Shown: positions 1 to 64,000 of the stretch, one piece after another
Layout of the letters: each line of letters starts with the position of its first letter
Position numbering within the stretch: the stretch's first letter is position 1
Notes under the pieces: model-generated
The model's input: only the letters and a program-made list of their open reading frames with translations
What the model was told of the DNA's origin: nothing
The model's database searches: none
Translations under genes and position numbers: made by a program
Source: Nitrincola schmidtii
GTDB taxonomy: Bacteria > Pseudomonadota > Gammaproteobacteria > Pseudomonadales > Balneatricaceae
DNA: 64,000 nucleotides
Reading direction: 5' to 3'
NCBI RefSeq assembly: GCF_008973715.1
Contig: NZ_WBOL01000002.1
Coordinates: 62,001 to 126,000, forward strand

Positions 1-2614
1 AGAGCGAGCCGGTGGTCTTGAATACCTGGTTGAGCTAGCCAGAAATACACCCAGCACCAGTAACATTCGTGCCTATGCTGAAATCGTTCGTGATAGGGCG
101 CTGCTACGGCAGATGATTCAGGTGGCGAATGAAATCGCCGACAGTGCCTTTCAGCCACAGGGCCGTGCTTCGGAAGAAATTCTAAACGAAGCGGAACAAA
201 AGATTTTCCAGATTGCTGAAAACCGCCCTAATCAAGGCGGGCCAGAACCTATTAATCCGCTGCTAAAACGTGCCGTTGAACGTATTGACCATCTTTTTAA
301 TAACGCCGATGCATTGACGGGTGTCACAACCGGCTTTGACGATCTGGATGCCCGCACTGGTGGTTTACAACCCTCTGATTTAATTATTGTGGCAGCACGG
401 CCCTCGATGGGGAAATGCATCGTATCCGGTTCTCTTTTAGTAGATCCAATAACAGGTGCACGCATAACGATTGATGAGATGGTAAAGCATCAGAAAGCAG
501 ATGTTCTAAGTCTGAACAATCATTTCAAATTAGAGCGACGAAAGGCAAGTGCATTCGTTGATGATGGCCTCAAGCCCGTTTATCGAGTAAGGACAGCCCT
601 AGGTAGAACTATTGAAACCACACTGACACATCCATTTTTAACCGCTTACGGCTGGCAGCCTTTGGCGAAAGTAAATCTCAATGATGTAATTGCGGTGCCA
701 CGCAAACTTCCTGTTTTTGGTAGCAAATCTATCGCGGAATATAAAATTAAAACACTGGCCTACTTTCTAGGAGATGGAGGTACAACGCAAAGTTCACCCA
801 TTTTTACGAATACTAATGCACAAATCATGGATGATTTTATCGTCGCAGTTGAAAGCTTTGGATCGATTAAAGTCTGTCGTACCGAGCTTTCAGATCGTGC
901 TCCAAGTTATAGAGTGGCAGGCCGTAGCGATGATCCTGTATCGACAAGACAGTTCTTTGCCGAATTGTTAAATAAGGCGATTAATCTTGCTGGATATACC
1001 GGTAAACAGTTAGCTGCACAGTTAGGTACTGCGGTATCGACCATTAGTCATTGGCGTAATGCGATTGCTGTTCCATCCCCTCGTCTTTATGGCGAGCTAT
1101 GTGGTGTATTAGGTGATGAGTTCCAGGCAACATCACAACCGTTGTTTGAGTCCGCTTCGACATTATTTAATCCAGTGACTCAATACCTAAAGCAAAATCA
1201 GCTTTGGGGTAAACTCTCCTATGAGAAAGCTGTTCCTGAGATAGTGTTTCAGTTGCCACGTGATCAGGTAGCGTTATTTTTGAATCGACTCTTTGCCTGT
1301 GATGGTGGGGTGTCGGTTAGTAACTCGGGTCAAGTCAGGCTGACTTATGGCAGTGCCAGTGAAGTTCTTGCCGAACAAATTCAACATCTTTTGCTGCGCT
1401 TTGGTGTTATTGCTAAACGGCGCGAGAAACACCATCACGAGCGTGTGCAGTATGAAATTGAAGTGCTTGATCAAACCAGTGTTAAGCGCTTTTGTACTGA
1501 GATAGGTATCTTCGGCAAAGAGGCTAAGGTTTTAGAAGCCCAGTGCATCCTGAAAGATCGACGTTCACATAGCAATCTAGACGCACTCCCTGAAACTGCA
1601 ATTGATTACTTGCTAAGCCTCAAGAATGAACGTAGTTGGTCAGAAATATTCGCTGCCAAAGGGCTTACTCTTCCTGACGGATATAATCCTCATTTATCGG
1701 GTAGAAGTCGCCGTCAATTGAGTCGTCGGAGAGCCGCTGAGTTTGCAGCACTCCTAGATGATCAGTATCTAGCCAAGTTGAGTACTTCAGATATTTATTG
1801 GGATAAAGTTGTTGCTATCGAATATCAAGGTTATAAGCAGGTTTATGACCTGACCGTACCAGAACTACATAACTTTGTCGCTCAAGATTTCTTTGTACAT
1901 AACACCACCTTCGCGATGAATTTGGTCGAAAACGCGCTGATGGGAACGCAGCGGCCAGTATTGGTGTTTAGTTTGGAGATGCCTGCTGACCAGTTGGTCA
2001 CGCGTATGTTGTCATCCTTGGGTAAGATTGATCAGACTCGGGTCCGTAACGGGCAGTTGCTGGAAGAGGATTGGCCAAAGCTGACAACGGCGGTCAATAT
2101 GCTGAAAGGTAAGCCTTTGTTTATTGACGATACGGCAGGGATTAGTCCGAATGAAATGCGAACTCGTGCTCGTCGCATTGTTCGAGAGCAGGGTGATCTG
2201 GGCATGATCATGGTCGACTACCTTCAGCTGATGCAATTAAAAACGGGTAAGTCAGAAGGTAGAACCGCAGAGATATCAGAGATCTCTCGCTCGTTAAAAG
2301 CCTTAGCCAAAGAGATGCAGTGCCCTGTGGTCGCTTTGTCTCAGTTGAACCGAAGCCTTGAAAATCGTCCTAACAAACGCCCGGTAAACTCAGATCTTCG
2401 TGAATCGGGAGCGATCGAACAAGATGCAGACGTTATTATGTTCATCTACCGTGATGAGGTTTATAACGAAGACAGTCCAGAGAAAGGTGTGGCTGAGATA
2501 ATTATCGGTAAGCAGCGTAACGGACCTATCGGAACGTCACGCCTTGCCTTTATCGGTAAATATACCCGCTTCGAAAATCTCAGCCATATTCATTATGATT
2601 ATGCAGATGAATAA
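1..2614 (+). CDS. dnaB: replicative DNA helicase DnaB, intein-containing, 5' end outside window
   Basis: DnaB is the hexameric helicase that unwinds DNA ahead of the replisome. The reading frame is open from base 2, so the gene starts upstream and lacks its first part here. The N-terminal half ends in a helical linker, followed by the RecA-like core. The Walker A sequence ARPSMGK is interrupted at position 416 by an intein and resumes at 1904 as TTFAMN. The Walker B region (MIMVDYLQLM), the DLRESGAIEQDAD motif and the C-terminal KQRNGP segment are all intact in the second extein. Removing the intein would give a normal Walker A motif, GKTT, so helicase activity should depend on protein splicing. 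The gene ends 4 bp from the convergent thioesterase gene, with no obvious terminator between them. Confidence 0.97.
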   Translation, partial: ERAGGLEYLVELARNTPSTSNIRAYAEIVRDRALLRQMIQVANEIADSAFQPQGRASEEILNEAEQKIFQIAENRPNQGGPEPINPLLKRAVERIDHLFNNADALTGVTTGFDDLDARTGGLQPSDLIIVAARPSMGKCIVSGSLLVDPITGARITIDEMVKHQKADVLSLNNHFKLERRKASAFVDDGLKPVYRVRTALGRTIETTLTHPFLTAYGWQPLAKVNLNDVIAVPRKLPVFGSKSIAEYKIKTLAYFLGDGGTTQSSPIFTNTNAQIMDDFIVAVESFGSIKVCRTELSDRAPSYRVAGRSDDPVSTRQFFAELLNKAINLAGYTGKQLAAQLGTAVSTISHWRNAIAVPSPRLYGELCGVLGDEFQATSQPLFESASTLFNPVTQYLKQNQLWGKLSYEKAVPEIVFQLPRDQVALFLNRLFACDGGVSVSNSGQVRLTYGSASEVLAEQIQHLLLRFGVIAKRREKHHHERVQYEIEVLDQTSVKRFCTEIGIFGKEAKVLEAQCILKDRRSHSNLDALPETAIDYLLSLKNERSWSEIFAAKGLTLPDGYNPHLSGRSRRQLSRRRAAEFAALLDDQYLAKLSTSDIYWDKVVAIEYQGYKQVYDLTVPELHNFVAQDFFVHNTTFAMNLVENALMGTQRPVLVFSLEMPADQLVTRMLSSLGKIDQTRVRNGQLLEEDWPKLTTAVNMLKGKPLFIDDTAGISPNEMRTRARRIVREQGDLGMIMVDYLQLMQLKTGKSEGRTAEISEISRSLKALAKEMQCPVVALSQLNRSLENRPNKRPVNSDLRESGAIEQDADVIMFIYRDEVYNEDSPEKGVAEIIIGKQRNGPIGTSRLAFIGKYTRFENLSHIHYDYADE
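416..1903 (+). mobile_element. DnaB intein with LAGLIDADG (DOD) homing endonuclease
   Basis: In-frame insertion of 496 residues inside the DnaB P-loop, between GK and TT. The first residue is Cys (block A: CIVSGSLLVD). Block B carries TLTHPFLT. The last residues are VHN, followed by Thr as the +1 nucleophile of the extein, so all splicing residues are present. Two DOD endonuclease motifs are visible, LAYFLGDGG (about 752-781) and LFLNRLFACDGG (about 1273-1308). Both keep the catalytic Asp, so the endonuclease looks intact. Between them (about 985-1115) lies a segment that reads like a Cro/XRE helix-turn-helix: KQLAAQLG, then STISHW, then P. The P-loop is a known DnaB intein site in other bacteria, for example mycobacteria (family knowledge). 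Splicing and homing activity are inferred. Confidence 0.95.
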
Positions 2615-2618
2615 TCGC

Positions 2619-3050
2619 TTAGGTTTCTTTTAACATACGATCTTTAAACGCAGCCGGAACAGGGACAACCTTTCTGGCTTCGTAATCAAAAAAGACGATG
2701 CCGGTCTTCGCATGAGCGATCTCTTTGGCATCTTTCTTGTTGGTGAGCAGGTAGTAAAGATCACAGCCATATTTATTAAAGTCTGCGACGGCAATATCTA
2801 TCTGTAACAACTCGCGATGAAATCCTTCAGCTTTATACACAATGGCAGAGTCGGTCATGATGATGCCATAGCCCTCAATATCTAGTTCTGAATACTGATA
2901 TTGATTAAGAAAGCGAATGCGCGCTTCATGAATGATTGATAGCATCGCGTCATTACTTAAATGTCCGCCATAGTTGATGTCGCTGATGCGAATCGGAATT
3001 TCGGTGGTGAACACATAGTTGTCCGGCATATCAATTTTGATGCGTGGCAT
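2619..3050 (-). CDS. 4HBT-family acyl-CoA thioesterase
   Basis: A 143-residue single hot-dog domain protein of the YbgC/4-hydroxybenzoyl-CoA thioesterase type. The N-terminal strand IPIRISDINYGGHLSND holds the Asp and Gly-Gly-His region that in this family carries the catalytic acid. The long hot-dog helix follows (LSIIHEARIRFLNQYQ). These enzymes hydrolyse acyl-CoA thioesters in the cytoplasm; the substrate cannot be read from the sequence. It is the last gene of a likely trmO-bioA-thioesterase transcript, 36 bp after bioA. The ATG at 3050 follows a plausible AGGT ribosome site. The gene is tail to tail with dnaB. Confidence 0.8.
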   Translation of the reverse strand: MPRIKIDMPDNYVFTTEIPIRISDINYGGHLSNDAMLSIIHEARIRFLNQYQYSELDIEGYGIIMTDSAIVYKAEGFHRELLQIDIAVADFNKYGCDLYYLLTNKKDAKEIAHAKTGIVFFDYEARKVVPVPAAFKDRMLKET

Positions 3051-3086
3051 GAGGTTACCTTATGTTAATACACTGACTTGAGATTG

Positions 3087-4385
3087 CTAATCTAATCGTT
3101 GAATCACGGTTAATATGGATTCACACAGCAATTTTAGTTCGGCTGGCTGAATTATGTAAGGTGGCATGATGTAGACCAGTTTACCAAAAGGCCTGACCCA
3201 GACGCCGGCATCCACAAACCAAGGCTGTACTTGATGAAGATTGACGGGATGATGCAACTCTATAACCCCTATAGCGCCGAGACATCGTACCTCGGCTACT
3301 TGTGGGAGTTGTGATGCAGGTTCTAGGTGGTGCTTGAGCTGTGTTTCTATCGCATGAATCTTGGCTTGCCAATCTTGTTCTAACAGCAGATCGAGACTCT
3401 CACAGGCAATCGCACAAGCCAGTGGGTTTGCCATAAACGTAGGCCCATGCATAAAACAGCCAGCACCACTGGAAGAGATCACCTCTGCGATATGAGCCTG
3501 TGTCAGTGTCGCGGCTAAGGTTAAATAACCTCCTGTTAGTGCTTTTCCAAGGCAAAGAATATCAGGAGTGATCTGGGCATGTTGGCAAGCAAACAGTGCT
3601 CCCGTTCGACCAAATCCTGTTGCAATTTCATCTGCGATGAGTAGCACATCATACTGATCACAGAGTCTTCGGGCGTGACGCAGGTAATCAGCAGAATAAA
3701 AACGCATGCCACCTGCGCCTTGGACAATGGGTTCTAAGATGAATGCTGCTACTTCATGATGATGCTTTGCAAAGGTTTCTTCTAAAGCCGTTAAGTCGCT
3801 CTGGCAAATAGTGGTTTGCCAAGGTGATTGAGGTGCTGGCAGAAATATTTGCTCGCTTAGATTACCTTTAAACAGTTGATGCATGCCGGTGACCGGATCA
3901 CAGACTGACATGGCCGCAAAGGTATCACCGTGATAACCACGACGCAGGCTCATTAAGCGATGCTTTTCAGGTCGTCCGAGTGATTGTTGATACTGAATCG
4001 CCATTTTGATCGCCACTTCCACACTGACCGATCCTGAATCTGAGAAAAACACTCGATCTAATCCATCGGGCGTTATATCAACTAAGCGCTTAGCCAGTTC
4101 TATCGCAGGTTGGTGGGTTAAGCCACCAAACATTACATGTGAAAATCTATCCAGTTGTTGTTTAGCTGCTTGATTCAGTCGTGGATGTTTGTAGCCATGG
4201 ATAACAGACCACCAAGATGCCATACCGTCGATAACTTTTCGCCCATCGGCTAATTCTAGATAAACACCTTCAGCATCGGTCACCATAAACACAGGACTCG
4301 GTTGATTCATCGAGGTATAAGGATGCCATATATGCTGACGATCAAACTGCAACGACTGTTCTTGAAAAGGGCTAATCAATGACAT
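3087..4385 (-). CDS. bioA: adenosylmethionine-8-amino-7-oxononanoate aminotransferase
   Basis: BioA makes 7,8-diaminopelargonic acid from 7-keto-8-aminopelargonic acid, using S-adenosylmethionine as amino donor; this is the third step of biotin ring assembly. The 432-residue length fits the family. Class III aminotransferase features are clear: the N-terminal HIWHPYTSM and DGMASWWSVIHGY typical of BioA, the PLP-contacting Asp in LLIADEIATGFGRTG (D252), and the Schiff-base Lys in LCLGKALTGG (K281). It lies on the minus strand about 4.2 kb from the bioBFHCD operon, so the biotin genes form two transcription units. trmO ends 28 bp upstream, and the two are probably cotranscribed. Confidence 0.95.
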   Translation of the reverse strand: MSLISPFQEQSLQFDRQHIWHPYTSMNQPSPVFMVTDAEGVYLELADGRKVIDGMASWWSVIHGYKHPRLNQAAKQQLDRFSHVMFGGLTHQPAIELAKRLVDITPDGLDRVFFSDSGSVSVEVAIKMAIQYQQSLGRPEKHRLMSLRRGYHGDTFAAMSVCDPVTGMHQLFKGNLSEQIFLPAPQSPWQTTICQSDLTALEETFAKHHHEVAAFILEPIVQGAGGMRFYSADYLRHARRLCDQYDVLLIADEIATGFGRTGALFACQHAQITPDILCLGKALTGGYLTLAATLTQAHIAEVISSSGAGCFMHGPTFMANPLACAIACESLDLLLEQDWQAKIHAIETQLKHHLEPASQLPQVAEVRCLGAIGVIELHHPVNLHQVQPWFVDAGVWVRPFGKLVYIMPPYIIQPAELKLLCESILTVIQRLD

Positions 4386-4413
4386 GGATATTCCGAGATC
4401 TGAAGAGTTTTGG

Positions 4414-5121
4414 TTAAGGGTTCGCTACGGTGTGTATTTCTAAAACATGAATCGCATGGCTACTCACACGCCAACGAATATTTACGTGATGTAATCGAAC
4501 GCCATAAACACGCTCAGGATCTTTTTGATACGCTGGTCGCGGATCACATTGTAAAATTTCGATGATCTGCGTTTTTAAGGGCAATTGTTGATCGAGTAAC
4601 GTCTGTTGGCAAAGTACCTCGGCTTGCTCAGAAAACACTACCGGTAAACTTAATCGCTCGGGTGCTTCGCCTAATGAAAAGTGTGCAGTGGGTATGCTGT
4701 CTGCATAGGGTAAATAAGGTTTGATATCGAGTACCGGCGTACCGTTCAGCAGGTCGCTATCGGCAAGCTCTAAACATAATGCGCCATCTTGCTGCGAAAT
4801 ACCGATTAGGCGTGCGACCGATAATCCAATAGGGTTAGGACGAAAGGTGGATCGAGTCGCAAACACCCCCAATCGCTGATTGCCACCCAGACGAGGCGGG
4901 CGAACCGTCGGGTGCCAGCCTTTATCTTGTGTGGCACTGAATACAAAGATAATCCAGATATGGCTGCACGTTTCTAAACCACGAACTGTATCAAGATCGT
5001 TATAGGGGGCCTTTAGAGACAATGTTGATCGGATGGACTGCGTAAGTCCCGGTTGTCTAGGAATACCAAACTTCTCTTTGAAAGGACTGTCTATGAAACC
5101 GATAGCGTTAAACTGATACAC
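4414..5121 (-). CDS. trmO: tRNA (N6-threonylcarbamoyladenosine-37-N6)-methyltransferase TrmO (YaeB/TsaA)
   Basis: TrmO methylates t6A37 of tRNA-Thr(GGU) with S-adenosylmethionine. The 235-residue protein starts with the family pattern FNAIGFIDSPFKEKFGIPRQ and contains the signature RPPRLGGNQRLGVFATRS then FRPNPIGLS, which forms the SAM site in the TsaA beta barrel. The C-terminal DPRPAYQ region is also present. The start is GTG at 5121, with GGAG six bases upstream (5128-5131), and gives an N-terminus matching the family. It is the first gene of the minus-strand group and is divergent from the LOG gene across a 146-bp spacer that must hold both promoters. Confidence 0.93.
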   Translation of the reverse strand: MYQFNAIGFIDSPFKEKFGIPRQPGLTQSIRSTLSLKAPYNDLDTVRGLETCSHIWIIFVFSATQDKGWHPTVRPPRLGGNQRLGVFATRSTFRPNPIGLSVARLIGISQQDGALCLELADSDLLNGTPVLDIKPYLPYADSIPTAHFSLGEAPERLSLPVVFSEQAEVLCQQTLLDQQLPLKTQIIEILQCDPRPAYQKDPERVYGVRLHHVNIRWRVSSHAIHVLEIHTVANP

Positions 5122-5267
5122 CTAGCACTCCAACTAAGATAAATGCCGACAAGCAGCGCAGATGATACCTTGCTTGTTAGTTGCTGACAAAAACAAGGTT
5201 GATTACACTTCAGCCTCATCATTACCGACATGCGGTTATTAAGGTGTAAACATAAGGAGCCTTGTGC

Positions 5268-5828
5268 ATGAACATAGCAGTTTTTTGTGGATCGAGTAGC
5301 GGAAACTTGGCGATATACACAGAAGGTGCCGAAAAATTGGGTCGTTACTTGGCAGAAAACGATATCGGTCTGGTCTATGGAGGCGGTAAGGTCGGCTTGA
5401 TGGGCGTCATTGCCGATGCTGTGTTGGCTGCTGGCGGTGAGGTATACGGTGTCATACCTGTCTCGTTATCGACAAAAGAGTTAGCTCATCCAGGTCTAAC
5501 TGACTTGCAGGTGGTGGCCGATATGCATGAGCGTAAAGCTGCCATGGCAGAGATGGCGGATGCCTTTATCGCCATGCCGGGTGGTGCTGGAACACTTGAG
5601 GAAATATTTGAAGCCTGGACATGGGCGCAGTTGGGTTACCACACAAAACCCTGTGCGTTTTACAATCTAGACGGATTTTTTGATCCTTTATTTGCCATGA
5701 TTGATAAGATGAGCCAGTCAGGCTTCGTTAAACCGATGCATGCTGAGATGTTAATTCGTCGACAAACACCGGAAGAGTTATTGGCAGCGATTCATGCTTA
5801 TCAGCCACCTAAGCATAAATGGGCTTAA
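5268..5828 (+). CDS. LOG-family protein (TIGR00730), cytokinin riboside 5'-monophosphate phosphoribohydrolase type
   Basis: A 186-residue Rossmann-fold protein with the LOG signature GGGKVGLMG near the N-terminus and PGGAGTLEEIFEAWTWAQLG in the middle. The family hydrolyses nucleoside 5'-monophosphates to a free base and ribose 5-phosphate; the bacterial role is mostly nucleotide salvage or clean-up. The ATG at 5268 is preferred over the in-frame TTG at 5262, because AAGGAG (5254-5259) is 8 bases from the ATG and only 2 from the TTG. The gene is convergent with the ABC exporter. Confidence 0.88.
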   Translation: MNIAVFCGSSSGNLAIYTEGAEKLGRYLAENDIGLVYGGGKVGLMGVIADAVLAAGGEVYGVIPVSLSTKELAHPGLTDLQVVADMHERKAAMAEMADAFIAMPGGAGTLEEIFEAWTWAQLGYHTKPCAFYNLDGFFDPLFAMIDKMSQSGFVKPMHAEMLIRRQTPEELLAAIHAYQPPKHKWA

Positions 5829-5848
5829 GTGAAAACTGTCTCAACTAT

Positions 5849-5885
5849 CAAGGGTTGTCCTCCTTAATCAGGAAGATAACCCTTG
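5849..5885. terminator. long inverted repeat at the end of the LOG and ABC genes
   Basis: Arms CAAGGGTT (5849-5856) and AACCCTTG (5878-5885) are perfectly complementary, with a nested TCCT/AGGA pair inside. The hairpin overlaps the last codons of the minus-strand ABC gene and sits between two convergent genes. There is no T-run on either side, so a simple intrinsic terminator is uncertain. Confidence 0.4.
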
Positions 5886-7711
5886 GCTTGAAGTGTAAAG
5901 AGTTCTGCATAACGACCGTTTTGAGCCATTAAAGAAGCGTGGTTCCCTTGTTCTAAAATCTGACCATGACGCAATAACACAATTTTATCGGCCGTTCTGA
6001 CGGAAGAAAAACGGTGCGAAATAAGAATGACCATTCGCTGCTCGGCATGTGTGCGAAAATGCTCAAACACCTGCGCTTCTGCTTCAGCATCCATCGCGGC
6101 GGTGGGTTCGTCCAGTACTAAAATATCTGCACCTGAACGCATAAAAGCGCGTCCTAGTGCAATTTTTTGCCATTGACCACCGGATAACTCCTGTCCACCT
6201 TTAAACCATCGACCTAACTGTGTGTGATAGTGATTAGGCAGCTCTTTGATAAAACCATCGGCTAAACCCAGCTCACCTGCTTTGAGCCAGCGCTCTTCAT
6301 CGTAGAAAGCATTCACATCACCCGCACCTAAATTCTCACCGACTAAGAATTGATAGCGAACAAAGTCTTGAAAGATAACGCCAATGCGTTCACGAAGTCG
6401 TTTCGGGCACCACTTATTAATATCTAAACCATCCAATAAAATACGGCCCTCACTCGGTTGATAAAGGCGTGTCATCAGTTTGATTAGTGTGGTTTTTCCA
6501 GAGCCGTTATCGCCCACCAATGCGAGGCTTTCACCCGGTGAGAGATGCAGGGAAATGTCAGTTAGGGCAGGCTTTTCCGCACCGGGATACGTAAAACTGA
6601 CATGGTCAAAACGAATGCCATCTTCGGGGTTAGGTCCTTCTGTTGCGGTCCCCAGCTCTATTTCGACGGGCTGCTCTAAATACTCGTAAAGGTTTGAAAG
6701 GTAAAGGTTGTCCTCATACATGCCGCTAATGGCGGTAAGATTGGTACTGATAGCACTTTGACCTTGCTTGAAAACGAGCAAATACATGGTCATCTGGCCG
6801 AGGGTAATCATGCCTTGAATCGTATCGATGACGATCCATGCATAGGCGGCATAAAAGGCGAGAGTTCCCAAAAGACCCAGTAAAAACCCCCATAGATCAC
6901 GGCGAATAATCAAGCGTCTCTCGGCACCAAAAATGGTATTAAAGATTTCTTTGTATTTATCCAGTAAAAGAGGACCTAACCCAAACAGTTTGACCTCTTT
7001 GATTGAATCTTCACGGGCAAGAACCGTTTCAAGATACATTTGGCGTCGTAACTCGGGCGAACGCCAACGCGATAAGTGAAAGGCATCACCCGAAAATTTG
7101 GCTTCAGAGATAAAGACCGGTAGGGCGGCAATAAACAGCATCAATAAAGCCCAAGGGGAAAACTGGATCAGTAGAATCGCAAAGCTGAATAAAGCGATGG
7201 AGTTTTGTAGCAAGCTAAAGGTTTTATTGACCAAGGCGAGCGGTCTTGTAGAGGCTTCCCGACGAGCGCGGGTTAACTTATCGTAAAACTCAGAGTCTTC
7301 AAACTGAGCTAAGGATAAGGTCTGAGCTTTTTCAAGGATCATGACGTTAACACGCTGTCCCATCATCGCTCTTAACAGCGATTGCTGCGCGGATAAACCG
7401 CGACTGGCAGCAGCAATCAGGGCAATAACGATTCCTTCAAAGAAAAGTAAGCGCAGTGCTGGCATATAGTCGACACTACCTTGTTGTTGGTAGATATCGA
7501 TACTGGCCAGCACAGTATCGACAATCAACTGACCCAGATAGGCTGCAATTGCTGGAAGAATGCCCGCCAAAATAGTTAAGCTGATCATGCCCCAGGTGAG
7601 AGGTCGAGAAGTTTGCCAGACCAGCTCAATCGCACGTCGACTGTACTGAAATACCGCTAAAAAATCTTTAATGCGATTGGAAGATTTAGGCCAATCTGTT
7701 CTTGCTGGCAA
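5864..7711 (-). CDS. ABC transporter, fused permease and ATPase (exporter type)
   Basis: A 615-residue half-transporter: an N-terminal membrane domain with about six hydrophobic helices (roughly residues 35-330), then a nucleotide-binding domain. The ATPase motifs are complete: Walker A GDNGSGKTT, Q-loop IFQDFVRYQ, signature LSGGQ, Walker B ILVLDEPTAAMD, and the H-loop His in LISHRFSSV. It would work as a homodimer or with a partner in the inner membrane. The substrate is unknown; the family includes lipid, peptide and drug exporters. The start appears to be TTG at 7711, behind a GGGGA site 5 bases away. comF lies 69 bp upstream on the same strand. Confidence 0.88.
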   Translation of the reverse strand: MPARTDWPKSSNRIKDFLAVFQYSRRAIELVWQTSRPLTWGMISLTILAGILPAIAAYLGQLIVDTVLASIDIYQQQGSVDYMPALRLLFFEGIVIALIAAASRGLSAQQSLLRAMMGQRVNVMILEKAQTLSLAQFEDSEFYDKLTRARREASTRPLALVNKTFSLLQNSIALFSFAILLIQFSPWALLMLFIAALPVFISEAKFSGDAFHLSRWRSPELRRQMYLETVLAREDSIKEVKLFGLGPLLLDKYKEIFNTIFGAERRLIIRRDLWGFLLGLLGTLAFYAAYAWIVIDTIQGMITLGQMTMYLLVFKQGQSAISTNLTAISGMYEDNLYLSNLYEYLEQPVEIELGTATEGPNPEDGIRFDHVSFTYPGAEKPALTDISLHLSPGESLALVGDNGSGKTTLIKLMTRLYQPSEGRILLDGLDINKWCPKRLRERIGVIFQDFVRYQFLVGENLGAGDVNAFYDEERWLKAGELGLADGFIKELPNHYHTQLGRWFKGGQELSGGQWQKIALGRAFMRSGADILVLDEPTAAMDAEAEAQVFEHFRTHAEQRMVILISHRFSSVRTADKIVLLRHGQILEQGNHASLMAQNGRYAELFTLQAKGYLPD

Positions 7712-7780
7712 AGCGTTCCCCTTTATGTGTTCTGTGACTTATCAATTCATTAGTTTACCGGAATGTAGCCATACTAGCCT

Positions 7781-8485
7781 CTAATCATGATCGCGTTGCG
7801 GTGTTCTGGCGATCACCCAAGCATCCACTCGCTCAACTCCATGTTGCTTCAGTAGGCTGGCGATTTCATGTAGTGTGCTCCCTGTCGTCATCACATCATC
7901 TACGATCGCAACATGCTTTGGGAGCTTTCCTCTAAGTGAAAAAGCCCCTGAAAGATTAGCACGTCGCTGATCAGCGTTAAGATCATGCTGATGATGGGTA
8001 CGTTTCACTTTGCAAAGCCTTGTGTGCATAACCTTAATAGCCGTGTTTTTTCCAAGTTCATCGGCTAACACGGCAGCTTGATTATACCCTCGTCGTAACT
8101 GATCGACAGTGTGCATCGGTACAGGCAGAAGTGCATCGGGCAGAGTGGTATCTAGGTCTTTAATCCTGGTTGCTAATAGTTTAGCTAACCAACGCAAATG
8201 ATGCAGTGAATGTCGTTGCTTTATCGAGGGCAATAGCGAAATCAATGGAAAGCGATACTCCAGTGCTGCGATTGTTTGATCGAAAGCGAAATGTTGTTTT
8301 TGACAAGCGATACATGGCTGGGATGGATGGCATCGAGATAAGCCGCATATCGAGCATGCGAAAAGTGTCCAGGGTAGATCTGCATGGCAACCCTCACATA
8401 AACCATCTATGCAAGCTGGATAACATTTGCATAAAGAACAATTCTGATTAAAAAATAATCTATAGTTAACTTTTGATAAAAGCAT
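7781..8485 (-). CDS. comF: ComF family amidophosphoribosyltransferase-like protein
   Basis: A 234-residue ComF/GntX-type protein. The N-terminus has a cysteine-rich double zinc-ribbon (CSLCKCYPAC, then CEGC, CSICG and CIAC). The C-terminus has the PRTase nucleotide motif IVDDVMTTGSTLHEI. ComF proteins are needed for DNA uptake in naturally competent bacteria, and the GntX branch is linked to use of DNA as a nutrient (family knowledge). It is divergent from bioB, a common gammaproteobacterial arrangement. The ATG at 8485 lies within the intergenic region shared with the bio promoter, only a few bases from the putative -35 element of bioB. Confidence 0.87.
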   Translation of the reverse strand: MLLSKVNYRLFFNQNCSLCKCYPACIDGLCEGCHADLPWTLFACSICGLSRCHPSQPCIACQKQHFAFDQTIAALEYRFPLISLLPSIKQRHSLHHLRWLAKLLATRIKDLDTTLPDALLPVPMHTVDQLRRGYNQAAVLADELGKNTAIKVMHTRLCKVKRTHHQHDLNADQRRANLSGAFSLRGKLPKHVAIVDDVMTTGSTLHEIASLLKQHGVERVDAWVIARTPQRDHD

Positions 8486-8488
8486 TGG

Positions 8489-8516
8489 TTGACAAATCCT
8501 TCTGTCAAATTAGTAT
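8489..8516 (+). promoter_or_regulatory. putative sigma-70 promoter of the bio operon with overlapping inverted repeat
   Basis: TTGACA (8489-8494) is a perfect -35. A 16-base spacer leads to TAGTAT (8511-8516), which matches four of six bases of the -10 consensus. The -35 hexamer is also the left arm of a perfect inverted repeat, TTGACA-N8-TGTCAA (8489-8508), which would let a repressor block the promoter. It does not resemble the E. coli BirA box. Confidence 0.55.
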
Positions 8517-8529
8517 CGCTGAAGTGTTG

Positions 8530-8554
8530 GATGGCTATTTATCATTTAGCCATC
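8530..8554 (+). promoter_or_regulatory. 8-bp perfect hairpin in the bioB leader
   Basis: GATGGCTA (8530-8537) pairs perfectly with TAGCCATC (8547-8554) around a 9-base loop, followed by six A residues. It would lie just after the transcription start predicted from the promoter at 8489-8516 and about 38 bases before the bioB start. It could be an operator or a leader RNA hairpin. No function is known. Confidence 0.4.
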
Positions 8555-8591
8555 AAAAAATAGAGTTTAGCGTAGCGTTAGGAGCGTGGCT

Positions 8592-9644
8592 ATGACAGCT
8601 AAAGATGTACTGCGTCATGATTGGCAAGAATCTGAAATTGCCGCACTGTTTGACCTTCCTTTCAATGATTTGATGTTTCGCGCTCAACAAGTACATCGAC
8701 AGTTTTTTGATCCTAACGCAGTGCAAATCAGTACTTTGTTATCCATTAAAACGGGCGCGTGTCCTGAAGACTGTCAGTACTGCCCGCAAAGTGTTCATCA
8801 CGGTGCTGAGTTAGAAGTCGAAAAGCTGATGCAAGTGAAAGCCGTGATTGAAGAGGCTAAAGCCGCTCAGCAATCCGGTGCTAGCCGATTTTGTATGGGG
8901 GCGGCCTGGAAACATCTGCGTGAAAAAGATATGCCTTATGTGCTGGACATGATTCAAGGCGTCAAGTCCTTGGGCTTGGAAACCTGTATGACGCTTGGCA
9001 TGTTGAAAGAGCATCAGGCTAAAGCACTTGCCGACGCGGGCTTGGATTATTACAACCATAATATTGATACCTCGGAAGCTTATTACGGTCAAATCATCAC
9101 CACACGGAAGTTTCAAGATCGAATTAATACGCTAGCGCATGTTAGAGCGGCCGGTATGAAAGTGTGTTGTGGCGGTATTCTAGGATTAGGAGAATCGCGT
9201 GAAGATCGCGTCAGTCTGCTGAAAACGCTATGTTGTTTTGCAGAACATCCCGAATCAGTCCCCATCAATCTATTGGTCAGAGTTCCTGGAACGCCACTCG
9301 CTAACGCACCTGACTTAGATCCCTTTGAGTTTGTTCGAACCCTTGCTGTCGCTCGTATTCTGATGCCTGCCTCTTATCTGAGATTGTCAGCGGGTCGAAC
9401 AGAGATGAATGATCAGATGCAAGCGCTATGTTTTCTAGCAGGCGCTAATTCAATTTTTTATGGGGAAAGATTGCTGACAACCGAGAACCCACGCGCTGTT
9501 GCTGACAAAAAACTGTTTCAGCGTCTCGGTTTACATGCTTTGCAGTTAGTATCAGATAAGGTTCCGTCGGATGAGCAATTGATTGAATCGATGCAGGCAC
9601 AACAAGATCAGTCACTTTTTTATGATGCTGTTGCTTCGCAATGA
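8592..9644 (+). CDS. bioB: biotin synthase
   Basis: BioB is the radical-SAM enzyme that inserts sulfur into dethiobiotin to form biotin. The cysteine triad of the radical 4Fe-4S cluster is in [11 protein letters not shown] (about C57, C61, C64). Typical later motifs are [18 protein letters not shown] and SAGRTEMN. The length is 350 residues. The ATG at 8592 is preferred over GTG at 8586, because the TTAGGAG site (8578-8584) is 7 bases from the ATG and only one from the GTG. The stop codon overlaps the bioF start by four bases, so the operon is translationally coupled. Confidence 0.97.
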
Positions 9645-10843
9645 ATCTCGATCAATATCTGCAGCAACGGTTGCAGGAAAGAGAAGGTGCAGGTCTGACG
9701 CGCGAGCGATGGATCTGTGATTCTCCACAAAGCGCATCACGGTTAATAGGTGAAAGATCCTATCTTAACTTTAGCAGTAATGATTACTTAGGCTTAGCGG
9801 ATGATCCACGCATCAAGGAAGCAATGGTCTTGGCGGTTAATCAGCATGGTGTGGGGAGTGGTGCATCTCATCTAACCGCAGGTCATCATCGAGCACATCA
9901 TCAATTGGAGCAGGCACTGGCTGAGTTTACCGGCCGCGAACGCGTGTTGTTATTTAGCTCAGGCTATATGGCAAATGTTGGCGTGATTTGCGCTTTGATG
10001 CAAAAGGGCGATGCGATTTTTCATGATCGACTCAATCACGCCTCTTTGTTAGATGCGGGTCAGTTAAGCGGTGCAACTTCAAGACGTTTTGCACATCTTG
10101 ATTATGAAGTGTTACACAAATGGTTACAGAAAAGCCAATCTAGCAAACGCTTAGTGGTCACTGACGGTGTATTTAGTATGGATGGAGATAGAGCAGATTT
10201 AGGTCAACTATCGCATCTTTGCAAAATACATAATGCCTGGTTAATGGTCGACGACGCTCATGGATTGGGTGTCTTAGGTGAAACGGGTGGTGGTTGTGCT
10301 GAGATCGACGCTTTGGATCAACAGGATCTGCCAATTTTGGTAGGCACGCTAGGAAAAGCCTTTGGTACTTCTGGTGCATTTGTCGCGGGTTCAGATAGCT
10401 TAATAGAAGCATTAATCCAGTTTTCGCGAACCTACATCTATACCACGGCAATGCCGCCGGCTGTGGCTGAAGCCACGCAGGTGAGTTTAACGCTGATTCA
10501 AAAAGAACCTTGGCGTCGTGCGCATCTTTCGGCACTCATTGATCAGTTTCGTCAGGGGTGTAAGGCAAAGGGTATCGCGTTAATGAATTCAAATACACCG
10601 ATACAGCCCGTTCTTGTCGGAGATACAGAAAATGCATGTAAAATCAGTGAGTTATTAAAAGAATCAGGTTGCTGGGTAACGGCTATTCGCCCGCCGACCG
10701 TTCCTCAAGGAACAGCTCGATTGAGAGTTACGTTAACAGCAAATCATACCTCCAAACAGGTCGACACATTAGTGAGTGCGCTGGAAAAAGCCTTCGATCT
10801 TACCGCATCTTTTCATCCAGAACAGTGCGGAGTCGTGACATGA
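9641..10843 (+). CDS. bioF: 8-amino-7-oxononanoate synthase
   Basis: BioF condenses pimeloyl-ACP (or pimeloyl-CoA) with alanine to give 7-keto-8-aminopelargonate, using PLP. It has 400 residues. The alpha-oxoamine synthase motifs are [37 protein letters not shown] and the PLP lysine in [12 protein letters not shown] (K239). It overlaps bioB by four bases at ATGA, and bioH begins in its own last four bases. This supports a single bioBFHCD message. Confidence 0.97.
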
Positions 10844-11604
10844 TAACGTTGAGCCACAGTGGATCAGGTAGGGATTTGGTGTTGCTACCGGGTTGGGGAA
10901 GTGATGGCACGATTTTTAGTTCACTTCTGCCTGCACTTGAAGGGCACTTTAGAATCCATTTGGGGCGCTGGCATCACCATACTCATCCAGCTTTATCGAG
11001 TGATGAGTTGCTGAAAACTATTCGTGAAGATCTGATCCATCAACTTGAGCATCAGGATAGTCAACAGGCGATATGGGTCGGTTGGTCATTAGGCGGTTTA
11101 ATCGCTACCGATATGGCACAACATCATCCAGAAAAAGTCATAGGCTTGATGACGATCGCATTCAATCCCTGTTTTGTGCAGCAAGCAGATTGGTTATGCG
11201 CCATGCCAGAGGATGAGTTCACCAGATTCCAAGAAGATTATGTGAATGAACCTATTGAAACCTTAAATAGATTTATGGCTTTGCAAGGTTTAGGTGCTGT
11301 TGATCGACGCAACTTACAAAAACTATTGAAAAAGAGTCAATGCTCGATACCGATTCAACAGCAAGCAGCCTTGCTTAATTTGTTAAGGAAGGATCTGCGT
11401 CCAGCAATTGCGCAACTCGCTATAAAACAAATGCATTGTTATGGAGAGCTAGATGCGCTGGTACCCGCTTCAGAATTGACCATGGCGCTAACCTATTTGA
11501 ATCCTCACGTGCAAACACGTTGTTATGATGGGGCTACACATCTACCTTTTATCTCTGCTAAAGACGCTTGGCTCAAGGATCTATTGGAATGGTGTGCGGT
11601 ATGA
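10840..11604 (+). CDS. bioH: pimeloyl-[acyl-carrier protein] methyl ester esterase
   Basis: BioH removes the methyl group from pimeloyl-ACP methyl ester and so ends the BioC/BioH route to the biotin acyl chain. It is an alpha/beta hydrolase of 254 residues. The catalytic triad is visible: Ser83 in VGWSLGG, Asp205 in GELDALVP and His234 in GATHLPF, with the oxyanion region LLPGWG at the start. The start is the ATG at 10840 in an ATGA overlap with the bioF stop. A longer open frame upstream is only the bioF shadow. Confidence 0.94.
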   Translation: MITLSHSGSGRDLVLLPGWGSDGTIFSSLLPALEGHFRIHLGRWHHHTHPALSSDELLKTIREDLIHQLEHQDSQQAIWVGWSLGGLIATDMAQHHPEKVIGLMTIAFNPCFVQQADWLCAMPEDEFTRFQEDYVNEPIETLNRFMALQGLGAVDRRNLQKLLKKSQCSIPIQQQAALLNLLRKDLRPAIAQLAIKQMHCYGELDALVPASELTMALTYLNPHVQTRCYDGATHLPFISAKDAWLKDLLEWCAV

Positions 11605-12404
11605 ATGCTCTGGTTCCTTATGATCAACTGTTTAAACAGCAGATAGCCAACAGTTTTAGTCGTTCAGCGGCTACTTATAATCAAGTGGCTGAGTTACAGC
11701 GCAGGGTGGCAAATCAGTTACTGAGTCGACTGCCGCAACAAAAGGTGAATGATGTACTGGATCTGGGTACTGGCACGGGCTTCGCCCTACCGAGATTAAG
11801 ACAATATTATCCTGATGCTAGGTTGCTAGGCTTGGATCTGGCTGAAGGAATGCTGAACTACACCGCATCACACAAGGCAAATACAGCAAGTGATTTTCAT
11901 CTGATTTGTGCTGATGCAGAGTATTTGCCCTTGGCTGATCAAAGTATTGATCTCATCTACAGCAGTTTATCGGTGCAATGGTGTCGAGATTACTCAAGGC
12001 TATTTGATGAGTGTTATCGAGTGCTAAAACCGGGTGGTCAATTACATATTGCCACCTTGGGACCTAAGAGTTTATGGCAACTGCGAGAAGCCTGGCAGCA
12101 GGTTGATAATGACCCGCATGTGAATGCGTTTTTGCCCTTAGACAGAGTAATCGATTCGAGTCAGTTATTACAGCTCACGTCCACCCAAGTTGAATTGATA
12201 GAGCTTTCGTACCCTGACCTTACCTCTTTGCTCAAGGCGTTAAAGACCCTTGGCGCATCGGTGGTTGAAGGTAGGCCGGCTTCAGGGCTGGGTGGGCGAG
12301 AGCGATTGCGTTTACTCAATCAAGCTTATCAAACATTTCGTCGACCTGACGGGTTAATGCCTTTAACCTATGAGGTCTATTTTTTTAGCTGGACTAAAAC
12401 ATAA
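11601..12404 (+). CDS. bioC: malonyl-[acyl-carrier protein] O-methyltransferase
   Basis: BioC methylates malonyl-ACP so that fatty acid synthesis can build the pimeloyl chain. This 267-residue class I methyltransferase opens with the BioC-typical IANSFSRSAATYNQVAELQ and has the SAM motif VLDLGTGTGFALP, followed by LGLDLAEGML and the SSLSVQWC segment. It starts at the ATG in the ATGA overlap with the bioH stop. bioD follows 10 bp later. With bioH present, the whole E. coli type pimelate pathway is encoded here. Confidence 0.95.
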   Translation: MNALVPYDQLFKQQIANSFSRSAATYNQVAELQRRVANQLLSRLPQQKVNDVLDLGTGTGFALPRLRQYYPDARLLGLDLAEGMLNYTASHKANTASDFHLICADAEYLPLADQSIDLIYSSLSVQWCRDYSRLFDECYRVLKPGGQLHIATLGPKSLWQLREAWQQVDNDPHVNAFLPLDRVIDSSQLLQLTSTQVELIELSYPDLTSLLKALKTLGASVVEGRPASGLGGRERLRLLNQAYQTFRRPDGLMPLTYEVYFFSWTKT

Positions 12405-12414
12405 GGAGTGAAGA

Positions 12415-13095
12415 TTGGCTAACGCTTTTTTTGTCACTGCAACCGATACGGATGCAGGAAAAACGCTGGTCACTTCAGCGTTGTTGCATTTGGCCGCACA
12501 GGCAAGTTTAAAAACGATTGCGCTGAAACCCTTGGCAGCAGGTTGTCAGGAAACAGAGGAAGGTTTACGCAATGCAGATGCGTTGATGTTGCAAAGTTAT
12601 GCAACCTTGGAAATGGACTACGATCAGGTTAATCCTGTTGCATTAAAAGAGCCGATAGCCCCTCATATCGCTGCAGGATTTCGTCAAATCAGTGCGGATA
12701 GATTAGCGGCTTATTGTCGTGGCGCGATGTTACAACCTGCCGATCTTATTCTGGTCGAAGGTGCTGGAGGTTGGCGTGTTCCTTTAAATCCCAGAGAGTG
12801 TATCTCGCATTTGGTTAAGCAGCTGGATATTCCTGTTATTTTGGTTATAGGTATGAAGTTAGGATGCTTAAATCACGCCTTGCTGACGGCTGAAGCGATC
12901 GCAAGAGATGGTGTTCCTATTGCTGGTTGGGTGGCCACGCAAGTAGATCCCGACATGCTCAAAGTGGAGCAGAATTTAGCGACCTTAAAACAACGGTTTC
13001 GTGCACCTCTGTTAGGATTTATTCCTTGGCTAGACGATCCTTCACCTGAAAAAGTTTCTCAATATCTTGATCTATCCTTGCTGTTGGAAACGTAA
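12415..13095 (+). CDS. bioD: dethiobiotin synthetase
   Basis: BioD closes the ureido ring of dethiobiotin from diaminopelargonate, CO2 and ATP. The 226-residue protein starts with the modified P-loop FFVTATDTDAGKT and has the motifs ALKPLAAG and LVEGAGGWRVPL. The start is TTG at 12415, with AAGGAG six bases upstream (12403-12408); no in-frame ATG is better placed. It is the last gene of the bioBFHCD operon and is followed by an AT-rich hairpin at 13099-13121. Confidence 0.95.
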   Translation: MANAFFVTATDTDAGKTLVTSALLHLAAQASLKTIALKPLAAGCQETEEGLRNADALMLQSYATLEMDYDQVNPVALKEPIAPHIAAGFRQISADRLAAYCRGAMLQPADLILVEGAGGWRVPLNPRECISHLVKQLDIPVILVIGMKLGCLNHALLTAEAIARDGVPIAGWVATQVDPDMLKVEQNLATLKQRFRAPLLGFIPWLDDPSPEKVSQYLDLSLLLET

Positions 13096-13098
13096 ATT

Positions 13099-13121
13099 AA
13101 TTGAACAAAATCTGTTCAATT
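13099..13121 (+). repeat. 9-bp perfect inverted repeat after bioD
   Basis: AATTGAACA (13099-13107) and TGTTCAATT (13113-13121) are perfectly complementary around five bases. It begins 4 bases after the bioD stop. The stem has few G-C pairs and no long T-run follows, so it is either a weak terminator of the bio operon or a protein-binding palindrome for the next gene. Confidence 0.5.
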
Positions 13122-13171
13122 TGGTCTGATATGCTAGACTAATAATTGAAGTAGTAAGCTTCAGCGGCTTG

Positions 13172-13213
13172 TATAATAGACTTGTCTAAAAATGCTTTTA
13201 AAAGAAGGCATTT
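13172..13213 (+). promoter_or_regulatory. putative promoter and leader hairpin of the small protein gene
   Basis: A perfect -10 hexamer TATAAT lies at 13172-13177. The upstream -35 is poor: TTGAAG at 13146-13151 leaves a 20-base spacer. The predicted leader starts near 13184 and contains AAATGC (13190-13195) and GCATTT (13208-13213), which can pair around a 12-base loop. Confidence 0.4.
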
Positions 13214-13271
13214 ACAAAACAAGCCGCAGTAGTCAACGCTAAAAAGTAAACATTTAACGTACAGGTGCACT

Positions 13272-13523
13272 ATGAATATTAACGGTATCGCTGCACAAAC
13301 CTCTGGTTTGATGAACGTGAATCGAGGCCTAGACAATACTCAAAGAGCGGCTGGTGATATTCAAGGAAGTGGTCAACCAGATCGTCCCGAGTTGGCCTCT
13401 GGGAGAGGAGTTGATCAAGCTGTTAATCAAGCAGCGGTTAGCCAGAACGAAGCGACTGCAGCTACGCAGGTTGTTCGTGAGGTTAATGAAACTCTCGGCT
13501 CCCTCATCGACACGCGTGCATAA
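13272..13523 (+). CDS. small protein, possibly related to the flagellar rod/hook C-terminal domain
   Basis: An 83-residue protein not recognised with certainty. It has no signal peptide or membrane segment and is rich in Gln, Asn and Ala. The C-terminal half (about residues 48-83), ending VVREVNETLGSLIDTRA, resembles the amphipathic C-terminal helix of flagellar rod and hook proteins (Flg_bbr_C), which often ends ADEMLGTLLD. The N-terminus MNINGIA is similar to MQVNGFS of the next gene. It has its own promoter-like -10 and an intrinsic terminator, so it may be made in larger amounts than its neighbour. A structural or secreted role is inference only. Confidence 0.6.
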   Translation: MNINGIAAQTSGLMNVNRGLDNTQRAAGDIQGSGQPDRPELASGRGVDQAVNQAAVSQNEATAATQVVREVNETLGSLIDTRA

Positions 13524-13553
13524 TTGCGTGCATAGGCTAGTTATATATTACAG

Positions 13554-13576
13554 GCATGTTTTTTTAACATGCTTTT
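13554..13576 (+). terminator. intrinsic terminator after the small protein gene
   Basis: Stem GCATGTT (13554-13560) with AACATGC (13566-13572) and a five-T loop, followed by TTTT. It separates the small gene from the metalloprotease gene, 51 bases before the latter's start. Confidence 0.7.
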
Positions 13577-13626
13577 AATACGATGATCTGTAATCAGACT
13601 TGCCGGTGTAATTTGAGGGCTATTGT

Positions 13627-14544
13627 ATGCAAGTCAATGGCTTTTCTAACACTTTTGGCAGTATAGGTGTTACCACCGTCCGCGCCAATGACACAGTTCA
13701 GCAGCCTGCACAGGTTGTTGAAACAACATCACCCGTTTCAGTTCAAGGTGATGCAGGTCGACGTGTAGCTGCAACCTCATCTACAGAAAACTCCCAAAAC
13801 TCATCAAACACTTCTCGTGACCGTCAGCAGCAAGAGATTGAGCAGCAAATCATCCGAGATCTAGCTGCTCGGGATCGTGAAGTCCGACAACATGAAATGG
13901 CTCATCAAATGGCGGGTGGGCAGTACACAGGTGGTGCTACTTATACATTCGAGCGTGGGCCTGATGGTGTGATGTATGCTGTTGGTGGTCAGGTGAGTAT
14001 TGATACTTCTCCCATCCCTGGTGACCCTGAAGCAACGCTACAAAAAGCGCAAACCATCGAAAGGGCGGCCTTGGCACCTGCCGATCCATCCCCACAAGAC
14101 TTGAAAGTTGCTGCCTCTGCTAGAGCCATGGCGAACGAAGCCAGAGTTGAGTTACTTCGTGAGGAGCAAGAAACCCTTGATTCAGACATTGCTGAAGAGG
14201 TGATTGCAGACCCTCTACTTGGTGATCGAAGTTCAGTCGATGAATTGCAAGCTAGAGAAGAGCAAGAGCAAACTCTACGAGCAGAATTACAACAAGCGGA
14301 GCGAGAAGCGGCTGAACGCAGAGCTGACATTGATGAGGCGGAAAAGGCAAGACAAGAGCGTCGAGAGGCTATTGTTGAAGAGCAGCAGCTCAGGCGCGAG
14401 CGATCTGCTGAAGCGATGCGAGAGTTCGCCCGAGAGCTTGCTGAAATTCAAGCGCGTTTCAGAGAGCTCAATAAACGCTTGGTTGAAACGGGTGCTCTTC
14501 AAGGTAGAACTACACTGGGTAGTATTCTTGATAGACAGGCATGA
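13627..14544 (+). CDS. putative metalloprotease of the CJM1_0395/SprA-related family
   Basis: A 305-residue protein with a low-complexity Ser/Gln/Asn-rich N-terminus (about 1-75), a conserved core and a long charged coiled coil (about 180-290). The core has the zinc-protease-like motif HEMAH (H89-E90, H93) followed by GGQYTGGATYTFERGPDG and AVGGQVSIDTSPIPGDP, which are hallmarks of the SprA-related or putative metalloprotease CJM1_0395 family. No signal peptide is seen. Its substrate and location are unknown. It follows the small rod-like gene and shares a similar first seven residues with it. An 8-bp direct repeat CATGACCG straddles its stop codon region. Confidence 0.75.
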   Translation: MQVNGFSNTFGSIGVTTVRANDTVQQPAQVVETTSPVSVQGDAGRRVAATSSTENSQNSSNTSRDRQQQEIEQQIIRDLAARDREVRQHEMAHQMAGGQYTGGATYTFERGPDGVMYAVGGQVSIDTSPIPGDPEATLQKAQTIERAALAPADPSPQDLKVAASARAMANEARVELLREEQETLDSDIAEEVIADPLLGDRSSVDELQAREEQEQTLRAELQQAEREAAERRADIDEAEKARQERREAIVEEQQLRRERSAEAMREFARELAEIQARFRELNKRLVETGALQGRTTLGSILDRQA

Positions 14545-14605
14545 CCGGACAGAAAGACATGACCGTTCTCTTGTGAAATAAATCCCACCCGTTAAACAAT
14601 ACCGA

Positions 14606-15364
14606 TTAACTAAAAAACTGTTCTACCTGTCGCAAAAACAGCGCAGGCTTTTCTGCGTGCAGCCAATGTCCAGCTTCAGCAATGACTTTTACATCGGCGT
14701 TAGGGAAAAGCAGTTTAACTGCTTCAGTATGCTCGGCTCTTACATAATTAGATGAGCCGCCTTTAATAAATCTTGTTGGACCAGAGAAAGCTATTCCAGA
14801 TGGTGCAGCAGCGATATGATCATATTCCGATTTCAGCGCATTAAGGTTCATCCGCCAAGCAAATTGACTCTCATCATTGCGATACAGGTTTTTTAATAAG
14901 AAGGCGCGAATCCCTGGCTCATCAATAAAGGCTTGTAGTTGTTTATCGGCATCAGATCTGGACGTGAGTGAGGCTAGGTTCACATTAAACAATCCAGCAA
15001 ACACCTGCTCATGGTGAGGTGGGTAAACGACGGGTGCGATATCAGCGACCATCAACTTCTTAACCCGTGCTCCATGATTTAAGGCAATCTGCATTGCCAC
15101 TTTGCCACCCATCGAATGGCCTAATAGATTGACCTCTTCAAGTTCAAGATCATCAAGTAGTTCAACAACATCGTTGGCCATTATTGGATAGCTGATCTCT
15201 GGCGAATGAGGCGATCGACCATGATTTCGAAGATCGGCAGCAATGACGTCATAGTGTTCTGACAGGTTTTTAATGTGTGAACCCCAATTTTCTAGCGTCC
15301 CAAATAGGCCATGTAAAATGACTAGAGGTTCGCCTTGGCCTGAGCGTTGATAGTGTAGCTTCAT
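14606..15364 (-). CDS. ybfF: alpha/beta hydrolase, YbfF-like esterase
   Basis: A 252-residue alpha/beta hydrolase. The oxyanion region HGLFGTLENWG, the segment ADLRNHGRSPHS and the nucleophile elbow GHSMGGKVAM are characteristic of the YbfF esterase branch. The C-terminal His is in EAGHWLHAEKP. YbfF hydrolyses short acyl and palmitoyl esters or thioesters in vitro (family knowledge); the physiological substrate is open. It lies 14 bp downstream of xseA on the same strand and is probably cotranscribed with it. Confidence 0.87.
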   Translation of the reverse strand: MKLHYQRSGQGEPLVILHGLFGTLENWGSHIKNLSEHYDVIAADLRNHGRSPHSPEISYPIMANDVVELLDDLELEEVNLLGHSMGGKVAMQIALNHGARVKKLMVADIAPVVYPPHHEQVFAGLFNVNLASLTSRSDADKQLQAFIDEPGIRAFLLKNLYRNDESQFAWRMNLNALKSEYDHIAAAPSGIAFSGPTRFIKGGSSNYVRAEHTEAVKLLFPNADVKVIAEAGHWLHAEKPALFLRQVEQFFS

Positions 15365-15378
15365 CTAAATTCTCTTTT

Positions 15379-16740
15379 TCAATGCTGGGGATTAGTTTCT
15401 TTGAAGGTATCAGCAATAACCTGGCAGTTAAGCACCCCATCTTTTAATTTCGCTTGAAGGATATCCCCTGTTGTTGCTTGAGTAACGCTTTGTATGACCT
15501 GTCCCTGATGATCCATTAACAGTGAAAAGCCGCGATCCAGTGTCGCTAAAGGACTGATGCTGTTCAGTCGTCTTGCTGTTTGTTGAAGCACATAGCGATG
15601 GGACGTCATTTGGGATTCCATTCGCTGTTTTAACTGCACTCTAAGCTGGCTAAGACGAAGCGCTTGTTGGGTAAACTTGGGTGTTTGACGATCTAGGCGC
15701 TGCTCAGTTTGAGATACAGATTTCCATGCATGTATTAGCTGTTGTTGCTGTAAACGAATCAATGTTGATTCGATTTGTGTTAGCTGCTGAGCCTGCTGTG
15801 TTAATCTTTCGCCGGGATGCTTGAGTCTGAGTTGCTGTAAGTCCAGCCCCTGTTGAGCTTGTTGAAGATGACGTGATATTTGTCGAATCAACGATCGCTG
15901 ATGCTGCATTAAACGGTCGAATAAAGCCTGTTGATCAGGGCTTAGCACTTCTGCGGCAGCTGAAGGTGTGGGTGCTCGATAGTCGGCGACAAGATCACTG
16001 ATGGTGGTATCCGTCTCGTGACCGACAGCCGAAACAACAGGGATCGCTGATCTGAGTATTGCTTCCGCTACACGCACTTCATTGAAAGGCCAAAGATCTT
16101 CAAGAGATCCGCCACCACGACCAATAATTAACACATCACACTCTGCGTGACGATTTGCTAATGCTAAGGCAGCGACTAGCTGATCCGCAGCTTCAGCGCC
16201 CTGCACCGCAGAAGGGTAAAGATTCACCGGTAGGTTAGGAAAGCGACGTTGAAGCACGTGAAGAATATCATGTATGGCAGCGCCAGTTGCCGAAGTGATC
16301 ACGCCGATTCTGCGTGGATGTTTAGGTAACGGGCGCTTGCGAGCAGGATCGAAAAAGCCACGTTGACTGAGTTCCTGCTTCACCTGTTCAAAGGCTTTTT
16401 GTAACTGACCTTCGCCACTTGGCATCATCTGTTCGCAGATTAACTGAAAATCGCCGCGCCCTTCAAAAAGGCTCACCTTTGCGGTGACGATGACTTGATC
16501 ACCTTCTTTAGGGCGAAAACTCAATAGCTGGGAGCGATTGCGGAACATAGCGCAACGTACCTGAGCTTGTGGGTCTTTCAGAGTAAAATACCAGTGACCA
16601 GACGCAGGTCGAGCGAAATTGGTTAATTCACCTTCTACGCGAATTAACGAAAAGCTGGCTTCTAACAGTCGCTTAGCCTCTCGGTTAAGTTGACTGACCG
16701 ATAGTGCGGCCGAGGATGCGGTAAAGGATGATCTATTCAT
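15379..16740 (-). CDS. xseA: exodeoxyribonuclease VII large subunit
   Basis: XseA, with several XseB subunits, degrades single-stranded DNA from both ends. The 453-residue protein has an N-terminal OB-fold (about 15-110), the catalytic region with IGVITSATGAAIHDIL, IIGRGGGSLEDLWPFN and SAVGHETDTTISDLVADYR, then a long Gln- and Leu-rich coiled coil that binds XseB. It is divergent from guaB, as in Pseudomonas relatives. xseB is not in the window. Confidence 0.95.
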   Translation of the reverse strand: MNRSSFTASSAALSVSQLNREAKRLLEASFSLIRVEGELTNFARPASGHWYFTLKDPQAQVRCAMFRNRSQLLSFRPKEGDQVIVTAKVSLFEGRGDFQLICEQMMPSGEGQLQKAFEQVKQELSQRGFFDPARKRPLPKHPRRIGVITSATGAAIHDILHVLQRRFPNLPVNLYPSAVQGAEAADQLVAALALANRHAECDVLIIGRGGGSLEDLWPFNEVRVAEAILRSAIPVVSAVGHETDTTISDLVADYRAPTPSAAAEVLSPDQQALFDRLMQHQRSLIRQISRHLQQAQQGLDLQQLRLKHPGERLTQQAQQLTQIESTLIRLQQQQLIHAWKSVSQTEQRLDRQTPKFTQQALRLSQLRVQLKQRMESQMTSHRYVLQQTARRLNSISPLATLDRGFSLLMDHQGQVIQSVTQATTGDILQAKLKDGVLNCQVIADTFKETNPQH

Positions 16741-16808
16741 GTTGCTATAGTAGTGACTAACTCACGTAGATAAAAGTCCTCAAATCCAATTCAAACAGGG
16801 GGATCAGA

Positions 16809-16837
16809 TTGAGACGGTCACACCTTTGGTGTAAAAT
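16809..16837 (+). promoter_or_regulatory. sigma-70 promoter of guaB with palindrome in the spacer
   Basis: TTGAGA (16809-16814), an exact 17-base spacer, and TAAAAT (16832-16837). The guaB start is 40 bases further on. The spacer contains a perfect 13-bp palindrome ACACC-TTT-GGTGT (16820-16832), which overlaps the -10 by one base and could be an operator. Confidence 0.7.
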
Positions 16838-16876
16838 TACCTGCTTAATTTTCCAAGATAGACAGGCTGGCCGACC

Positions 16877-18346
16877 ATGTTGAGAATCGTTGAAGAAGCG
16901 CTCACTTTTGATGATGTACTACTGATACCCGGATATTCTGAAGTACTACCAAAAGACGTTTCCCTAAAAACTCGCCTAACCAAAGGGATTGAGTTAAACA
17001 TTCCTCTGGTGTCTGCTGCCATGGATACTGTGACGGAAGCGCGCTTAGCCATTGCCATGGCGCAAGAAGGCGGTATAGGCATTATTCACAAAAATTTAAC
17101 ACCTGAGCAGCAAGCAGAAGAAGTGCGCCGTGTTAAGAAGTATGAATCTGGTGTTGTCTCCGAACCGGTCACGTGCAGCCCTGATACAACGGTTCGTGAA
17201 GTCATCGAAATGGCGCGTCGCCATGGATTTTCAGGTTTTCCAGTGCTTCAAGGCGATGAATTGGTCGGCTTAGTGACCAGTCGAGATGTTCGTTTTGAGA
17301 AAGACATGGATGCTCGTGTTTCTAGTATCATGACGCCTAAAGAGCGATTGGTTACGGCTACTGAAGGCGATGATCCTGGCAGCATTCGTGAACTGTTACG
17401 CAAGCATCGTATTGAAAAGATATTATTAGTCGATGATCAATTCCATCTGACCGGCATGATGACGGTTAAGGATATGAGCAAAGCTAAGGCCTATCCTAAC
17501 GCAGCCAAAGATGGCAAGGCACGCTTAATTGTTGGTGCTGCTGTTGGAACCGGTCCTGAAACGCCTCAGCGAGTTGAAGCCTTGGTTAATGCCGGTGTAG
17601 ATCTGATTATCGTCGATACTGCGCATGGTCACTCGAAAGGCGTTATCGACCGTGTGGCATGGATCAAGTCTAACTTTCCACAGGTTCAAGTAATTGGCGG
17701 AAATATCGCCACCGCTGAAGCGGCCATTGCCCTGGCAGAAGCCGGTGCTGATGGTGTTAAAGTGGGTATTGGTCCAGGTTCTATCTGTACGACGCGTATC
17801 GTGGCAGGTATCGGTGTTCCGCAAATCAGTGCCGTTGCCAATGTTGCTGAAGCTTTGAAAGACTATGGTGTGCCTTTGATTGCTGATGGTGGTATCCGTT
17901 TCTCGGGTGATATCTCTAAAGCGATTGCTGCGGGTGCTTCTGCTGTGATGGTGGGATCTATGCTAGCCGGTACCGATGAAGCACCAGGTGAAGTAGAACT
18001 TTTCCAAGGTCGTGCGTTTAAGTCCTATCGTGGAATGGGTTCGCTAGGTGCCATGGCGGGTTTAACCGGTTCATCTGATCGTTACTTCCAAGATGCCAAA
18101 GCCGGTGTCGAAAAACTGGTTCCAGAAGGTATTGAGGGACGCGTTCCTTGTAAAGGTCCGATGCATAATGTGGTTCATCAATTGATGGGTGGCTTAAGAG
18201 CATCCATGGGCTACACAGGATGTGCCACTATTGATGAAATGCGTGTGAAGCCTTCTTTTGTGCGTATCACCAATGCCGGTATCACCGAAAGTCACGTACA
18301 TGATGTCAGCATTACTAAAGAAGCACCTAACTATCGAGTCAGCTAA
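16877..18346 (+). CDS. guaB: inosine-5'-monophosphate dehydrogenase
   Basis: GuaB oxidises IMP to XMP with NAD+, the first committed step to GMP. It has 489 residues: a catalytic TIM barrel interrupted by a CBS pair (about residues 92-205). The catalytic Cys304 is in [15 protein letters not shown], and the flap region [16 protein letters not shown] is complete. It is followed by a strong terminator and then guaA, the usual guaBA pair. The ATG at 16877 gives the standard [17 protein letters not shown]-terminus. Confidence 0.98.
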
Positions 18347-18366
18347 GTTGGTGTGAACCTTACAAG

Positions 18367-18395
18367 TGGGGCGATTGCCGCCCCATTTTTCGTTT
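18367..18395 (+). terminator. GC-rich hairpin between guaB and guaA
   Basis: Stem TGGGGCG (18367-18373) with CGCCCCA (18379-18385) and loop ATTGC, followed by TTTTT, CG and TTTT. This is a classical intrinsic terminator. It lies 65 bases before guaA, so guaA needs read-through or its own promoter; it may set a guaB:guaA ratio. Confidence 0.85.
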
Positions 18396-18459
18396 TAAAG
18401 ATGTCTGATCACAGCGGAAATTGAGACAGTGATCGGACCGTTTGCTGGAGAAAGCAACA

Positions 18460-20040
18460 ATGAGTCAAGATATTCACGCTCAACGAATCCTGATTCTGGA
18501 TTTCGGATCTCAGTATACTCAGTTGATCGCTCGTCGTGTCAGGGAAATCGGCGTGTACAGCGAAATCCATCCTTGGGATATGACCCCAGAAGCCATCCGC
18601 GAATTTGCTCCTAAGGGTATTATTCTTGCAGGGGGTCCGGAATCTGTAACTGAGCTGGACTCTCCGCGTGCACCGCAAGAAGTGTTTGAGATGGGAATAC
18701 CCTTGTTGGGTATTTGCTACGGCATGCAAACCATGGCTGAGCAGCTCGGTGGTAAAGTAGAAACCTCTGAAAAGCGTGAATTTGGCTATGCACGAGTTAA
18801 ACTGGCCGATAGCCCAAGCCGTTTACTGGAAGGCATAGAAGATCATATTGCCAATAATGGTGCTCTGTCGTTAGATGTGTGGATGAGCCATGGCGACAAG
18901 GTGACGGTTATTCCTGAAGGCTTCCATATTATCGCTTCCACTGAGTCAGCACCGATTGCTGCCATGTGCGACCCTAAGCGAAATTTTTATGCCGTTCAGT
19001 TCCATCCGGAAGTCACGCATACCAAGCAAGGCATGCGTATTTTAGATCGCTTTATTAAAGAGATTTCAGGTGCTGAAGCACTCTGGACTGCGCAAAATAT
19101 TATTGATGACCTGATTGCCAAAGTACGTGAGCAAGTTGGCGATAACAAAGTTTTATTAGGTCTTTCTGGCGGTGTTGATTCCTCTGTCGTAGCAGCTCTG
19201 CTTCACAAAGCGATGGGGGATCGTCTGACCTGCGTATTTGTCGATAACGGTTTGCTGCGTAAACATGAAGGCCATCAAGTGATGGAAATGTTCGCTAAGA
19301 ACATGGGTGTGCGTGTTATTCGTGTGGATGCTGAAGATCGTTTCTTGACGCGTTTGGCTGGTGAAGCTGAGCCTGAAGCAAAACGTAAAATTATTGGTAA
19401 CACCTTTATCGATGTTTTTGATGAAGAAGCGCAAAAGTTAACGGAATGTCGCTTCCTAGCTCAGGGAACCATCTACCCTGACGTTATCGAATCCGCTGCT
19501 TCTAAAACAGGTAAAGCTCACGTTATTAAGTCTCACCATAACGTGGGTGGACTGCCAGACGATATGAACTTTGAGCTGGTTGAGCCGCTACGTGAACTCT
19601 TTAAAGATGAAGTGCGCAAAATTGGTCTGGAACTAGGTTTGCCTTACGACATGGTCTACCGCCATCCTTTCCCAGGGCCAGGTTTAGGTGTTCGCATTCT
19701 GGGTGAAGTGAAGAAAGAATACGCTGATATTCTACGTGAAGCCGATGCAATCTTTATCGAAGAGTTGCACAAAGCGGATTGGTATCACAAAACCAGTCAG
19801 GCTTTCGCGGTCTTCCTGCCTGTCAAATCCGTTGGTGTTGTCGGTGATGGTCGCCGTTATGAATATGTGATCGCGCTCCGCGCTGTCGAAACCATCGACT
19901 TTATGACCGCTCGCTGGGCGCATCTGCCTTATGAGTTGCTGGAAACCGTTTCAGGACGAATCATTAACGAAGTCGCGAAAGTATCGCGAGTGACCTACGA
20001 TGTGTCGAGTAAGCCACCAGCTACCATTGAGTGGGAATGA
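18460..20040 (+). CDS. guaA: GMP synthase (glutamine-hydrolysing)
   Basis: GuaA aminates XMP to GMP using glutamine and ATP. It has 526 residues: a class I glutamine amidotransferase (Cys in [15 protein letters not shown], His and Glu in QFHPEVTHT), an ATP-pyrophosphatase domain with the P-loop LSGGVDSSV, and the C-terminal dimerisation domain ending PPATIEWE. The ATG at 18460 is chosen, with GGAG at 18447-18450; the in-frame TTG at 18442 has no family support. The tadA reading frame begins inside its 3' end. Confidence 0.98.
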
Positions 20041-20527
20041 TTTTCTGATAACAGCAACTGAAAACGATAGCGTTTGGATGCTTCAGGCGCTTAACTTGGC
20101 TGCTCGTGCAGCTGAGTTAGGCGAGGTGCCAGTGGGCGCACTTGTGGTATTGAATGGAGAGGTCATAGGACAGGGGTACAATCAACCCATTGCTTCTCAT
20201 GACCCCTCCGCGCATGCGGAGATTATGGCGCTAAGGGATGCAGCGCAGCGCGTGGGTAATTATCGTTTACCAGAAGCTGAGCTCTATGTCACCTTGGAGC
20301 CCTGTATGATGTGCGCTGGCGCTATCGTTCATGCACGCATTGCTAGAGTCATTTATGGTGCTACTGAACCTAAAGCAGGTGCAGTTGATAGTCAATTAAA
20401 TAGCTTTTCACTGGTGCATATTAACCATCGCCCTCTAGTGACAAGTGGGGTATTGGCGGAAGCCTGCTCGCAACAGCTTAGTGATTTTTTTAAAGCGAGA
20501 AGGGCAGCAAAGCGTTCAAACCCTTAG
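20000..20527 (+). CDS. tadA: tRNA-specific adenosine-34 deaminase
   Basis: TadA converts A34 to inosine in the tRNA-Arg(ACG) wobble position. The zinc and catalytic motifs are [10 protein letters not shown] (His and Glu) and [14 protein letters not shown] (the two Cys). The start is uncertain. ATG 20000 overlaps guaA by 41 bases, TTG 20027 gives an N-terminus closer to the family, and ATG 20078 would cut into the first helix ([20 protein letters not shown]). None has a strong ribosome site. Translational coupling to guaA is likely. Confidence 0.92.
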
Positions 20528-20556
20528 CAAGCTTCGAAGGTTGGTGGGTTCTTGTG

Positions 20557-22056
20557 TTAGAGGCTAGGTGCAAAATTCCTAAGTACTTTTTCACTGATAT
20601 CGCGGAAGGCTTCAGCGCTTTCTGCTTGAAGAATTTGCTCAGCATTCTCCTCCTCTGAACTCAAACCTCCTAGTAGTTGTAGCTCCCACTCGAACACATC
20701 AATATATCGACGAATATTATCAACATAGCGAACAGGTTCGTGGCCTCGCGCATAGCCATGGCGGAGTTGAGTGTAATAACGCTCTTGCGCTAGCTTTGGT
20801 AGATGAGATCTCACATCTGCCCAGCGATCAGGGTTACCACCCAGTTGCTGGGTGAGTCGTCGAGCATCTTCTAAATGACCTAAGCCGACGTTATAAGCTG
20901 CTAACGCAAACCAAGTATGATCAGGTTCAGGTATTCTGTCCGGAATTCTTTGCTTCATGTTCAGAAGGTATTGAGCGCCACCCAGAATACTTTGTGCGGC
21001 ATCCGTTCTGTCTTCAACGCCAACTTCACTGGCAGCCGCATTGGTCAACATCATCACGCCACGAACTCCTGTGGGTGACACAGCCTTTGGATCCCAGTGA
21101 GACTCTTGATACCCCACTGCAGCCAGTAATGAAAGTTCAAAGCCAGTATTCTCTGATGCAAGCACGAAATAGGGAGCTAAGGACATGAATCTATCGTTCA
21201 AATGAGACCTAAAGGAAACGGTATCAAAATAGTTAAGTGGATTCTCTTGTGTGAAATATCGCTCTTCTAGATCAGCAATGAACACTTGTGTTGAAGGATC
21301 GGTAAAAAAGGCGTTTAGTGCCTGAGTTAATGAGTTATCGCGCTGTGGGTAAAGAATCCAGCTAACCGGAACGGGCTCTCCTAGCTCAAAAGCGAAACGT
21401 AAGCCCGGAAAGAAAGTACGTTGTGTTCCAAAAAAGAACTTATCTACCACGGCATAATCCAGTTCACCTTCATGGACCGCGCGGAGTATATCAATAGGAT
21501 CACGGTTTTCATCGGCCACAATCTCTAAGCCATTAATGTCTTGGCTCAGTTTAAGCAGTGTTTCTTGATGGCTGCTTCCTTGCACAACTCCTACCTTGCT
21601 GTTAGCAATATTCTTAATAGACTTCGGAGCGCGTCTGCCCTGCCGTTGACGGTAGATCAGTGCCGAACTGGTTTTTCGGTAAATAGGTCCGGTGTAAAAG
21701 TTATCTTGACGCTCGTCTGTCGCTAGAAGATTTGCCGCAGCTAGGTGAACACTGCGGTTATTCAGACTCTTAAATAAACTTTGATGATCTTGGCTGACCG
21801 TTAAGTCGAGCTCAACGCCAAGGTAGTCAGCAAAGGCCTGCGCAAGTTCATACTCGAATCCTGCCGGTTCTCCGCGTAAAAGATACCAAGACATAGGGTT
21901 GTTCAGCGTGGCAACACGAAGCTTACCCTGTCTCTCAATGAGAGACAGTTGGCTGTTGTAACTTAGACTGATCATCACTAATACGAAGATCAATCCCAGA
22001 AACAACACAGATAATAGAAGCTCCCTAAGGAAGTTTACTTTTTGTGTCGTTATCAT
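20557..22056 (-). CDS. mltF: membrane-bound lytic murein transglycosylase F
   Basis: MltF cleaves peptidoglycan glycan strands to 1,6-anhydromuramyl products. The 499-residue protein has an N-terminal hydrophobic segment (about 10-32), a periplasmic solute-binding-like domain (about 38-265, with the start GKLRVATLNNPMSWY), and a C-terminal SLT domain. The SLT catalytic Glu is in GYQESHWDPKAVSPTG, followed by ALAAYNVGLGHLEDAR. It is divergent from purL, the gammaproteobacterial tadA-mltF-purL order. Location: periplasmic side of an envelope membrane. Confidence 0.95.
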   Translation of the reverse strand: MITTQKVNFLRELLLSVLFLGLIFVLVMISLSYNSQLSLIERQGKLRVATLNNPMSWYLLRGEPAGFEYELAQAFADYLGVELDLTVSQDHQSLFKSLNNRSVHLAAANLLATDERQDNFYTGPIYRKTSSALIYRQRQGRRAPKSIKNIANSKVGVVQGSSHQETLLKLSQDINGLEIVADENRDPIDILRAVHEGELDYAVVDKFFFGTQRTFFPGLRFAFELGEPVPVSWILYPQRDNSLTQALNAFFTDPSTQVFIADLEERYFTQENPLNYFDTVSFRSHLNDRFMSLAPYFVLASENTGFELSLLAAVGYQESHWDPKAVSPTGVRGVMMLTNAAASEVGVEDRTDAAQSILGGAQYLLNMKQRIPDRIPEPDHTWFALAAYNVGLGHLEDARRLTQQLGGNPDRWADVRSHLPKLAQERYYTQLRHGYARGHEPVRYVDNIRRYIDVFEWELQLLGGLSSEEENAEQILQAESAEAFRDISEKVLRNFAPSL

Positions 22057-22163
22057 CGCTTTGCTTTTCTGGTATCGAGCACCCCTATTCGGGTAAACTA
22101 TACACTTAATTTCCCGCTGTTAATGCTTGAAAAGTCAGGCACCAAAAGAGGCTCGAAATCGAC

Positions 22164-25100
22164 ATGCTCGTTCTGCGTGGAGCACCTGCTCTCTCGACGT
22201 TTCGTCACGATAAGCTGTTATCAATTATTCAGGCTCAAGTATTACAGGTTAAAGGCCTGTATGCAGAGTTTGTTCACTTTGCCGATATTAAATCACCGCT
22301 CGACTCAGATTCTACCCATGTGCTTGATCGTATTTTAAGCTATGGACCTCAAGGTTGTGTTGAAAGTCCAGCCGGGCAGCTTTTTTTGGTCATCCCGCGT
22401 CCAGGAACCATATCGCCTTGGTCTAGTAAGGCGACAGATATCGCACACAACTGTGGGTTAGTGCAAATAAATCGAATAGAGCGTGGTTTAGCCTACTATA
22501 TTCAATCTGACTCTGCACTGAATCAAGCACAGAAAGATACCATTGCAGCATTACTTCACGACCGCATGACGCAGACAGTTGAAGATGACTTATCTGCTGC
22601 GCAGGCACTCTTTAGGCTGGAAACTCCTCGCACGCTGAATCATGTCGATGTGTTGCAGTTAGGTCGTAAGGCTTTAGAGGATGCAAACGTCGCACTAGGT
22701 TTGGCCTTAGCAGAAGATGAAATAGATTATCTGTTATCTAGCTTCCTCGACTTGAAGCGTAATCCAACCGATGTTGAGTTGATGATGTTTGCTCAAGCAA
22801 ACTCAGAGCATTGCCGCCATAAAATCTTTAATGCAAGTTGGGATATTGATGGTGAAAAGCAGGACAAATCGCTGTTTGCGATGATTCGTAACACCAACGA
22901 ATTAGCAGGTGATAATGTTCTTTCAGCCTACAAGGATAATGCTGCAGTTATCGCAGGTTCTGTCGCAGGTCGCTTTTTTCCAGATCCTGACACTGCCGAG
23001 TATGGCTACCATCAAGAACCTATCCATATCTTGATGAAAGTAGAAACTCATAACCATCCTACAGCAATAGCACCCCATCCCGGTGCGGCAACAGGTTCGG
23101 GTGGTGAAATCCGTGATGAAGGCGCCACCGGTAAAGGCGCAAAACCTAAAGCAGGTTTAACTGGTTTTACTGTTTCTGATCTAAATATTCCTGGTTTTGA
23201 ACAACCTTGGGAATCCAGCTATGGTAAACCTGAGCGAATTGTTACTGCTTTAGATATCATGTTAGAAGGCCCGATTGGCGGTGCAGCGTTTAATAATGAG
23301 TTTGGTCGTCCTAACCTGACCGGATATTTCCGTACCTTTGAGCAAAAGGTTGCAGGTGCCGCTGGTGAAGAGGTCAGAGGCTATCATAAACCCATTATGA
23401 TAGCGGGTGGCATGGGGAACATCCGTGCTGATCATGTCGAAAAAGGTGAAATCCCTGTCGGTGCTAAACTGATCTGTTTGGGTGGTCCTGCGATGCTGAT
23501 CGGTTTAGGTGGCGGTGCGGCTTCCTCTATGACTAGCGGTAGCTCTGCTGCAGACCTTGATTTTGCTTCCGTACAGCGAGATAACCCTGAATTAGAGCGT
23601 CGTTGCCAAGAAGTGATTGACCGCTGCTGGCAGTTAGGTGATCACAACCCTATTGCGTTTATCCATGATGTGGGTGCCGGCGGTCTGTCTAATGCTTTCC
23701 CTGAATTGGTGAAAGATGGTGGTCGAGGTGGTCGTTTTGAGTTACGCAATATCAACAACGATGAGCCAGGCCTGTCACCACTGGAAATCTGGTGTAATGA
23801 AGCACAAGAGCGTTATGTTTTAGCCGTCAATCCTGAAGATATGGCGCGCTTTGAGGTCATATGTCAGCGTGAGCGCTGTCCTTATGCAGTGGTAGGTGAA
23901 GCGACTGATGAGCAGCACTTGACCTTAAATGATCAGCATTTTGAAACCAAGCCCGTTGATTTGCCGATGAGTGTGTTGTTCGGCAAGCCGCCAAAAATGC
24001 ATCGGTCTGTTCAGCGGCAATCTTATGAAGTTCCAGAATTTGATGCATCAGATATCGATCTCGAAGAGGCGGTTGAGCGTGTTTTAAAGTTCCCAGCTGT
24101 TGCGTCAAAGTCGTTCCTGATCACAATCGGTGATCGAACAATTACCGGTTTGGTTGCTCGGGATCAAATGGTAGGTCCATGGCAAGTGCCTGTTGCCGAT
24201 TGCGCAGTGACGGCCGCATCCTTTGATACTTATGCGGGTGAGGCGATGGCCATGGGTGAGCGCACGCCGCTGGCCTTGATAGACTCTCCCGCTTCGGGTC
24301 GTATGGCTGTCGGTGAAACCCTGACCAATATTGCGGCAGCTCGTATTGCGGATATTCGTGATGTAAAACTATCAGCTAACTGGATGTGTGCAGCTGGGCA
24401 TCCGGGTGAAGATGAAAAGCTTTACGATACGGTGAAAGCGGTAGGCATGGAGCTATGTCCAGCACTAGGAATCACTATTCCGGTTGGTAAAGATTCTATG
24501 TCGATGCGTACCGTCTGGAAAGACGGTGATGAGTCGAAAAGTGTGACCTCTCCAATGTCATTGATAGTTTCTGGTTTTGCTCCAGTAACTGATATACGTA
24601 AAACCTTGACGCCGGAATTACAAACAGATCAGGGTGAAACAGATCTTTTGTTGATCGATTTGGGTGAAGGTCAAAACCGTTTAGGTTTATCGGCATTAGC
24701 GCAGGTATACAATAAAGTCGGTCAGCAAGTGCCTGATCTAGATGATCCTGCATTGATGAATGCCTTCTTCGCTGCGATTCAGGAGTTGAATGAGCAAGGC
24801 CTGTTGCTAGCCTATCATGACCGCTCTGATGGTGGTTTGTTAGCAACATTGACAGAGATGGCTTTCGCAGGTCGCTGTGGTGTGGATATTAACCTAGATA
24901 TGTTGGCGGCTAGTCCTGATGAAATACCAGCGGCATTATTCGCTGAAGAACTGGGTGCAGTCGTGCAAATTCATCGCGATTCAATTGCAACAGTACTTAA
25001 CGAACTCAATGCTGCCGGTTTAGGTGAGTGCGTTAGTGTCATCGGTAGTATCAATAAGGACGACACCATTAACTTCTACTTCGATGAAGAAGAGGTGTTT

Positions 25101-26066
25101 AGTGAAAGCCGTTCCTTGTTGCAAAGCTACTGGGCTGAAACCTCTTATCAGATTCAATCGCTGCGTGATAATCCTGAATGTGCTCAACAAGAGTTTGAGC
25201 AGATACAGGATAAAGAAGATCCAGGTCTGCATGTGGCGCTTAGCTACGATGTTAATGAAGACATTGCGGCACCGTTTATTGCTTCAGGCAAGCGTCCATC
25301 CATTGCCATTCTGCGTGAGCAGGGGGTGAACGGGCAGATCGAGATGGGTGCGGCTTTTGACAGGGCAGGTTTTGCCGCAGTAGATGTTCACATGAGTGAC
25401 ATTTTATCAGGTCGAGTGGAGCTAGAAAATTTCCAAGGGTTAGTAGCCTGTGGTGGGTTTTCTTATGGTGATGTTTTGGGTGCGGGTGAGGGTTGGGCGA
25501 AATCTGTGCTCTTCAATCACCGAGCGAGAGATCAGTTTGCTGCATTCTTTGAACGCCAGTCTACCTTTGCATTGGGTGTTTGTAATGGCTGTCAAATGAT
25601 GTCGAACCTGCATGAATTGATTCCGGGTGCAGAACATTGGCCACACTTCGTTCGTAATCAGTCAGAGCAGTTTGAAGCACGCGTTGCTATGGTTGAGGTT
25701 CAGTCAAGTGCGTCAATTTTCTTGAACGGTATGGCAGGCTCTAGAATGCCAATTGCCATTGCGCATGGCGAAGGTCGGGCTGAGTTTAAAAATGCTCAAC
25801 ATCTTCAAACACTCCAGCAGTCAGGTGATATTGCATTGCGTTATGTTGATACCCGTGGGCGAGTCACTGAACAGTATCCAGCTAACCCGAATGGTTCACC
25901 TGCTGGTATTGCGGGTGTAACAACGGCGGATGGTCGCGTTACGATTATGATGCCTCACCCAGAACGTATGTTTAGATCGGTTCAGCATTCTTGGAAGCCT
26001 GCCGATTGGAGTGAAGATGGCAGTTGGATGCGTATGTTTAGAAATGCACGTGCATGGCTAAAATAA
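22164..26066 (+). CDS. purL: phosphoribosylformylglycinamidine synthase
   Basis: PurL makes FGAM from FGAR, glutamine and ATP in purine synthesis. At 1300 residues it is the large single-chain form: an N-terminal PurS-like part, a linker, two AIRS-like halves (with [20 protein letters not shown] and ANSEHCRHK), and a C-terminal glutaminase with Cys in [14 protein letters not shown] and the His/Glu in MPHPERMFR. The N-terminus [11 protein letters not shown] fits the family, so ATG 22164 is taken. It ends ahead of a bidirectional terminator shared with the ompA-like gene. Confidence 0.98.
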
Positions 26067-26190
26067 ATGGTGTTTTAGATTTTTTACTTAGTTAGTAAAG
26101 AGTCTTAATCAGTTCTGTGCCAAGGAAGGCACGCTTCGACTCATCGTAATCTAATGTCAGCATTGAGTAGTGTTAAAAGATAAAAACCAA

Positions 26191-26219
26191 AAAAAACCAA
26201 CCCGAAGGTTGGTTTTTTT
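26191..26219. terminator. bidirectional terminator between purL and the OmpA-like gene
   Basis: A-run, stem CCAACC (26197-26202), loop CGAA, stem GGTTGG (26207-26212), then seven T. The flanking A- and T-runs let it work for both convergent genes. The same stem is found in the terminator at 51702-51730. Confidence 0.9.
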
Positions 26220-26233
26220 ATATCTGTCAGTAA

Positions 26234-26827
26234 TTACTGAGCGCGACGAGTTCCAGTGATTTCAACGTCTACACGACGATCTGGACGCAAGCAAGCGATC
26301 AGTTCAGCACCACGACCAGAGCAGTTAGCTACTGGTGAACGGCTACCCATAGAGCTGGTAGACATTAGGCTTGGGTTAACGCCAGCATTTGCAAGTGCAG
26401 CAGCGACAGCATCAGCACGACGCTGAGACAAGCGATCGTTGTATGCAGCATTACCGATACGGTCAGCGTGACCCACTAGGTTGATGCTTTCAACGCTAGC
26501 TAAAGAACCAATGTGGTTAACGATAGTAGAGATATCACCAACACGAGTGCTGTCGAAATCAAAGTAAAGAGCGAATTTACGCTCAATTTCAGCTACTTCA
26601 GGAGCTGGAGCTGGAGCAGGTGCTGGAGCTGGTTCAGCTTGAGCAACATAGCCTGCGCATCCTGGAATTGCTTTATCAGCACTCCAAGAGGAAGTCTGCC
26701 AGCATTCACCGAAGCTTGTACGCCATACGGTGTCACTAGAGTTTACAGCATAGCCGGGTACCGAGGCCTGAACGGCAGAGAAGCCGAGAGTCATGGCCAG
26801 GCCGGCAGCGATAGCAATTTTCTTCAT
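26234..26827 (-). CDS. OmpA-family outer membrane / peptidoglycan-binding protein
   Basis: A 197-residue exported protein. Signal peptide KKIAIAAGLAMTLGFSAVQA with cleavage probably after AQA-like VQA. A short N-terminal region follows with a CWQTSSWS-type motif and two Cys, then an Ala-Pro linker, then an OmpA C-terminal domain (FALYFDFDSTRVGD, SINLVGHADRIGNAAYNDRLSQRRADAV). The OmpA domain binds peptidoglycan diaminopimelate, tethering the envelope. Three ATGs occur in a row (26833, 26830, 26827). The AAGG site at 26836-26839 best fits the last one or the middle one. A good promoter lies at 26941-26969. Confidence 0.88.
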   Translation of the reverse strand: MKKIAIAAGLAMTLGFSAVQASVPGYAVNSSDTVWRTSFGECWQTSSWSADKAIPGCAGYVAQAEPAPAPAPAPAPEVAEIERKFALYFDFDSTRVGDISTIVNHIGSLASVESINLVGHADRIGNAAYNDRLSQRRADAVAAALANAGVNPSLMSTSSMGSRSPVANCSGRGAELIACLRPDRRVDVEITGTRRAQ

Positions 26828-26940
26828 CATCATTTCCTTGTGCCAGGTTGGATGTAGGTCTTTTAGTTAAATTTCTCAGCTTAATTTAAGCATACTAAAG
26901 CTTAACCTAAGATAAACGTAGTGCCTAGTGATAACCCAAG

Positions 26941-26969
26941 TTATAACCAAACATTACCCTTATGGTCAA
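26941..26969 (-). promoter_or_regulatory. sigma-70 promoter of the OmpA-like gene
   Basis: On the minus strand, TTGACC (26969-26964), a 17-base spacer and TTATAA (26946-26941). It lies about 115 bases before the start codon, giving a leader of roughly 105 bases, typical of abundant outer-membrane protein messages. Confidence 0.65.
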
Positions 26970-27004
26970 GTTTTACACAGGTAGTATAGCAGAAATACAG
27001 TGGC

Positions 27005-27304
27005 TTAGGGCAATACCTTGCGGAAGGGTTTAACTGTAATTTTGTCATAAACGCCTGCTTTTACGAATGGATCAGTCTCTGCCCACCGCTTGGCATCCTC
27101 TAAGCTGGAAAACTCCGCCACAATTAAGCTTCCGCTAAACCCTGCTTCACCTGGATCTTCAGCGTCTATACTGGGATGGGGCCCCGCTAACAACAGGCGA
27201 CCTTCATTATTTAATTGCTTAATTCTTTCAAGGTGTTCTGGTCTAACTTCGAGTCTTTTCTCAAGGCTATTGGGTTTATCTTCTGCTATTACAGCGTAAA
27301 ACAT
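27005..27304 (-). CDS. YciI family protein
   Basis: A 99-residue ferredoxin-like fold protein of the YciI/DGPF group. It has the core pattern KRLEVRPEHLERIKQL, GRLLLAGPHP and the C-terminal AKRWAETDPFVKAGVYDKITVKPF, in which the DPF(V)KAG motif is diagnostic. The His in GPHP and the Asp in DPF form the putative active site. The biochemical function is not established for this family. The ATG at 27304 has an AGGAGAT-like site upstream. Confidence 0.88.
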   Translation of the reverse strand: MFYAVIAEDKPNSLEKRLEVRPEHLERIKQLNNEGRLLLAGPHPSIDAEDPGEAGFSGSLIVAEFSSLEDAKRWAETDPFVKAGVYDKITVKPFRKVLP

Positions 27305-27442
27305 TTTTGCAATCTCCTAAATCAAGCGTAAGTGTGAAAGCTTAATTGATCATTAAGAGTATTTATAGTGAGTTAGGTTTATAATAAACGATATCATCAA
27401 TATTTACGTAATAAGATTGTTATCATTTTTTGGAGATGTTGC

Positions 27443-28303
27443 TTGCGTTACGACCTGCATTTACATAGTACGGCATCAGACGGCTCTCTTTCACCTGAGG
27501 AGTTGATGGTATTGTGCGCAGAAAAAGATTTGCAGTGTGTGGCGCTCACTGATCACGATACCCTTGCTGGTCTTCCCTTGGCTCGTAAAAAAGCTGAAGA
27601 GTTGGGTCTTAATTTAATTTCAGGGGTAGAGTTAAGTTGTGTATGGCGACGTCAAACGTTGCATCTATTAGCCATCGGTCTTGATGAGCATAGTGCTGAC
27701 ATAAACGCTTTTATGGCTGAGTTAGAAACTATTCGTCAGCAGAGAGCGGAAAAAATTGCTGATCGTTTAGTGAAAAAAGGAATAAGTGCTTCTATTTTGG
27801 AAAATGCACAAGCGATTGCGGGAAGTGTCAGCTTATGTCGTCCTCATTTTGCCAAAGCACTGGTTAAGATGGGATATGTGCGAAGTGTTCAGCATGCGTT
27901 TGATGTTTACTTAGGTCAGGGTAAGGTTGGTGATGTAAAAGCATTATGGCCAGATCTTGAAAAAGTGATTGCACTTGTAAAACAAGCGAGCGGATATACA
28001 ATTCTTGCTCATCCGACGAAATACAATATGACTTTTACACGTTTGCGCCTATTATTTGAAGAGCTGAAAAGCTTAGGTGTTGATGCAATAGAAGTCAGCT
28101 ACCCAGGCTTGAATCCAGATAAAGGGCGAGAGTTGTTGCGTTGGGTAAAGCATTATGAGTTTAAGGTGTCAGCGGGCAGTGATTTCCACTCGACGACCTC
28201 ACCTTGGACCTTGCCAGGTTGCTTTCCCGAAATAGAGTTAAATGAAAACCATATATTAAATTCGTTGCTATCTAATATGAATATAGAAGCTCGAATGAGT
28301 TGA
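27443..28303 (+). CDS. rnm: PHP-domain phosphoesterase, RNase AM (YciV/TrpH) family
   Basis: A 286-residue PHP metal-dependent phosphoesterase. The metal motifs are visible: DLHLHSTASDGSLSPEEL at the N-terminus, ALTDHDTLAG, GVELSC, ILAHPTKY and SAGSDFHS. The E. coli homologue removes 5' nucleotides during maturation of 5S and 23S rRNA and hydrolyses nucleoside 3',5'-bisphosphates (family knowledge). The start is TTG at 27443, with GGAGA 6 bases upstream; no in-frame ATG precedes DLHLHS. yciO follows 18 bp later, a conserved pairing. Confidence 0.9.
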   Translation: MRYDLHLHSTASDGSLSPEELMVLCAEKDLQCVALTDHDTLAGLPLARKKAEELGLNLISGVELSCVWRRQTLHLLAIGLDEHSADINAFMAELETIRQQRAEKIADRLVKKGISASILENAQAIAGSVSLCRPHFAKALVKMGYVRSVQHAFDVYLGQGKVGDVKALWPDLEKVIALVKQASGYTILAHPTKYNMTFTRLRLLFEELKSLGVDAIEVSYPGLNPDKGRELLRWVKHYEFKVSAGSDFHSTTSPWTLPGCFPEIELNENHILNSLLSNMNIEARMS

Positions 28304-28321
28304 TCGGTCGTGGAGGTCGAA

Positions 28322-28942
28322 GTGAGCCAGTTTTTTCAGATACATCCCGAAAATCCTCAAAAAAGATTAATTACGCAAGCAGTTGAAATTTTGAGATCCG
28401 GCGGTGTTATTGTTTACCCAACAGATTGTGCTTATGCCTTGGGGTGTACTTTAGAAAATAAAAAAGCTGTAGATCAAATAAAGTTGATACGTCGTCTGGA
28501 TGATAAACATAATTTTACCCTAGTTTGCGGTGATCTATCGGTTATCTCAACTTATGCCAAGGTCGATAATAGTGTTTATCGTTTACTAAAAGCGCATACA
28601 CCTGGAGCCTATACTTTTATTTTAAATGCAACCAGTGAAGTGCCAAGGCGTTTGCTTAACCCTAAAAGGAGAACGATAGGTATTCGAGTTCCAGCTAATC
28701 CTATTGTCGCTGCATTATTAGCAGAATTAGGAGAGCCAATAATGAGCACCTCACTTATATTGCCCGGTGAAGAGTTGCCTTTAACCGATCCTTATGACAT
28801 CCGAGATACATTGCAGCATCAAGTTGATTTAGTCATAGATGGTGGGTTTTGTGGTATGGAAGCAACCACCGTTGTTAATTTAACCAATGATGTACCTGAA
28901 GTAACACGAGAAGGTGCAGGTGATATTTCAACGTTTAGTTGA
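28322..28942 (+). CDS. yciO: YciO, Sua5/TsaC-family protein
   Basis: A 206-residue YrdC-domain protein of the YciO branch. It begins SQFFQIHPENPQKRLITQ, as in E. coli YciO, and has the nucleotide-binding pattern GGVIVYPTDCAYALGC, KHNFTLVC, and STSLILPG in place of the STSAN of true TsaC. The branch may have weak threonylcarbamoyl-adenylate synthase activity, and its role is debated. The start is GTG 28322, with GGAGG at 28312-28316 five bases away. The in-frame GTG at 28310 precedes this site and is unlikely. Confidence 0.9.
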   Translation: MSQFFQIHPENPQKRLITQAVEILRSGGVIVYPTDCAYALGCTLENKKAVDQIKLIRRLDDKHNFTLVCGDLSVISTYAKVDNSVYRLLKAHTPGAYTFILNATSEVPRRLLNPKRRTIGIRVPANPIVAALLAELGEPIMSTSLILPGEELPLTDPYDIRDTLQHQVDLVIDGGFCGMEATTVVNLTNDVPEVTREGAGDISTFS

Positions 28943-28950
28943 TGCTGGTT

Positions 28951-28980
28951 TTGATTATAAATATTGCAAAACTTTTATAA
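28951..28980 (+). promoter_or_regulatory. possible promoter of the H-NS family gene
   Basis: TTGATT (28951-28956), an 18-base AT-rich spacer and TTATAA (28975-28980), 45 bases before the start codon. The whole yciO-hns gap is strongly AT-rich, as often seen where H-NS binds its own promoter. Confidence 0.4.
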
Positions 28981-29025
28981 CTGAAGATAATAGTCCGGTC
29001 ATTAATATAAAGTGAGAATTTTAAA

Positions 29026-29421
29026 ATGTCTGAATTTGCAAAAACGCTTCTGCGTAAAAACTCTTTAAGAAAGCAATGTCAGGAACTTTCTGTTGCAGAT
29101 ATTGAAAAAGTCTTGACTGATTTGAGCGATATTCTGGAAGAACGTAGAGAAGAGGAAGCTCGTTTAGCTGCTGAAGAAAGTAAGCGCGTTGAAAAAATCG
29201 AGCAGATTCGTCAGGCAATGAAAGAAGCGGGTCTTGATATTTCTGACCTGTCTGATTTGGCTGAAGTCGCACCTAAGAAAACGGTAAAAGCTAAATATTA
29301 TATTGTTGATGATCAGGGTCAGCGCCATGAGTGGTCTGGTCGTGGAAGAACTCCTGTTGTATTTGCTGAATATATGCAAGCAAAGGGTATCAGTAAAGAT
29401 CAATTACCAAGCGCAGAGTAA
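29026..29421 (+). CDS. H-NS family nucleoid-associated protein
   Basis: A 131-residue H-NS-like protein. N-terminal residues 1-65 form a charged coiled-coil oligomerisation region (KVLTDLSDILEERREEEAR). The C-terminal DNA-binding part has the family core QRHEWSGRGRTPVVFAEYM, equivalent to the TWTGQGRTP loop of E. coli H-NS that enters AT-rich minor grooves. It would silence AT-rich or foreign DNA and shape the chromosome. It lies between yciO and rluB. It has an upstream AT-rich promoter and 49 bp to rluB. Confidence 0.9.
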   Translation: MSEFAKTLLRKNSLRKQCQELSVADIEKVLTDLSDILEERREEEARLAAEESKRVEKIEQIRQAMKEAGLDISDLSDLAEVAPKKTVKAKYYIVDDQGQRHEWSGRGRTPVVFAEYMQAKGISKDQLPSAE

Positions 29422-29470
29422 TCCTCGCTGGTAAGAGTCTGTTGTTAAATTATGTTTTGGGATTGCGTCA

Positions 29471-30370
29471 ATGTCAGATGAAAAGATTCAAAAAGTATTG
29501 GCGCGCTCCGGAGTTGGCTCACGTCGTGAGATGGAGCGTTGGATCGAATCGGGAAGAGTGTCTGTCAATGGCCACAAAGCAAAGCTTGGAGATCGAGTCT
29601 CTGAAAGCGATGCGGTCAGTGTAGATGGAAAGCCTGTTAAGTTGATTATCGCATCAGAGTCGCCGAGGCGCGTTCTTATTTATAACAAGCCATTGGATGA
29701 GGTCTGTACGCGACATGATCCAGAAGGGCGTCCAACCGTATTTGATAGTCTGCCCCCGTTAAAAGAAGGGCGCTGGATAGTGGTTGGACGGCTGGATATT
29801 AATACCACGGGATTACTGATTTTCACCACAGATGGTGAGTTGGCAAACCGGCTGATGCATCCTTCAGCACAAATTGATCGCGAATATGCAGTGCGTGTTT
29901 TAGGTGATATAACGGATGAGATGCTTGAGCGTCTCAGGCAGGGAGTCCTGCTTGAGGATGGCATGGCGCGCTTCACTGATGTTCAGTTTTTTAATGGCGA
30001 AGGTGCTAATAAGTGGTATCACTGCGTCCTGATGGAAGGTCGTAACCGTGAAGTTCGACGTTTATGGGAATCTCAGGGTATACAGGTTAATCGACTTAAA
30101 CGTGTTCGCTTTGGTCCGGTTTTTCTGCCGAGTGATGTCAAGGTTGGCACTTGGCGCGAGCTGGGTCGTAAAGAAGCAAATGTCTTAGCGGCAGAAGTTG
30201 ATTTACCAGCTGATACCACATCTCTCAGAAAAACGCCTGCTCAATTGGAAGTGGAAGAGCGCCGCTTCCGTCGTCAACGCGTGCGCCAACATGCGGCCGA
30301 TGGAAAAACTGAAGGTCGTAGTGCGAAAAAGCCACGCGGTCGATCCGTTGGGAAGCGAACTGCCAGATAA
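29471..30370 (+). CDS. rluB: 23S rRNA pseudouridine(2605) synthase
   Basis: RluB converts U2605 of 23S rRNA to pseudouridine. The 299-residue protein has an N-terminal S4 RNA-binding domain (KIQKVLARSGVGSRREMERW), the catalytic Asp in GRLDINTTGLLIFTTDGELA, and the EGRNREVRRLWES motif of the RsuA family. A basic Arg/Lys-rich tail (about 255-299) follows. It ends ahead of a strong bidirectional terminator. Confidence 0.95.
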   Translation: MSDEKIQKVLARSGVGSRREMERWIESGRVSVNGHKAKLGDRVSESDAVSVDGKPVKLIIASESPRRVLIYNKPLDEVCTRHDPEGRPTVFDSLPPLKEGRWIVVGRLDINTTGLLIFTTDGELANRLMHPSAQIDREYAVRVLGDITDEMLERLRQGVLLEDGMARFTDVQFFNGEGANKWYHCVLMEGRNREVRRLWESQGIQVNRLKRVRFGPVFLPSDVKVGTWRELGRKEANVLAAEVDLPADTTSLRKTPAQLEVEERRFRRQRVRQHAADGKTEGRSAKKPRGRSVGKRTAR

Positions 30371-30387
30371 TCTGATTCAGCAACATT

Positions 30388-30424
30388 AAAAAGGCTGCAC
30401 TTCAATGAATTGCAGCCTTTTTTG
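30388..30424. terminator. bidirectional terminator between rluB and yciK
   Basis: A 12-bp stem, AAAAAGGCTGCA (30388-30399) with TGCAGCCTTTTT (30411-30422), around an 11-base loop, with T-run on both strands. Confidence 0.92.
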
Positions 30425-30455
30425 TATTTACTTAAACTGAAGTAATAAAAAGTTT

Positions 30456-31199
30456 TTAAGCCTGAGCGTCCATCGACTGGCCTTGAATCTCTTTACTATC
30501 CGGTCCCATCAAATAAAGATATAGAGGCATGATTTCAGCAGGAGTACGCAGAGTCTCTGGATTTTCACCAGGGTAAGCAAAGGCTCTCATGTTCGTCCGT
30601 GTAGCGCCCGGATTGATCGCATTCACACGAATATTGGCGGTATTTTCAAGTTCGTCTGCCAATACTTGCATTAACCCTTCGGTTGCAAATTTAGATACAG
30701 CGTAAGCGCCCCAGTAGGCTTTACCTTTGCGTCCAACGCTCGAACTGGTGAATATAATCGATGCATCTTCGGATTCGGCTAATAAAGGCATCAGTGTTTG
30801 CGTTAACATAAAGGGTGCATTGACATTGACCTGCATCACCTGATGCCAAATAATCGGATCGAAGTTTTCTATCGGTGTTCTAACCCCAAGAACGCTAGCG
30901 TTATGTAGAATTCCATCCAGTCGACCAAATTCCTGATGCAGTGTGTTGCAAAGCTCGATGTAGTCGTGCTCTGTGGCAACATCAAGATTCATCGGCACGA
31001 TGGCTGCTTGAGGATGACCAGCGGCTTCGATTTCATCATACACTCGGTCAAGCTTTTCTTGAGTGCGTCCTAACAGAATAACGGTGGCACCATGGGCTGC
31101 ATAGTGCAACGCTGCTGCACGGCCGATGCCATCGCCTGCGCCGGTTACAAGTATGATACGGTCTTTCAGTAAATCTGCTGGCGCTTGATAAGAAAACAT
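30456..31199 (-). CDS. yciK: YciK family short-chain dehydrogenase/reductase
   Basis: A 247-residue SDR oxidoreductase. NAD(P)-binding motif LVTGAGDGIGRAAA, LHNAS, and catalytic Ser-Tyr-Lys (FTSSS, YAVSK) are present. It matches the YciK group, whose substrate is not known. The ATG at 31199 is chosen: AGGAG lies 10 bases upstream, the protein then starts MFSYQAPADLLKDR as in the family, and it does not overlap gph. Last gene of a ubiG-gph-yciK operon, also seen in Pseudomonas relatives. Confidence 0.9.
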   Translation of the reverse strand: MFSYQAPADLLKDRIILVTGAGDGIGRAAALHYAAHGATVILLGRTQEKLDRVYDEIEAAGHPQAAIVPMNLDVATEHDYIELCNTLHQEFGRLDGILHNASVLGVRTPIENFDPIIWHQVMQVNVNAPFMLTQTLMPLLAESEDASIIFTSSSVGRKGKAYWGAYAVSKFATEGLMQVLADELENTANIRVNAINPGATRTNMRAFAYPGENPETLRTPAEIMPLYLYLMGPDSKEIQGQSMDAQA

Positions 31200-31215
31200 A
31201 ATGGTATCGCTCCTG

Positions 31216-31908
31216 TTAACCCAAATCACGCGCAGTGTAGGGTTGAGTAAAGGATTTTAAAAGGCTAAGTAGTTCATCTGGCCTGTCAATAATATAGTTA
31301 CTGCCCCAGTTGCTTGGGTCTTCATCAGGTTGAAGGTAACCAAATTTGACTGCTAGGGTAAACATGCCAGCGGCATTTCCTGCTTCTATGTCGCGCTGAT
31401 GATCGCCGACATATAAACAATGTTGTGGTGCTTTTGCTAGTTTTTGAGAGGCTAGTAACAGTCCTTCCGGATCAGGTTTACTGTTTTTGACATCGTCAGG
31501 GCAAATAATTACCGCACAACGATCAAATAAATTCAGTTGATGCATCAGGGGGTAGGTGAATCGAGCAGGTTTGTTGGTGACAACTCCCCAAGGGATATCG
31601 CTATTTTCAAGCCATGGAAGAAGTTGGTCAAACGAGTCAAAAAGGCCACTGTCTTGTGCTGGGTTAGCTTCATAACGGGTTAGCATTTCTGCGAGCAGTC
31701 TTTCAAAATCTGGGTGATTCTCTTCAATCTTAAACGCGGTTTTTATCACCGCACGTCCACCGTTAGAAACGCTTAGGCGTAAGGTGGCATAGTCGATAGT
31801 TGGATAACCTTCTTCGATCAGTAGTTCATTACAAATACGCAAAAAGTCGGGTGCTGTATCCACCAGCGCTCCATCAAGATCGAATAAAACCGCATCAATC
31901 TGCTTCAT
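31216..31908 (-). CDS. gph: HAD-family phosphatase, phosphoglycolate phosphatase type
   Basis: A 230-residue HAD hydrolase beside ubiG, the position of gph/mupP in pseudomonad-like genomes. Motif I is [15 protein letters not shown], motif II VVTNKP, motif III Lys in KNSKPDPEG, and motif [18 protein letters not shown]. The usual Thr of DxDGTL is Ala here, but both catalytic Asp are kept. It may remove 2-phosphoglycolate or, like MupP, act in MurNAc-6-phosphate recycling; the sequence does not decide. The start overlaps the ubiG stop by four bases. Confidence 0.87.
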
Positions 31909-32627
31909 GAACGCACCGGTTTTTGAGTAGCAATCATGTAGTTCACATCAACATCATGGGGATCTAGGCGATATTGTCGAGTTAATGGATTGTAGGTTAA
32001 TCCAGTCATCTCTTTTAATGTCAGTCCGCTATCTCTGACCCATCCGGCAAGCTCTGCGGGTTTGACGAATTTATTAAAGTCATGTGTTCCTTGAGGAACC
32101 AGCTTTAATAGTCGTTCCGCGCCTACAATAGCGAATAAGTAGCTTTTAGGATTGCGGTTTAGGGTTGATAGAAAAACATAACCACCGGGTTTGACTAATG
32201 CAGCGCAGGCTCGTATTACCGAGCTTGGGTCTGGGACATGCTCGATCATTTCCATGCACGTAACGATATCGAAGCTTTCCGGGTGCAGCTCAGCAAGCTC
32301 TTCAGCGGTTATGCGTTGATAATTGACCTTTACACCGCTTTCTAGGCCGTGAAGTTTGGCAACTTTAAGAGGCGCTTCACCCATATCGATACCGGTCACT
32401 TGAGCACCACGAATTGCCATCGATTCAGATAGGATTCCGCCACCACAGCCTATGTCCACCACTTTTTTTTCTGCAAGATGTGCAATTCGGTCGATGAAAC
32501 CTACTCGCAAGGGGTTAATATCGTGCAGCGGCTTAAATTCGCTGTTGCGATCCCACCAGCGGCTGGCTAATTCTTCAAATTTTGCAATCTCTGCCGGATC
32601 AAGATTTAGCGTGTTCGGCTTGCTCAT
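31905..32627 (-). CDS. ubiG: ubiquinone biosynthesis O-methyltransferase
   Basis: UbiG does both O-methylations in ubiquinone synthesis. The 240-residue protein has the family start [19 protein letters not shown], the SAM motif [14 protein letters not shown] and [13 protein letters not shown]. The ATG at 32627 is preferred, because it gives the usual UbiG N-terminus; the longer frame to 32672 adds an unrelated hydrophobic stretch. It is divergent from gyrA and leads the ubiG-gph-yciK operon. Confidence 0.95.
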
Positions 32628-32702
32628 GGTCAATAAAATCCCAAATAATTCAATTCTAGTGAATTCTAACACTCATAGCAGAGGTGAGTCAGCGTGTGTT
32701 TA

Positions 32703-32711
32703 TGGTACAAT
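32703..32711 (+). promoter_or_regulatory. extended -10 promoter of gyrA
   Basis: TGG followed by TACAAT (32703-32711) fits the TGn-TATAAT extended -10 pattern. No clear -35 is seen 17 bases upstream, which is normal for extended -10 promoters. It lies about 65 bases before the gyrA start. Confidence 0.6.
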
Positions 32712-32775
32712 TGTCGGCTAATTAACTGCCGTGTTGTCGGCGTGTAAGCATACCGAATCAAGGAACGCTGAGCGA

Positions 32776-35373
32776 ATGGGTGATCTAGCTAAAGAAGTCC
32801 TGCCAGTCAATATTGAGGATGAGCTTAAACAGTCCTACCTCGATTACGCAATGAGTGTCATTGTAGGGCGCGCATTACCGGATGTACGTGATGGTCTCAA
32901 GCCAGTACATCGTCGTGTACTCTTTGCGATGCATGAGTTAAGCAACGACTGGAATAAACCATATAAAAAATCTGCCCGTGTGGTAGGTGACGTTATCGGT
33001 AAATATCACCCTCATGGTGATAGTGCTGTTTACGATACGATTGTTAGGATGGCGCAAGACTTTTCAATGCGCGCGCCATTAGTCGATGGTCAAGGTAACT
33101 TTGGTTCCGTCGATGGCGATAGTGCAGCGGCGATGCGTTATACCGAAATCCGCATGGCTAAAATAGCGCATGAGCTATTGGCTGATCTAGACAAAGAAAC
33201 CGTCGATTTCGTTGACAACTATGATGGTACGGAAAGAATTCCTGCTGTGTTACCAACACGAGTGCCAAACCTATTGGTCAATGGTTCTTCAGGTATCGCG
33301 GTAGGGATGGCAACCAATATTCCTCCCCACAATTTGGGTGAAGTGGTAAAAGGTTGTCTAGCGCTGATCGAAAACCCAGATTTAACCATCGATGAGCTTA
33401 TGGAGTTTATTCCTGGTCCTGATTTCCCTACTGGCGCTATCATCAATGGTCGTGCGGGTATTTTGCAGGCTTACCGCACAGGGCGCGGACGTATTTACGT
33501 TCGAGCACGTCACCATATAGAAGAGAATCCACGTAATGGTCGCCCTATGCTGGTGATCACTGAGATTCCTTATCAGTTAAATAAAGCGCGCACTATCGAA
33601 AAAATCGCTGAACTGGTCAAAGAGAAAAAGATAGAAGGCATCAGCGAGCTTCGTGACGAGTCAGATAAGGATGGTATGCGTATTGCCATCGAGCTGCGTC
33701 GTGGTGAAGTCGCGGAAGTGATTATCAATAATCTCTTTAATCAAACTCAACTACAAAGCGTTTTTGGTATCAATATGGTTGCCTTAGTCAATGGCCAGCC
33801 GCGTATTATTGATCTTAAAACGATGCTTGAATGCTTTATATTGCACCGTCGTGAAGTAGTCACGCGCCGTACCGTTTATGAATTGCGTAAAGCACGTGAA
33901 CGTGGGCATGTATTGGAAGGTTTGGCCATTGCGCTTGCTAACATAGATCCCGTTATCCAGTTGATTAAAGAGTCTCCGACTCCAGCTGATGCGAGAGAGA
34001 GGCTGATTGCCACTCCGTGGAATCCAGGTCACGTGGTCGATATGTTGGAGCGTGCGGGTGAAGATGCCTGCCGCCCAGAAGATCTTGAACCTCAATACGG
34101 TTTGCGTGAAGGTCAGTACTATCTTTCACCGGTTCAAGCGCAAGCTATTTTGGATCTGCGTTTACACCGTTTAACCGGTTTAGAGCACGAAAAGCTGATT
34201 GCTGAATACCGTAGTCTGGTTGAAAAAATCGCTGAACTTCTGTTTATTCTTTCTTCACGCGAACGTTTGATGGAAGTGATTCGCGAAGAGCTGGAAGCGA
34301 TTGTTGCTGAATATGCCAACCCACGTCGTACCGAAATTATCGCTTCGCAGCAAGATTTGACCGTTGCAGACTTAATTACTGAAGAGGATATGGTGTTGAC
34401 CATATCGCACAGTGGTTATGCGAAAACTCAGCCTCTGGATGCATATCAAGCCCAGCGTCGTGGCGGCAAAGGTAAATCAGCGACCGCCATGAAAGATGAA
34501 GATTTCATTGAGCATCTTTTGATTGCGAATACGCATGACACCGTACTTTGCTTCTCAAGTCGCGGTAAGGTCTATTGGCTCAAAGTGTATGAAATTCCGC
34601 CTGCCAGCAGAGCTTCGCGTGGGCGTCCGTTAGTGAATATTCTTCCCTTGGAAGAAGGTGAGCGTATCAACACGATATTGCCGGTCAAAGAGTTTGATGA
34701 AGATCGTTATGTCTTTATGGCGACGGCTAAAGGCACGGTTAAGAAAACGCCATTGCAAAGCTTTGCTCGTCCACGTAGCACAGGTTTGATCGCCTTGGAT
34801 ATTTTAGAAGGAGATTGTTTAATCGGTGCTGCCATTACCAGTGGTAATGATGATGTCATGCTTGTCACTAGCGCAGGAAAAGCGGTGCGCTTTAACGAAC
34901 AAGATGTGCGTCCAATGGGCCGAACGGCTCGTGGTGTTCGTGGTGTTCGTATGCCTGAAGAAGCCAGTGTTATCTCGCTAATCATTCCTCAACCTGGAAG
35001 CAAAGTGTTAACTGCTTCTGAAAAGGGCTATGGAAAGCAAACGGCTGTCGAAGATTTCCCACTTCGTGGTCGTGGTGGTCAAGGTGTTATTGCGATGCAG
35101 TGTACTGAGCGAAATGGTGCATTAGCAGGCGCAGTACAGATCTTTAGCGGTGATGGTGTGATGTTAATCAGTAATCGTGGAACCTTGGTACGTACCCGGA
35201 CGGATGAGATCTCAGTCCTAGGTCGTAACACTCAAGGTGTCATGCTCATTCGTTTGAGTGACGATGAAAAACTGGTTGGTCTGGCCCGTATAGAAGAGCC
35301 TGAAGATGAAGAGGTTGAAGTAAATTCTGAGCTAGACTCGACCCCATCTGACAGCAGTGATTTTGACGCTTAA
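32776..35373 (+). CDS. gyrA: DNA gyrase subunit A
   Basis: GyrA is the breakage-reunion subunit of gyrase. It has 865 residues. The catalytic Tyr122 is in [10 protein letters not shown]. The quinolone-determining region reads [20 protein letters not shown], with Ser83 and Asp87, the sensitive-type residues. The GyrA box QRRGGKG in the C-terminal beta-pinwheel is intact, and an acidic tail follows. The ATG at 32776 gives the usual [18 protein letters not shown] start; AAGGAA lies about 11 bases upstream. It heads the gyrA-serC-pheA-hisC-tyrA-cmk-rpsA gene string, but is separated from serC by a terminator. Confidence 0.98.
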
Positions 35374-35381
35374 TAATCGGC

Positions 35382-35416
35382 GCACACATCTTTACCAATG
35401 AAGATGTGTGCTTTTT
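35382..35416 (+). terminator. strong terminator between gyrA and serC
   Basis: An 11-bp perfect stem, GCACACATCTT (35382-35392) with AAGATGTGTGC (35401-35411), an 8-base loop, then TTTTT. It ends 15 bases before the serC start, leaving no room for a promoter between the T-run and the ribosome binding region. Confidence 0.92.
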
Positions 35417-35431
35417 ACATTGAGTAAGAAG

Positions 35432-36511
35432 ATGACACGTAAATTCAACTTTAGCGCGGGACCGGCTGCTTTGCCGGATGAAGTATTACTGGAAGCTCAA
35501 CAAAATTTATCTGATTGGCAGGGCAAAGGACTGTCAATTATGGAGATGAGCCATCGTAGTGATGAGTTTGTTGCAGTAGCTGAGCAAGCAGAACAGGATT
35601 TGCGTGACTTAATGTCGATTCCTGAGAACTATCGAGTGCTGTTTCTTCAGGGTGGTGCGACCAGTCAATTTGCGATGTTGCCGATGAATTTACTTCGCGG
35701 TAAATCATCTGCTGATTACGTCAACACAGGGATCTGGTCTAAAAAAGCGATTGCCGAAGCAAAGCGATACTGCTCAGTCAATATTGCCGCATCGACCGAG
35801 TCGGATCACTTCATGCGAGCCCCTGATCAGAGTGAAATCAAGGTTAACCCTGAATCAGCATATTTGCATTACACCAGTAATGAAACCATTGGTGGTGTGG
35901 AATTCGACTATATTCCTGAAGTACAACTTCCTTTAGTGGTAGACATGTCTTCTGACATTTTGTCGCGGCCCTTGGATGTTAGTCGTTTTGGTTTGATCTA
36001 TGCTGGAGCACAGAAAAACATAGGCCCTGCAGGTTTGACCGTCGTGATTGTTCGTGAGGATTTGCTGGGCCAAACGGTCGCTGGAACACCAACCATGTAT
36101 GATTATCAGGTACAAGCCGAGGGCGGGTCGATGCATAACACCCCACCAACTTTTGCTTGGTATTTGTCTGGTTTAGTATTTCAGTGGTTGAAGCGCCAAG
36201 GTGGTGTTGAAGCAATGGCAGAGCTTAATCAGCGCAAAGCATCTAAGCTTTACTCAGCCATAGATCAAAGTGAATTCTTTGCCAATCCGATTGCAAAAAA
36301 CAGTCGTTCGATCATGAATATTCCGTTCACCCTCGCTGATGCAAGTTTAGAGAAAACCTTCCTGCTAGAATCGGAAGCCGCAGGATTGTTAAATCTTCAA
36401 GGTCATCGCTCGGTAGGAGGGATGCGCGCCAGTATCTATAATGCAGTTCCAGAAGCAGCGGTTGATGCACTGATCGCTTTCATGGCTGATTTTGAGAAAC
36501 GCTATGGTTAA
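35432..36511 (+). CDS. serC: phosphoserine aminotransferase
   Basis: SerC transaminates 3-phosphohydroxypyruvate in serine synthesis and 3-hydroxy-4-phosphohydroxythreonine-derived keto acid in pyridoxal phosphate synthesis. The 359-residue protein starts TRKFNFSAGPAALPDEVL and has the PLP lysine in YAGAQKNIGPAGL. ATG 35432 is chosen: an upstream TTG (35408) lies inside the terminator stem. It overlaps pheA by 8 bases. How it is transcribed past the hairpin at 35382-35416 is unclear. Confidence 0.96.
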   Translation: MTRKFNFSAGPAALPDEVLLEAQQNLSDWQGKGLSIMEMSHRSDEFVAVAEQAEQDLRDLMSIPENYRVLFLQGGATSQFAMLPMNLLRGKSSADYVNTGIWSKKAIAEAKRYCSVNIAASTESDHFMRAPDQSEIKVNPESAYLHYTSNETIGGVEFDYIPEVQLPLVVDMSSDILSRPLDVSRFGLIYAGAQKNIGPAGLTVVIVREDLLGQTVAGTPTMYDYQVQAEGGSMHNTPPTFAWYLSGLVFQWLKRQGGVEAMAELNQRKASKLYSAIDQSEFFANPIAKNSRSIMNIPFTLADASLEKTFLLESEAAGLLNLQGHRSVGGMRASIYNAVPEAAVDALIAFMADFEKRYG

Positions 36512-37385
36512 TCCGGTGACGTCTAATACGGATCAAGCTGAAGCCGCTCTGCTAGAGTTGCGTAATCAAATAGACTCTATTGATCAGCAGATACAGCAAC
36601 TGATCAATCAGCGGGCTACCTGTGCTCAACAAGTGGCAGAGGTTAAGCAACAGTTTAGCAACCAACATCCTGCCGTTTTTTATCGACCTGAGCGAGAGGC
36701 TCAGGTTTTACGTCGTGTTATGGAGCGTAATCAAGGTCCACTACCGGACCAGGATATGGCACGGTTATTTCGAGAAATTATGTCAGTGTGTTTAGCCCTA
36801 GAGCAGCCAATGATGGTCGCTTATCCTGGGCCTGAAGGCGGTTATACTGAACAAGCGGTGCGTAAGCATTTTGGCTTCTCCGTAAAAGGCATTGCCATGA
36901 GTGATCCCGAGCAGTCTTTTAAAGCGGTTGAAGAGGGGCGTTGTCATTATGCAGTCACCCCAATTGAATCCACTCAAGAAGGTTTGGTCAGTCATACTTT
37001 GGATCTTTTTCGTCGTTATGATTTACGAATTTGTGGCGAAGTGGAACTGGAATTAGATCCTTCAGATGACAAAACACTGGTTGCTGATACGCGTTATTTA
37101 GTTTTAGGTAGGCAGTACGTCGGTCCCAGTGGACAGGATAAAACCTCCATTCTACTAACGCTTCCTGATCAACCTGGTGTATTGCATGATGTGCTAGGTA
37201 TCTTTAGAAATCGAGGTATCAGCTTGACCCGACTTGAAAGTCGTACTTGGCAGCAATACTCCTTGTTCTATATCGATTTTCAAGGTCATCAAGAAGATGA
37301 GTTGATTAAAGAAGCATTGGCTGAGTTACCGCATGAAAATAACTCATTAAAAGTGCTTGGATCTTATCCCAGAGCCGTGCTCTGA
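36504..37385 (+). CDS. pheA: chorismate mutase / prephenate dehydratase (P-protein) with internally deleted dehydratase domain
   Basis: A 293-residue bifunctional P-protein, against about 360-365 in relatives. The AroQ chorismate mutase domain (1-100) is intact, with RNQIDSIDQQI, VFYRPEREAQVLRR and MARLFREIMS. The dehydratase part begins normally (VAYPGPEGGYTEQAVRKHFG, VTPIESTQEGLVSHTLDLF, ICGEVELELD), then jumps near residue 185-195 to DTRYLVLG. About 75 residues that normally follow CGEVEL, including the Ser/Gln-rich SHxQxxxQC catalytic loop, are missing. The ACT domain (about 214-293) is complete. The usual ENS/ENT of the first lobe is EST here. The reading frame is clean, so this is not a simple frameshift. 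Chorismate mutase activity is likely; prephenate dehydratase activity is doubtful. Confidence 0.9.
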   Translation: MVNPVTSNTDQAEAALLELRNQIDSIDQQIQQLINQRATCAQQVAEVKQQFSNQHPAVFYRPEREAQVLRRVMERNQGPLPDQDMARLFREIMSVCLALEQPMMVAYPGPEGGYTEQAVRKHFGFSVKGIAMSDPEQSFKAVEEGRCHYAVTPIESTQEGLVSHTLDLFRRYDLRICGEVELELDPSDDKTLVADTRYLVLGRQYVGPSGQDKTSILLTLPDQPGVLHDVLGIFRNRGISLTRLESRTWQQYSLFYIDFQGHQEDELIKEALAELPHENNSLKVLGSYPRAVL

Positions 37386-37404
37386 TCGTTACAGGAATTG
37401 ATGC

Positions 37405-38505
37405 ATGAGCTGTGATTATGTGCAGTTAGCTAACCCGGGTGTGCAGTCTTTGCAGCCTTATCAAGCGGGTAAGCCCATGGATGAGCTTGAGCGAGAGTTA
37501 GGTATTCGTGAGATAGTCAAACTTGCGAGTAATGAAAATCCATTAGGGCCGTCACCTAAGGTTATCAGCGCTATTCAACAATCACTGTCAGAATTGACTC
37601 GCTATCCCGACAGTAATGGCTTCCAGCTAAAACATGCGTTATCACAACGTTTTAGTCTTTCTTCAGATCAGATTACCCTAGGTAATGGCTCCAACGATCT
37701 ATTGGAGATAGTAGCAAGAACCTTTCTACGAGATGGTACTGAAGCTATTTACTCCCAATATGCCTTTATTGTTTATCCTTTGGTGACGAAAGCGGCTGGC
37801 GCAAAGGGTATTGCCGTTCCGGCTAAAGCTTACGGGCATGATTTAACCGCCATGGCAGATGCCGTTAACGAAAAAACACGCGTCATTTTTTTAGCCAACC
37901 CGAATAATCCCACAGGTACCTGTTTTTCAACGTCTGCGTTTGAAACTTTTATGTCTCGTGTACCGCAATCTGTCATTGTGGTGTTAGATGAAGCCTATAC
38001 CGAGTTTGCTGAAAATATTGATACGCCAAACGGATTGGATTTTCTTGATCGGTATTCCAATCTTGTCGTGACGCGTACTTTTTCCAAAGCCTATGGTTTG
38101 GCTGCCTTGAGGGTTGGGTTTGCCGTAGCCAATCCTGATATTACCAACTTAATGAATCGTGTAAGACAGCCTTTTAATGTGAGTAGTTTGGCACAAACAG
38201 CGGCAGTAACAGCATTAGCTGATAGCGATTATTTGCAGCAAACCGTTCAGGTCAATAGCCAAGGATACCAGCAATTAATAGATGGTTTTACAGCGCTGAA
38301 GTTAGCGTTTATTCCCTCTGCTGCCAACTTCATTACCTTAGACATGAAAAAAGAGGCTCAACCTGTTTATCAAGCACTACTTCATCAAGGTGTGATTGTT
38401 AGGCCTTTAGCAGTTTATGGTTTGCCAAATCATTTGCGAATTAGCATCGGTACTCAGGCCGAGAATCAACAATTTCTAACAGCATTAGAAAAGGTGTCCT
38501 TGTGA
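37405..38505 (+). CDS. hisC: histidinol-phosphate / aromatic aminotransferase
   Basis: A 366-residue class I/II aminotransferase of the HisC type. It has ELGIREIVKLASNENPLGPS at the start, the NPNNPTGT motif and the PLP lysine in VTRTFSKAYGLAALRVG. In the pheA-tyrA context this second HisC copy commonly serves phenylpyruvate and hydroxyphenylpyruvate transamination. The ATG at 37405 has AGGAA 7 bases upstream. It overlaps tyrA by four bases (GTGA). Confidence 0.93.
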   Translation: MSCDYVQLANPGVQSLQPYQAGKPMDELERELGIREIVKLASNENPLGPSPKVISAIQQSLSELTRYPDSNGFQLKHALSQRFSLSSDQITLGNGSNDLLEIVARTFLRDGTEAIYSQYAFIVYPLVTKAAGAKGIAVPAKAYGHDLTAMADAVNEKTRVIFLANPNNPTGTCFSTSAFETFMSRVPQSVIVVLDEAYTEFAENIDTPNGLDFLDRYSNLVVTRTFSKAYGLAALRVGFAVANPDITNLMNRVRQPFNVSSLAQTAAVTALADSDYLQQTVQVNSQGYQQLIDGFTALKLAFIPSAANFITLDMKKEAQPVYQALLHQGVIVRPLAVYGLPNHLRISIGTQAENQQFLTALEKVSL

Positions 38506-39446
38506 TACAGAAACTAGATCGAGTATTAGTTGTAGGTCTAGGCCTGATAGGTGGCTCTTTCGCCAGTGGGATAAAAAGTCGATCTTTAGCAAATACGGTT
38601 GTTGGTTATGATATCAACGAACAGGAGTGTCGGTTAGGCGTAGAGTTAAATGTGATTGATGAGTACAGCACTGATCTATTATCAGCGGCTTCTGAAGCTG
38701 ATCTAATTATGCTGGCGGTTCCAGTGAAGGCAACCGAAGCCTTATTAGTGCAGATGTTTACAGTGATGAAGCCGACCGCGATTATTAGCGATGTGGGCAG
38801 TACAAAAATGAACATCATAGAAGCTGCTGGTCGTGTTTTTGGCACTCTTCCTCACAATTTTATTCCGGGTCATCCTATCGCGGGTGCTGAAAAAAGTGGT
38901 GTTACAGCCGCAAATCAGGATCTGTTTGAACGCCATAAAGTTATCCTAACACCGCTTGAAACAACCTCGGTGGATGCAGTCAAAGTCATAGCATCTCTTT
39001 GGCAGGCGCTGGGAGCTGAAGTTTTGGAAATGACTCCAGAGCGACATGATGAAGTGCTAGCAGCTACCAGTCATTTGCCCCATATTTTGGCATTCTCATT
39101 GGTCGATACCTTAGCGCATGAAGAGCAAAATAAAGATATATTTCGATACGCTGCGGGCGGTTTTCGCGACTTTACGCGGATTGCAGCCAGTGATCCAGTG
39201 ATGTGGCACGATATCTGTCATGCCAATAGAGATGCTATTTTAGATCAAATAGATCAATTTACGGATGGTCTAAGCCGGTTACGAACAGCCATAGATCAAG
39301 GCGATGGTCAAACGCTGTTGGGGATTTTTACCAGAGCACGCGTTGCACGAGAATATTTTAGTACGCTGTTAACGGGCACCGCCTACGAGTTAAAGCCCGT
39401 CGTGCAAAAGGAAGCTAACTTATTACAAAAAAAGGAGGCAGGTTAA
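38502..39446 (+). CDS. tyrA: prephenate/arogenate dehydrogenase
   Basis: TyrA oxidatively decarboxylates prephenate (or arogenate) on the way to tyrosine. The 314-residue protein has the NAD motif VVGLGLIGGSFASGI, ISDVGSTKMNI, the catalytic His region FIPGHPIAGAEKSG, and AATSHLPH. The GTG start at 38502 overlaps the hisC stop. In Pseudomonas relatives this domain is followed by, or fused to, aroA. Here the protein simply ends after TAYELKPVVQKEANLLQKKEAG and cmk starts at once. Confidence 0.95.
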   Translation: MIQKLDRVLVVGLGLIGGSFASGIKSRSLANTVVGYDINEQECRLGVELNVIDEYSTDLLSAASEADLIMLAVPVKATEALLVQMFTVMKPTAIISDVGSTKMNIIEAAGRVFGTLPHNFIPGHPIAGAEKSGVTAANQDLFERHKVILTPLETTSVDAVKVIASLWQALGAEVLEMTPERHDEVLAATSHLPHILAFSLVDTLAHEEQNKDIFRYAAGGFRDFTRIAASDPVMWHDICHANRDAILDQIDQFTDGLSRLRTAIDQGDGQTLLGIFTRARVAREYFSTLLTGTAYELKPVVQKEANLLQKKEAG

Positions 39447-40135
39447 TGCCCACCACAGAGCTAGTACCTATTATCACAGTAGACGGCCCCAGTGGATCTG
39501 GAAAAGGAACTATATGTCAACGTCTAGCACAGCAAATGGATTGGCATTTATTGGATAGCGGTGCGCTTTATCGTTTGACAGCTTTAGCGGCTCATCATCA
39601 TGGTATATCGATGGAAGATGAAGAATCCATCAAAGTAGTCGCTGCGCATTTGGACGTTCAGTTCCTTGCAAGCCATACGACAGAGATAAAAATAGTATTA
39701 GAAGGTGAAGAAGTTACCGATGCAATACGTGCCGAAAAAATCGGATCAGATGCTTCGGTAGTGGCGTCAATGCCCACTGTTCGTCAAGCGCTATTGCAGA
39801 GACAGCGCGACTTTGCGGCAACACCGGGGCTCATCGCAGATGGTCGAGATATGGGCACTGTGGTGTTCCCAGAAGCTCGATTAAAGATTTATTTAGATGC
39901 TAGCGCAGAAGAACGTGCAAGTCGACGTTATAAGCAGTTGATTAGCAAAGGAGTGAGTGCTAGCCTTGAAGATATCCTTTCGGATATAAAAGCGCGAGAT
40001 GAGCGAGATATGAATCGCACTATCTCGCCATTGAAACCGGCGCCTGATGCGGTGATTCTGGACACCACCCGAATGACAATTGAGGAGGTGCTAGAGGTGG
40101 TGCTGGATGAAGCAAAACATAAAGGGCTGCGATAG
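39446..40135 (+). CDS. cmk: cytidylate kinase
   Basis: Cmk phosphorylates CMP and dCMP. The 229-residue protein has the P-loop [13 protein letters not shown], the [10 protein letters not shown] substrate region and [12 protein letters not shown]. Its ATG shares one base with the tyrA stop (TAATG), so it belongs to the serC-pheA-hisC-tyrA message. rpsA follows, as in nearly all gammaproteobacteria. Confidence 0.97.
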
Positions 40136-40161
40136 GCAGCTTTACACTGAGGGTGCGGGTA

Positions 40162-41847
40162 ATGAGTGAGAGTTTCGCTGAGCTATTTGAAGAAAGTTTA
40201 CAAGAACTTGAAATGGCCCCAGGATCAATTGTTACGGGTACAGTCGTAGCAATAGAAAATGATTTCGTCATCGTTCATGCAGGTCTTAAGTCGGAAGGTG
40301 TTATTCCACTCGAGCAGTTTAAGGACGACAAAGGCGTTTTAACCGTTGCCGTTGGTGATGAAGTTAAGGTTGCCCTAGAAGCAATGGAAGACGGTTTCGG
40401 TACCACTTTACTTTCACGTGAAAAAGCCAAACGTGCGGAGTCTTGGGGTGTACTGGAGAAGGCATACGAGTCCAGCGAAACTGTGACTGGATATATTACC
40501 GGTAAAGTCCGTGGTGGTTTAACCGTCGATGTTAATGGTATCAGTGCCTTCTTACCGGGTTCCTTAGTCGATGTAAGACCTATTCGTGATACAGCCTATT
40601 TAGAAGGTCAAGAGTTAGAGTTTAAGTTGGTTAAGCTGGATGCTCGTACCAATAACATAGTTGTTTCCCGACGAGCCGTTCTGGAAGAAGCCTACACCGA
40701 AGAGCGCGAGAAGCTGCTTGAAAATATGGCAGAAGGTCTCGTTATTAAGGGTGTAGTAAAAAATCTTACCGATTATGGCGCCTTTATTGAACTAGGCGGC
40801 ATTGACGGTTTATTGCATATTACCGATATGGCGTGGAAGCGTGTTAAACACCCAAGCGAATTGCTAACGATTGGTCAAGAAATCGATGTTAAAGTCCTTA
40901 AGTTTGATAAAGAGAGAAGTCGTGTTTCTCTTGGGCTTAAGCAGTTGCAATCTGATCCGTGGAATCAACTGACCAGTCAAAGTAAAGTCGGTGACAAAGT
41001 CCGTGCTCGTGTGACCAATTTAACCGACTACGGCTGCTTTGCTGAAATAGGTGAAGGTGTTGAAGGTTTAGTACACGTCTCTGAAATGGACTGGACCAAC
41101 CGCAATATTCATCCCTCTAAAGTTGTTCAAGTGGGCGATGAAGTAGATGTGGTTATTCTGGATATCGATCAGCAACGTCGTCGCATCTCCCTTGGCATGA
41201 AACAGTGCAGAGAAAATCCCTGGGAAGCCTTTGCTAAAAACAGCAATAAAGGTGATAAAGTTTCCGGTGTCATCAAATCCATTACTGATTTTGGTATTTT
41301 CATCGGTCTTGACGGTGGTATCGACGGCTTAGTTCATCTATCTGATTTGTCCTGGGAAGAACCAGGCGAGCAAGCCGTTAAATCTTATTCTAAAGGTCAA
41401 GAAGTAGAAGCAGTTGTGTTATCTGTTGATCCAGAACGTGAAAGAATCGCTTTGGGTATCAAGCAAGTAGATACAGATCCTTTTGCAAGTTTTGCTGACA
41501 ATCATCCAAAAGGTGCTAAAGTTAACGGACAAGTTCTTAGCAGTGATGATAAACAGGTCATCGTAGCACTAGCTGAAGGTGTTGAAGGTATTCTAAAAGT
41601 TTCGGAAGTTTCGCGTGATCGGGTTGAGAATCTAACTTCACTTTATCCAGAAGGTACTGAAGTTGAAGCTGTGATTGTTAGCTTGGATCGTCGAAACCGT
41701 ACGGTGAATCTGTCTGTAAAACAGCTAACAGAACAAGTTGAAAAAGAAGCCATCAAAGCAGTTAAAGAGCAAGCACCTGCAGAGCCAGCTGGCCCTACGA
41801 CGATAGGTGATTTGATCAAGGCTCAGATGGAAAAAGATGGTCGATAA
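40162..41847 (+). CDS. rpsA: 30S ribosomal protein S1
   Basis: S1 helps bind and unfold mRNA on the small subunit. The 561-residue protein carries six S1 OB-fold repeats, each visible as patterns such as [26 protein letters not shown]. The ATG at 40162 gives the standard [13 protein letters not shown] start. The upstream in-frame GTG (40153) is not supported. Its leader lies in the 26 bases after cmk. Confidence 0.98.
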
Positions 41848-41911
41848 GGGTATCTTATGATATCCCTTTCGATTGAGCGTTAAGCATTTAACGATTTTAG
41901 TGGAGGAAACC

Positions 41912-42205
41912 ATGACGAAATCAGAGCTTATTGAACGCCTGATTGAGCAGCACCCGCAATTATCTGTAAAGGATGTAGAGGTTGCGGTCAAAACCATGCT
42001 TGATCATATGACAGAGTCACTGGCTAATGGAGATCGTATCGAAATTCGTGGCTTTGGTAGTTTTTCATTGCACTACCGAGCGCCAAGAATTGGACGTAAT
42101 CCCAAAACAGGTGAATCTGTTTCTCTTGATGCTAAATATGTACCGCATTTCAAACCCGGCAAAGAGATGCGCGATCAGGTGAACGATAGTTTAAATGCTG
42201 GCTAA
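41912..42205 (+). CDS. ihfB: integration host factor subunit beta
   Basis: IhfB pairs with IhfA to bend DNA by about 160 degrees. It is a 97-residue HU/IHF-fold protein: [33 protein letters not shown], the DNA-intercalating Pro in [13 protein letters not shown], and [12 protein letters not shown]. The ATG at 41912 has GGAGG five bases upstream. rpsA-ihfB-lapA is the conserved order. Confidence 0.97.
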
Positions 42206-42230
42206 ACGCCGGCAAATTGGAGGTTGAAAC

Positions 42231-42536
42231 GTGCGTTTTCTAAAGCGTTTAATTGTGGTTTTGTTAGCGTTGAGTGTGCTCTTAGTAGGCATCTTGTTTA
42301 CATTGCATAACATGACCCCCGTGACAATCGATTTGATTTTCATCACTTTACCTGAGGCTAGCCTGTCGTTATGGCTACTGGGTGCTTTTGCATTAGGTGG
42401 TTTCGTCGGTGTCATACTCAGTTCGGTAATGCTCATGTCATTAAAAACGCGCCTCTACTATTTAAACAAAAAGGTCACCTCGACTCGTCAGGAGTTAAAT
42501 AAGCTACGGACAACAGGCCTAAAAGAATCTGTTTAA
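42231..42536 (+). CDS. lapA: LapA family inner-membrane protein (YciS)
   Basis: A 101-residue protein with two hydrophobic segments (about 5-25 and 42-65) and a basic/coiled C-terminus (LKTRLYYLNKKVTSTRQEL). LapA works with LapB in control of lipopolysaccharide synthesis through FtsH-mediated turnover of LpxC. The start is GTG 42231, with GGAGG at 42219-42223 seven bases away. lapB follows after one base. Confidence 0.9.
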   Translation: MRFLKRLIVVLLALSVLLVGILFTLHNMTPVTIDLIFITLPEASLSLWLLGAFALGGFVGVILSSVMLMSLKTRLYYLNKKVTSTRQELNKLRTTGLKESV

Positions 42537-42537
42537 T

Positions 42538-43725
42538 ATGTCAGATTACGCCCTGTTCGTGTTGCCAATAGTTGTAGCAGTCGTTGCTGTTGCTGCGGGT
42601 TGGCTTCTAGGGCGATTCCAATTGCGTCGATCATCCTTATCGACGCATCGTCCGCCAAACCGAGATTATTATCGGGGATTGGGTTCTTTAATTGATAATA
42701 AAGCGGATGATGCTGTCGAAAGCTTTATTAAAGCGCTTGAAGTTAACTCGGATACCATTCCAGCTTACCTAGCCTTAGCTGACTTATTCAGGCGAAAAGG
42801 TGAATACGATCGCGCTATCGAGATGCATCAAACATTATTAGCGCGAACAGACCTTTTGCATGAGGATTTTATCCGCATTCAACTATCCCTAGCGAAAGAC
42901 TACAAAGCAGTGGGTTTGCTTGAGCGCGCTGAAGGATTGTTGCAGTCGGTTATTGCCGAAAACCCTCGAGATGAACAGCGGCATCTTGCTCGTCGTCAAT
43001 TAGCCAAGCTTTATGAAGCGCAGCAAGAATGGCAGCTAGCGTTAAAAACTGCTTTGAAATTACCAGATTCAAAACGCGCTGATATTGGTCATGAAATGGC
43101 TAATTATGCTTGCGAATTGGCTTTAGTGGCATTGGATAGCAATGATTCTGAAGTCGAAAGCTGGCTCAAACAAGCCTTAAGATTGGATCCAACCTGCGTT
43201 AGAGCCAATCTGATGTGGGCGCAGCACCGGATGAAAAAACATGCATGGAGAGGTGCGGTCAAGCACCTCAAAGAGGTATCTGATCAAGATGCCAAAATGA
43301 TTCCAGAAACCCTAACTATGCTGTCAAAGTGCTTTTCGGAAATGGGTAATTCTGATGCCTATGCAAGCTATTTAGATCGGTGTTTAGCGATGAATCCATC
43401 CACAACCGCATGGATTGAGCGAGCACAATTGATTGAAAAAGAGTTAGGTATAGCTGCTGCTTCAGAATATATGGTCAACGCTCTCAGAAAACATCCTTCA
43501 CTGAAAGGTTTTCACTACTTAATCGATCTTAAGTTACAAGAAAGTAACCCTGAAGAGCGTGATCGTTTAATGATTTTAAAAGAGTTAACTGGTCAGTTAG
43601 TTAAAAGCAAACCCAAATATCAGTGCCAACACTGCGGCTATGAAAGCAAGCAGCTCTATTGGCAGTGCCCTTCATGCAAAACTTGGGACAGTACTCGTCT
43701 GATTCAAGGTTTAGAAGGTGAATAG
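42538..43725 (+). CDS. lapB: lipopolysaccharide assembly protein LapB (YciM)
   Basis: LapB is a membrane-anchored adaptor that brings LpxC to the FtsH protease. The 395-residue protein has an N-terminal membrane helix (about 3-24), a string of TPR repeats (about 45-340) and a C-terminal rubredoxin-like zinc/iron site, CQHCGYES then CPSCKTW. All four Cys are present. It overlaps no gene; pyrF starts 13 bases later. Confidence 0.96.
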
Positions 43726-43738
43726 TTTAGGAAAATCC

Positions 43739-44452
43739 ATGTCACACTCAAAAAGCCCTATCATTGTCGCACTAGACTACCCAGATCAAACTTCTGCCCT
43801 CAGTATGGCGTCGTTATTGGATCCCAAGGATTGTCGAGTAAAAGTTGGTAAAGAACTGTTTACACGAGCAGGTCCAGCTGTTGTTGAGGCGTTACAGCAG
43901 CAGGGCTTTGATGTGTTTCTCGATTTGAAATTTCATGACATACCCAATACTACCGCTATGGCGGTTAAAGCCGCTGCGGAACTGGGTGTATGGATGGTTA
44001 ATGTCCATGCTTCTGGTGGTCGAAGAATGATGGAAGCAGCTGTTAATATACTGTCCCAAGCGAATAGTCAAACTCTACTCATCGCAGTAACGGTACTAAC
44101 GAGTATGGAGAAGTCGGATCTTGAAGAATTGGGTATCGACATAGATCCAGCCTTACAGGTTGAGCGTTTAGCACACTTAACCGCACAATCAGGTTTACAT
44201 GGGGTTGTCTGCTCGGCACAGGAGGCTGCTCTATTAAGAACCAGCTTACCTAAAGAGTTTTGCCTCGTGACCCCAGGAATTCGTCCTGCGGATTCAGAAT
44301 CAGGCGATCAAAAGAGAATCATGACACCGGTCTCTGCATTAGAGCAGGGTAGTAGTTATTTAGTGATTGGTCGTCCTATTACTCAAGCAAAAGATCCTGC
44401 CGAAAGCTGTTCAGCAATTTTGTCTGATATACGAACGGCTGGTTTTTGCTAA
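43739..44452 (+). CDS. pyrF: orotidine-5'-phosphate decarboxylase
   Basis: PyrF decarboxylates OMP to UMP. The 237-residue TIM barrel has the catalytic Lys/Asp motif [20 protein letters not shown] and the C-terminal phosphate site [14 protein letters not shown] 43739 is chosen, with AGGA six bases upstream; the in-frame start at 43718 lies inside lapB. A terminator closes the operon. Confidence 0.97.
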
Positions 44453-44474
44453 AATTTGATTTCGATCAATAGAA

Positions 44475-44508
44475 AGTCAGATAGGCTCAAATCTATCTGG
44501 CTTTTTTT
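44475..44508 (+). terminator. intrinsic terminator after pyrF
   Basis: Stem AGTCAGATAG (44475-44484) with CTATCTGGCT (44493-44502), one G-T pair, 8-base loop, then a run of T. It ends the long rpsA-ihfB-lapAB-pyrF string. Confidence 0.9.
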
Positions 44509-44530
44509 GTAAAAGGATTTAAGATTTCCA

Positions 44531-44550
44531 AACTGACTAGGAAGTCAGTT
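44531..44550 (+). repeat. 8-bp inverted repeat upstream of the ComEA-like gene
   Basis: AACTGACT (44531-44538) and AGTCAGTT (44543-44550) are perfect complements around AGGA. It lies 23 bases before the start codon and could be an operator or a 5' leader hairpin. Confidence 0.5.
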
Positions 44551-44573
44551 ACTTATCAACAAGGAGGTCTCCT

Positions 44574-44858
44574 ATGAAACGCTCAATTTTGGGTGCATTC
44601 GCACTTATCTTTGCATTAGCACTCAGTTCATCTGTACAAGCCACTTCACCTATTGATATCAATAGTGCGACAGCGAGTGAAATAGCCGCTGCATTATCAG
44701 GTGTTGGGCCTGCGAAAGCCCAAGCAATCGTTGATTATCGAACTGAAAAAGGTGGTTTTGTTAGCATTGAAGAGCTGACCCAAGTGCAAGGTATCGGTCC
44801 GGCGACATTGGAGCGAAACCGTGACGTATTACTGTTAGAAACCACTCCTCAGCAGTAA
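44574..44858 (+). CDS. ComEA-family helix-hairpin-helix protein, exported
   Basis: A 94-residue protein: signal peptide (KRSILGAFALIFALALSSSVQA) followed by a double helix-hairpin-helix domain (SPIDINSATASEIAAAL, GVGPAKAQAIVDYR, VQGIGPATLERN). ComEA binds double-stranded DNA in the periplasm during natural transformation. With comF elsewhere in this window it hints at competence, but stand-alone ComEA-like proteins occur in non-competent species as well. The ribosome site AAGGAGG can pair with the following TCCT. Confidence 0.9.
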   Translation: MKRSILGAFALIFALALSSSVQATSPIDINSATASEIAAALSGVGPAKAQAIVDYRTEKGGFVSIEELTQVQGIGPATLERNRDVLLLETTPQQ

Positions 44859-44875
44859 CAATCGCAATACCGCCT

Positions 44876-44909
44876 TCTGACAATCAACTCTATGGGGTTG
44901 GTTGTCAGA
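44876..44909. terminator. 13-bp hairpin between convergent comEA-like and AEC genes
   Basis: TCTGACAATCAAC (44876-44888) pairs with GTTGGTTGTCAGA (44897-44909), with one wobble pair and an 8-base loop. It overlaps the AEC stop codon. No T-run follows on either strand, so it may stabilise 3' ends or act as a weak bidirectional stop. Confidence 0.45.
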
Positions 44910-45798
44910 GCGTGAAAGCCAGAACCACAGGAATAAACAACAAACTACCCACATTGCCAATCAATACGATTGCGGCGACTAGATGCGGTTCCTGATTGTA
45001 ACGTTCAGACACCATGTAATTAAGTACCGCTGGTGGAAGAGCAGCAAAAAGAAGTAAGTAGGCAAAGTGTTGTGCTTCTAACTGGAAAAAAGGCTGTAAA
45101 GACAGGGCTATCGCTAAGCCCGTTACCGGTGCCAGTATCGCTCCCCATACCCCGATTTTCCAATGCGTAAAGTCAATACTGGTCATGCGAACGCCAAGGG
45201 CAAACAACATCAGAGGAATGGCAATCTGGCCAAGCATATCCACAAAGGTCCTTAAGGGTGCTGGAAGGATCCAATCGGTATAACTCCAAGCAACACCGGC
45301 AATCGTCGCGATAATCATCGGCATTCTAAGTAGTTGCAACAGTTTGGTTTTGTTATCCAGAATGTATAAGCCTAGGGTAAAGTGAAGCAGGTTCTCCACT
45401 AGGAATAGAACGACTGCTGCAGGTAAAGCCGCTTCACCAAAGGCCAAGACAATTAGCGGTATACCCAGATTGCCACTGTTGGAAAACATCATAGGGGGTA
45501 AGAAGGTTTTCGGTTTGACGCCAATAAGACGGCATAAAGGCCAAATGAGTATTCCTGACAAAATAATCACCAGAACTGCGGCCATGGCAAGAGGATAATA
45601 GTTAGGAAGATCGAAGTTTTCAGCAGACATGACCGAAAAGATCAGTGCCGGTGTGAAGATATCAATATTCACCTTGTTGGCAACAGACATATCTGTCGGG
45701 CGTTTGCGAGCATAAATAAAGCCAACTAAGACGATCGCAAGCAACGGGAAGATGGTCTGAAATATGCGCTCAACCACCATCCATGAAGTGACTTCCAT
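44905..45798 (-). CDS. AEC family (auxin efflux carrier-like) transporter
   Basis: A 297-residue membrane protein with about eight to ten hydrophobic helices across its length. It has the repeat-type AEC features: PALIFSVMS near the start, FSNSGNLGIPLIVLAFG (the conserved NxGNxGxP-like motif), and a second half ending ALPPAVLNYMVSERYNQEP. Bacterial members carry malate, malonate or other organic acids. The substrate here is unknown. Position next to pdhR and aceEF is suggestive of a carboxylate but not proof. Confidence 0.85.
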   Translation of the reverse strand: MEVTSWMVVERIFQTIFPLLAIVLVGFIYARKRPTDMSVANKVNIDIFTPALIFSVMSAENFDLPNYYPLAMAAVLVIILSGILIWPLCRLIGVKPKTFLPPMMFSNSGNLGIPLIVLAFGEAALPAAVVLFLVENLLHFTLGLYILDNKTKLLQLLRMPMIIATIAGVAWSYTDWILPAPLRTFVDMLGQIAIPLMLFALGVRMTSIDFTHWKIGVWGAILAPVTGLAIALSLQPFFQLEAQHFAYLLLFAALPPAVLNYMVSERYNQEPHLVAAIVLIGNVGSLLFIPVVLAFTL

Positions 45799-45949
45799 AA
45801 CGACAAAACCTGTTACTTAGATAAACGAGTGACTATACGATTAAGTCACTGCTATGTCAGTGAGTTTGTGGTTAAATTATTGTGATGAGGTCAATAACAT
45901 AAACTAATACATAAAACACGACCTTTAATACAGATCAATGGCAGGACAG

Positions 45950-46663
45950 ATGGTTTACAAAAACGTTAAGCAGCCAAAAATATCTGATGTGATTATGAGT
46001 CAGATAGAAGAGATGATTCTTGAAGGGACTTTCATACCCGGGCAGCGGCTCCCACCTGAAAGAGAGCTAGCAGTTAAATTTGGTGTATCTCGCCCGTCGC
46101 TTCGTGAGGCGGTACAAAAGTTAATAGCACGAGGTTTATTAACCAGTCGTCAAGGCGGTGGAACCTTTGTTAACGAAACGCTGGGCTCGGGTCTATCTGA
46201 TCCCTTGATGAAGCTGTTTGAGACTCATCCAGAGGCACAATACGACCTGCTGGAATTCAGGCATGCGCTGGAGGGGGTATCCGCATACTACGCCGCCTTG
46301 CGTGGAACCTCTGCAGATAAACAAAAAATCCGTCATTGCTATGAAGAGTTGCAGCGTTGCCATGATCAGCGCATGTTTGAGCAAGAGGTTAAGGCAGATG
46401 TGGAGTTTCATTTGTCCATTGCGGCTGCGGCACATAATACGGTTTTACTGCATATGATGCGTGCCTTGTTTAGTTTGTTAAGCCATCATATTGGTGACAA
46501 TCTTTCGAAAATTTACCCAAAACCTGACTATCGTCGCACGATACATGATCAGCATGGTGTGTTGCTTGAAGCCATTGAAGCTGGTAATGCCAGTTTGGCA
46601 AGAAAGGCTGTGCAAGATCATCTTTCTTATGTCGAGGATGCACTACAAGAACAGGGTAGATAA
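45950..46663 (+). CDS. pdhR: pyruvate dehydrogenase complex repressor, FadR/GntR family
   Basis: A 237-residue GntR-family regulator of the FadR subgroup. The N-terminal winged helix reads VKQPKISDVIMSQIEEMILEG, LPPERELAVKFGVSRPSLRE and QGGGTFV. The C-terminal FCD ligand domain has YDLLEFRHALEGVSAYYAALRG. It is close to E. coli PdhR, which senses pyruvate and represses aceEF. ATG 45950 matches the PdhR start MxYxxxxQPK better than ATG 45938. A matching operator lies in the aceE leader at 46825-46837. Confidence 0.93.
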   Translation: MVYKNVKQPKISDVIMSQIEEMILEGTFIPGQRLPPERELAVKFGVSRPSLREAVQKLIARGLLTSRQGGGTFVNETLGSGLSDPLMKLFETHPEAQYDLLEFRHALEGVSAYYAALRGTSADKQKIRHCYEELQRCHDQRMFEQEVKADVEFHLSIAAAAHNTVLLHMMRALFSLLSHHIGDNLSKIYPKPDYRRTIHDQHGVLLEAIEAGNASLARKAVQDHLSYVEDALQEQGR

Positions 46664-46811
46664 AATACCCGAGTCGAACGCTCTTTACGGCGAGTTGAAC
46701 TAAATACAAAAGATAAAACAACAAGTTAAAATTATATTTCTTGTACTTTTATTACAAAAATAAATTGCTGCACTGCAAAATAACCCTTTAAGCATGGTTT
46801 TATGGACAGTT

Positions 46812-46840
46812 TTGACTAAAAAAGGTAGTATTACTACAAA
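46812..46840 (+). promoter_or_regulatory. putative aceE promoter with FadR-type operator
   Basis: TTGACT (46812-46817), a 17-base spacer and TACAAA (46835-46840). The spacer holds a perfect palindrome GTAGTA-T-TACTAC (46825-46837). Its core fits TNGTNNNACNA, the consensus of FadR-subgroup GntR regulators, so PdhR encoded 160 bases upstream would block the promoter. The remaining 264-bp pdhR-aceE gap is AT-rich with no gene. Confidence 0.6.
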
Positions 46841-46927
46841 ATAATCTGTGCGGTGCAGCATGCAAAATCAGCTGTATACGTCTAGTCTTTCAAAACTACA
46901 GTCATCTGCTGTTTGGAGATAATAAAA

Positions 46928-49585
46928 GTGCACGATATAAAAGAAGATGTGGATCCGATTGAAACTCAAGAGTGGCTAGATGCACTTGAGTCAGTAGCAA
47001 AGAACGAGGGCGATGATCGCGCTCGTTTTATTTTACAGAAATTAGGTAGCAAAGCATCAGACATAGGTCTTGGCGCAGCAGGTTCCTTAACTACGCATTA
47101 CCGTAATACCATTTCACCAAAAGATGAAGCGAGAATGCCGGGCGATCTGTTTATGGAACGCCGTATTCGATCATTTATCCGTTGGAATGCCATGGCGATG
47201 GTGATGCGTGCCAATGATAACAGTGATGCATTAGGTGGACACATTTCCAGTTTCTCCTCTTCTGCAACGCTATATGATATTGGTTTTAATTACTTTTTTC
47301 ATGGTCCTGAAGGGGATCGTGAGTCAGATATGGTGTTTTTCCAAGGCCATATCTCACCGGGTATTTATGCTCGCGCTTATTTAGAAGGTCGTCTGACTGA
47401 AGAGCAGATGGATAACTTCCGTCGTGAAGTTGATGGTAACGGTCTGTCTTCATACCCCCACCCTTGGTTGATGCCAGACTTTTGGCAATTCCCAACCGTT
47501 TCCATGGGTCTTGGTCCAATTCAAGCGATTTATCAAGCACACGTTATGCGTTATTTGTCTGCGCGTGACTTAGTTAAGCGTGGCAATCGTAAAGTATGGG
47601 CTTTCTTGGGCGATGGTGAATGTGATGAGCCTGAATCTTTAGGTGCTATCTCACTGGCAGGACGTGAACAGCTGGAAAACTTGGTGTTCGTGGTCAACTG
47701 TAACTTGCAGCGCTTAGATGGTCCGGTTCGTGGTAACGGTAAAATCGTACAAGAGTTGGAATCTATTTTCCGTGGCGCAGGCTGGAACGTTATCAAGTGT
47801 CTTTGGGGTCGTCATTGGGACCCATTGTTCGAGAAGGATGACAAAGGCCTACTGCTGAAGCGTATGGATGAAGTGGTCGATGGTGAGTTGCAAAACTACA
47901 AGGCCAACGGCGGCGCTTATACGCGTGAACATTTCTTTGGTAAGTATCCTGAATTGTTAGAGATGGTCAAAGACATGACCGATCAGGATATTATGAACCT
48001 AAACCGTGGCGGTCATGACCCTTACAAAGTATATGCGGCTTATCATGCGGCGATGAACCATAAAGGTCAGCCTACTGTAATTCTGGCTCAAACGGTTAAG
48101 GGTTACGGTACAGGTCAATCGGGCGAAGCTAAAAACGATACGCACTCGATGAAAAAAGTCGCGATTGACGACTTAAAAGCCTTCCGTGATCGCTTTAATA
48201 TTCCTCTGGATGATGAGCAGTTAGAAACGGTTCCTTACTACCGTCCGTCGCCTGACTCTCCAGAAATGAAGTACATGTTTGAGCGTCGTAAGCAATTAGG
48301 TGGTTTCTATCCTGCAAGACGTAACACCTTTGACAAGCTTGATACGCCAGAACTTGAAGCCTTTGCTAGTCAGCTGAAAGGCACCGGTGAGCGTGAAATT
48401 TCAACGCAAATGGCGCTGAACCGTGTACTGAGTACATTGGTTAAAGATAAGAACGTTGGTAATCGTATTGTTCCGATTGTTCCTGATGAAGCACGTACGT
48501 TCGGTATGGAAGGGATGTTCCGTCAGTTAGGTATCTATACCTCTCAGGGACAGCGCTACACTCCGCATGACCGTGACCAAATCATGTTCTACAAAGAATC
48601 TAAAACGGGTCAAATTCTGGAAGAAGGTATTAACGAATCGGGTGCATTCAGTGCTTGGTTAGCCTGTGCGACTTCTTACAGCAACAATAACTGCCCCGTA
48701 ATTCCGTTTTACATCTTCTACTCGATGTTTGGTTTCCAGCGTGTCATGGACTTAACTTGGGCTGCAGGTGACTCACAAGCCCGTGGTTTCTTGATCGGTG
48801 CAACCTCAGGTCGTACTACCTTGAATGGTGAAGGTTTACAGCATCAGGATGGACACAGTCACTTGATGGCGCAGATGATCCCTAACTGTGTCAGCTACGA
48901 CCCAACCTACGGTTATGAGTTGACGGTTATTGTTCAAGATGGTCTGAAGCGTATGTTCCACGACCAAGAGAACAAGTTCTACTACATCACTACCTTGAAT
49001 GAAAACTATCAGCATCCTGATATGCCGGCTGGCGCTGAAGAAGGCATCATCAAAGGCATGTACTTGCTCGAAGAAGGCAAAAAAGCTGATCTTCGTGTGC
49101 AATTGATGGGCTGTGGTTCAATCCTTCGTGAAGTGCGTGAAGCAGCGACGATTCTGCGTGAAGACTATGGTATCGAATCGGATGTTTGGAGCACCACATC
49201 AATTAACGAACTGCGTCGTGATGCACAAGCGGTTTATCGATGGAATATGCTGCATCCAGAAGATCAGCCACGTGAGTCTTACGTAGAGCAGTGTCTGAAA
49301 GGTCGCGAAGGTCCCGTGATTGCGTCAACTGACTACATGCGAATGTATGCAGATCAGTTGCGTGAATACATTCCACGTCGCTACAAAGTACTGGGAACCG
49401 ACGGCTTTGGTCGTTCTGATACCCGTGCCAAACTGCGTGAATTCTTTGAGGTGAATCGTCACTATGTGGTGGTTGCTGCACTGAAAGCACTGCAGGAAGA
49501 AGGCAAACTTGAAGCGTCTGTTGTCGCTAAAGCTATGCAGAAGTTCAACATCAACCCTGAAAAACCGGCTCCTTGGACCGTGTAA
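46928..49585 (+). CDS. aceE: pyruvate dehydrogenase E1 component, homodimeric type
   Basis: AceE decarboxylates pyruvate with thiamine diphosphate and passes the acetyl group to the lipoyl arms of E2. It has 885 residues. The N-terminus HDIKEDVDPIETQEWLDALE, the HisXHis-type SSFSSSATLYDIG and the ThDP/Mg motif LGDGECDEPES are family landmarks. GTG 46928 is taken as start: GGAG lies 9 bases upstream at 46915-46918, and the in-frame TTG at 46913 overlaps that site. aceF follows 39 bp later. Confidence 0.97.
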   Translation: MHDIKEDVDPIETQEWLDALESVAKNEGDDRARFILQKLGSKASDIGLGAAGSLTTHYRNTISPKDEARMPGDLFMERRIRSFIRWNAMAMVMRANDNSDALGGHISSFSSSATLYDIGFNYFFHGPEGDRESDMVFFQGHISPGIYARAYLEGRLTEEQMDNFRREVDGNGLSSYPHPWLMPDFWQFPTVSMGLGPIQAIYQAHVMRYLSARDLVKRGNRKVWAFLGDGECDEPESLGAISLAGREQLENLVFVVNCNLQRLDGPVRGNGKIVQELESIFRGAGWNVIKCLWGRHWDPLFEKDDKGLLLKRMDEVVDGELQNYKANGGAYTREHFFGKYPELLEMVKDMTDQDIMNLNRGGHDPYKVYAAYHAAMNHKGQPTVILAQTVKGYGTGQSGEAKNDTHSMKKVAIDDLKAFRDRFNIPLDDEQLETVPYYRPSPDSPEMKYMFERRKQLGGFYPARRNTFDKLDTPELEAFASQLKGTGEREISTQMALNRVLSTLVKDKNVGNRIVPIVPDEARTFGMEGMFRQLGIYTSQGQRYTPHDRDQIMFYKESKTGQILEEGINESGAFSAWLACATSYSNNNCPVIPFYIFYSMFGFQRVMDLTWAAGDSQARGFLIGATSGRTTLNGEGLQHQDGHSHLMAQMIPNCVSYDPTYGYELTVIVQDGLKRMFHDQENKFYYITTLNENYQHPDMPAGAEEGIIKGMYLLEEGKKADLRVQLMGCGSILREVREAATILREDYGIESDVWSTTSINELRRDAQAVYRWNMLHPEDQPRESYVEQCLKGREGPVIASTDYMRMYADQLREYIPRRYKVLGTDGFGRSDTRAKLREFFEVNRHYVVVAALKALQEEGKLEASVVAKAMQKFNINPEKPAPWTV

Positions 49586-49624
49586 TACAGGTACTTCTGA
49601 TAGCTATAGCGAGAGGATAAGATT

Positions 49625-51586
49625 GTGAGCAAAATTACAGTAACAGTTCCGGATATCGGCGGTTATGACGGCGTAGACATTATCGAGGTCTGCGTTAAAG
49701 AAGGTGATGTGATCGCAGAAGGCGATTCACTGATCGTATTAGAAACAGACAAAGCATCGATGGAAGTACCATCCACGGCAGCGGGTAAAATCACCAAAAT
49801 CCTACTGAAGGAAGGTGATACTTGCAGTGAGGGTGATGCCGTTGTGGAGTTGGAAGTAGAAGCTGGTGCAGCCGAAGAAGCGGCTCCAGCTCCAGCACCC
49901 GAAGCGGAATCTGCGCCTGCCGCATCTGCACCGGCTGCTGCGCCTGCAGCTGCGCAGTCTAGTTCAGTTGAGAAAGTACTGATTCCAGACTTGAGCGGTG
50001 CATCGGATGTTGATGTCATTGAAGTGCTAGTTAAGGTTGGTGACACCATTGCAGAAGGCGATAGTCTCATCACACTGGAAACTGACAAAGCATCAATGGA
50101 AGTACCGGCCCCCATGGGCGGTGTCATCAAAGCGATGCACATCAAAGAAGGTGATCAGGTCAATGAAAATGATCTGTTGCTTGAGCTGGAAGTGGTAGGT
50201 GCATCTTCGGCTCCAGCCCCTGCAGTCGAAGCACCTAAAACAGAAAGCGCTCCAGCACCTCAACCAGCTGCCGCTGCACCTGCCGCCGCAGGCGGTGTTG
50301 AAAAGGTACTGATTCCTGATCTGAGTGGCGCTTCTGATGTCGATGTTATCGAAGTCTTAGTAAAAGCCGGCGATAGCATCAACGAAGGTGATAGTTTAAT
50401 CACACTGGAAACCGATAAGGCATCAATGGAAGTACCGGCACCTAAGTCGGGTGTGATTAAAGTGATGCACATCAAAGAAGGCGACAAGGTTAATGAAAAT
50501 GACCTGTTGCTTGAATTAGAAGTAGCAGGTTCTGCTCCAGCGGCAGCGGCTCCAGTCGCGGCTGCACCGGCAGCATCTACTTCAGCACCAGCGGTCTCGG
50601 CACCTGCTGCACCTGCTCCAGCTAAATCGGCTCCTGTGGCTGATCTGAATGCGCTTGAAAAGAGTAATCGTCAAGTCCATGCAGGCCCTGCGGTTCGAGC
50701 ACTGGCACGTGAGTTTGGTGTTGATCTTGCAAACGTCGCCGGCACTGGCCCACGTAATCGTATTCTGAAAGAAGACGTGCAGCTTTATGTGAAGACTAGC
50801 TTGAAACAGCTTGCTGAACAGCCAAAAGGTGCCGTGGTTACGGGTGGTTCTGGTATTCCAGCCATTCCTGCAGTCGACTTCACTCAGTTCGGTGAAGTGG
50901 AAATGGTCAAGCTAAGCAAGATTGATCGCTTAACCCGCGACAATATGGCGCGCTGCTGGTTGAATATTCCACACGTGACGCAATTTGATGATGCCGATAT
51001 CACTGAACTGGAAGCTTTCCGTAAAGAGATGAAAGAAGAGGCGCTGAAGTCAGGTGTTAAACTGACTCCACTGCCATTCATGATTAAAGCCTGTGCGATT
51101 GCCCTCAGCCGTCATCAGAAATTCAATGCCTCCCTTCATGCGGATGGTGAGCATGTTGTTTACAAAAAATATGTCAACATCGGTCTTGCAGTCGATACGC
51201 CTAATGGTCTGATGGTTCCTGTGATCAAGGATGCCGATAAGAAGAGTGTCTATCAGCTATCTCGTGAAGCGGCTGAGTTGGCAGGTAAAGCCAAAGATCG
51301 CAAACTCAAACCCAATGAAATGCAGGGTGCATGCTTTACCATTTCAAGCTTGGGTGGCATTGGCGGACAAGGCTTCACCCCCATCGTGAATGCACCGGAA
51401 GTCGCCATTCTCGGTGTCTCAAGAGCCGATATCAAACCACGTTGGAACGGTAAAGAGTTTGAACCGCGTTTGATGATGCCTTTATGTCTTTCTTATGATC
51501 ACCGTGCGATTAACGGTGGTGATGCAGGTCGATTCCTAACGGATTTAACTGGCTTGTTGAGTGATATAAGACGTTTGTTATTGTGA
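49625..51586 (+). CDS. aceF: dihydrolipoamide acetyltransferase (pyruvate dehydrogenase E2), three lipoyl domains
   Basis: E2 core of the pyruvate dehydrogenase complex. It has 653 residues: three lipoyl domains (about 2-78, 115-192, 225-302), each with the lipoyl Lys in ETDKASMEVP, joined by Ala-Pro linkers; a peripheral subunit-binding domain (VHAGPAVRALAREFGVDL, about 355-385); and the catalytic domain ending with the His/Asp motif LSYDHRAINGGDAGRF. Lipoyl domains 2 and 3 are nearly identical to each other and differ from domain 1. The start is GTG 49625, behind AGAGGA. E3 is not in the window. Confidence 0.97.
   Translation: MSKITVTVPDIGGYDGVDIIEVCVKEGDVIAEGDSLIVLETDKASMEVPSTAAGKITKILLKEGDTCSEGDAVVELEVEAGAAEEAAPAPAPEAESAPAASAPAAAPAAAQSSSVEKVLIPDLSGASDVDVIEVLVKVGDTIAEGDSLITLETDKASMEVPAPMGGVIKAMHIKEGDQVNENDLLLELEVVGASSAPAPAVEAPKTESAPAPQPAAAAPAAAGGVEKVLIPDLSGASDVDVIEVLVKAGDSINEGDSLITLETDKASMEVPAPKSGVIKVMHIKEGDKVNENDLLLELEVAGSAPAAAAPVAAAPAASTSAPAVSAPAAPAPAKSAPVADLNALEKSNRQVHAGPAVRALAREFGVDLANVAGTGPRNRILKEDVQLYVKTSLKQLAEQPKGAVVTGGSGIPAIPAVDFTQFGEVEMVKLSKIDRLTRDNMARCWLNIPHVTQFDDADITELEAFRKEMKEEALKSGVKLTPLPFMIKACAIALSRHQKFNASLHADGEHVVYKKYVNIGLAVDTPNGLMVPVIKDADKKSVYQLSREAAELAGKAKDRKLKPNEMQGACFTISSLGGIGGQGFTPIVNAPEVAILGVSRADIKPRWNGKEFEPRLMMPLCLSYDHRAINGGDAGRFLTDLTGLLSDIRRLLL
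49967..50197 (+). repeat. lipoyl domain repeat, copy 2 of aceF
   Basis: Encodes VEKVLIPDLSGASDVDVIEV through LLLELEV. The protein is almost the same as the next copy 330 bp downstream, with many synonymous base changes between them. Confidence 0.85.
50297..50527 (+). repeat. lipoyl domain repeat, copy 3 of aceF
   Basis: Second copy of the 231-bp coding repeat, at exactly 330 bp from the first. The two differ mainly at third codon positions, which points to an old duplication held by selection or protein-level homogenisation. Confidence 0.85.
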
Positions 51587-51612
51587 TGAGATAACCCTGC
51601 TCTTTTAATGAT

Positions 51613-51640
51613 AAAAAAACCGCGGTAACGCGGTTTTTTA
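51613..51640 (+). terminator. intrinsic terminator after aceF
   Basis: A-run, stem CCGCG (51620-51624), loop GTAA, stem CGCGG (51629-51633), then six T. Confidence 0.92.
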
Positions 51641-51701
51641 TTGGCTGTAAAGTAAGTGGCTGCTTAAAGGGATAAGTACTTAAGGCTTCCTTCTTGGGTG
51701 T

Positions 51702-51730
51702 AAAAAAAAGCCAACCCGGAGGTTGGCTTT
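51702..51730 (-). terminator. intrinsic terminator of the alanine symporter gene
   Basis: Read on the minus strand, stem AAAGCCAACC (51730-51721), loop TCCG, stem GGTTGGCTTT, and a T-run (51709-51702). The stem core is shared with the terminator at 26191-26219. Confidence 0.88.
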
Positions 51731-51754
51731 GATCGATGAAAAATAATCGAGGGA

Positions 51755-53254
51755 TTACTTCTTAGACTGCTGCTCTTTCAGTCTTTCTTCCCAGAACGTT
51801 GCATTTTTGATGCCTAATTTAACTGGATCGAAAGTAATCGGACCACCGGTTTTTTGCTGTTCTTCATAATCTCTAAGTGCTTTCATCGTGGGCTTAGAAA
51901 CAAAGAAGATAACCAAAATACCAAGAATGTTGATCCATGCCATTAGACCGACACCAACATCACCAAGATCCCAGATATAACCAGCAGTATTGACGGTGCC
52001 ATAAGCAACCATGAACATGATAACCAGTTTGACTAATGTCAGTGGGATGCCAAGGTTAAGTGCACGACGCAAGTACGCAACATTGGTCTCAGCGATATAG
52101 TAGTAAGCCAGAATGGTGGTAAAGGCGAAGAAGAATAACGCGATACCGACGAAGATTGGACCCACTCCACCAAACACACTTTGCAGAGCCATCTGAGTGA
52201 AGGCCGGTGAACCAATCACGGTTTCTGCAGGTACGTTCTGAATGATGAACTGACCAGCTTCCAGTGTGCCTTGAACGTTGTATTGCTGAGTGATCAGAAT
52301 CATCAATGCGGTTGCAGTACAGATGAACAGCGTATCAACATAAACAGAGAAGGCTTGAACTAGACCCTGTTGAGCAGGATGCTGAACCTCAGCAGCGGCA
52401 GCGGCATGAGGACCTGTACCTTGACCTGCTTCGTTAGAGTAAATACCACGTTTGACACCCCAACCAATTGCTGCACCGAAACCTGCTTGAGCGGTGAAAG
52501 CATCTGTTAGGATAAGACCGAAAATTCCAGGAACTTTATCTAAGTTTAGGAAGATAACGATCAATGCCATGATGATGTAACCCAGCGCCATGAAAGGTAC
52601 GACGATCTGAGTGAAGTGAGCGATGCGTTTAATACCACCAAAGATAATGAACGCCAGTACAATTAAAATGACTGCTAATGCGATCAGTTTAGTGCTACCC
52701 ACTTCGCCAAAGCTACTGGAGACCATTTGGCCTTCACCAAATACTTGAGCAACCGCGTTACCTACAGCGTTAGCTTGAATACCAGGTAAGAAGATACCGC
52801 ACGCAACGATAGCTGAAATAGCGAAGACAACACCTAGCCATTTCCAGCCTAGGCAGCGTTCAAAATAGTAGGCTGGACCACCACGGTATTGACCATTGTC
52901 GTTAACCTTGTAGATCTGACCTAGCGTTGACTCAGCGTAAGCGGTACTTGCACCAAGAAAGGCTACCACCCACATCCAGAAAATAGCCCCAGGACCACCA
53001 AAGCCGATAGCTGCAGCAACACCCGCAATGTTACCTACACCCACACGACCAGATAGCGAAACGGCGAGTGCTTGGAAAGAGGAGATACCTTTATCAGATT
53101 CGTTGTTATTGAACAGCAGGCGCCACATCTCTTTGAAATGACGAACCTGTGCAAAGCGAGTCAGAATTGAGTAAAACAGACCTGCACCAAGGCAGAGAAA
53201 GATTAGAGCATCGCTCCAAATAAAGCCGTTAATCGTATTAACTAATGCTTCCAT
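51755..53254 (-). CDS. alanine/glycine:cation symporter (AGCS family)
   Basis: A 499-residue inner-membrane sodium symporter for alanine or glycine. About ten hydrophobic helices are seen. AGCS signatures include SLSGRVGVGNIAGVAAAIG, GPGAIFWMWVVAFLGAST and the GxGTGPHAAAAAE region (SNEAGQGTGPHAAAA). ATG 53254 gives the usual MEALVNTINGF start; an in-frame ATG at 53269 is five codons longer, and neither has a strong ribosome site. It is separated from the glc operon by about 400 bp and a terminator, so is probably independent. Confidence 0.9.
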   Translation of the reverse strand: MEALVNTINGFIWSDALIFLCLGAGLFYSILTRFAQVRHFKEMWRLLFNNNESDKGISSFQALAVSLSGRVGVGNIAGVAAAIGFGGPGAIFWMWVVAFLGASTAYAESTLGQIYKVNDNGQYRGGPAYYFERCLGWKWLGVVFAISAIVACGIFLPGIQANAVGNAVAQVFGEGQMVSSSFGEVGSTKLIALAVILIVLAFIIFGGIKRIAHFTQIVVPFMALGYIIMALIVIFLNLDKVPGIFGLILTDAFTAQAGFGAAIGWGVKRGIYSNEAGQGTGPHAAAAAEVQHPAQQGLVQAFSVYVDTLFICTATALMILITQQYNVQGTLEAGQFIIQNVPAETVIGSPAFTQMALQSVFGGVGPIFVGIALFFFAFTTILAYYYIAETNVAYLRRALNLGIPLTLVKLVIMFMVAYGTVNTAGYIWDLGDVGVGLMAWINILGILVIFFVSKPTMKALRDYEEQQKTGGPITFDPVKLGIKNATFWEERLKEQQSKK

Positions 53255-53656
53255 TGATGTGTTTCCCATTCGTTATTGTTGTTGGTTTAGTGTGGAAATT
53301 GAGGTTATCAACCTTGTGGCAGCGTATAACCACAGAGCCCACAGCTAAGCCGAGCTATTTTGAAGGAATAAAAATTGTATTTCTATTAATAAGGCAGCCT
53401 AATTATCTTTTTTATTTTCATAAAATAGTTATTTTAGCTAAATATTTGCATATGGCGTGAATATGAACTATTTATCTCACAAGTAATTGAAAGTAAATGA
53501 TTTATAGTGATGGGCGATCGAATTGTTTCGAATAGTCTTTTTAGCAGAAGGTGAGCAGTCGTTGTAAATACTGCCTTTATATCAAGGTGTAGCAGGTTTG
53601 AGGAAAGGGCGATGCAATCATCGCCCAAAAGGTTTAACCGAGAGTGCTTTTCCAGA
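53255..53656. other. 402-bp intergenic region between glcG and the symporter gene
   Basis: AT-rich, no convincing gene. It holds the glcG terminator at 53602-53630, the upstream region of the symporter gene, and a 16-bp near-perfect AT palindrome TAAAATA-GT-TATTTTA (53421-53436) that could be a regulator site. No ribosomal or tRNA gene is seen. Confidence 0.6.
53602..53630 (-). terminator. hairpin terminator after glcG
   Basis: Stem GGGCGATG (53626-53619) with CATCGCCC (53614-53607) on the minus strand, loop of four, followed by TTT. The T-run is short but the stem is strong. Confidence 0.75.
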
Positions 53657-54064
53657 TTAAGCGGAAAGCGCGGCAGCACCTGCTTTAGCCACTTGGGCGT
53701 CTTGATCGGGCTTGACGCCTGATACTCCCACAGCAGCTACCACCTGACCATCGTGCATTACCGGAACGCCACCTTCCATTGTTGCGGTAATGACCGGCAC
53801 TGACAAAAAGGCGTTACGACCATTGTTGATCATATCTTCATAAATCTTGGTTTCACGACGACCTAATGCGGAACTGCGTGCTTTTTCAATCGCAATATAA
53901 GCGCTGACCGCTGCACAATCTTCCATACGCTGCATGGCAAGAAGATGGCCCCCATCATCGACTACGGCGACTGCAACCGACCAGCCATGTTGTTTTGCTT
54001 CCGCTAGGGCAGCTTCGACCAGTTGGTTTGCTTCAGTTAAGGTGAGAGCCGATTTAGTAAACAT
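53657..54064 (-). CDS. glcG: GlcG/HbpS family protein
   Basis: A 135-residue GlcG-type protein (LTLTEANQLVEAALAEAKQHG, VAVVDDGGHLLAMQRMED, SVPVITATMEGGVPVMHDGQVVAAVGVSG). It is usually the fourth gene of glycolate operons, and relatives (HbpS) bind haem. Its molecular role in glycolate use is not known. It lies 24 bp after glcF and ends the glcDEFG message. Confidence 0.9.
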   Translation of the reverse strand: MFTKSALTLTEANQLVEAALAEAKQHGWSVAVAVVDDGGHLLAMQRMEDCAAVSAYIAIEKARSSALGRRETKIYEDMINNGRNAFLSVPVITATMEGGVPVMHDGQVVAAVGVSGVKPDQDAQVAKAGAAALSA

Positions 54065-54088
54065 TCATTATCTCCAATTGTTGTTGTA

Positions 54089-55309
54089 TTAAGATGTGAT
54101 CGCATCTTCTAGGATTTCAATCCAATGCCGAACAGGGGTACGTCCGGCACCATTAAGGTGTGTTTGGCAACCGATATTCGCTGTCGCAATGACGTCAGGT
54201 TGACCGCTTTCTAGGGCATCTAGTTTATTATCACGAAGCTGAGTAGAAAGTTCTGGTTGAGTCACCGAATAGGTGCCTGCTGAACCACAGCAGAGGTGAG
54301 AGTCAGGAACTGTCGTTAATGAAAATCCAATTTTTTTAAGAATAGATTCTACTGCGCCGTTTAATTTTAATGCATGTTGTAACGTGCATGGGCAGTGAAA
54401 TGCAAGTTTTTTATCTGCATTAACAGCTAAGCTACTTAAATCTTCCTGTTTCAATATCTCTACCAGATCTTTACTTAGGCTGCTGATTTTCTGGGCTTTT
54501 TTCGCATAGGTAGGATCATCTTTTAATAGGTGACCATATTCAATGACAAAGGCACCACAACCACTGGCCGTTTGAATGATTGCTTCTGTACCTGACTCTA
54601 TCATTGGCCACCAAGCATCAATATTGCGTCTGGCTCTTTGCAGTCCTGCTTCATGAGCGTTTAGATGATAGTCCACGGCACCACAACAACCTGCTTCGGC
54701 AGCACTTATTACTTGAATACCCAGTTTGTTCAATACGCGAGCCGTGGCTGCATTGGTATTTGGTGATAATGTGGGTTGAACGCAGCCCTCTAAGATCAGC
54801 ATTTTCCGAGTGTGTGTTTCAGTCGGTCTTGCTTTGGCTTTGACTGAATTGGCAGGTACTTTTTGTTTTAAGCTTTTGGGTAATAATGGACGAAACAGTT
54901 GTCCTGTTTTTAACAAAGGATCAAAAATTTGAGGTCTTGTTAACACGGTGCGAAGTGCGCTGCGCATCATTTTCTCGCCCATCGGACGACCCACTTTTTC
55001 TTCAATAGCGGCTCTGCCGATATCTAATAGAGTGTGATATTCAACGCCGGATGGACAGGTGGTTTCACAATTACGACAAGTCAGGCAGCGGTCAAGGTGA
55101 GCTTGAGTTTCTCGTGTGACTTCACCGCCTTCAAAAAAACTTTTCATCAAATAGATGCGACCTCTAGGGCCATCTAATTCATCGCCTAGAATTTGATAGG
55201 TAGGACAGGTCGCTGTGCAGAAACCGCAATGCACGCAGCTTCGCAAAATCTCTTCCGCTTCTTTGGCGCGCGGGAGTTTTTTAGCGTCTTCAGACAGGTT
55301 TGTTTGCAT
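54089..55309 (-). CDS. glcF: glycolate oxidase iron-sulfur subunit
   Basis: GlcF is the electron-carrying subunit of the membrane-associated glycolate dehydrogenase. The 406-residue protein has two N-terminal 4Fe-4S clusters, CVHCGFCTATCPTY and CLTCRNCETTCPSG, and two CCG-type cysteine-rich domains (AAEAGCCGAVDYH, DSHLCCGSAGTYS). Starts at ATG 55309, 17 bp after glcE. Confidence 0.94.
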   Translation of the reverse strand: MQTNLSEDAKKLPRAKEAEEILRSCVHCGFCTATCPTYQILGDELDGPRGRIYLMKSFFEGGEVTRETQAHLDRCLTCRNCETTCPSGVEYHTLLDIGRAAIEEKVGRPMGEKMMRSALRTVLTRPQIFDPLLKTGQLFRPLLPKSLKQKVPANSVKAKARPTETHTRKMLILEGCVQPTLSPNTNAATARVLNKLGIQVISAAEAGCCGAVDYHLNAHEAGLQRARRNIDAWWPMIESGTEAIIQTASGCGAFVIEYGHLLKDDPTYAKKAQKISSLSKDLVEILKQEDLSSLAVNADKKLAFHCPCTLQHALKLNGAVESILKKIGFSLTTVPDSHLCCGSAGTYSVTQPELSTQLRDNKLDALESGQPDVIATANIGCQTHLNGAGRTPVRHWIEILEDAITS

Positions 55310-55326
55310 CTTATTATTCTCTCTGC

Positions 55327-56430
55327 TTAATAGTCGCTATACATGCGTCCTGGGTTGAAGATACCTTTCGGGTCCAGTTGCGCTTTAAGTTGTTGGTGGT
55401 AACGCATCAACAGTGGTTGTAAGGGTTGGAAAGGTTGATCCGTTATGCCTGTGGTAAAACAGGTCGCATGTCCGCCCAATTCAGATGCTTGACTGCGAAT
55501 TTCAGCTTCAGCGTCAGAGGTTTTGAACCAGCGCTGTGCGCCACCCCAGTCAATCAGGCAATCACCTTGCAATGAAGGTTGTTTCGCATCTGCCGGAAGC
55601 GATAGGCGCCATAAGGGTTGGGAGTTGTTAAAGAATGCCAGTTTCTGCTCTTTTAACTCATGCCAAAATTGAGGGTCTAGTTCAACACCTTGTAGGCTGT
55701 CAGCAAAGTTATTTACTGAGGCTTCACCACCTTCAAGTCTTAAATAAAGTTGATCTTGGTAGAAGCAGGCGCCCGTAATAGGAAGGGGCTGTTGTGCCCA
55801 CTCAGTCAATTTTTTCAGCGCTGTTTTTTGATCATAGTTAAGGCTTAGATGTCTTTCATGGCGGGGCTTAGGTAACACTTTCATGGATACTTCAGTGATC
55901 AAACCTAGGCAGCCAAAACTTCCTGCCATCAACCTTGAAAGATCATAGCCTGCAACGTTTTTCATGACTTCGCCACCAAAGCGCAGCAGCTTACCGTGAC
56001 CCGTAATCACTTTCGTTCCCAGAACGAAATCACGTACTGATCCGACCCAAGGTCTTCTAGGACCTGCTATGCCTGCGGCTACCATGCCACCGACAGTGGC
56101 ATGTTCAGTAAAGTGGGGTGGTTCGAAGGGTAAAGATTGACCTTTTTCCGCTAAAATATTTTCCAACTCAGCTAAAGAGGTGCCTGATTTTACCGAAACC
56201 ACCAGTTCAGTCGGGTCGTAGTTAACCACGCCTGTGTGAATTTTTGTATTCAGAACATTACCTTGCGCAGTTCTGCCTAAAAAGGCTATACTGTTGCCGC
56301 CTTGGATATTCAGTGCAGTGCCTTCATTTAACGCTTCGCACACCTGCTCCAGTAAAGCGGTTTCTGATGCGGCACTTAGGCGATCCCCTGGTCTATTAGG
56401 CGAAGATTGATTGTGTTGAGTCGCTGACAT
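55327..56430 (-). CDS. glcE: glycolate oxidase FAD-binding subunit
   Basis: A 367-residue VAO-type FAD protein. FAD-fold features are TELVVSVKSGTSLAELENIL, PHFTEHATVGGMVAAGIAG, SVRDFVLGTKVITG and KNVAGYDLSRLMAGSFG. With GlcD and GlcF it oxidises glycolate to glyoxylate and feeds electrons to the quinone pool. Its ATG overlaps the glcD stop by one base. Confidence 0.94.
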   Translation of the reverse strand: MSATQHNQSSPNRPGDRLSAASETALLEQVCEALNEGTALNIQGGNSIAFLGRTAQGNVLNTKIHTGVVNYDPTELVVSVKSGTSLAELENILAEKGQSLPFEPPHFTEHATVGGMVAAGIAGPRRPWVGSVRDFVLGTKVITGHGKLLRFGGEVMKNVAGYDLSRLMAGSFGCLGLITEVSMKVLPKPRHERHLSLNYDQKTALKKLTEWAQQPLPITGACFYQDQLYLRLEGGEASVNNFADSLQGVELDPQFWHELKEQKLAFFNNSQPLWRLSLPADAKQPSLQGDCLIDWGGAQRWFKTSDAEAEIRSQASELGGHATCFTTGITDQPFQPLQPLLMRYHQQLKAQLDPKGIFNPGRMYSDY

Positions 56431-57929
56431 TAAAAACGCTCCAGTTCAGGGAAGGGGAGTTCGCCACGATGGATATGCATGGCTCCAAATTCTGCACACC
56501 GATTGAGGGTCGGAATGTTTTTGCCAGGATTCAGTAAGCGTTTTGGATCGAAAGCGGCTTTAACTGCATGAAACAGTTCCAATTCATCATCATTAAACTG
56601 AGCACACATCTGGTTGATTTTCTCACGACCAACACCGTGCTCACCGGTAATCGTTCCACCCACTTTGACGCAAAGTTCTAGGATTTCTCCCCCTAAAGCT
56701 TCTGCGGTTTCCAAGCCACCGGGTTGGTCCGCATCAAATAAAATCAGTGGGTGCATATTGCCATCACCCGCGTGGAAAACGTTGGCAACGCGCAGGTCAT
56801 ATTTCTCAGATAGTGCCGCAATGCCTTTAAGAACGCCAGGTAGTTCACGGCGAGGAATGGTGCCATCCATACAGTAATAGTCAGGAGAGATACGGCCTAC
56901 GGCAGGAAACGCATTTTTACGGCCAGCCCAAAAACGCTGGCGTTCAGCCTCATCTTTAGCAATTTGTACGGCAATCGCTCCCGATTGAGCAAGAACCTCT
57001 TGTACGCGCGCGGTTTCCTCATCCACGTCAGATTCAACACCGTCCAGCTCGCAGAGTAAAATGGCTTCTGCTTCTACTGGGTAACCGGCGTGAATAAAAT
57101 CTTCGGCAGCGCGAATGGCTAGGTTGTCCATCATCTCTAAACCGCCAGGAATAATGCCTGCGGCGATTATGCTTCCCACTGCTAAACCTGCTTTTTCGAC
57201 ATCATCAAAGCTGGCCATCAAGACACGTGCCACTTGTGGTTTCGGTAAGAGTTTGACCTTAACTTCCACCACAATGCCGAGCATTCCTTCAGAGCCAGTA
57301 AAAAGAGCCATTAGGTCAAAGCCGGGCGCATCGAGGGCATCACTACCCAACGTCATGCGTTCGCCTTCAATCGTGACGATTTCGACACTGATCAGGTTAT
57401 GAACGGTTAAACCATATTTGAGACAGTGAACGCCGCCCGCATTTTCGGCAACATTACCACCAATCGAGCAAGCGATTTGTGAAGAGGGATCAGGTGCGTA
57501 ATAAAGACCATGTGCGACCGATGCTTCTGAAATCGCTAGATTCCTTACTCCTGGCTGGACGCGTGCATATCGACCTTCTGGGTTCACCTCAAGAATACGG
57601 TTAAACTTGGCCATCACTAACAATACGCCTTGCTGAAGCGGCAGGGCGCCACCTGATAAGCCAGTCCCTGCGCCACGAGCAACCACAGGAACATTCAGTT
57701 CATGACAGGTTTCCATAATGCGCTGAACTTGTTCGATAGTTTCTGGTAGTACAACCAATAATGGCATCACGCGATAAGCGGCTAACCCATCACACTCATA
57801 AGGCTTTAGTTCTTCGTCTGTGCGCAGTATGTGTAGATCTGGAACACGAATGCTGAGTTTATGCAGCAAAGCGGTTCGATCAGGCATGGGTATGGCACCG
57901 TCGAGGTGTTCGTCATAAAGAATATTCAT
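56430..57929 (-). CDS. glcD: glycolate oxidase subunit GlcD (FAD-linked)
   Basis: Catalytic FAD subunit of glycolate oxidase. It has 499 residues. FAD motifs: PVVARGAGTGLSGGALPL, SQIACSIGGNVAENAGG, LFTGSEGMLGIV. The active-site region NVFHAGDGNMHPL and GEHGVGREK are complete. It leads the glcDEFG operon. The gap to divergent glcC contains two identical operator-like palindromes. A related D-lactate dehydrogenase is the main alternative, but GlcE/F/G neighbours make glycolate the better call. Confidence 0.94.
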   Translation of the reverse strand: MNILYDEHLDGAIPMPDRTALLHKLSIRVPDLHILRTDEELKPYECDGLAAYRVMPLLVVLPETIEQVQRIMETCHELNVPVVARGAGTGLSGGALPLQQGVLLVMAKFNRILEVNPEGRYARVQPGVRNLAISEASVAHGLYYAPDPSSQIACSIGGNVAENAGGVHCLKYGLTVHNLISVEIVTIEGERMTLGSDALDAPGFDLMALFTGSEGMLGIVVEVKVKLLPKPQVARVLMASFDDVEKAGLAVGSIIAAGIIPGGLEMMDNLAIRAAEDFIHAGYPVEAEAILLCELDGVESDVDEETARVQEVLAQSGAIAVQIAKDEAERQRFWAGRKNAFPAVGRISPDYYCMDGTIPRRELPGVLKGIAALSEKYDLRVANVFHAGDGNMHPLILFDADQPGGLETAEALGGEILELCVKVGGTITGEHGVGREKINQMCAQFNDDELELFHAVKAAFDPKRLLNPGKNIPTLNRCAEFGAMHIHRGELPFPELERF

Positions 57930-57983
57930 TATTGCTATCCTGTGTTGAAGGCTGACCGCATTTTTATAATTTTAAGTTAATGA

Positions 57984-58012
57984 ATCTTGGGCGCAGAACC
58001 CAGATAGGTCAA
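57984..58012 (-). promoter_or_regulatory. possible promoter of glcD
   Basis: Minus strand TTGACC (58012-58007), 17 bases, then CAAGAT (57989-57984). The -35 is good and the -10 poor, as in activator-dependent promoters. The operator at 58025-58037 sits just upstream of this -35. Confidence 0.4.
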
Positions 58013-58024
58013 CCTTTAAACAAA

Positions 58025-58037
58025 CTGGTCATACCAG
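58025..58037. promoter_or_regulatory. GlcC operator candidate 1
   Basis: CTGGT-CAT-ACCAG, a perfect palindrome that fits the FadR-subgroup consensus TNGTNNNACNA. Identical to the copy at 58130-58142, 105 bp away. It lies next to the glcD -35, a place for activation. Confidence 0.7.
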
Positions 58038-58128
58038 ATATTTTGGCTGTTCACATCAAAAGGCTTTTAAGTCAGCGATTATTGGTTATATTGTCTAAAA
58101 GATCATTCGGATCAGGTTGCTTATCTAT

Positions 58129-58143
58129 ACTGGTCATACCAGT
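58129..58143. promoter_or_regulatory. GlcC operator candidate 2
   Basis: ACTGGT-CAT-ACCAGT, a 15-bp perfect palindrome, 30 bases before the glcC start. It overlaps the possible glcC -10 TATACT (58126-58131), a place for autorepression. Confidence 0.7.
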
Positions 58144-58173
58144 CAGGAAACAGGCAGTAAGGTGACAAATAAG

Positions 58174-58929
58174 ATGACTGAAGATATCCGCCAAATTGCT
58201 GATGTGGTTGCAGAACGAATCGAAACGTTGATTTTAGATGGTGTGCTTAAACCCGATCAGCGTCTGCCGTCAGAACGTCAGTTATCTGAAAAACTGGGCT
58301 TTTCTCGTTCGGCCTTGCGTGAGGGACTTAAGTTATTGCGTGCACGCGGCATCATTTTGACTGAGCATGGGCGCGGATCGTTTGTCGCGAAGTTAATGCC
58401 TGAACCCGCAACCCCATTGATGCACTTATTCAGCGAACATCCGCGCACGATCTATGACTTATTGGAAGTCAGAGCCTTGCTAGAAGGAGAGTCTGCTCGT
58501 TTGGCGGCCATGCGTGGAACCGATGCAGACTTTATTTTAATTCGTCGTCGTTATGAAGCCATGGTTGAGTTGACTCAGTCGGGTAAAGAGATAGAACTTC
58601 GAGAACATGCCAAGCTAGATCATGCTTTTCATCTCGCTGTCTGTGAGGCATCGCATAATCCGGTATTGGTTCATACCTTGCAGTCGCTAACCGATCTATT
58701 AATTAGCTCTGTGTTCGCCTCTTTAAATAATCTGTATCACCGACCGGTTCAGCGTCGCTTAATCGACCGGCAACATGCGCGTTTATATCATGCGGTGGTT
58801 GATCGCTTGCCCGAGCAGGCCAAGCGAGCTGCGGTAGAACATATACACAGCATTCGCGATAACTTGATGGAGATAGAGGCTGAAGAGCAGCGTATTCATC
58901 GTGCCTCGTTACGCTTACATGGTTGGTAA
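58174..58929 (+). CDS. glcC: glycolate-responsive regulator GlcC, FadR/GntR family
   Basis: A 251-residue FadR-subgroup regulator. The DNA-binding part reads IADVVAERIETLILDGVL, LPSERQLSEKLGFSRSALRE and GRGSFVAKL; the FCD ligand domain follows with YDLLEVRALLEGESARLAA. It is close to E. coli GlcC in the helix region. ATG 58174 is chosen, with AAGGTGA 8 bases upstream; the frame extends to a GTG at 58162 that overlaps that site. It is divergent from glcDEFG and is followed by lrgAB on the same strand. Confidence 0.92.
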   Translation: MTEDIRQIADVVAERIETLILDGVLKPDQRLPSERQLSEKLGFSRSALREGLKLLRARGIILTEHGRGSFVAKLMPEPATPLMHLFSEHPRTIYDLLEVRALLEGESARLAAMRGTDADFILIRRRYEAMVELTQSGKEIELREHAKLDHAFHLAVCEASHNPVLVHTLQSLTDLLISSVFASLNNLYHRPVQRRLIDRQHARLYHAVVDRLPEQAKRAAVEHIHSIRDNLMEIEAEEQRIHRASLRLHGW

Positions 58930-58984
58930 TGAGTTAACCAATCGATTTTCTTAAGTTAAAAATTTCGTCCTGACGGAGGTCGTT

Positions 58985-59353
58985 ATGGTTCAGGGTATGT
59001 TGTTATTGCTGCTATGCCAGTTAGCTGGTGAGTGGTTAATGGTATGGCTAGGAATTCCGATTCCTGGGCCGGTGGCGGGTATGTTGATTCTGCTGGTCGG
59101 CCTGATGATCTATGGCAAAGTGCCGGACTTTTTGCGTTTACCCGCTGAGGGATTGATTCGCCATCTTTCTTTATTGTTTATTCCAGCCGGTGTCGGTTTG
59201 ATGGTCTTTGCTCAGTTGTTGGCTCAGCATTGGTTGTTAGTACTTTTATCTTTGGTTATCAGTACGTTGTTAACCTTGATTTTAACTGCATGGATGATGC
59301 AAAAGCTTGAACAGCGGCAACAGAACAGGAGTAAAGCCAATGGAAATCGGTAA
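58985..59353 (+). CDS. lrgA: CidA/LrgA family membrane protein
   Basis: A 122-residue protein with about four hydrophobic helices and the LrgA/CidA pattern GIPIPGPVAGMLILLVGL and FIPAGVGLMVFAQLL. Originally linked to holin-like control of lysis, the family now includes pyruvate and glycolate/glycerate transporters. The ATG at 58985 has GGAGG at the right distance. It lies 55 bp after glcC and overlaps lrgB by 14 bases. No glcA-type permease is nearby. Confidence 0.88.
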   Translation: MVQGMLLLLLCQLAGEWLMVWLGIPIPGPVAGMLILLVGLMIYGKVPDFLRLPAEGLIRHLSLLFIPAGVGLMVFAQLLAQHWLLVLLSLVISTLLTLILTAWMMQKLEQRQQNRSKANGNR

Positions 59354-60056
59354 CTTTTGGGTTTACTTTGCGGCACGTCCACTGTTTTGGATCGTGGTCA
59401 CCATGATCGCTTTTTTGGTTGCAACCTGGATTAATCGTAAAGCGGGAGGGACGGCTTTACTTCATCCCGTGTTTGTCTCAATGCTAATGATCATTGGTTT
59501 GCTAATATTGACCAAAACTGACTACAACACCTATTTTGAGGGTGCTCAATTTATACATTTCTTGTTAGGTCCCGCGACGGTGGCGTTGGCTGTGCCCTTG
59601 TATGATCACTTGGCACGGATTCGCCGATTATTGCTGCCTATACTAGTCACTTGTATTACCGGCAGTGTATTTGCTGCTGCCACAGCGTTGGCGGTTGGTA
59701 TAGCAATGGATGGAGATTCTCGCTTACTACTGTCATTAGCACCTAAATCCGTGACGTCTCCTATCGCTATCGGTATTTCCGAGCAGATAGGAGGCTATCC
59801 ATCACTTTCAGCTGGTTTAGCACTATTAACGGGTATTATTGGCTGCTTAGCCGCTCCTCTGGTATTTAAGTTGCTCAAATTAAAATCGGAGACTGCGATG
59901 GGCTTTTCGTTAGGCTTATCAGCACATGGTTTCGGCACGGCTTATGCGATGCAGACGAGTGCTTTGGCGGGGGCTTTTGCAGGATTAGCGATGGGTTTAA
60001 CAGGAGTGTTTAGCTCACTGCTATTGCCTTTGTTGGTTAGGTTGTTCGGTATCTAG
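59340..60056 (+). CDS. lrgB: LrgB/CidB family membrane protein
   Basis: A 238-residue protein with about six to seven helices and the LrgB signatures LLGPATVALAVPLYDHL, LAPKSVTSPIAIGISEQIGG and SAHGFGTAYAMQTS. It pairs with LrgA. ATG 59340 is used, with AGGAG 8 bases upstream; the frame opens earlier inside lrgA. The plant chloroplast glycolate/glycerate transporter PLGG1 is an LrgA-LrgB fusion, which makes a transport role in the adjoining glc system plausible (inference). Confidence 0.9.
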   Translation: MEIGNFWVYFAARPLFWIVVTMIAFLVATWINRKAGGTALLHPVFVSMLMIIGLLILTKTDYNTYFEGAQFIHFLLGPATVALAVPLYDHLARIRRLLLPILVTCITGSVFAAATALAVGIAMDGDSRLLLSLAPKSVTSPIAIGISEQIGGYPSLSAGLALLTGIIGCLAAPLVFKLLKLKSETAMGFSLGLSAHGFGTAYAMQTSALAGAFAGLAMGLTGVFSSLLLPLLVRLFGI

Positions 60057-60059
60057 TTT

Positions 60060-60092
60060 TTAGATTTATCTAACATAACGTATGCTTATAAT
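60060..60092 (+). promoter_or_regulatory. possible promoter and operator of the mmsA-type operon
   Basis: A perfect -10 TATAAT at 60087-60092 and, where a -35 would lie, a 14-bp palindrome TTAGAT-TT-ATCTAA (60060-60073). No consensus -35 is seen, as expected for an activator-dependent promoter. Confidence 0.4.
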
Positions 60093-60203
60093 GCAGTTTT
60101 GAAATACTCATTGGATTTCACCCTTTGTATTTGCGACATTGCGTGACAAGATATTTATTGATCTCAGTCAAGTAATCGCATAACCAAGGGTGGAGTTCAA
60201 ACC

Positions 60204-61703
60204 ATGACAATAACAACAATCGAACATTATATTGCGGGACAGCGTGTGTCGGGTGAGTCGACACGTTCGCAGCCTGTTTATAATCCTGCGACCGGTACAC
60301 AGACCGGTGAAGTCAAACTGGCAACACGCAATGACGTCAATACAGCGGTAGCAGCCGCGAAAGCTGCTTTTCCTGCTTGGTCCAACATCCCTCCGATTCG
60401 TCGTGCCAGGCTCATGAATCGTTTTCTCCAATTGGTTAACGAAAACAAAGAAGCCTTAGCAAAAGCGATTACAGCAGAACACGGCAAAGTCTTTACCGAT
60501 GCTTGTGGTGAAGTGGAGCGTGGTATCGATATTATCGAATTTGCCTGTGGTATTCCGCAATTGCTGAAAGGCGACTATACCGAACAAGTCTCAACGGGTA
60601 TTGATAACTGGACCATGCGTCAGCCTTTGGGTGTCGTTGCTGGTATCACGCCCTTTAACTTCCCCGTGATGGTGCCGATGTGGATGTTCCCCGTGGCGAT
60701 TGCGGCGGGTAACACCTTTGTCTTAAAGCCTTCTCCTACCGATCCAACGCCCGCATTGATGTATGCCGATTTAATGAAAGAAGCCGGTTTCCCTGATGGC
60801 GTGTTCAATGTTGTTCAGGGTGATAAAGAAGCGGTGGATGCATTGATTGAGCATGAAGATGTGCATGCACTGTCCTTTGTCGGGTCAACGCCGATTGCCA
60901 ATTACATATATGAGCGTGGCGCACATTTTGGTAAGCGTGTTCAGGCACTCGGTGGCGCTAAAAACCATATGCTGATCATGCCCGATGCTGACCTAGATAA
61001 GACGGTTGACGCATTGATGGGAGCTGCTTTTGGTTCTGCCGGTGAGCGTTGTATGGCAATTTCTGTGGCACTGTTTGTGGGTGATTCTGCCGATGCCATC
61101 ATTCCGAAGTTGACTGAAAAAACCAAACAGCTCGTGGTCAAAAATGGTCTCGAACTGGATGCTGAGATGGGACCTATTGTGACCGCACAGGCTCTCGAGC
61201 GCATCACGGGTTATATTGAAAAAGGTGTTGAAGAGGGTGCTGATCTGTTAGTGGATGGTCGTGGTTATACAGTACCTGGTCATGAAAATGGCTATTGGCT
61301 GGGTGGTACGCTGTTCGATAACGTTACGCCGGATATGACCATTTATAAAGAAGAAATTTTTGGCCCTGTGTTGGTGTGTGTCCGTGTTAATGACTTCGCA
61401 GAAGGGGTGGATCTAATTAACCGTCACGAATTTGGTAACGGTGTCTCACTCTTTACCCGTGATGGAAACGTCGCACGTGAATTTGGTCGTTTGGTACAGG
61501 TGGGTATGGTTGGCGTCAATGTGCCGATTCCCGTTCCGATGGCGTGGCATGGTTTTGGCGGTTGGAAGAAAAGTCTGTTCGGTGATATGCATGCTTATGG
61601 TGAAGAAGGTGTTCGTTTCTACACCAAGCAAAAATCGATTATGCAGCGCTGGCCAGAAAGTATTGCCAAGGGTGCTGAATTCACTATGCCGGTTTCTAAG
61701 TAA
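60204..61703 (+). CDS. mmsA: CoA-acylating (methyl)malonate-semialdehyde dehydrogenase
   Basis: A 499-residue aldehyde dehydrogenase of the MmsA/IolA/DddC type, which turns methylmalonate or malonate semialdehyde into propionyl- or acetyl-CoA with release of CO2. Landmarks: [38 protein letters not shown], and the catalytic Cys in [11 protein letters not shown]. The ribosome site is a good GGTGGAG. It is followed 14 bp later by a GMC oxidoreductase, and no mmsB lies nearby. This fits 3-hydroxypropionate use better than valine breakdown (inference). Confidence 0.93.
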
Positions 61704-61717
61704 TTTAGGAGGTCGCT

Positions 61718-63379
61718 ATGCCACGTGATCCCTTTGATTATATTGTGATTGGAGCTGGCTCGGCGGGTTGTTTACTCGCCAATCGACTCAGCCAAAATCC
61801 AGACAATAAAGTGTTATTAATTGAAGCCGGTAAAAAAGATAACTACCACTGGATTCATATTCCAGTGGGGTATCTCTACTGCATCGGCAACCCTCGTACC
61901 GACTGGCTTTTTCAGACAGAACCGGATGCTGGACTGAATGGAAGAACCCTGCGTTACCCGCGAGGTAAAACCTTGGGTGGATGCTCGTCTATCAACGGCA
62001 TGTTGTATTTGCGAGGTCAGGCGCGGGACTATGATCGCTGGGCCGAACTGACCGGTGATGATGCCTGGAGTTGGAAAAACAGCCTGCCTGATTTTAAAAA
62101 GCATGAGCATCATTATCGTTTAGATGAGGGGCAAGACCCACAGCTCGCTAACGTTGAGCGCTTTTCAGACTATCACGGCCATGGTGGTGAATGGCGTATT
62201 GAAAAGCAGCGCTTGCGTTGGGATGTGCTGGATAGCTTCGCGGATGCCGCTGTTCAAGCTGGCGTACCCAAAACAGAAGACTTTAACCAAGGCGATAATG
62301 AAGGTGTTGGTTATTTTGAAGTCAATCAACGTCAAGGCTGGCGCTGGAATACATCCAAAGCCTTTTTAAGACCCGCAAAGCAACGCAGTAACCTGACCGT
62401 GTGGACTGAATCACAGGTTGAACGCTTGATCTTTGATTCGTCCTTAGAAGGGCAGCCTCGTTGTTCTGGTGCGATTATTCGTCGTGGGGGTGATGCGGTC
62501 ACCGTTAGGGCAAACAAAGAGGTGATTTTGTCTGCGGGTGCGATTGGCTCTCCACAGCTTCTTCAATTGTCAGGTATTGGGCCAGCCCCGCTACTAAAAG
62601 AGCATGGCATTGATGTCACAGTCGACCTTCCCGGAGTGGGTGAAAATCTTCAAGACCATCTGCAGATTCGAGCAGTTTACAAGGTTAAAGGCGTTAAAAC
62701 CTTAAACACCATGGCGAACAGCTTAATCGGCAAGGCAATGATCGGTTTGGAGTATGTTCTGAAGCGTTCTGGGCCGATGAGTATGGCACCCAGTCAGTTG
62801 TGCGCATTTACGAAGTCTGATCCGAGTCAGCCCTTCGCTAATCTTGAGTATCACGTGCAGCCACTAAGCTTAGATGCATTTGGAGAGGATCTACATCCTT
62901 TTCCAGCCATTACAGCCAGTGTCTGTAACCTGAATCCAACCAGTCGCGGTCATATACGGATACGTTCATCTAAATTTGATGATCCGCCCATGATTGCGCC
63001 GAATTATCTCAGCACAGAAGAGGACCGTAAAATCGCGGCACAAAGCTTAAGACAGGTGCGAGAGATTGTTTCTCAACCCGCCATGCAAGCTTATCAGCCA
63101 GAAGAATGGCGTCCAGGTGTTCAATACCAAACCGATGAAGAGTTGGCAAAGCTGGCAGGTGATATCGCCACCACCATTTTTCACCCTGTGGGTACAGCAA
63201 AAATGGGACGTGATGATGATCCGATGGCAGTCGTCGATTCACATCTGCGCGTCAGAGGCGTGAAAGGTTTGCGAGTGGTGGATGCGAGTGTGATGCCATT
63301 GATTACCAGTGGTAACACCAATTCACCGACTTTGATGATTGCTGAAAAAGCGGCACAATGGATCTTAAATGCCGAATGA
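61718..63379 (+). CDS. GMC oxidoreductase, choline-dehydrogenase-like alcohol dehydrogenase
   Basis: A 553-residue FAD-dependent GMC enzyme. N-terminal FAD motif DYIVIGAGSAGCLLANRL, GMC signature GKTLGGCSSINGMLYLRGQ, second signature SAGAIGSPQLLQLSGIG, and C-terminal active-site region FHPVGTAKMG then NTNSPTLMIAEKAA. It oxidises an alcohol to an aldehyde at the quinone or membrane level. With an MmsA partner and LysR neighbour it may be 3-hydroxypropionate dehydrogenase (HpdH/DddA type); choline and other alcohols are alternatives. RBS TAGGAGG lies upstream of ATG 61718. Confidence 0.9.
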   Translation: MPRDPFDYIVIGAGSAGCLLANRLSQNPDNKVLLIEAGKKDNYHWIHIPVGYLYCIGNPRTDWLFQTEPDAGLNGRTLRYPRGKTLGGCSSINGMLYLRGQARDYDRWAELTGDDAWSWKNSLPDFKKHEHHYRLDEGQDPQLANVERFSDYHGHGGEWRIEKQRLRWDVLDSFADAAVQAGVPKTEDFNQGDNEGVGYFEVNQRQGWRWNTSKAFLRPAKQRSNLTVWTESQVERLIFDSSLEGQPRCSGAIIRRGGDAVTVRANKEVILSAGAIGSPQLLQLSGIGPAPLLKEHGIDVTVDLPGVGENLQDHLQIRAVYKVKGVKTLNTMANSLIGKAMIGLEYVLKRSGPMSMAPSQLCAFTKSDPSQPFANLEYHVQPLSLDAFGEDLHPFPAITASVCNLNPTSRGHIRIRSSKFDDPPMIAPNYLSTEEDRKIAAQSLRQVREIVSQPAMQAYQPEEWRPGVQYQTDEELAKLAGDIATTIFHPVGTAKMGRDDDPMAVVDSHLRVRGVKGLRVVDASVMPLITSGNTNSPTLMIAEKAAQWILNAE

Positions 63380-63397
63380 CGCAAAAGGATTCAATGA

Positions 63398-64000
63398 TTG
63401 GATTATTCACTTATCAAAGCCTTCGTCGCAATAGCACAAGAAGGTAACCTGACAAGGGCGGCTGATCGATTGTGTATCACTCAGCCAGCCCTGAGTCTGC
63501 AATTAAAGAAGCTGCAAGACTCAGTGGGGTTGGTGCTTTTCAAGAGAACCCCCAGAGGGATGCAGTTGACGGATGAAGGGCGGCGATTATTGTCTTCTGC
63601 CGAACAGGCTTTGGAAGCTTTTGCGGCATTTCAATCAGCCGCTGAAGGCCTTAAGGGTATTGTTCATGGCGAGTTAAAAGTAGGTACTATTGTTGATCCT
63701 GAGTTTTTACGCTTGGGATCATTTTTGAAAATGATGGCGAATCATCATCCTGGATTGACCTATGAGTTGCGTCACGGCATTTCGGGAAGTGTTTTAAGAG
63801 AAGTAGAGCAAGGAACGTTGGATGTTGCATTTACTTTGGGTTTTCCTGGTTTAGTTGAGTTTCAACAACGTTTCCACGTTCTTCCTCTTGCGGACTTTAA
63901 TTATCGTGTCATAGCGCCACCAAGCTGGCGTGCTTTAGTCAAAGGAAAAGATTGGCAGGCCTTGTCTTTGTTACCCTGGATAGCGACACCACCAGAGTCC
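63398..64000 (+). CDS. LysR-family transcriptional regulator, 3' end outside window
   Basis: The frame is open for 201 codons to the window edge. The start is TTG 63398, with AAAAGGA (63383-63389) eight bases upstream; the codon before it is an in-frame TGA. The N-terminal winged helix is clear: SLIKAFVAIAQEGNLTRAAD, then ITQPALSLQLKKLQ. The effector domain begins at about residue 88 (VHGELKVGTIVDPEFLRLG). It is 18 bp after the GMC gene on the same strand. A DddR/HpdR-like role is inferred from context. Confidence 0.9.
   Translation, partial: MDYSLIKAFVAIAQEGNLTRAADRLCITQPALSLQLKKLQDSVGLVLFKRTPRGMQLTDEGRRLLSSAEQALEAFAAFQSAAEGLKGIVHGELKVGTIVDPEFLRLGSFLKMMANHHPGLTYELRHGISGSVLREVEQGTLDVAFTLGFPGLVEFQQRFHVLPLADFNYRVIAPPSWRALVKGKDWQALSLLPWIATPPES

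Follow-up and report, generated by a model that had tools for sequence, protein, structure and literature searches.

A Nitrincola P-protein without its second prephenate dehydratase lobe, probably kept as a chorismate mutase

The pheA gene of the window (the whole stretch of 64,000 nucleotides of Nitrincola schmidtii DNA that was analysed) encodes a P-protein which lacks the second lobe of its prephenate dehydratase (PDT) domain. With a probability of roughly three in four, the protein is a chorismate mutase (CM) that has kept the body of the old P-protein: a separate dehydratase, PDT2, was gained, lobe 2 was cut out, and lobe 1 together with the ACT domain was kept as a Phe-responsive scaffold. 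A preliminary description of this DNA had pointed to the deletion and to a phenylalanine-sensing CM with the dehydratase supplied by another protein; the observation is confirmed, and the interpretation is largely supported. P-proteins without the second PDT lobe are termed stripped below.

The coordinates of the features are presented in Table 1; the residue numbering of the P-protein starts at the codon after the ATG (292 aa), and the AF2 model is a monomer built on 16 aligned sequences. The pheA frame is open, and its start ATG (36504) overlaps the serC stop in an operon with the order gyrA-serC-pheA-hisC-tyrA-cmk-rpsA. The CM (85.2 bits) and ACT (41.6 bits) domains both exceeded the curated Pfam cut-offs of 27, in agreement with the earlier statement that both are intact, and the TIGR01807 cut-off of 69.55 was passed with 110.2 bits. 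The Pfam match of the PDT domain was confined to profile positions 1-80 of 181. The protein thus has the AroQ CM domain and the C-terminal ACT domain of the P-protein class, and the complete two-lobed PDT is absent. With the NCBIfam equivalog PRK10622 the score was 108.9 bits, below the cut-off of 577, which says little about the deletion. Identity was 77-96% to the five top-ranking named records, which comprise four isolates or MAGs of Nitrincola and one MAG of Oceanospirillales.

Table 1. Positions of the features; those without a prefix are numbered within the window.
Feature	Position	Strand	Basis or remark
pheA, P-protein without lobe 2, 293 aa	36504..37385	+	open frame, Pfam matches
AroQ CM domain, residues 18-100	36558..36806	+	Pfam CM_2 85.2 bits; TIGR01807 110.2 bits
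PDT lobe 1, residues 104-183	36816..37055	+	PDT profile positions 1-80 of 181; folds in AF2 model
Junction, second PDT lobe (about 78 residues) absent	37056..37088	+	alignment
TRYLVLG, strand returning to lobe 1; first residue matches E. coli T278	37089..37109	+	alignment, AF2 model
ACT regulatory domain, residues 213-275; GVL and LTRLESRT match the E. coli GALV and ESRP region	37143..37331	+	Pfam, alignment
hisC, operon neighbour	37405..38505	+	operon comparison; ancestral order aroQ-pheA>hisC>tyrA
tyrA, prephenate dehydrogenase without AroA domain	38502..39446	+	AroA fused in 41 of the 49 genomes aligned; domain lost in parallel
PDT2, 283 residues	L051:3055-3906	-	PRK11899 equivalog match
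Stand-alone AroA of the window genome	G000:C1:252890-254113		free-standing EPSP synthase

The stretch that runs from E. coli Gly182 to Thr278 consists of 18 residues, compared with 94-100 (median 96) in 25 aligned full-length relatives. The in-frame loss is therefore real and amounts to a net 78 residues, close to the earlier estimate of about 75. The junction had been described as ICGEVELELD running directly into DTRYLVLG; its position was correct, but about 10 linker residues had been left out, since PSDDKTLVAD stands between ICGEVELELD and TRYLVLG. The equivalents of E. coli S208, H209 and Q215 fall in the missing segment and the equivalent of N160 is Ser, so both the absence of the second lobe with its Ser and Gln catalytic residues and the change of the first-lobe Asn had been read properly. 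The equivalent of T278 is still Thr. Catalytic roles of N160, S208, Q215 and T278 in E. coli PheA, a central place of T278 in the PDT site and the roles of the GALV and ESRP motifs are assumed here; these roles reportedly go back to work of Zhang et al. from 1998 and 2000. The dehydratase activity of the window protein has probably been lost with these residues.

The search through the family, which we take to be Nitrincolaceae, covered 116 genomes, of which 114 had a match, and a lobe-less P-protein was found in 26. The counts by genus were 10 of 11 in g1 (Nitrincola), 8 of 8 in g7, 6 of 6 in g4 and 2 of 8 in g5; the comparison with related genomes that had been proposed as a check thus recovered the same deletion almost throughout Nitrincola. 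In 87 other genomes among the matches listed, the first match ended at residues 182-204 and the frame was longer, with 318 codons in G072 and at least 363 in all others. The stop-to-stop frames of full-length relatives were mostly 361-421 codons. No P-protein match was obtained in this search with G067 and G119, and the PDT match of G121 was full length. The order-wide search spanned 390 genomes, and the contiguous lobe-less matches among those listed all came from the family of Nitrincola. In G072, whose genome is scored 78% complete and whose PDT match is full length, a P-protein match (G072:C1:1190023-1190409, query residues 55-183) contained one in-frame TGA, maybe a sequencing error.

The dehydratase activity would be supplied by PDT2. 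In the Nitrincola genome PDT2 reached 398.2 bits with PRK11899 (cut-off 359) and thereby passed as a monofunctional prephenate dehydratase equivalog, and E159, N160, S208, Q215 and T278 were all kept in the PDT2 of 21 out of 21 genomes examined, that of the window included. The earlier suggestion that another protein provides the dehydratase has therefore found a suitable, apparently intact gene. A strong separate PDT match was present in each of the 26 stripped genomes. Most full-length P-proteins in the family were likewise accompanied by a second PDT, which means that the gain of PDT2 does not force the loss of the lobe; the 21 genomes searched from other families of the order had one full-length PDT match each. 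In the PDT tree, PDT2 of 23 genomes and 12 genera formed one clade (100% support), which joined 14 stand-alone PDTs from outside the class (100%) and not the PDTs of P-proteins. These samples represent 12 of 16 genera, and the tree, built without stand-alone PDTs of other phyla or of Betaproteobacteria, leaves the donor unproven. Among solved structures, PDT2 matched the PDTs of Brucella and Komagataeibacter best. A single acquisition of PDT2 early in the family, from an alphaproteobacterial-like source, is probable. In PDT2 itself, the PDT domain was all that Pfam detected, though an ACT region is present. A third, very divergent PDT was observed in genus g11 (G020:C13:2511-3041, G033:C103:31866-32399) on a long branch beside the P-protein clade; the same genus has an additional CM in a frame of 97-99 codons, perhaps belonging with the third PDT to a secondary pathway.

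The P-protein was the only AroQ-type (CM_2) match in the window genome, where no AroH-type CM was found, and in each of the 14 stripped genomes that a search of 57 genomes covered it was likewise the sole CM_2 match. The lack of any other CM match in the window genome explains why pheA is retained: the prephenate for both Tyr (via TyrA) and Phe must then come from the P-protein. CM activity is likely to be preserved. R11, R28 and K39 were retained in 26 of 26 stripped proteins. The column of Q88 was Glu in all 51 aligned rows, stripped or full-length alike, and the CM region around residues 48-52 was apparently shifted by an indel in the alignment to E. coli PheA, so that its columns are uninformative.

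The dN values were compared in 19 within-genus pairs (13 from g1 and g7, three from g4, three full-length from g5), several of them with saturated dS. In g1 and g7, the dN of lobe 1 was similar to that of CM, for example 0.005/0.005, 0.058/0.037, 0.062/0.102 and 0.088/0.081, with 0.053/0.149 and 0.025/0.010 as the extremes. The dN of ACT in these genera was mostly one to two times that of CM, the whole range being 0.7 to 8 times and the maximum 0.041/0.005. In the three g4 pairs the values were 0.09-0.22 for lobe 1 and 0.21-0.48 for ACT, compared with 0.015-0.10 for CM. As judged from these rates, the lobe-1 remnant and ACT are under purifying selection in g1 and g7 and decaying in g4. That the whole gene has lost its function was ruled out, both by the purifying selection and because no other CM was found.

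The ACT positions matching E. coli G309, L311, T326, R327, E329 and R331 were identical in 18 of 18 stripped proteins of g1 and g7. In all 18, P332 of the ESRP motif was replaced with Ser or Thr and V312 with His or Tyr, and the affinity for Phe may therefore differ. With E. coli PheA, excess Phe lowers the CM activity by 55%, as stated in the accessible part of PMC10520331, which is a precedent for the control of CM by Phe. A corresponding sensing of Phe and control of CM by the stripped P-protein is what we infer. It is unlikely that the lobe-1 remnant and ACT are functionless parts of a gene on its way to a bare CM. Such a decay would fit the elevated g4 rates, the loss of the centre of the ACT domain in four of six g4 proteins and the similar erosion of G089, but not the near-CM rate of lobe 1 and the modest rates of ACT in g1 and g7, nor the six invariant ACT positions. 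The ACT decay in g4 does indicate that some lineages can do without a control of CM by Phe.

Under the preferred reading, a retained CM with a Phe-responsive scaffold, the ancestor of the family would have acquired the separate PDT2, probably of an alphaproteobacterial type, and this gain would have been the trigger after which the PDT site in the fused protein came under relaxed selection. Several lineages would then, each on its own, have excised lobe 2, which is inserted as one loop into lobe 1, without disturbing the frame. As no second CM was found in the genome, the CM would have been retained as the supplier of prephenate to TyrA and PDT2. In g1 and g7, lobe 1 would act as the scaffold linking CM to the dimerising ACT domain, where Phe would still bind and damp CM. 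A complex of the stripped P-protein with PDT2, formed for example via the ACT domains, would bring CM and PDT back together non-covalently under shared Phe control, but it is improbable. Both proteins have an ACT region and both are present in all 26 stripped genomes, and ACT domains pair in a PDT homodimer according to the accessible part of PMC8192741. However, the sequences carry no sign of an interface, the two genes are not close to each other (separated by about 430 kb in G016, a one-contig genome, and on different contigs in the window genome), and g4 lost ACT yet retained PDT2.

The loss of the individual PDT residues took different courses. The equivalent of N160 was kept in 2 of 26 stripped proteins, G090 (g5) and G092 (g4), while G004 has lobe 2 and yet carries N160S and S208A; the sequence of steps thus differed among lineages. 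In most of g4 and in G089, lobe 1 and ACT were further eroded. Dehydratase activity conferred by the remaining lobe is very improbable: the window protein is among the 9 of 26 stripped proteins with T278, but N160 survives only in the two named, and the putative active site is the cleft between two subdomains, one of which is gone (accessible part of PMC8192741). As a separate observation, 14 of the 25 aligned full-length P-proteins have Ala at S208. Impairment of the fused PDT may extend to lineages that still have lobe 2, or S208 may be less important than assumed; with S208A this common in full-length relatives, a change at one residue is by itself poor evidence that activity was lost.

The number of deletions was addressed with a tree of GyrA, SerC, TyrA and Cmk from 51 genomes. 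All 26 stripped genomes were placed inside one clade (100% support), with full-length G004 (g1) and six full-length g5 genomes interspersed among them. One single deletion event was ruled out, as the AU test rejected the tree in which all 26 were held together (p-AU 5e-10). The groupings g1+g7 (0.0003), G089+G090 (0.0005), g7+g4+G089 (0.001) and g4+G089 (0.016) were also rejected, and g7+g4 was not (p 0.26); the groups for these tests were chosen after inspection of the tree. The trees point to at least four independent deletions, provided that the lost lobe was never regained, with five on the best tree; if reversals are permitted, the fewest changes are four. The linker lengths were 17-18 residues in g1, 17 in g7, 7-8 in g4, and 13 and 19 in the two g5 cases, which is consistent with separate events at one structural seam. 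Horizontal gain of a ready-made stripped protein was rejected, the next-closest relatives being full-length orthologues in the same operon. A sequencing or assembly error is practically ruled out by the gap shared across the family, the same in 10 of 11 Nitrincola genomes and present in 26 family genomes, with lineage-specific linkers.

The neighbouring gene has undergone an apparently parallel loss. TyrA was fused to AroA in 41 of the 49 genomes in which TyrA was found, with frames of about 740-820 codons. In the window genome and six sisters the AroA domain is gone and the frames are 325-355 codons (217 in the draft G006); TyrA is also unfused in G040 from another family. Besides MurA, a second free-standing EPSP synthase was detected in nine genera (g1, g3, g4, g5, g6, g7, g11, g12, g14) among 57 relatives searched. 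In 12 aligned free AroA proteins, 11 from the family and one from G040, all 16 checked positions, whose identity is assumed here, matched E. coli AroA. Of these 16 positions, the fused AroA domain has kept 12 in each of the 10 aligned genomes in which a search revealed no second AroA, compared with 5-10 in g1, g3, g4, g5, g6 and g7. The fused AroA seems to have lost conserved positions in most genera with a second AroA; against a strict rule, g11 and g14 have a second AroA yet keep 12 fused positions, and g12 keeps 10-11.

A possible older counterpart is the NCBIfam family PRK06034 (NF004695-NF004698), annotated as hypothetical protein, which surfaced as a weak match of the Nitrincola P-protein (best 60.1 bits, below the cut-off of 355). 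The genomes carrying it are presumably Alphaproteobacteria. In 28 loci outside the class (L173-L200), PRK06034 consists of CM and a part whose alignment to the stripped P-proteins begins where lobe 1 begins, runs to the ACT end and leaves no space for lobe 2, the layout also found in Nitrincola. These loci, 8 given by the search and 20 picked from its upper rows, are not a random sample. With hhalign, the post-CM parts of the 28 PRK06034 proteins and 21 stripped P-proteins matched with E 6e-17 over 177 of 192 columns (the four eroded g4 rows and G089 were excluded from the 26), and the comparison with 25 full-length P-proteins gave E 2.5e-9. The PRK06034 profile did not match the PDT2 profile (probability 0.0-0.1), whereas the value for stripped P-proteins with PDT2 was 99.1. 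With Pfam, only CM, and neither PDT nor ACT, was found in the one PRK06034 protein analysed.

The gene hisC was located downstream on the same strand in 26 of the 28 loci, directly in 25; in L195 it lies about 1 kb further, in L182 tyrA is directly next, and L200 showed neither in the short stretch examined. One PDT match elsewhere was present in each of 25 out of 25 PRK06034 genomes tested, among them 23 of the genomes of the 28 loci. The PRK06034-type protein was the only CM_2 match in 17 of 28 genomes, 10 had further ones, and in G726 the sole CM_2 match was elsewhere. As given in the accessible part of Song et al. (PMC1173090), the ancestral aroQ-pheA was placed at the locus before hisC, and the alphaproteobacterial ancestor lost the aroQ-pheA fusion and has a stand-alone pheA. 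In the genus f77/g210, PDT and PRK06034-like matches are adjacent (G506:C1:79916-81196, G756:C8:184240-185527), possibly from a P-protein split or reshuffled differently.

That PRK06034 represents an ancient P-protein stripped likewise is the less certain part, because single-sequence Pfam detects CM only; the link to P-proteins is drawn from the profile match and the gene order. Its origin is separate, given that full-length PheA of Gammaproteobacteria is what the Nitrincola genes resemble most closely. More broadly, the stripping of the lobe might be a repeatable route to a stand-alone AroQ CM with direct Phe allostery, taken several times in the Nitrincola family and once long ago in Alphaproteobacteria, with PRK06034 as a relic of the ancestral P-protein that in many species is still the only CM, and with the same type of stand-alone PDT accompanying the loss in both. 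This proposal is tentative and we hold it slightly below even odds, its probability being lowered by the 11 genomes with a CM elsewhere.

In comparison with known systems, the Nitrincola protein shares the gene, the operon place, CM, lobe 1 and ACT with the E. coli-type P-protein (AroQ-PDT-ACT) and is an orthologue of the full-length relatives, but lobe 2 with its catalytic residues is absent and N160 is replaced. It resembles PRK06034 in CM, the lobe-1 and ACT-like region without lobe 2, the downstream hisC and the PDT elsewhere, whereas PRK06034 is much more diverged. According to the accessible part of PMC8192741, the middle lobe (86-170) is likewise missing from the crystal of proteolysed GqqA (PDB 7ALZ), in which lobe 1 and ACT remain folded with Phe bound; however, this form is a product of proteolysis during crystallisation and has no CM domain. 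The TyrA-AroF of P. syringae, whose AroF domain is gutted (Song et al. 2005, PMC1173090), is similar in that a domain of an aromatic-pathway fusion was discarded and a stand-alone gene acquired. That case concerns another gene and about 200 residues in one species, and is termed an unusual instance in the accessible part of the paper, where event 16 of Table 6 reads 'pheA domain of aroQ-pheA becomes a pseudogene' for one lower-gamma lineage. In the open-access literature, no paper pairing Nitrincola with prephenate or naming PRK06034 was found, and, judged by titles and the beginnings of abstracts, no lobe-less P-protein was recognised. The identification of PRK06034 as an older version at the ancestral locus and the parallel loss of AroA from TyrA-AroA are probably new, and the ancient counterpart has apparently gone unrecognised in the literature searched.

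The family thus offers a series of intermediates, with both lobes present but N160 lost, with the lobe cut, and with lobe 1 and ACT eroded, which amounts to the dismantling of a fused enzyme. At least four replicate deletions, if the lobe was never regained, would have occurred in one clade after the arrival of the replacement gene, and the loss of the lobe apparently followed the takeover of dehydration by a separate gene. PRK06034 receives a testable identity. There is also a warning for annotation: genes of these genera that would be labelled bifunctional PheA probably lack the dehydratase activity. The stripped proteins provide nature's own test for a control of CM by the PheA ACT domain when the dehydratase is absent.
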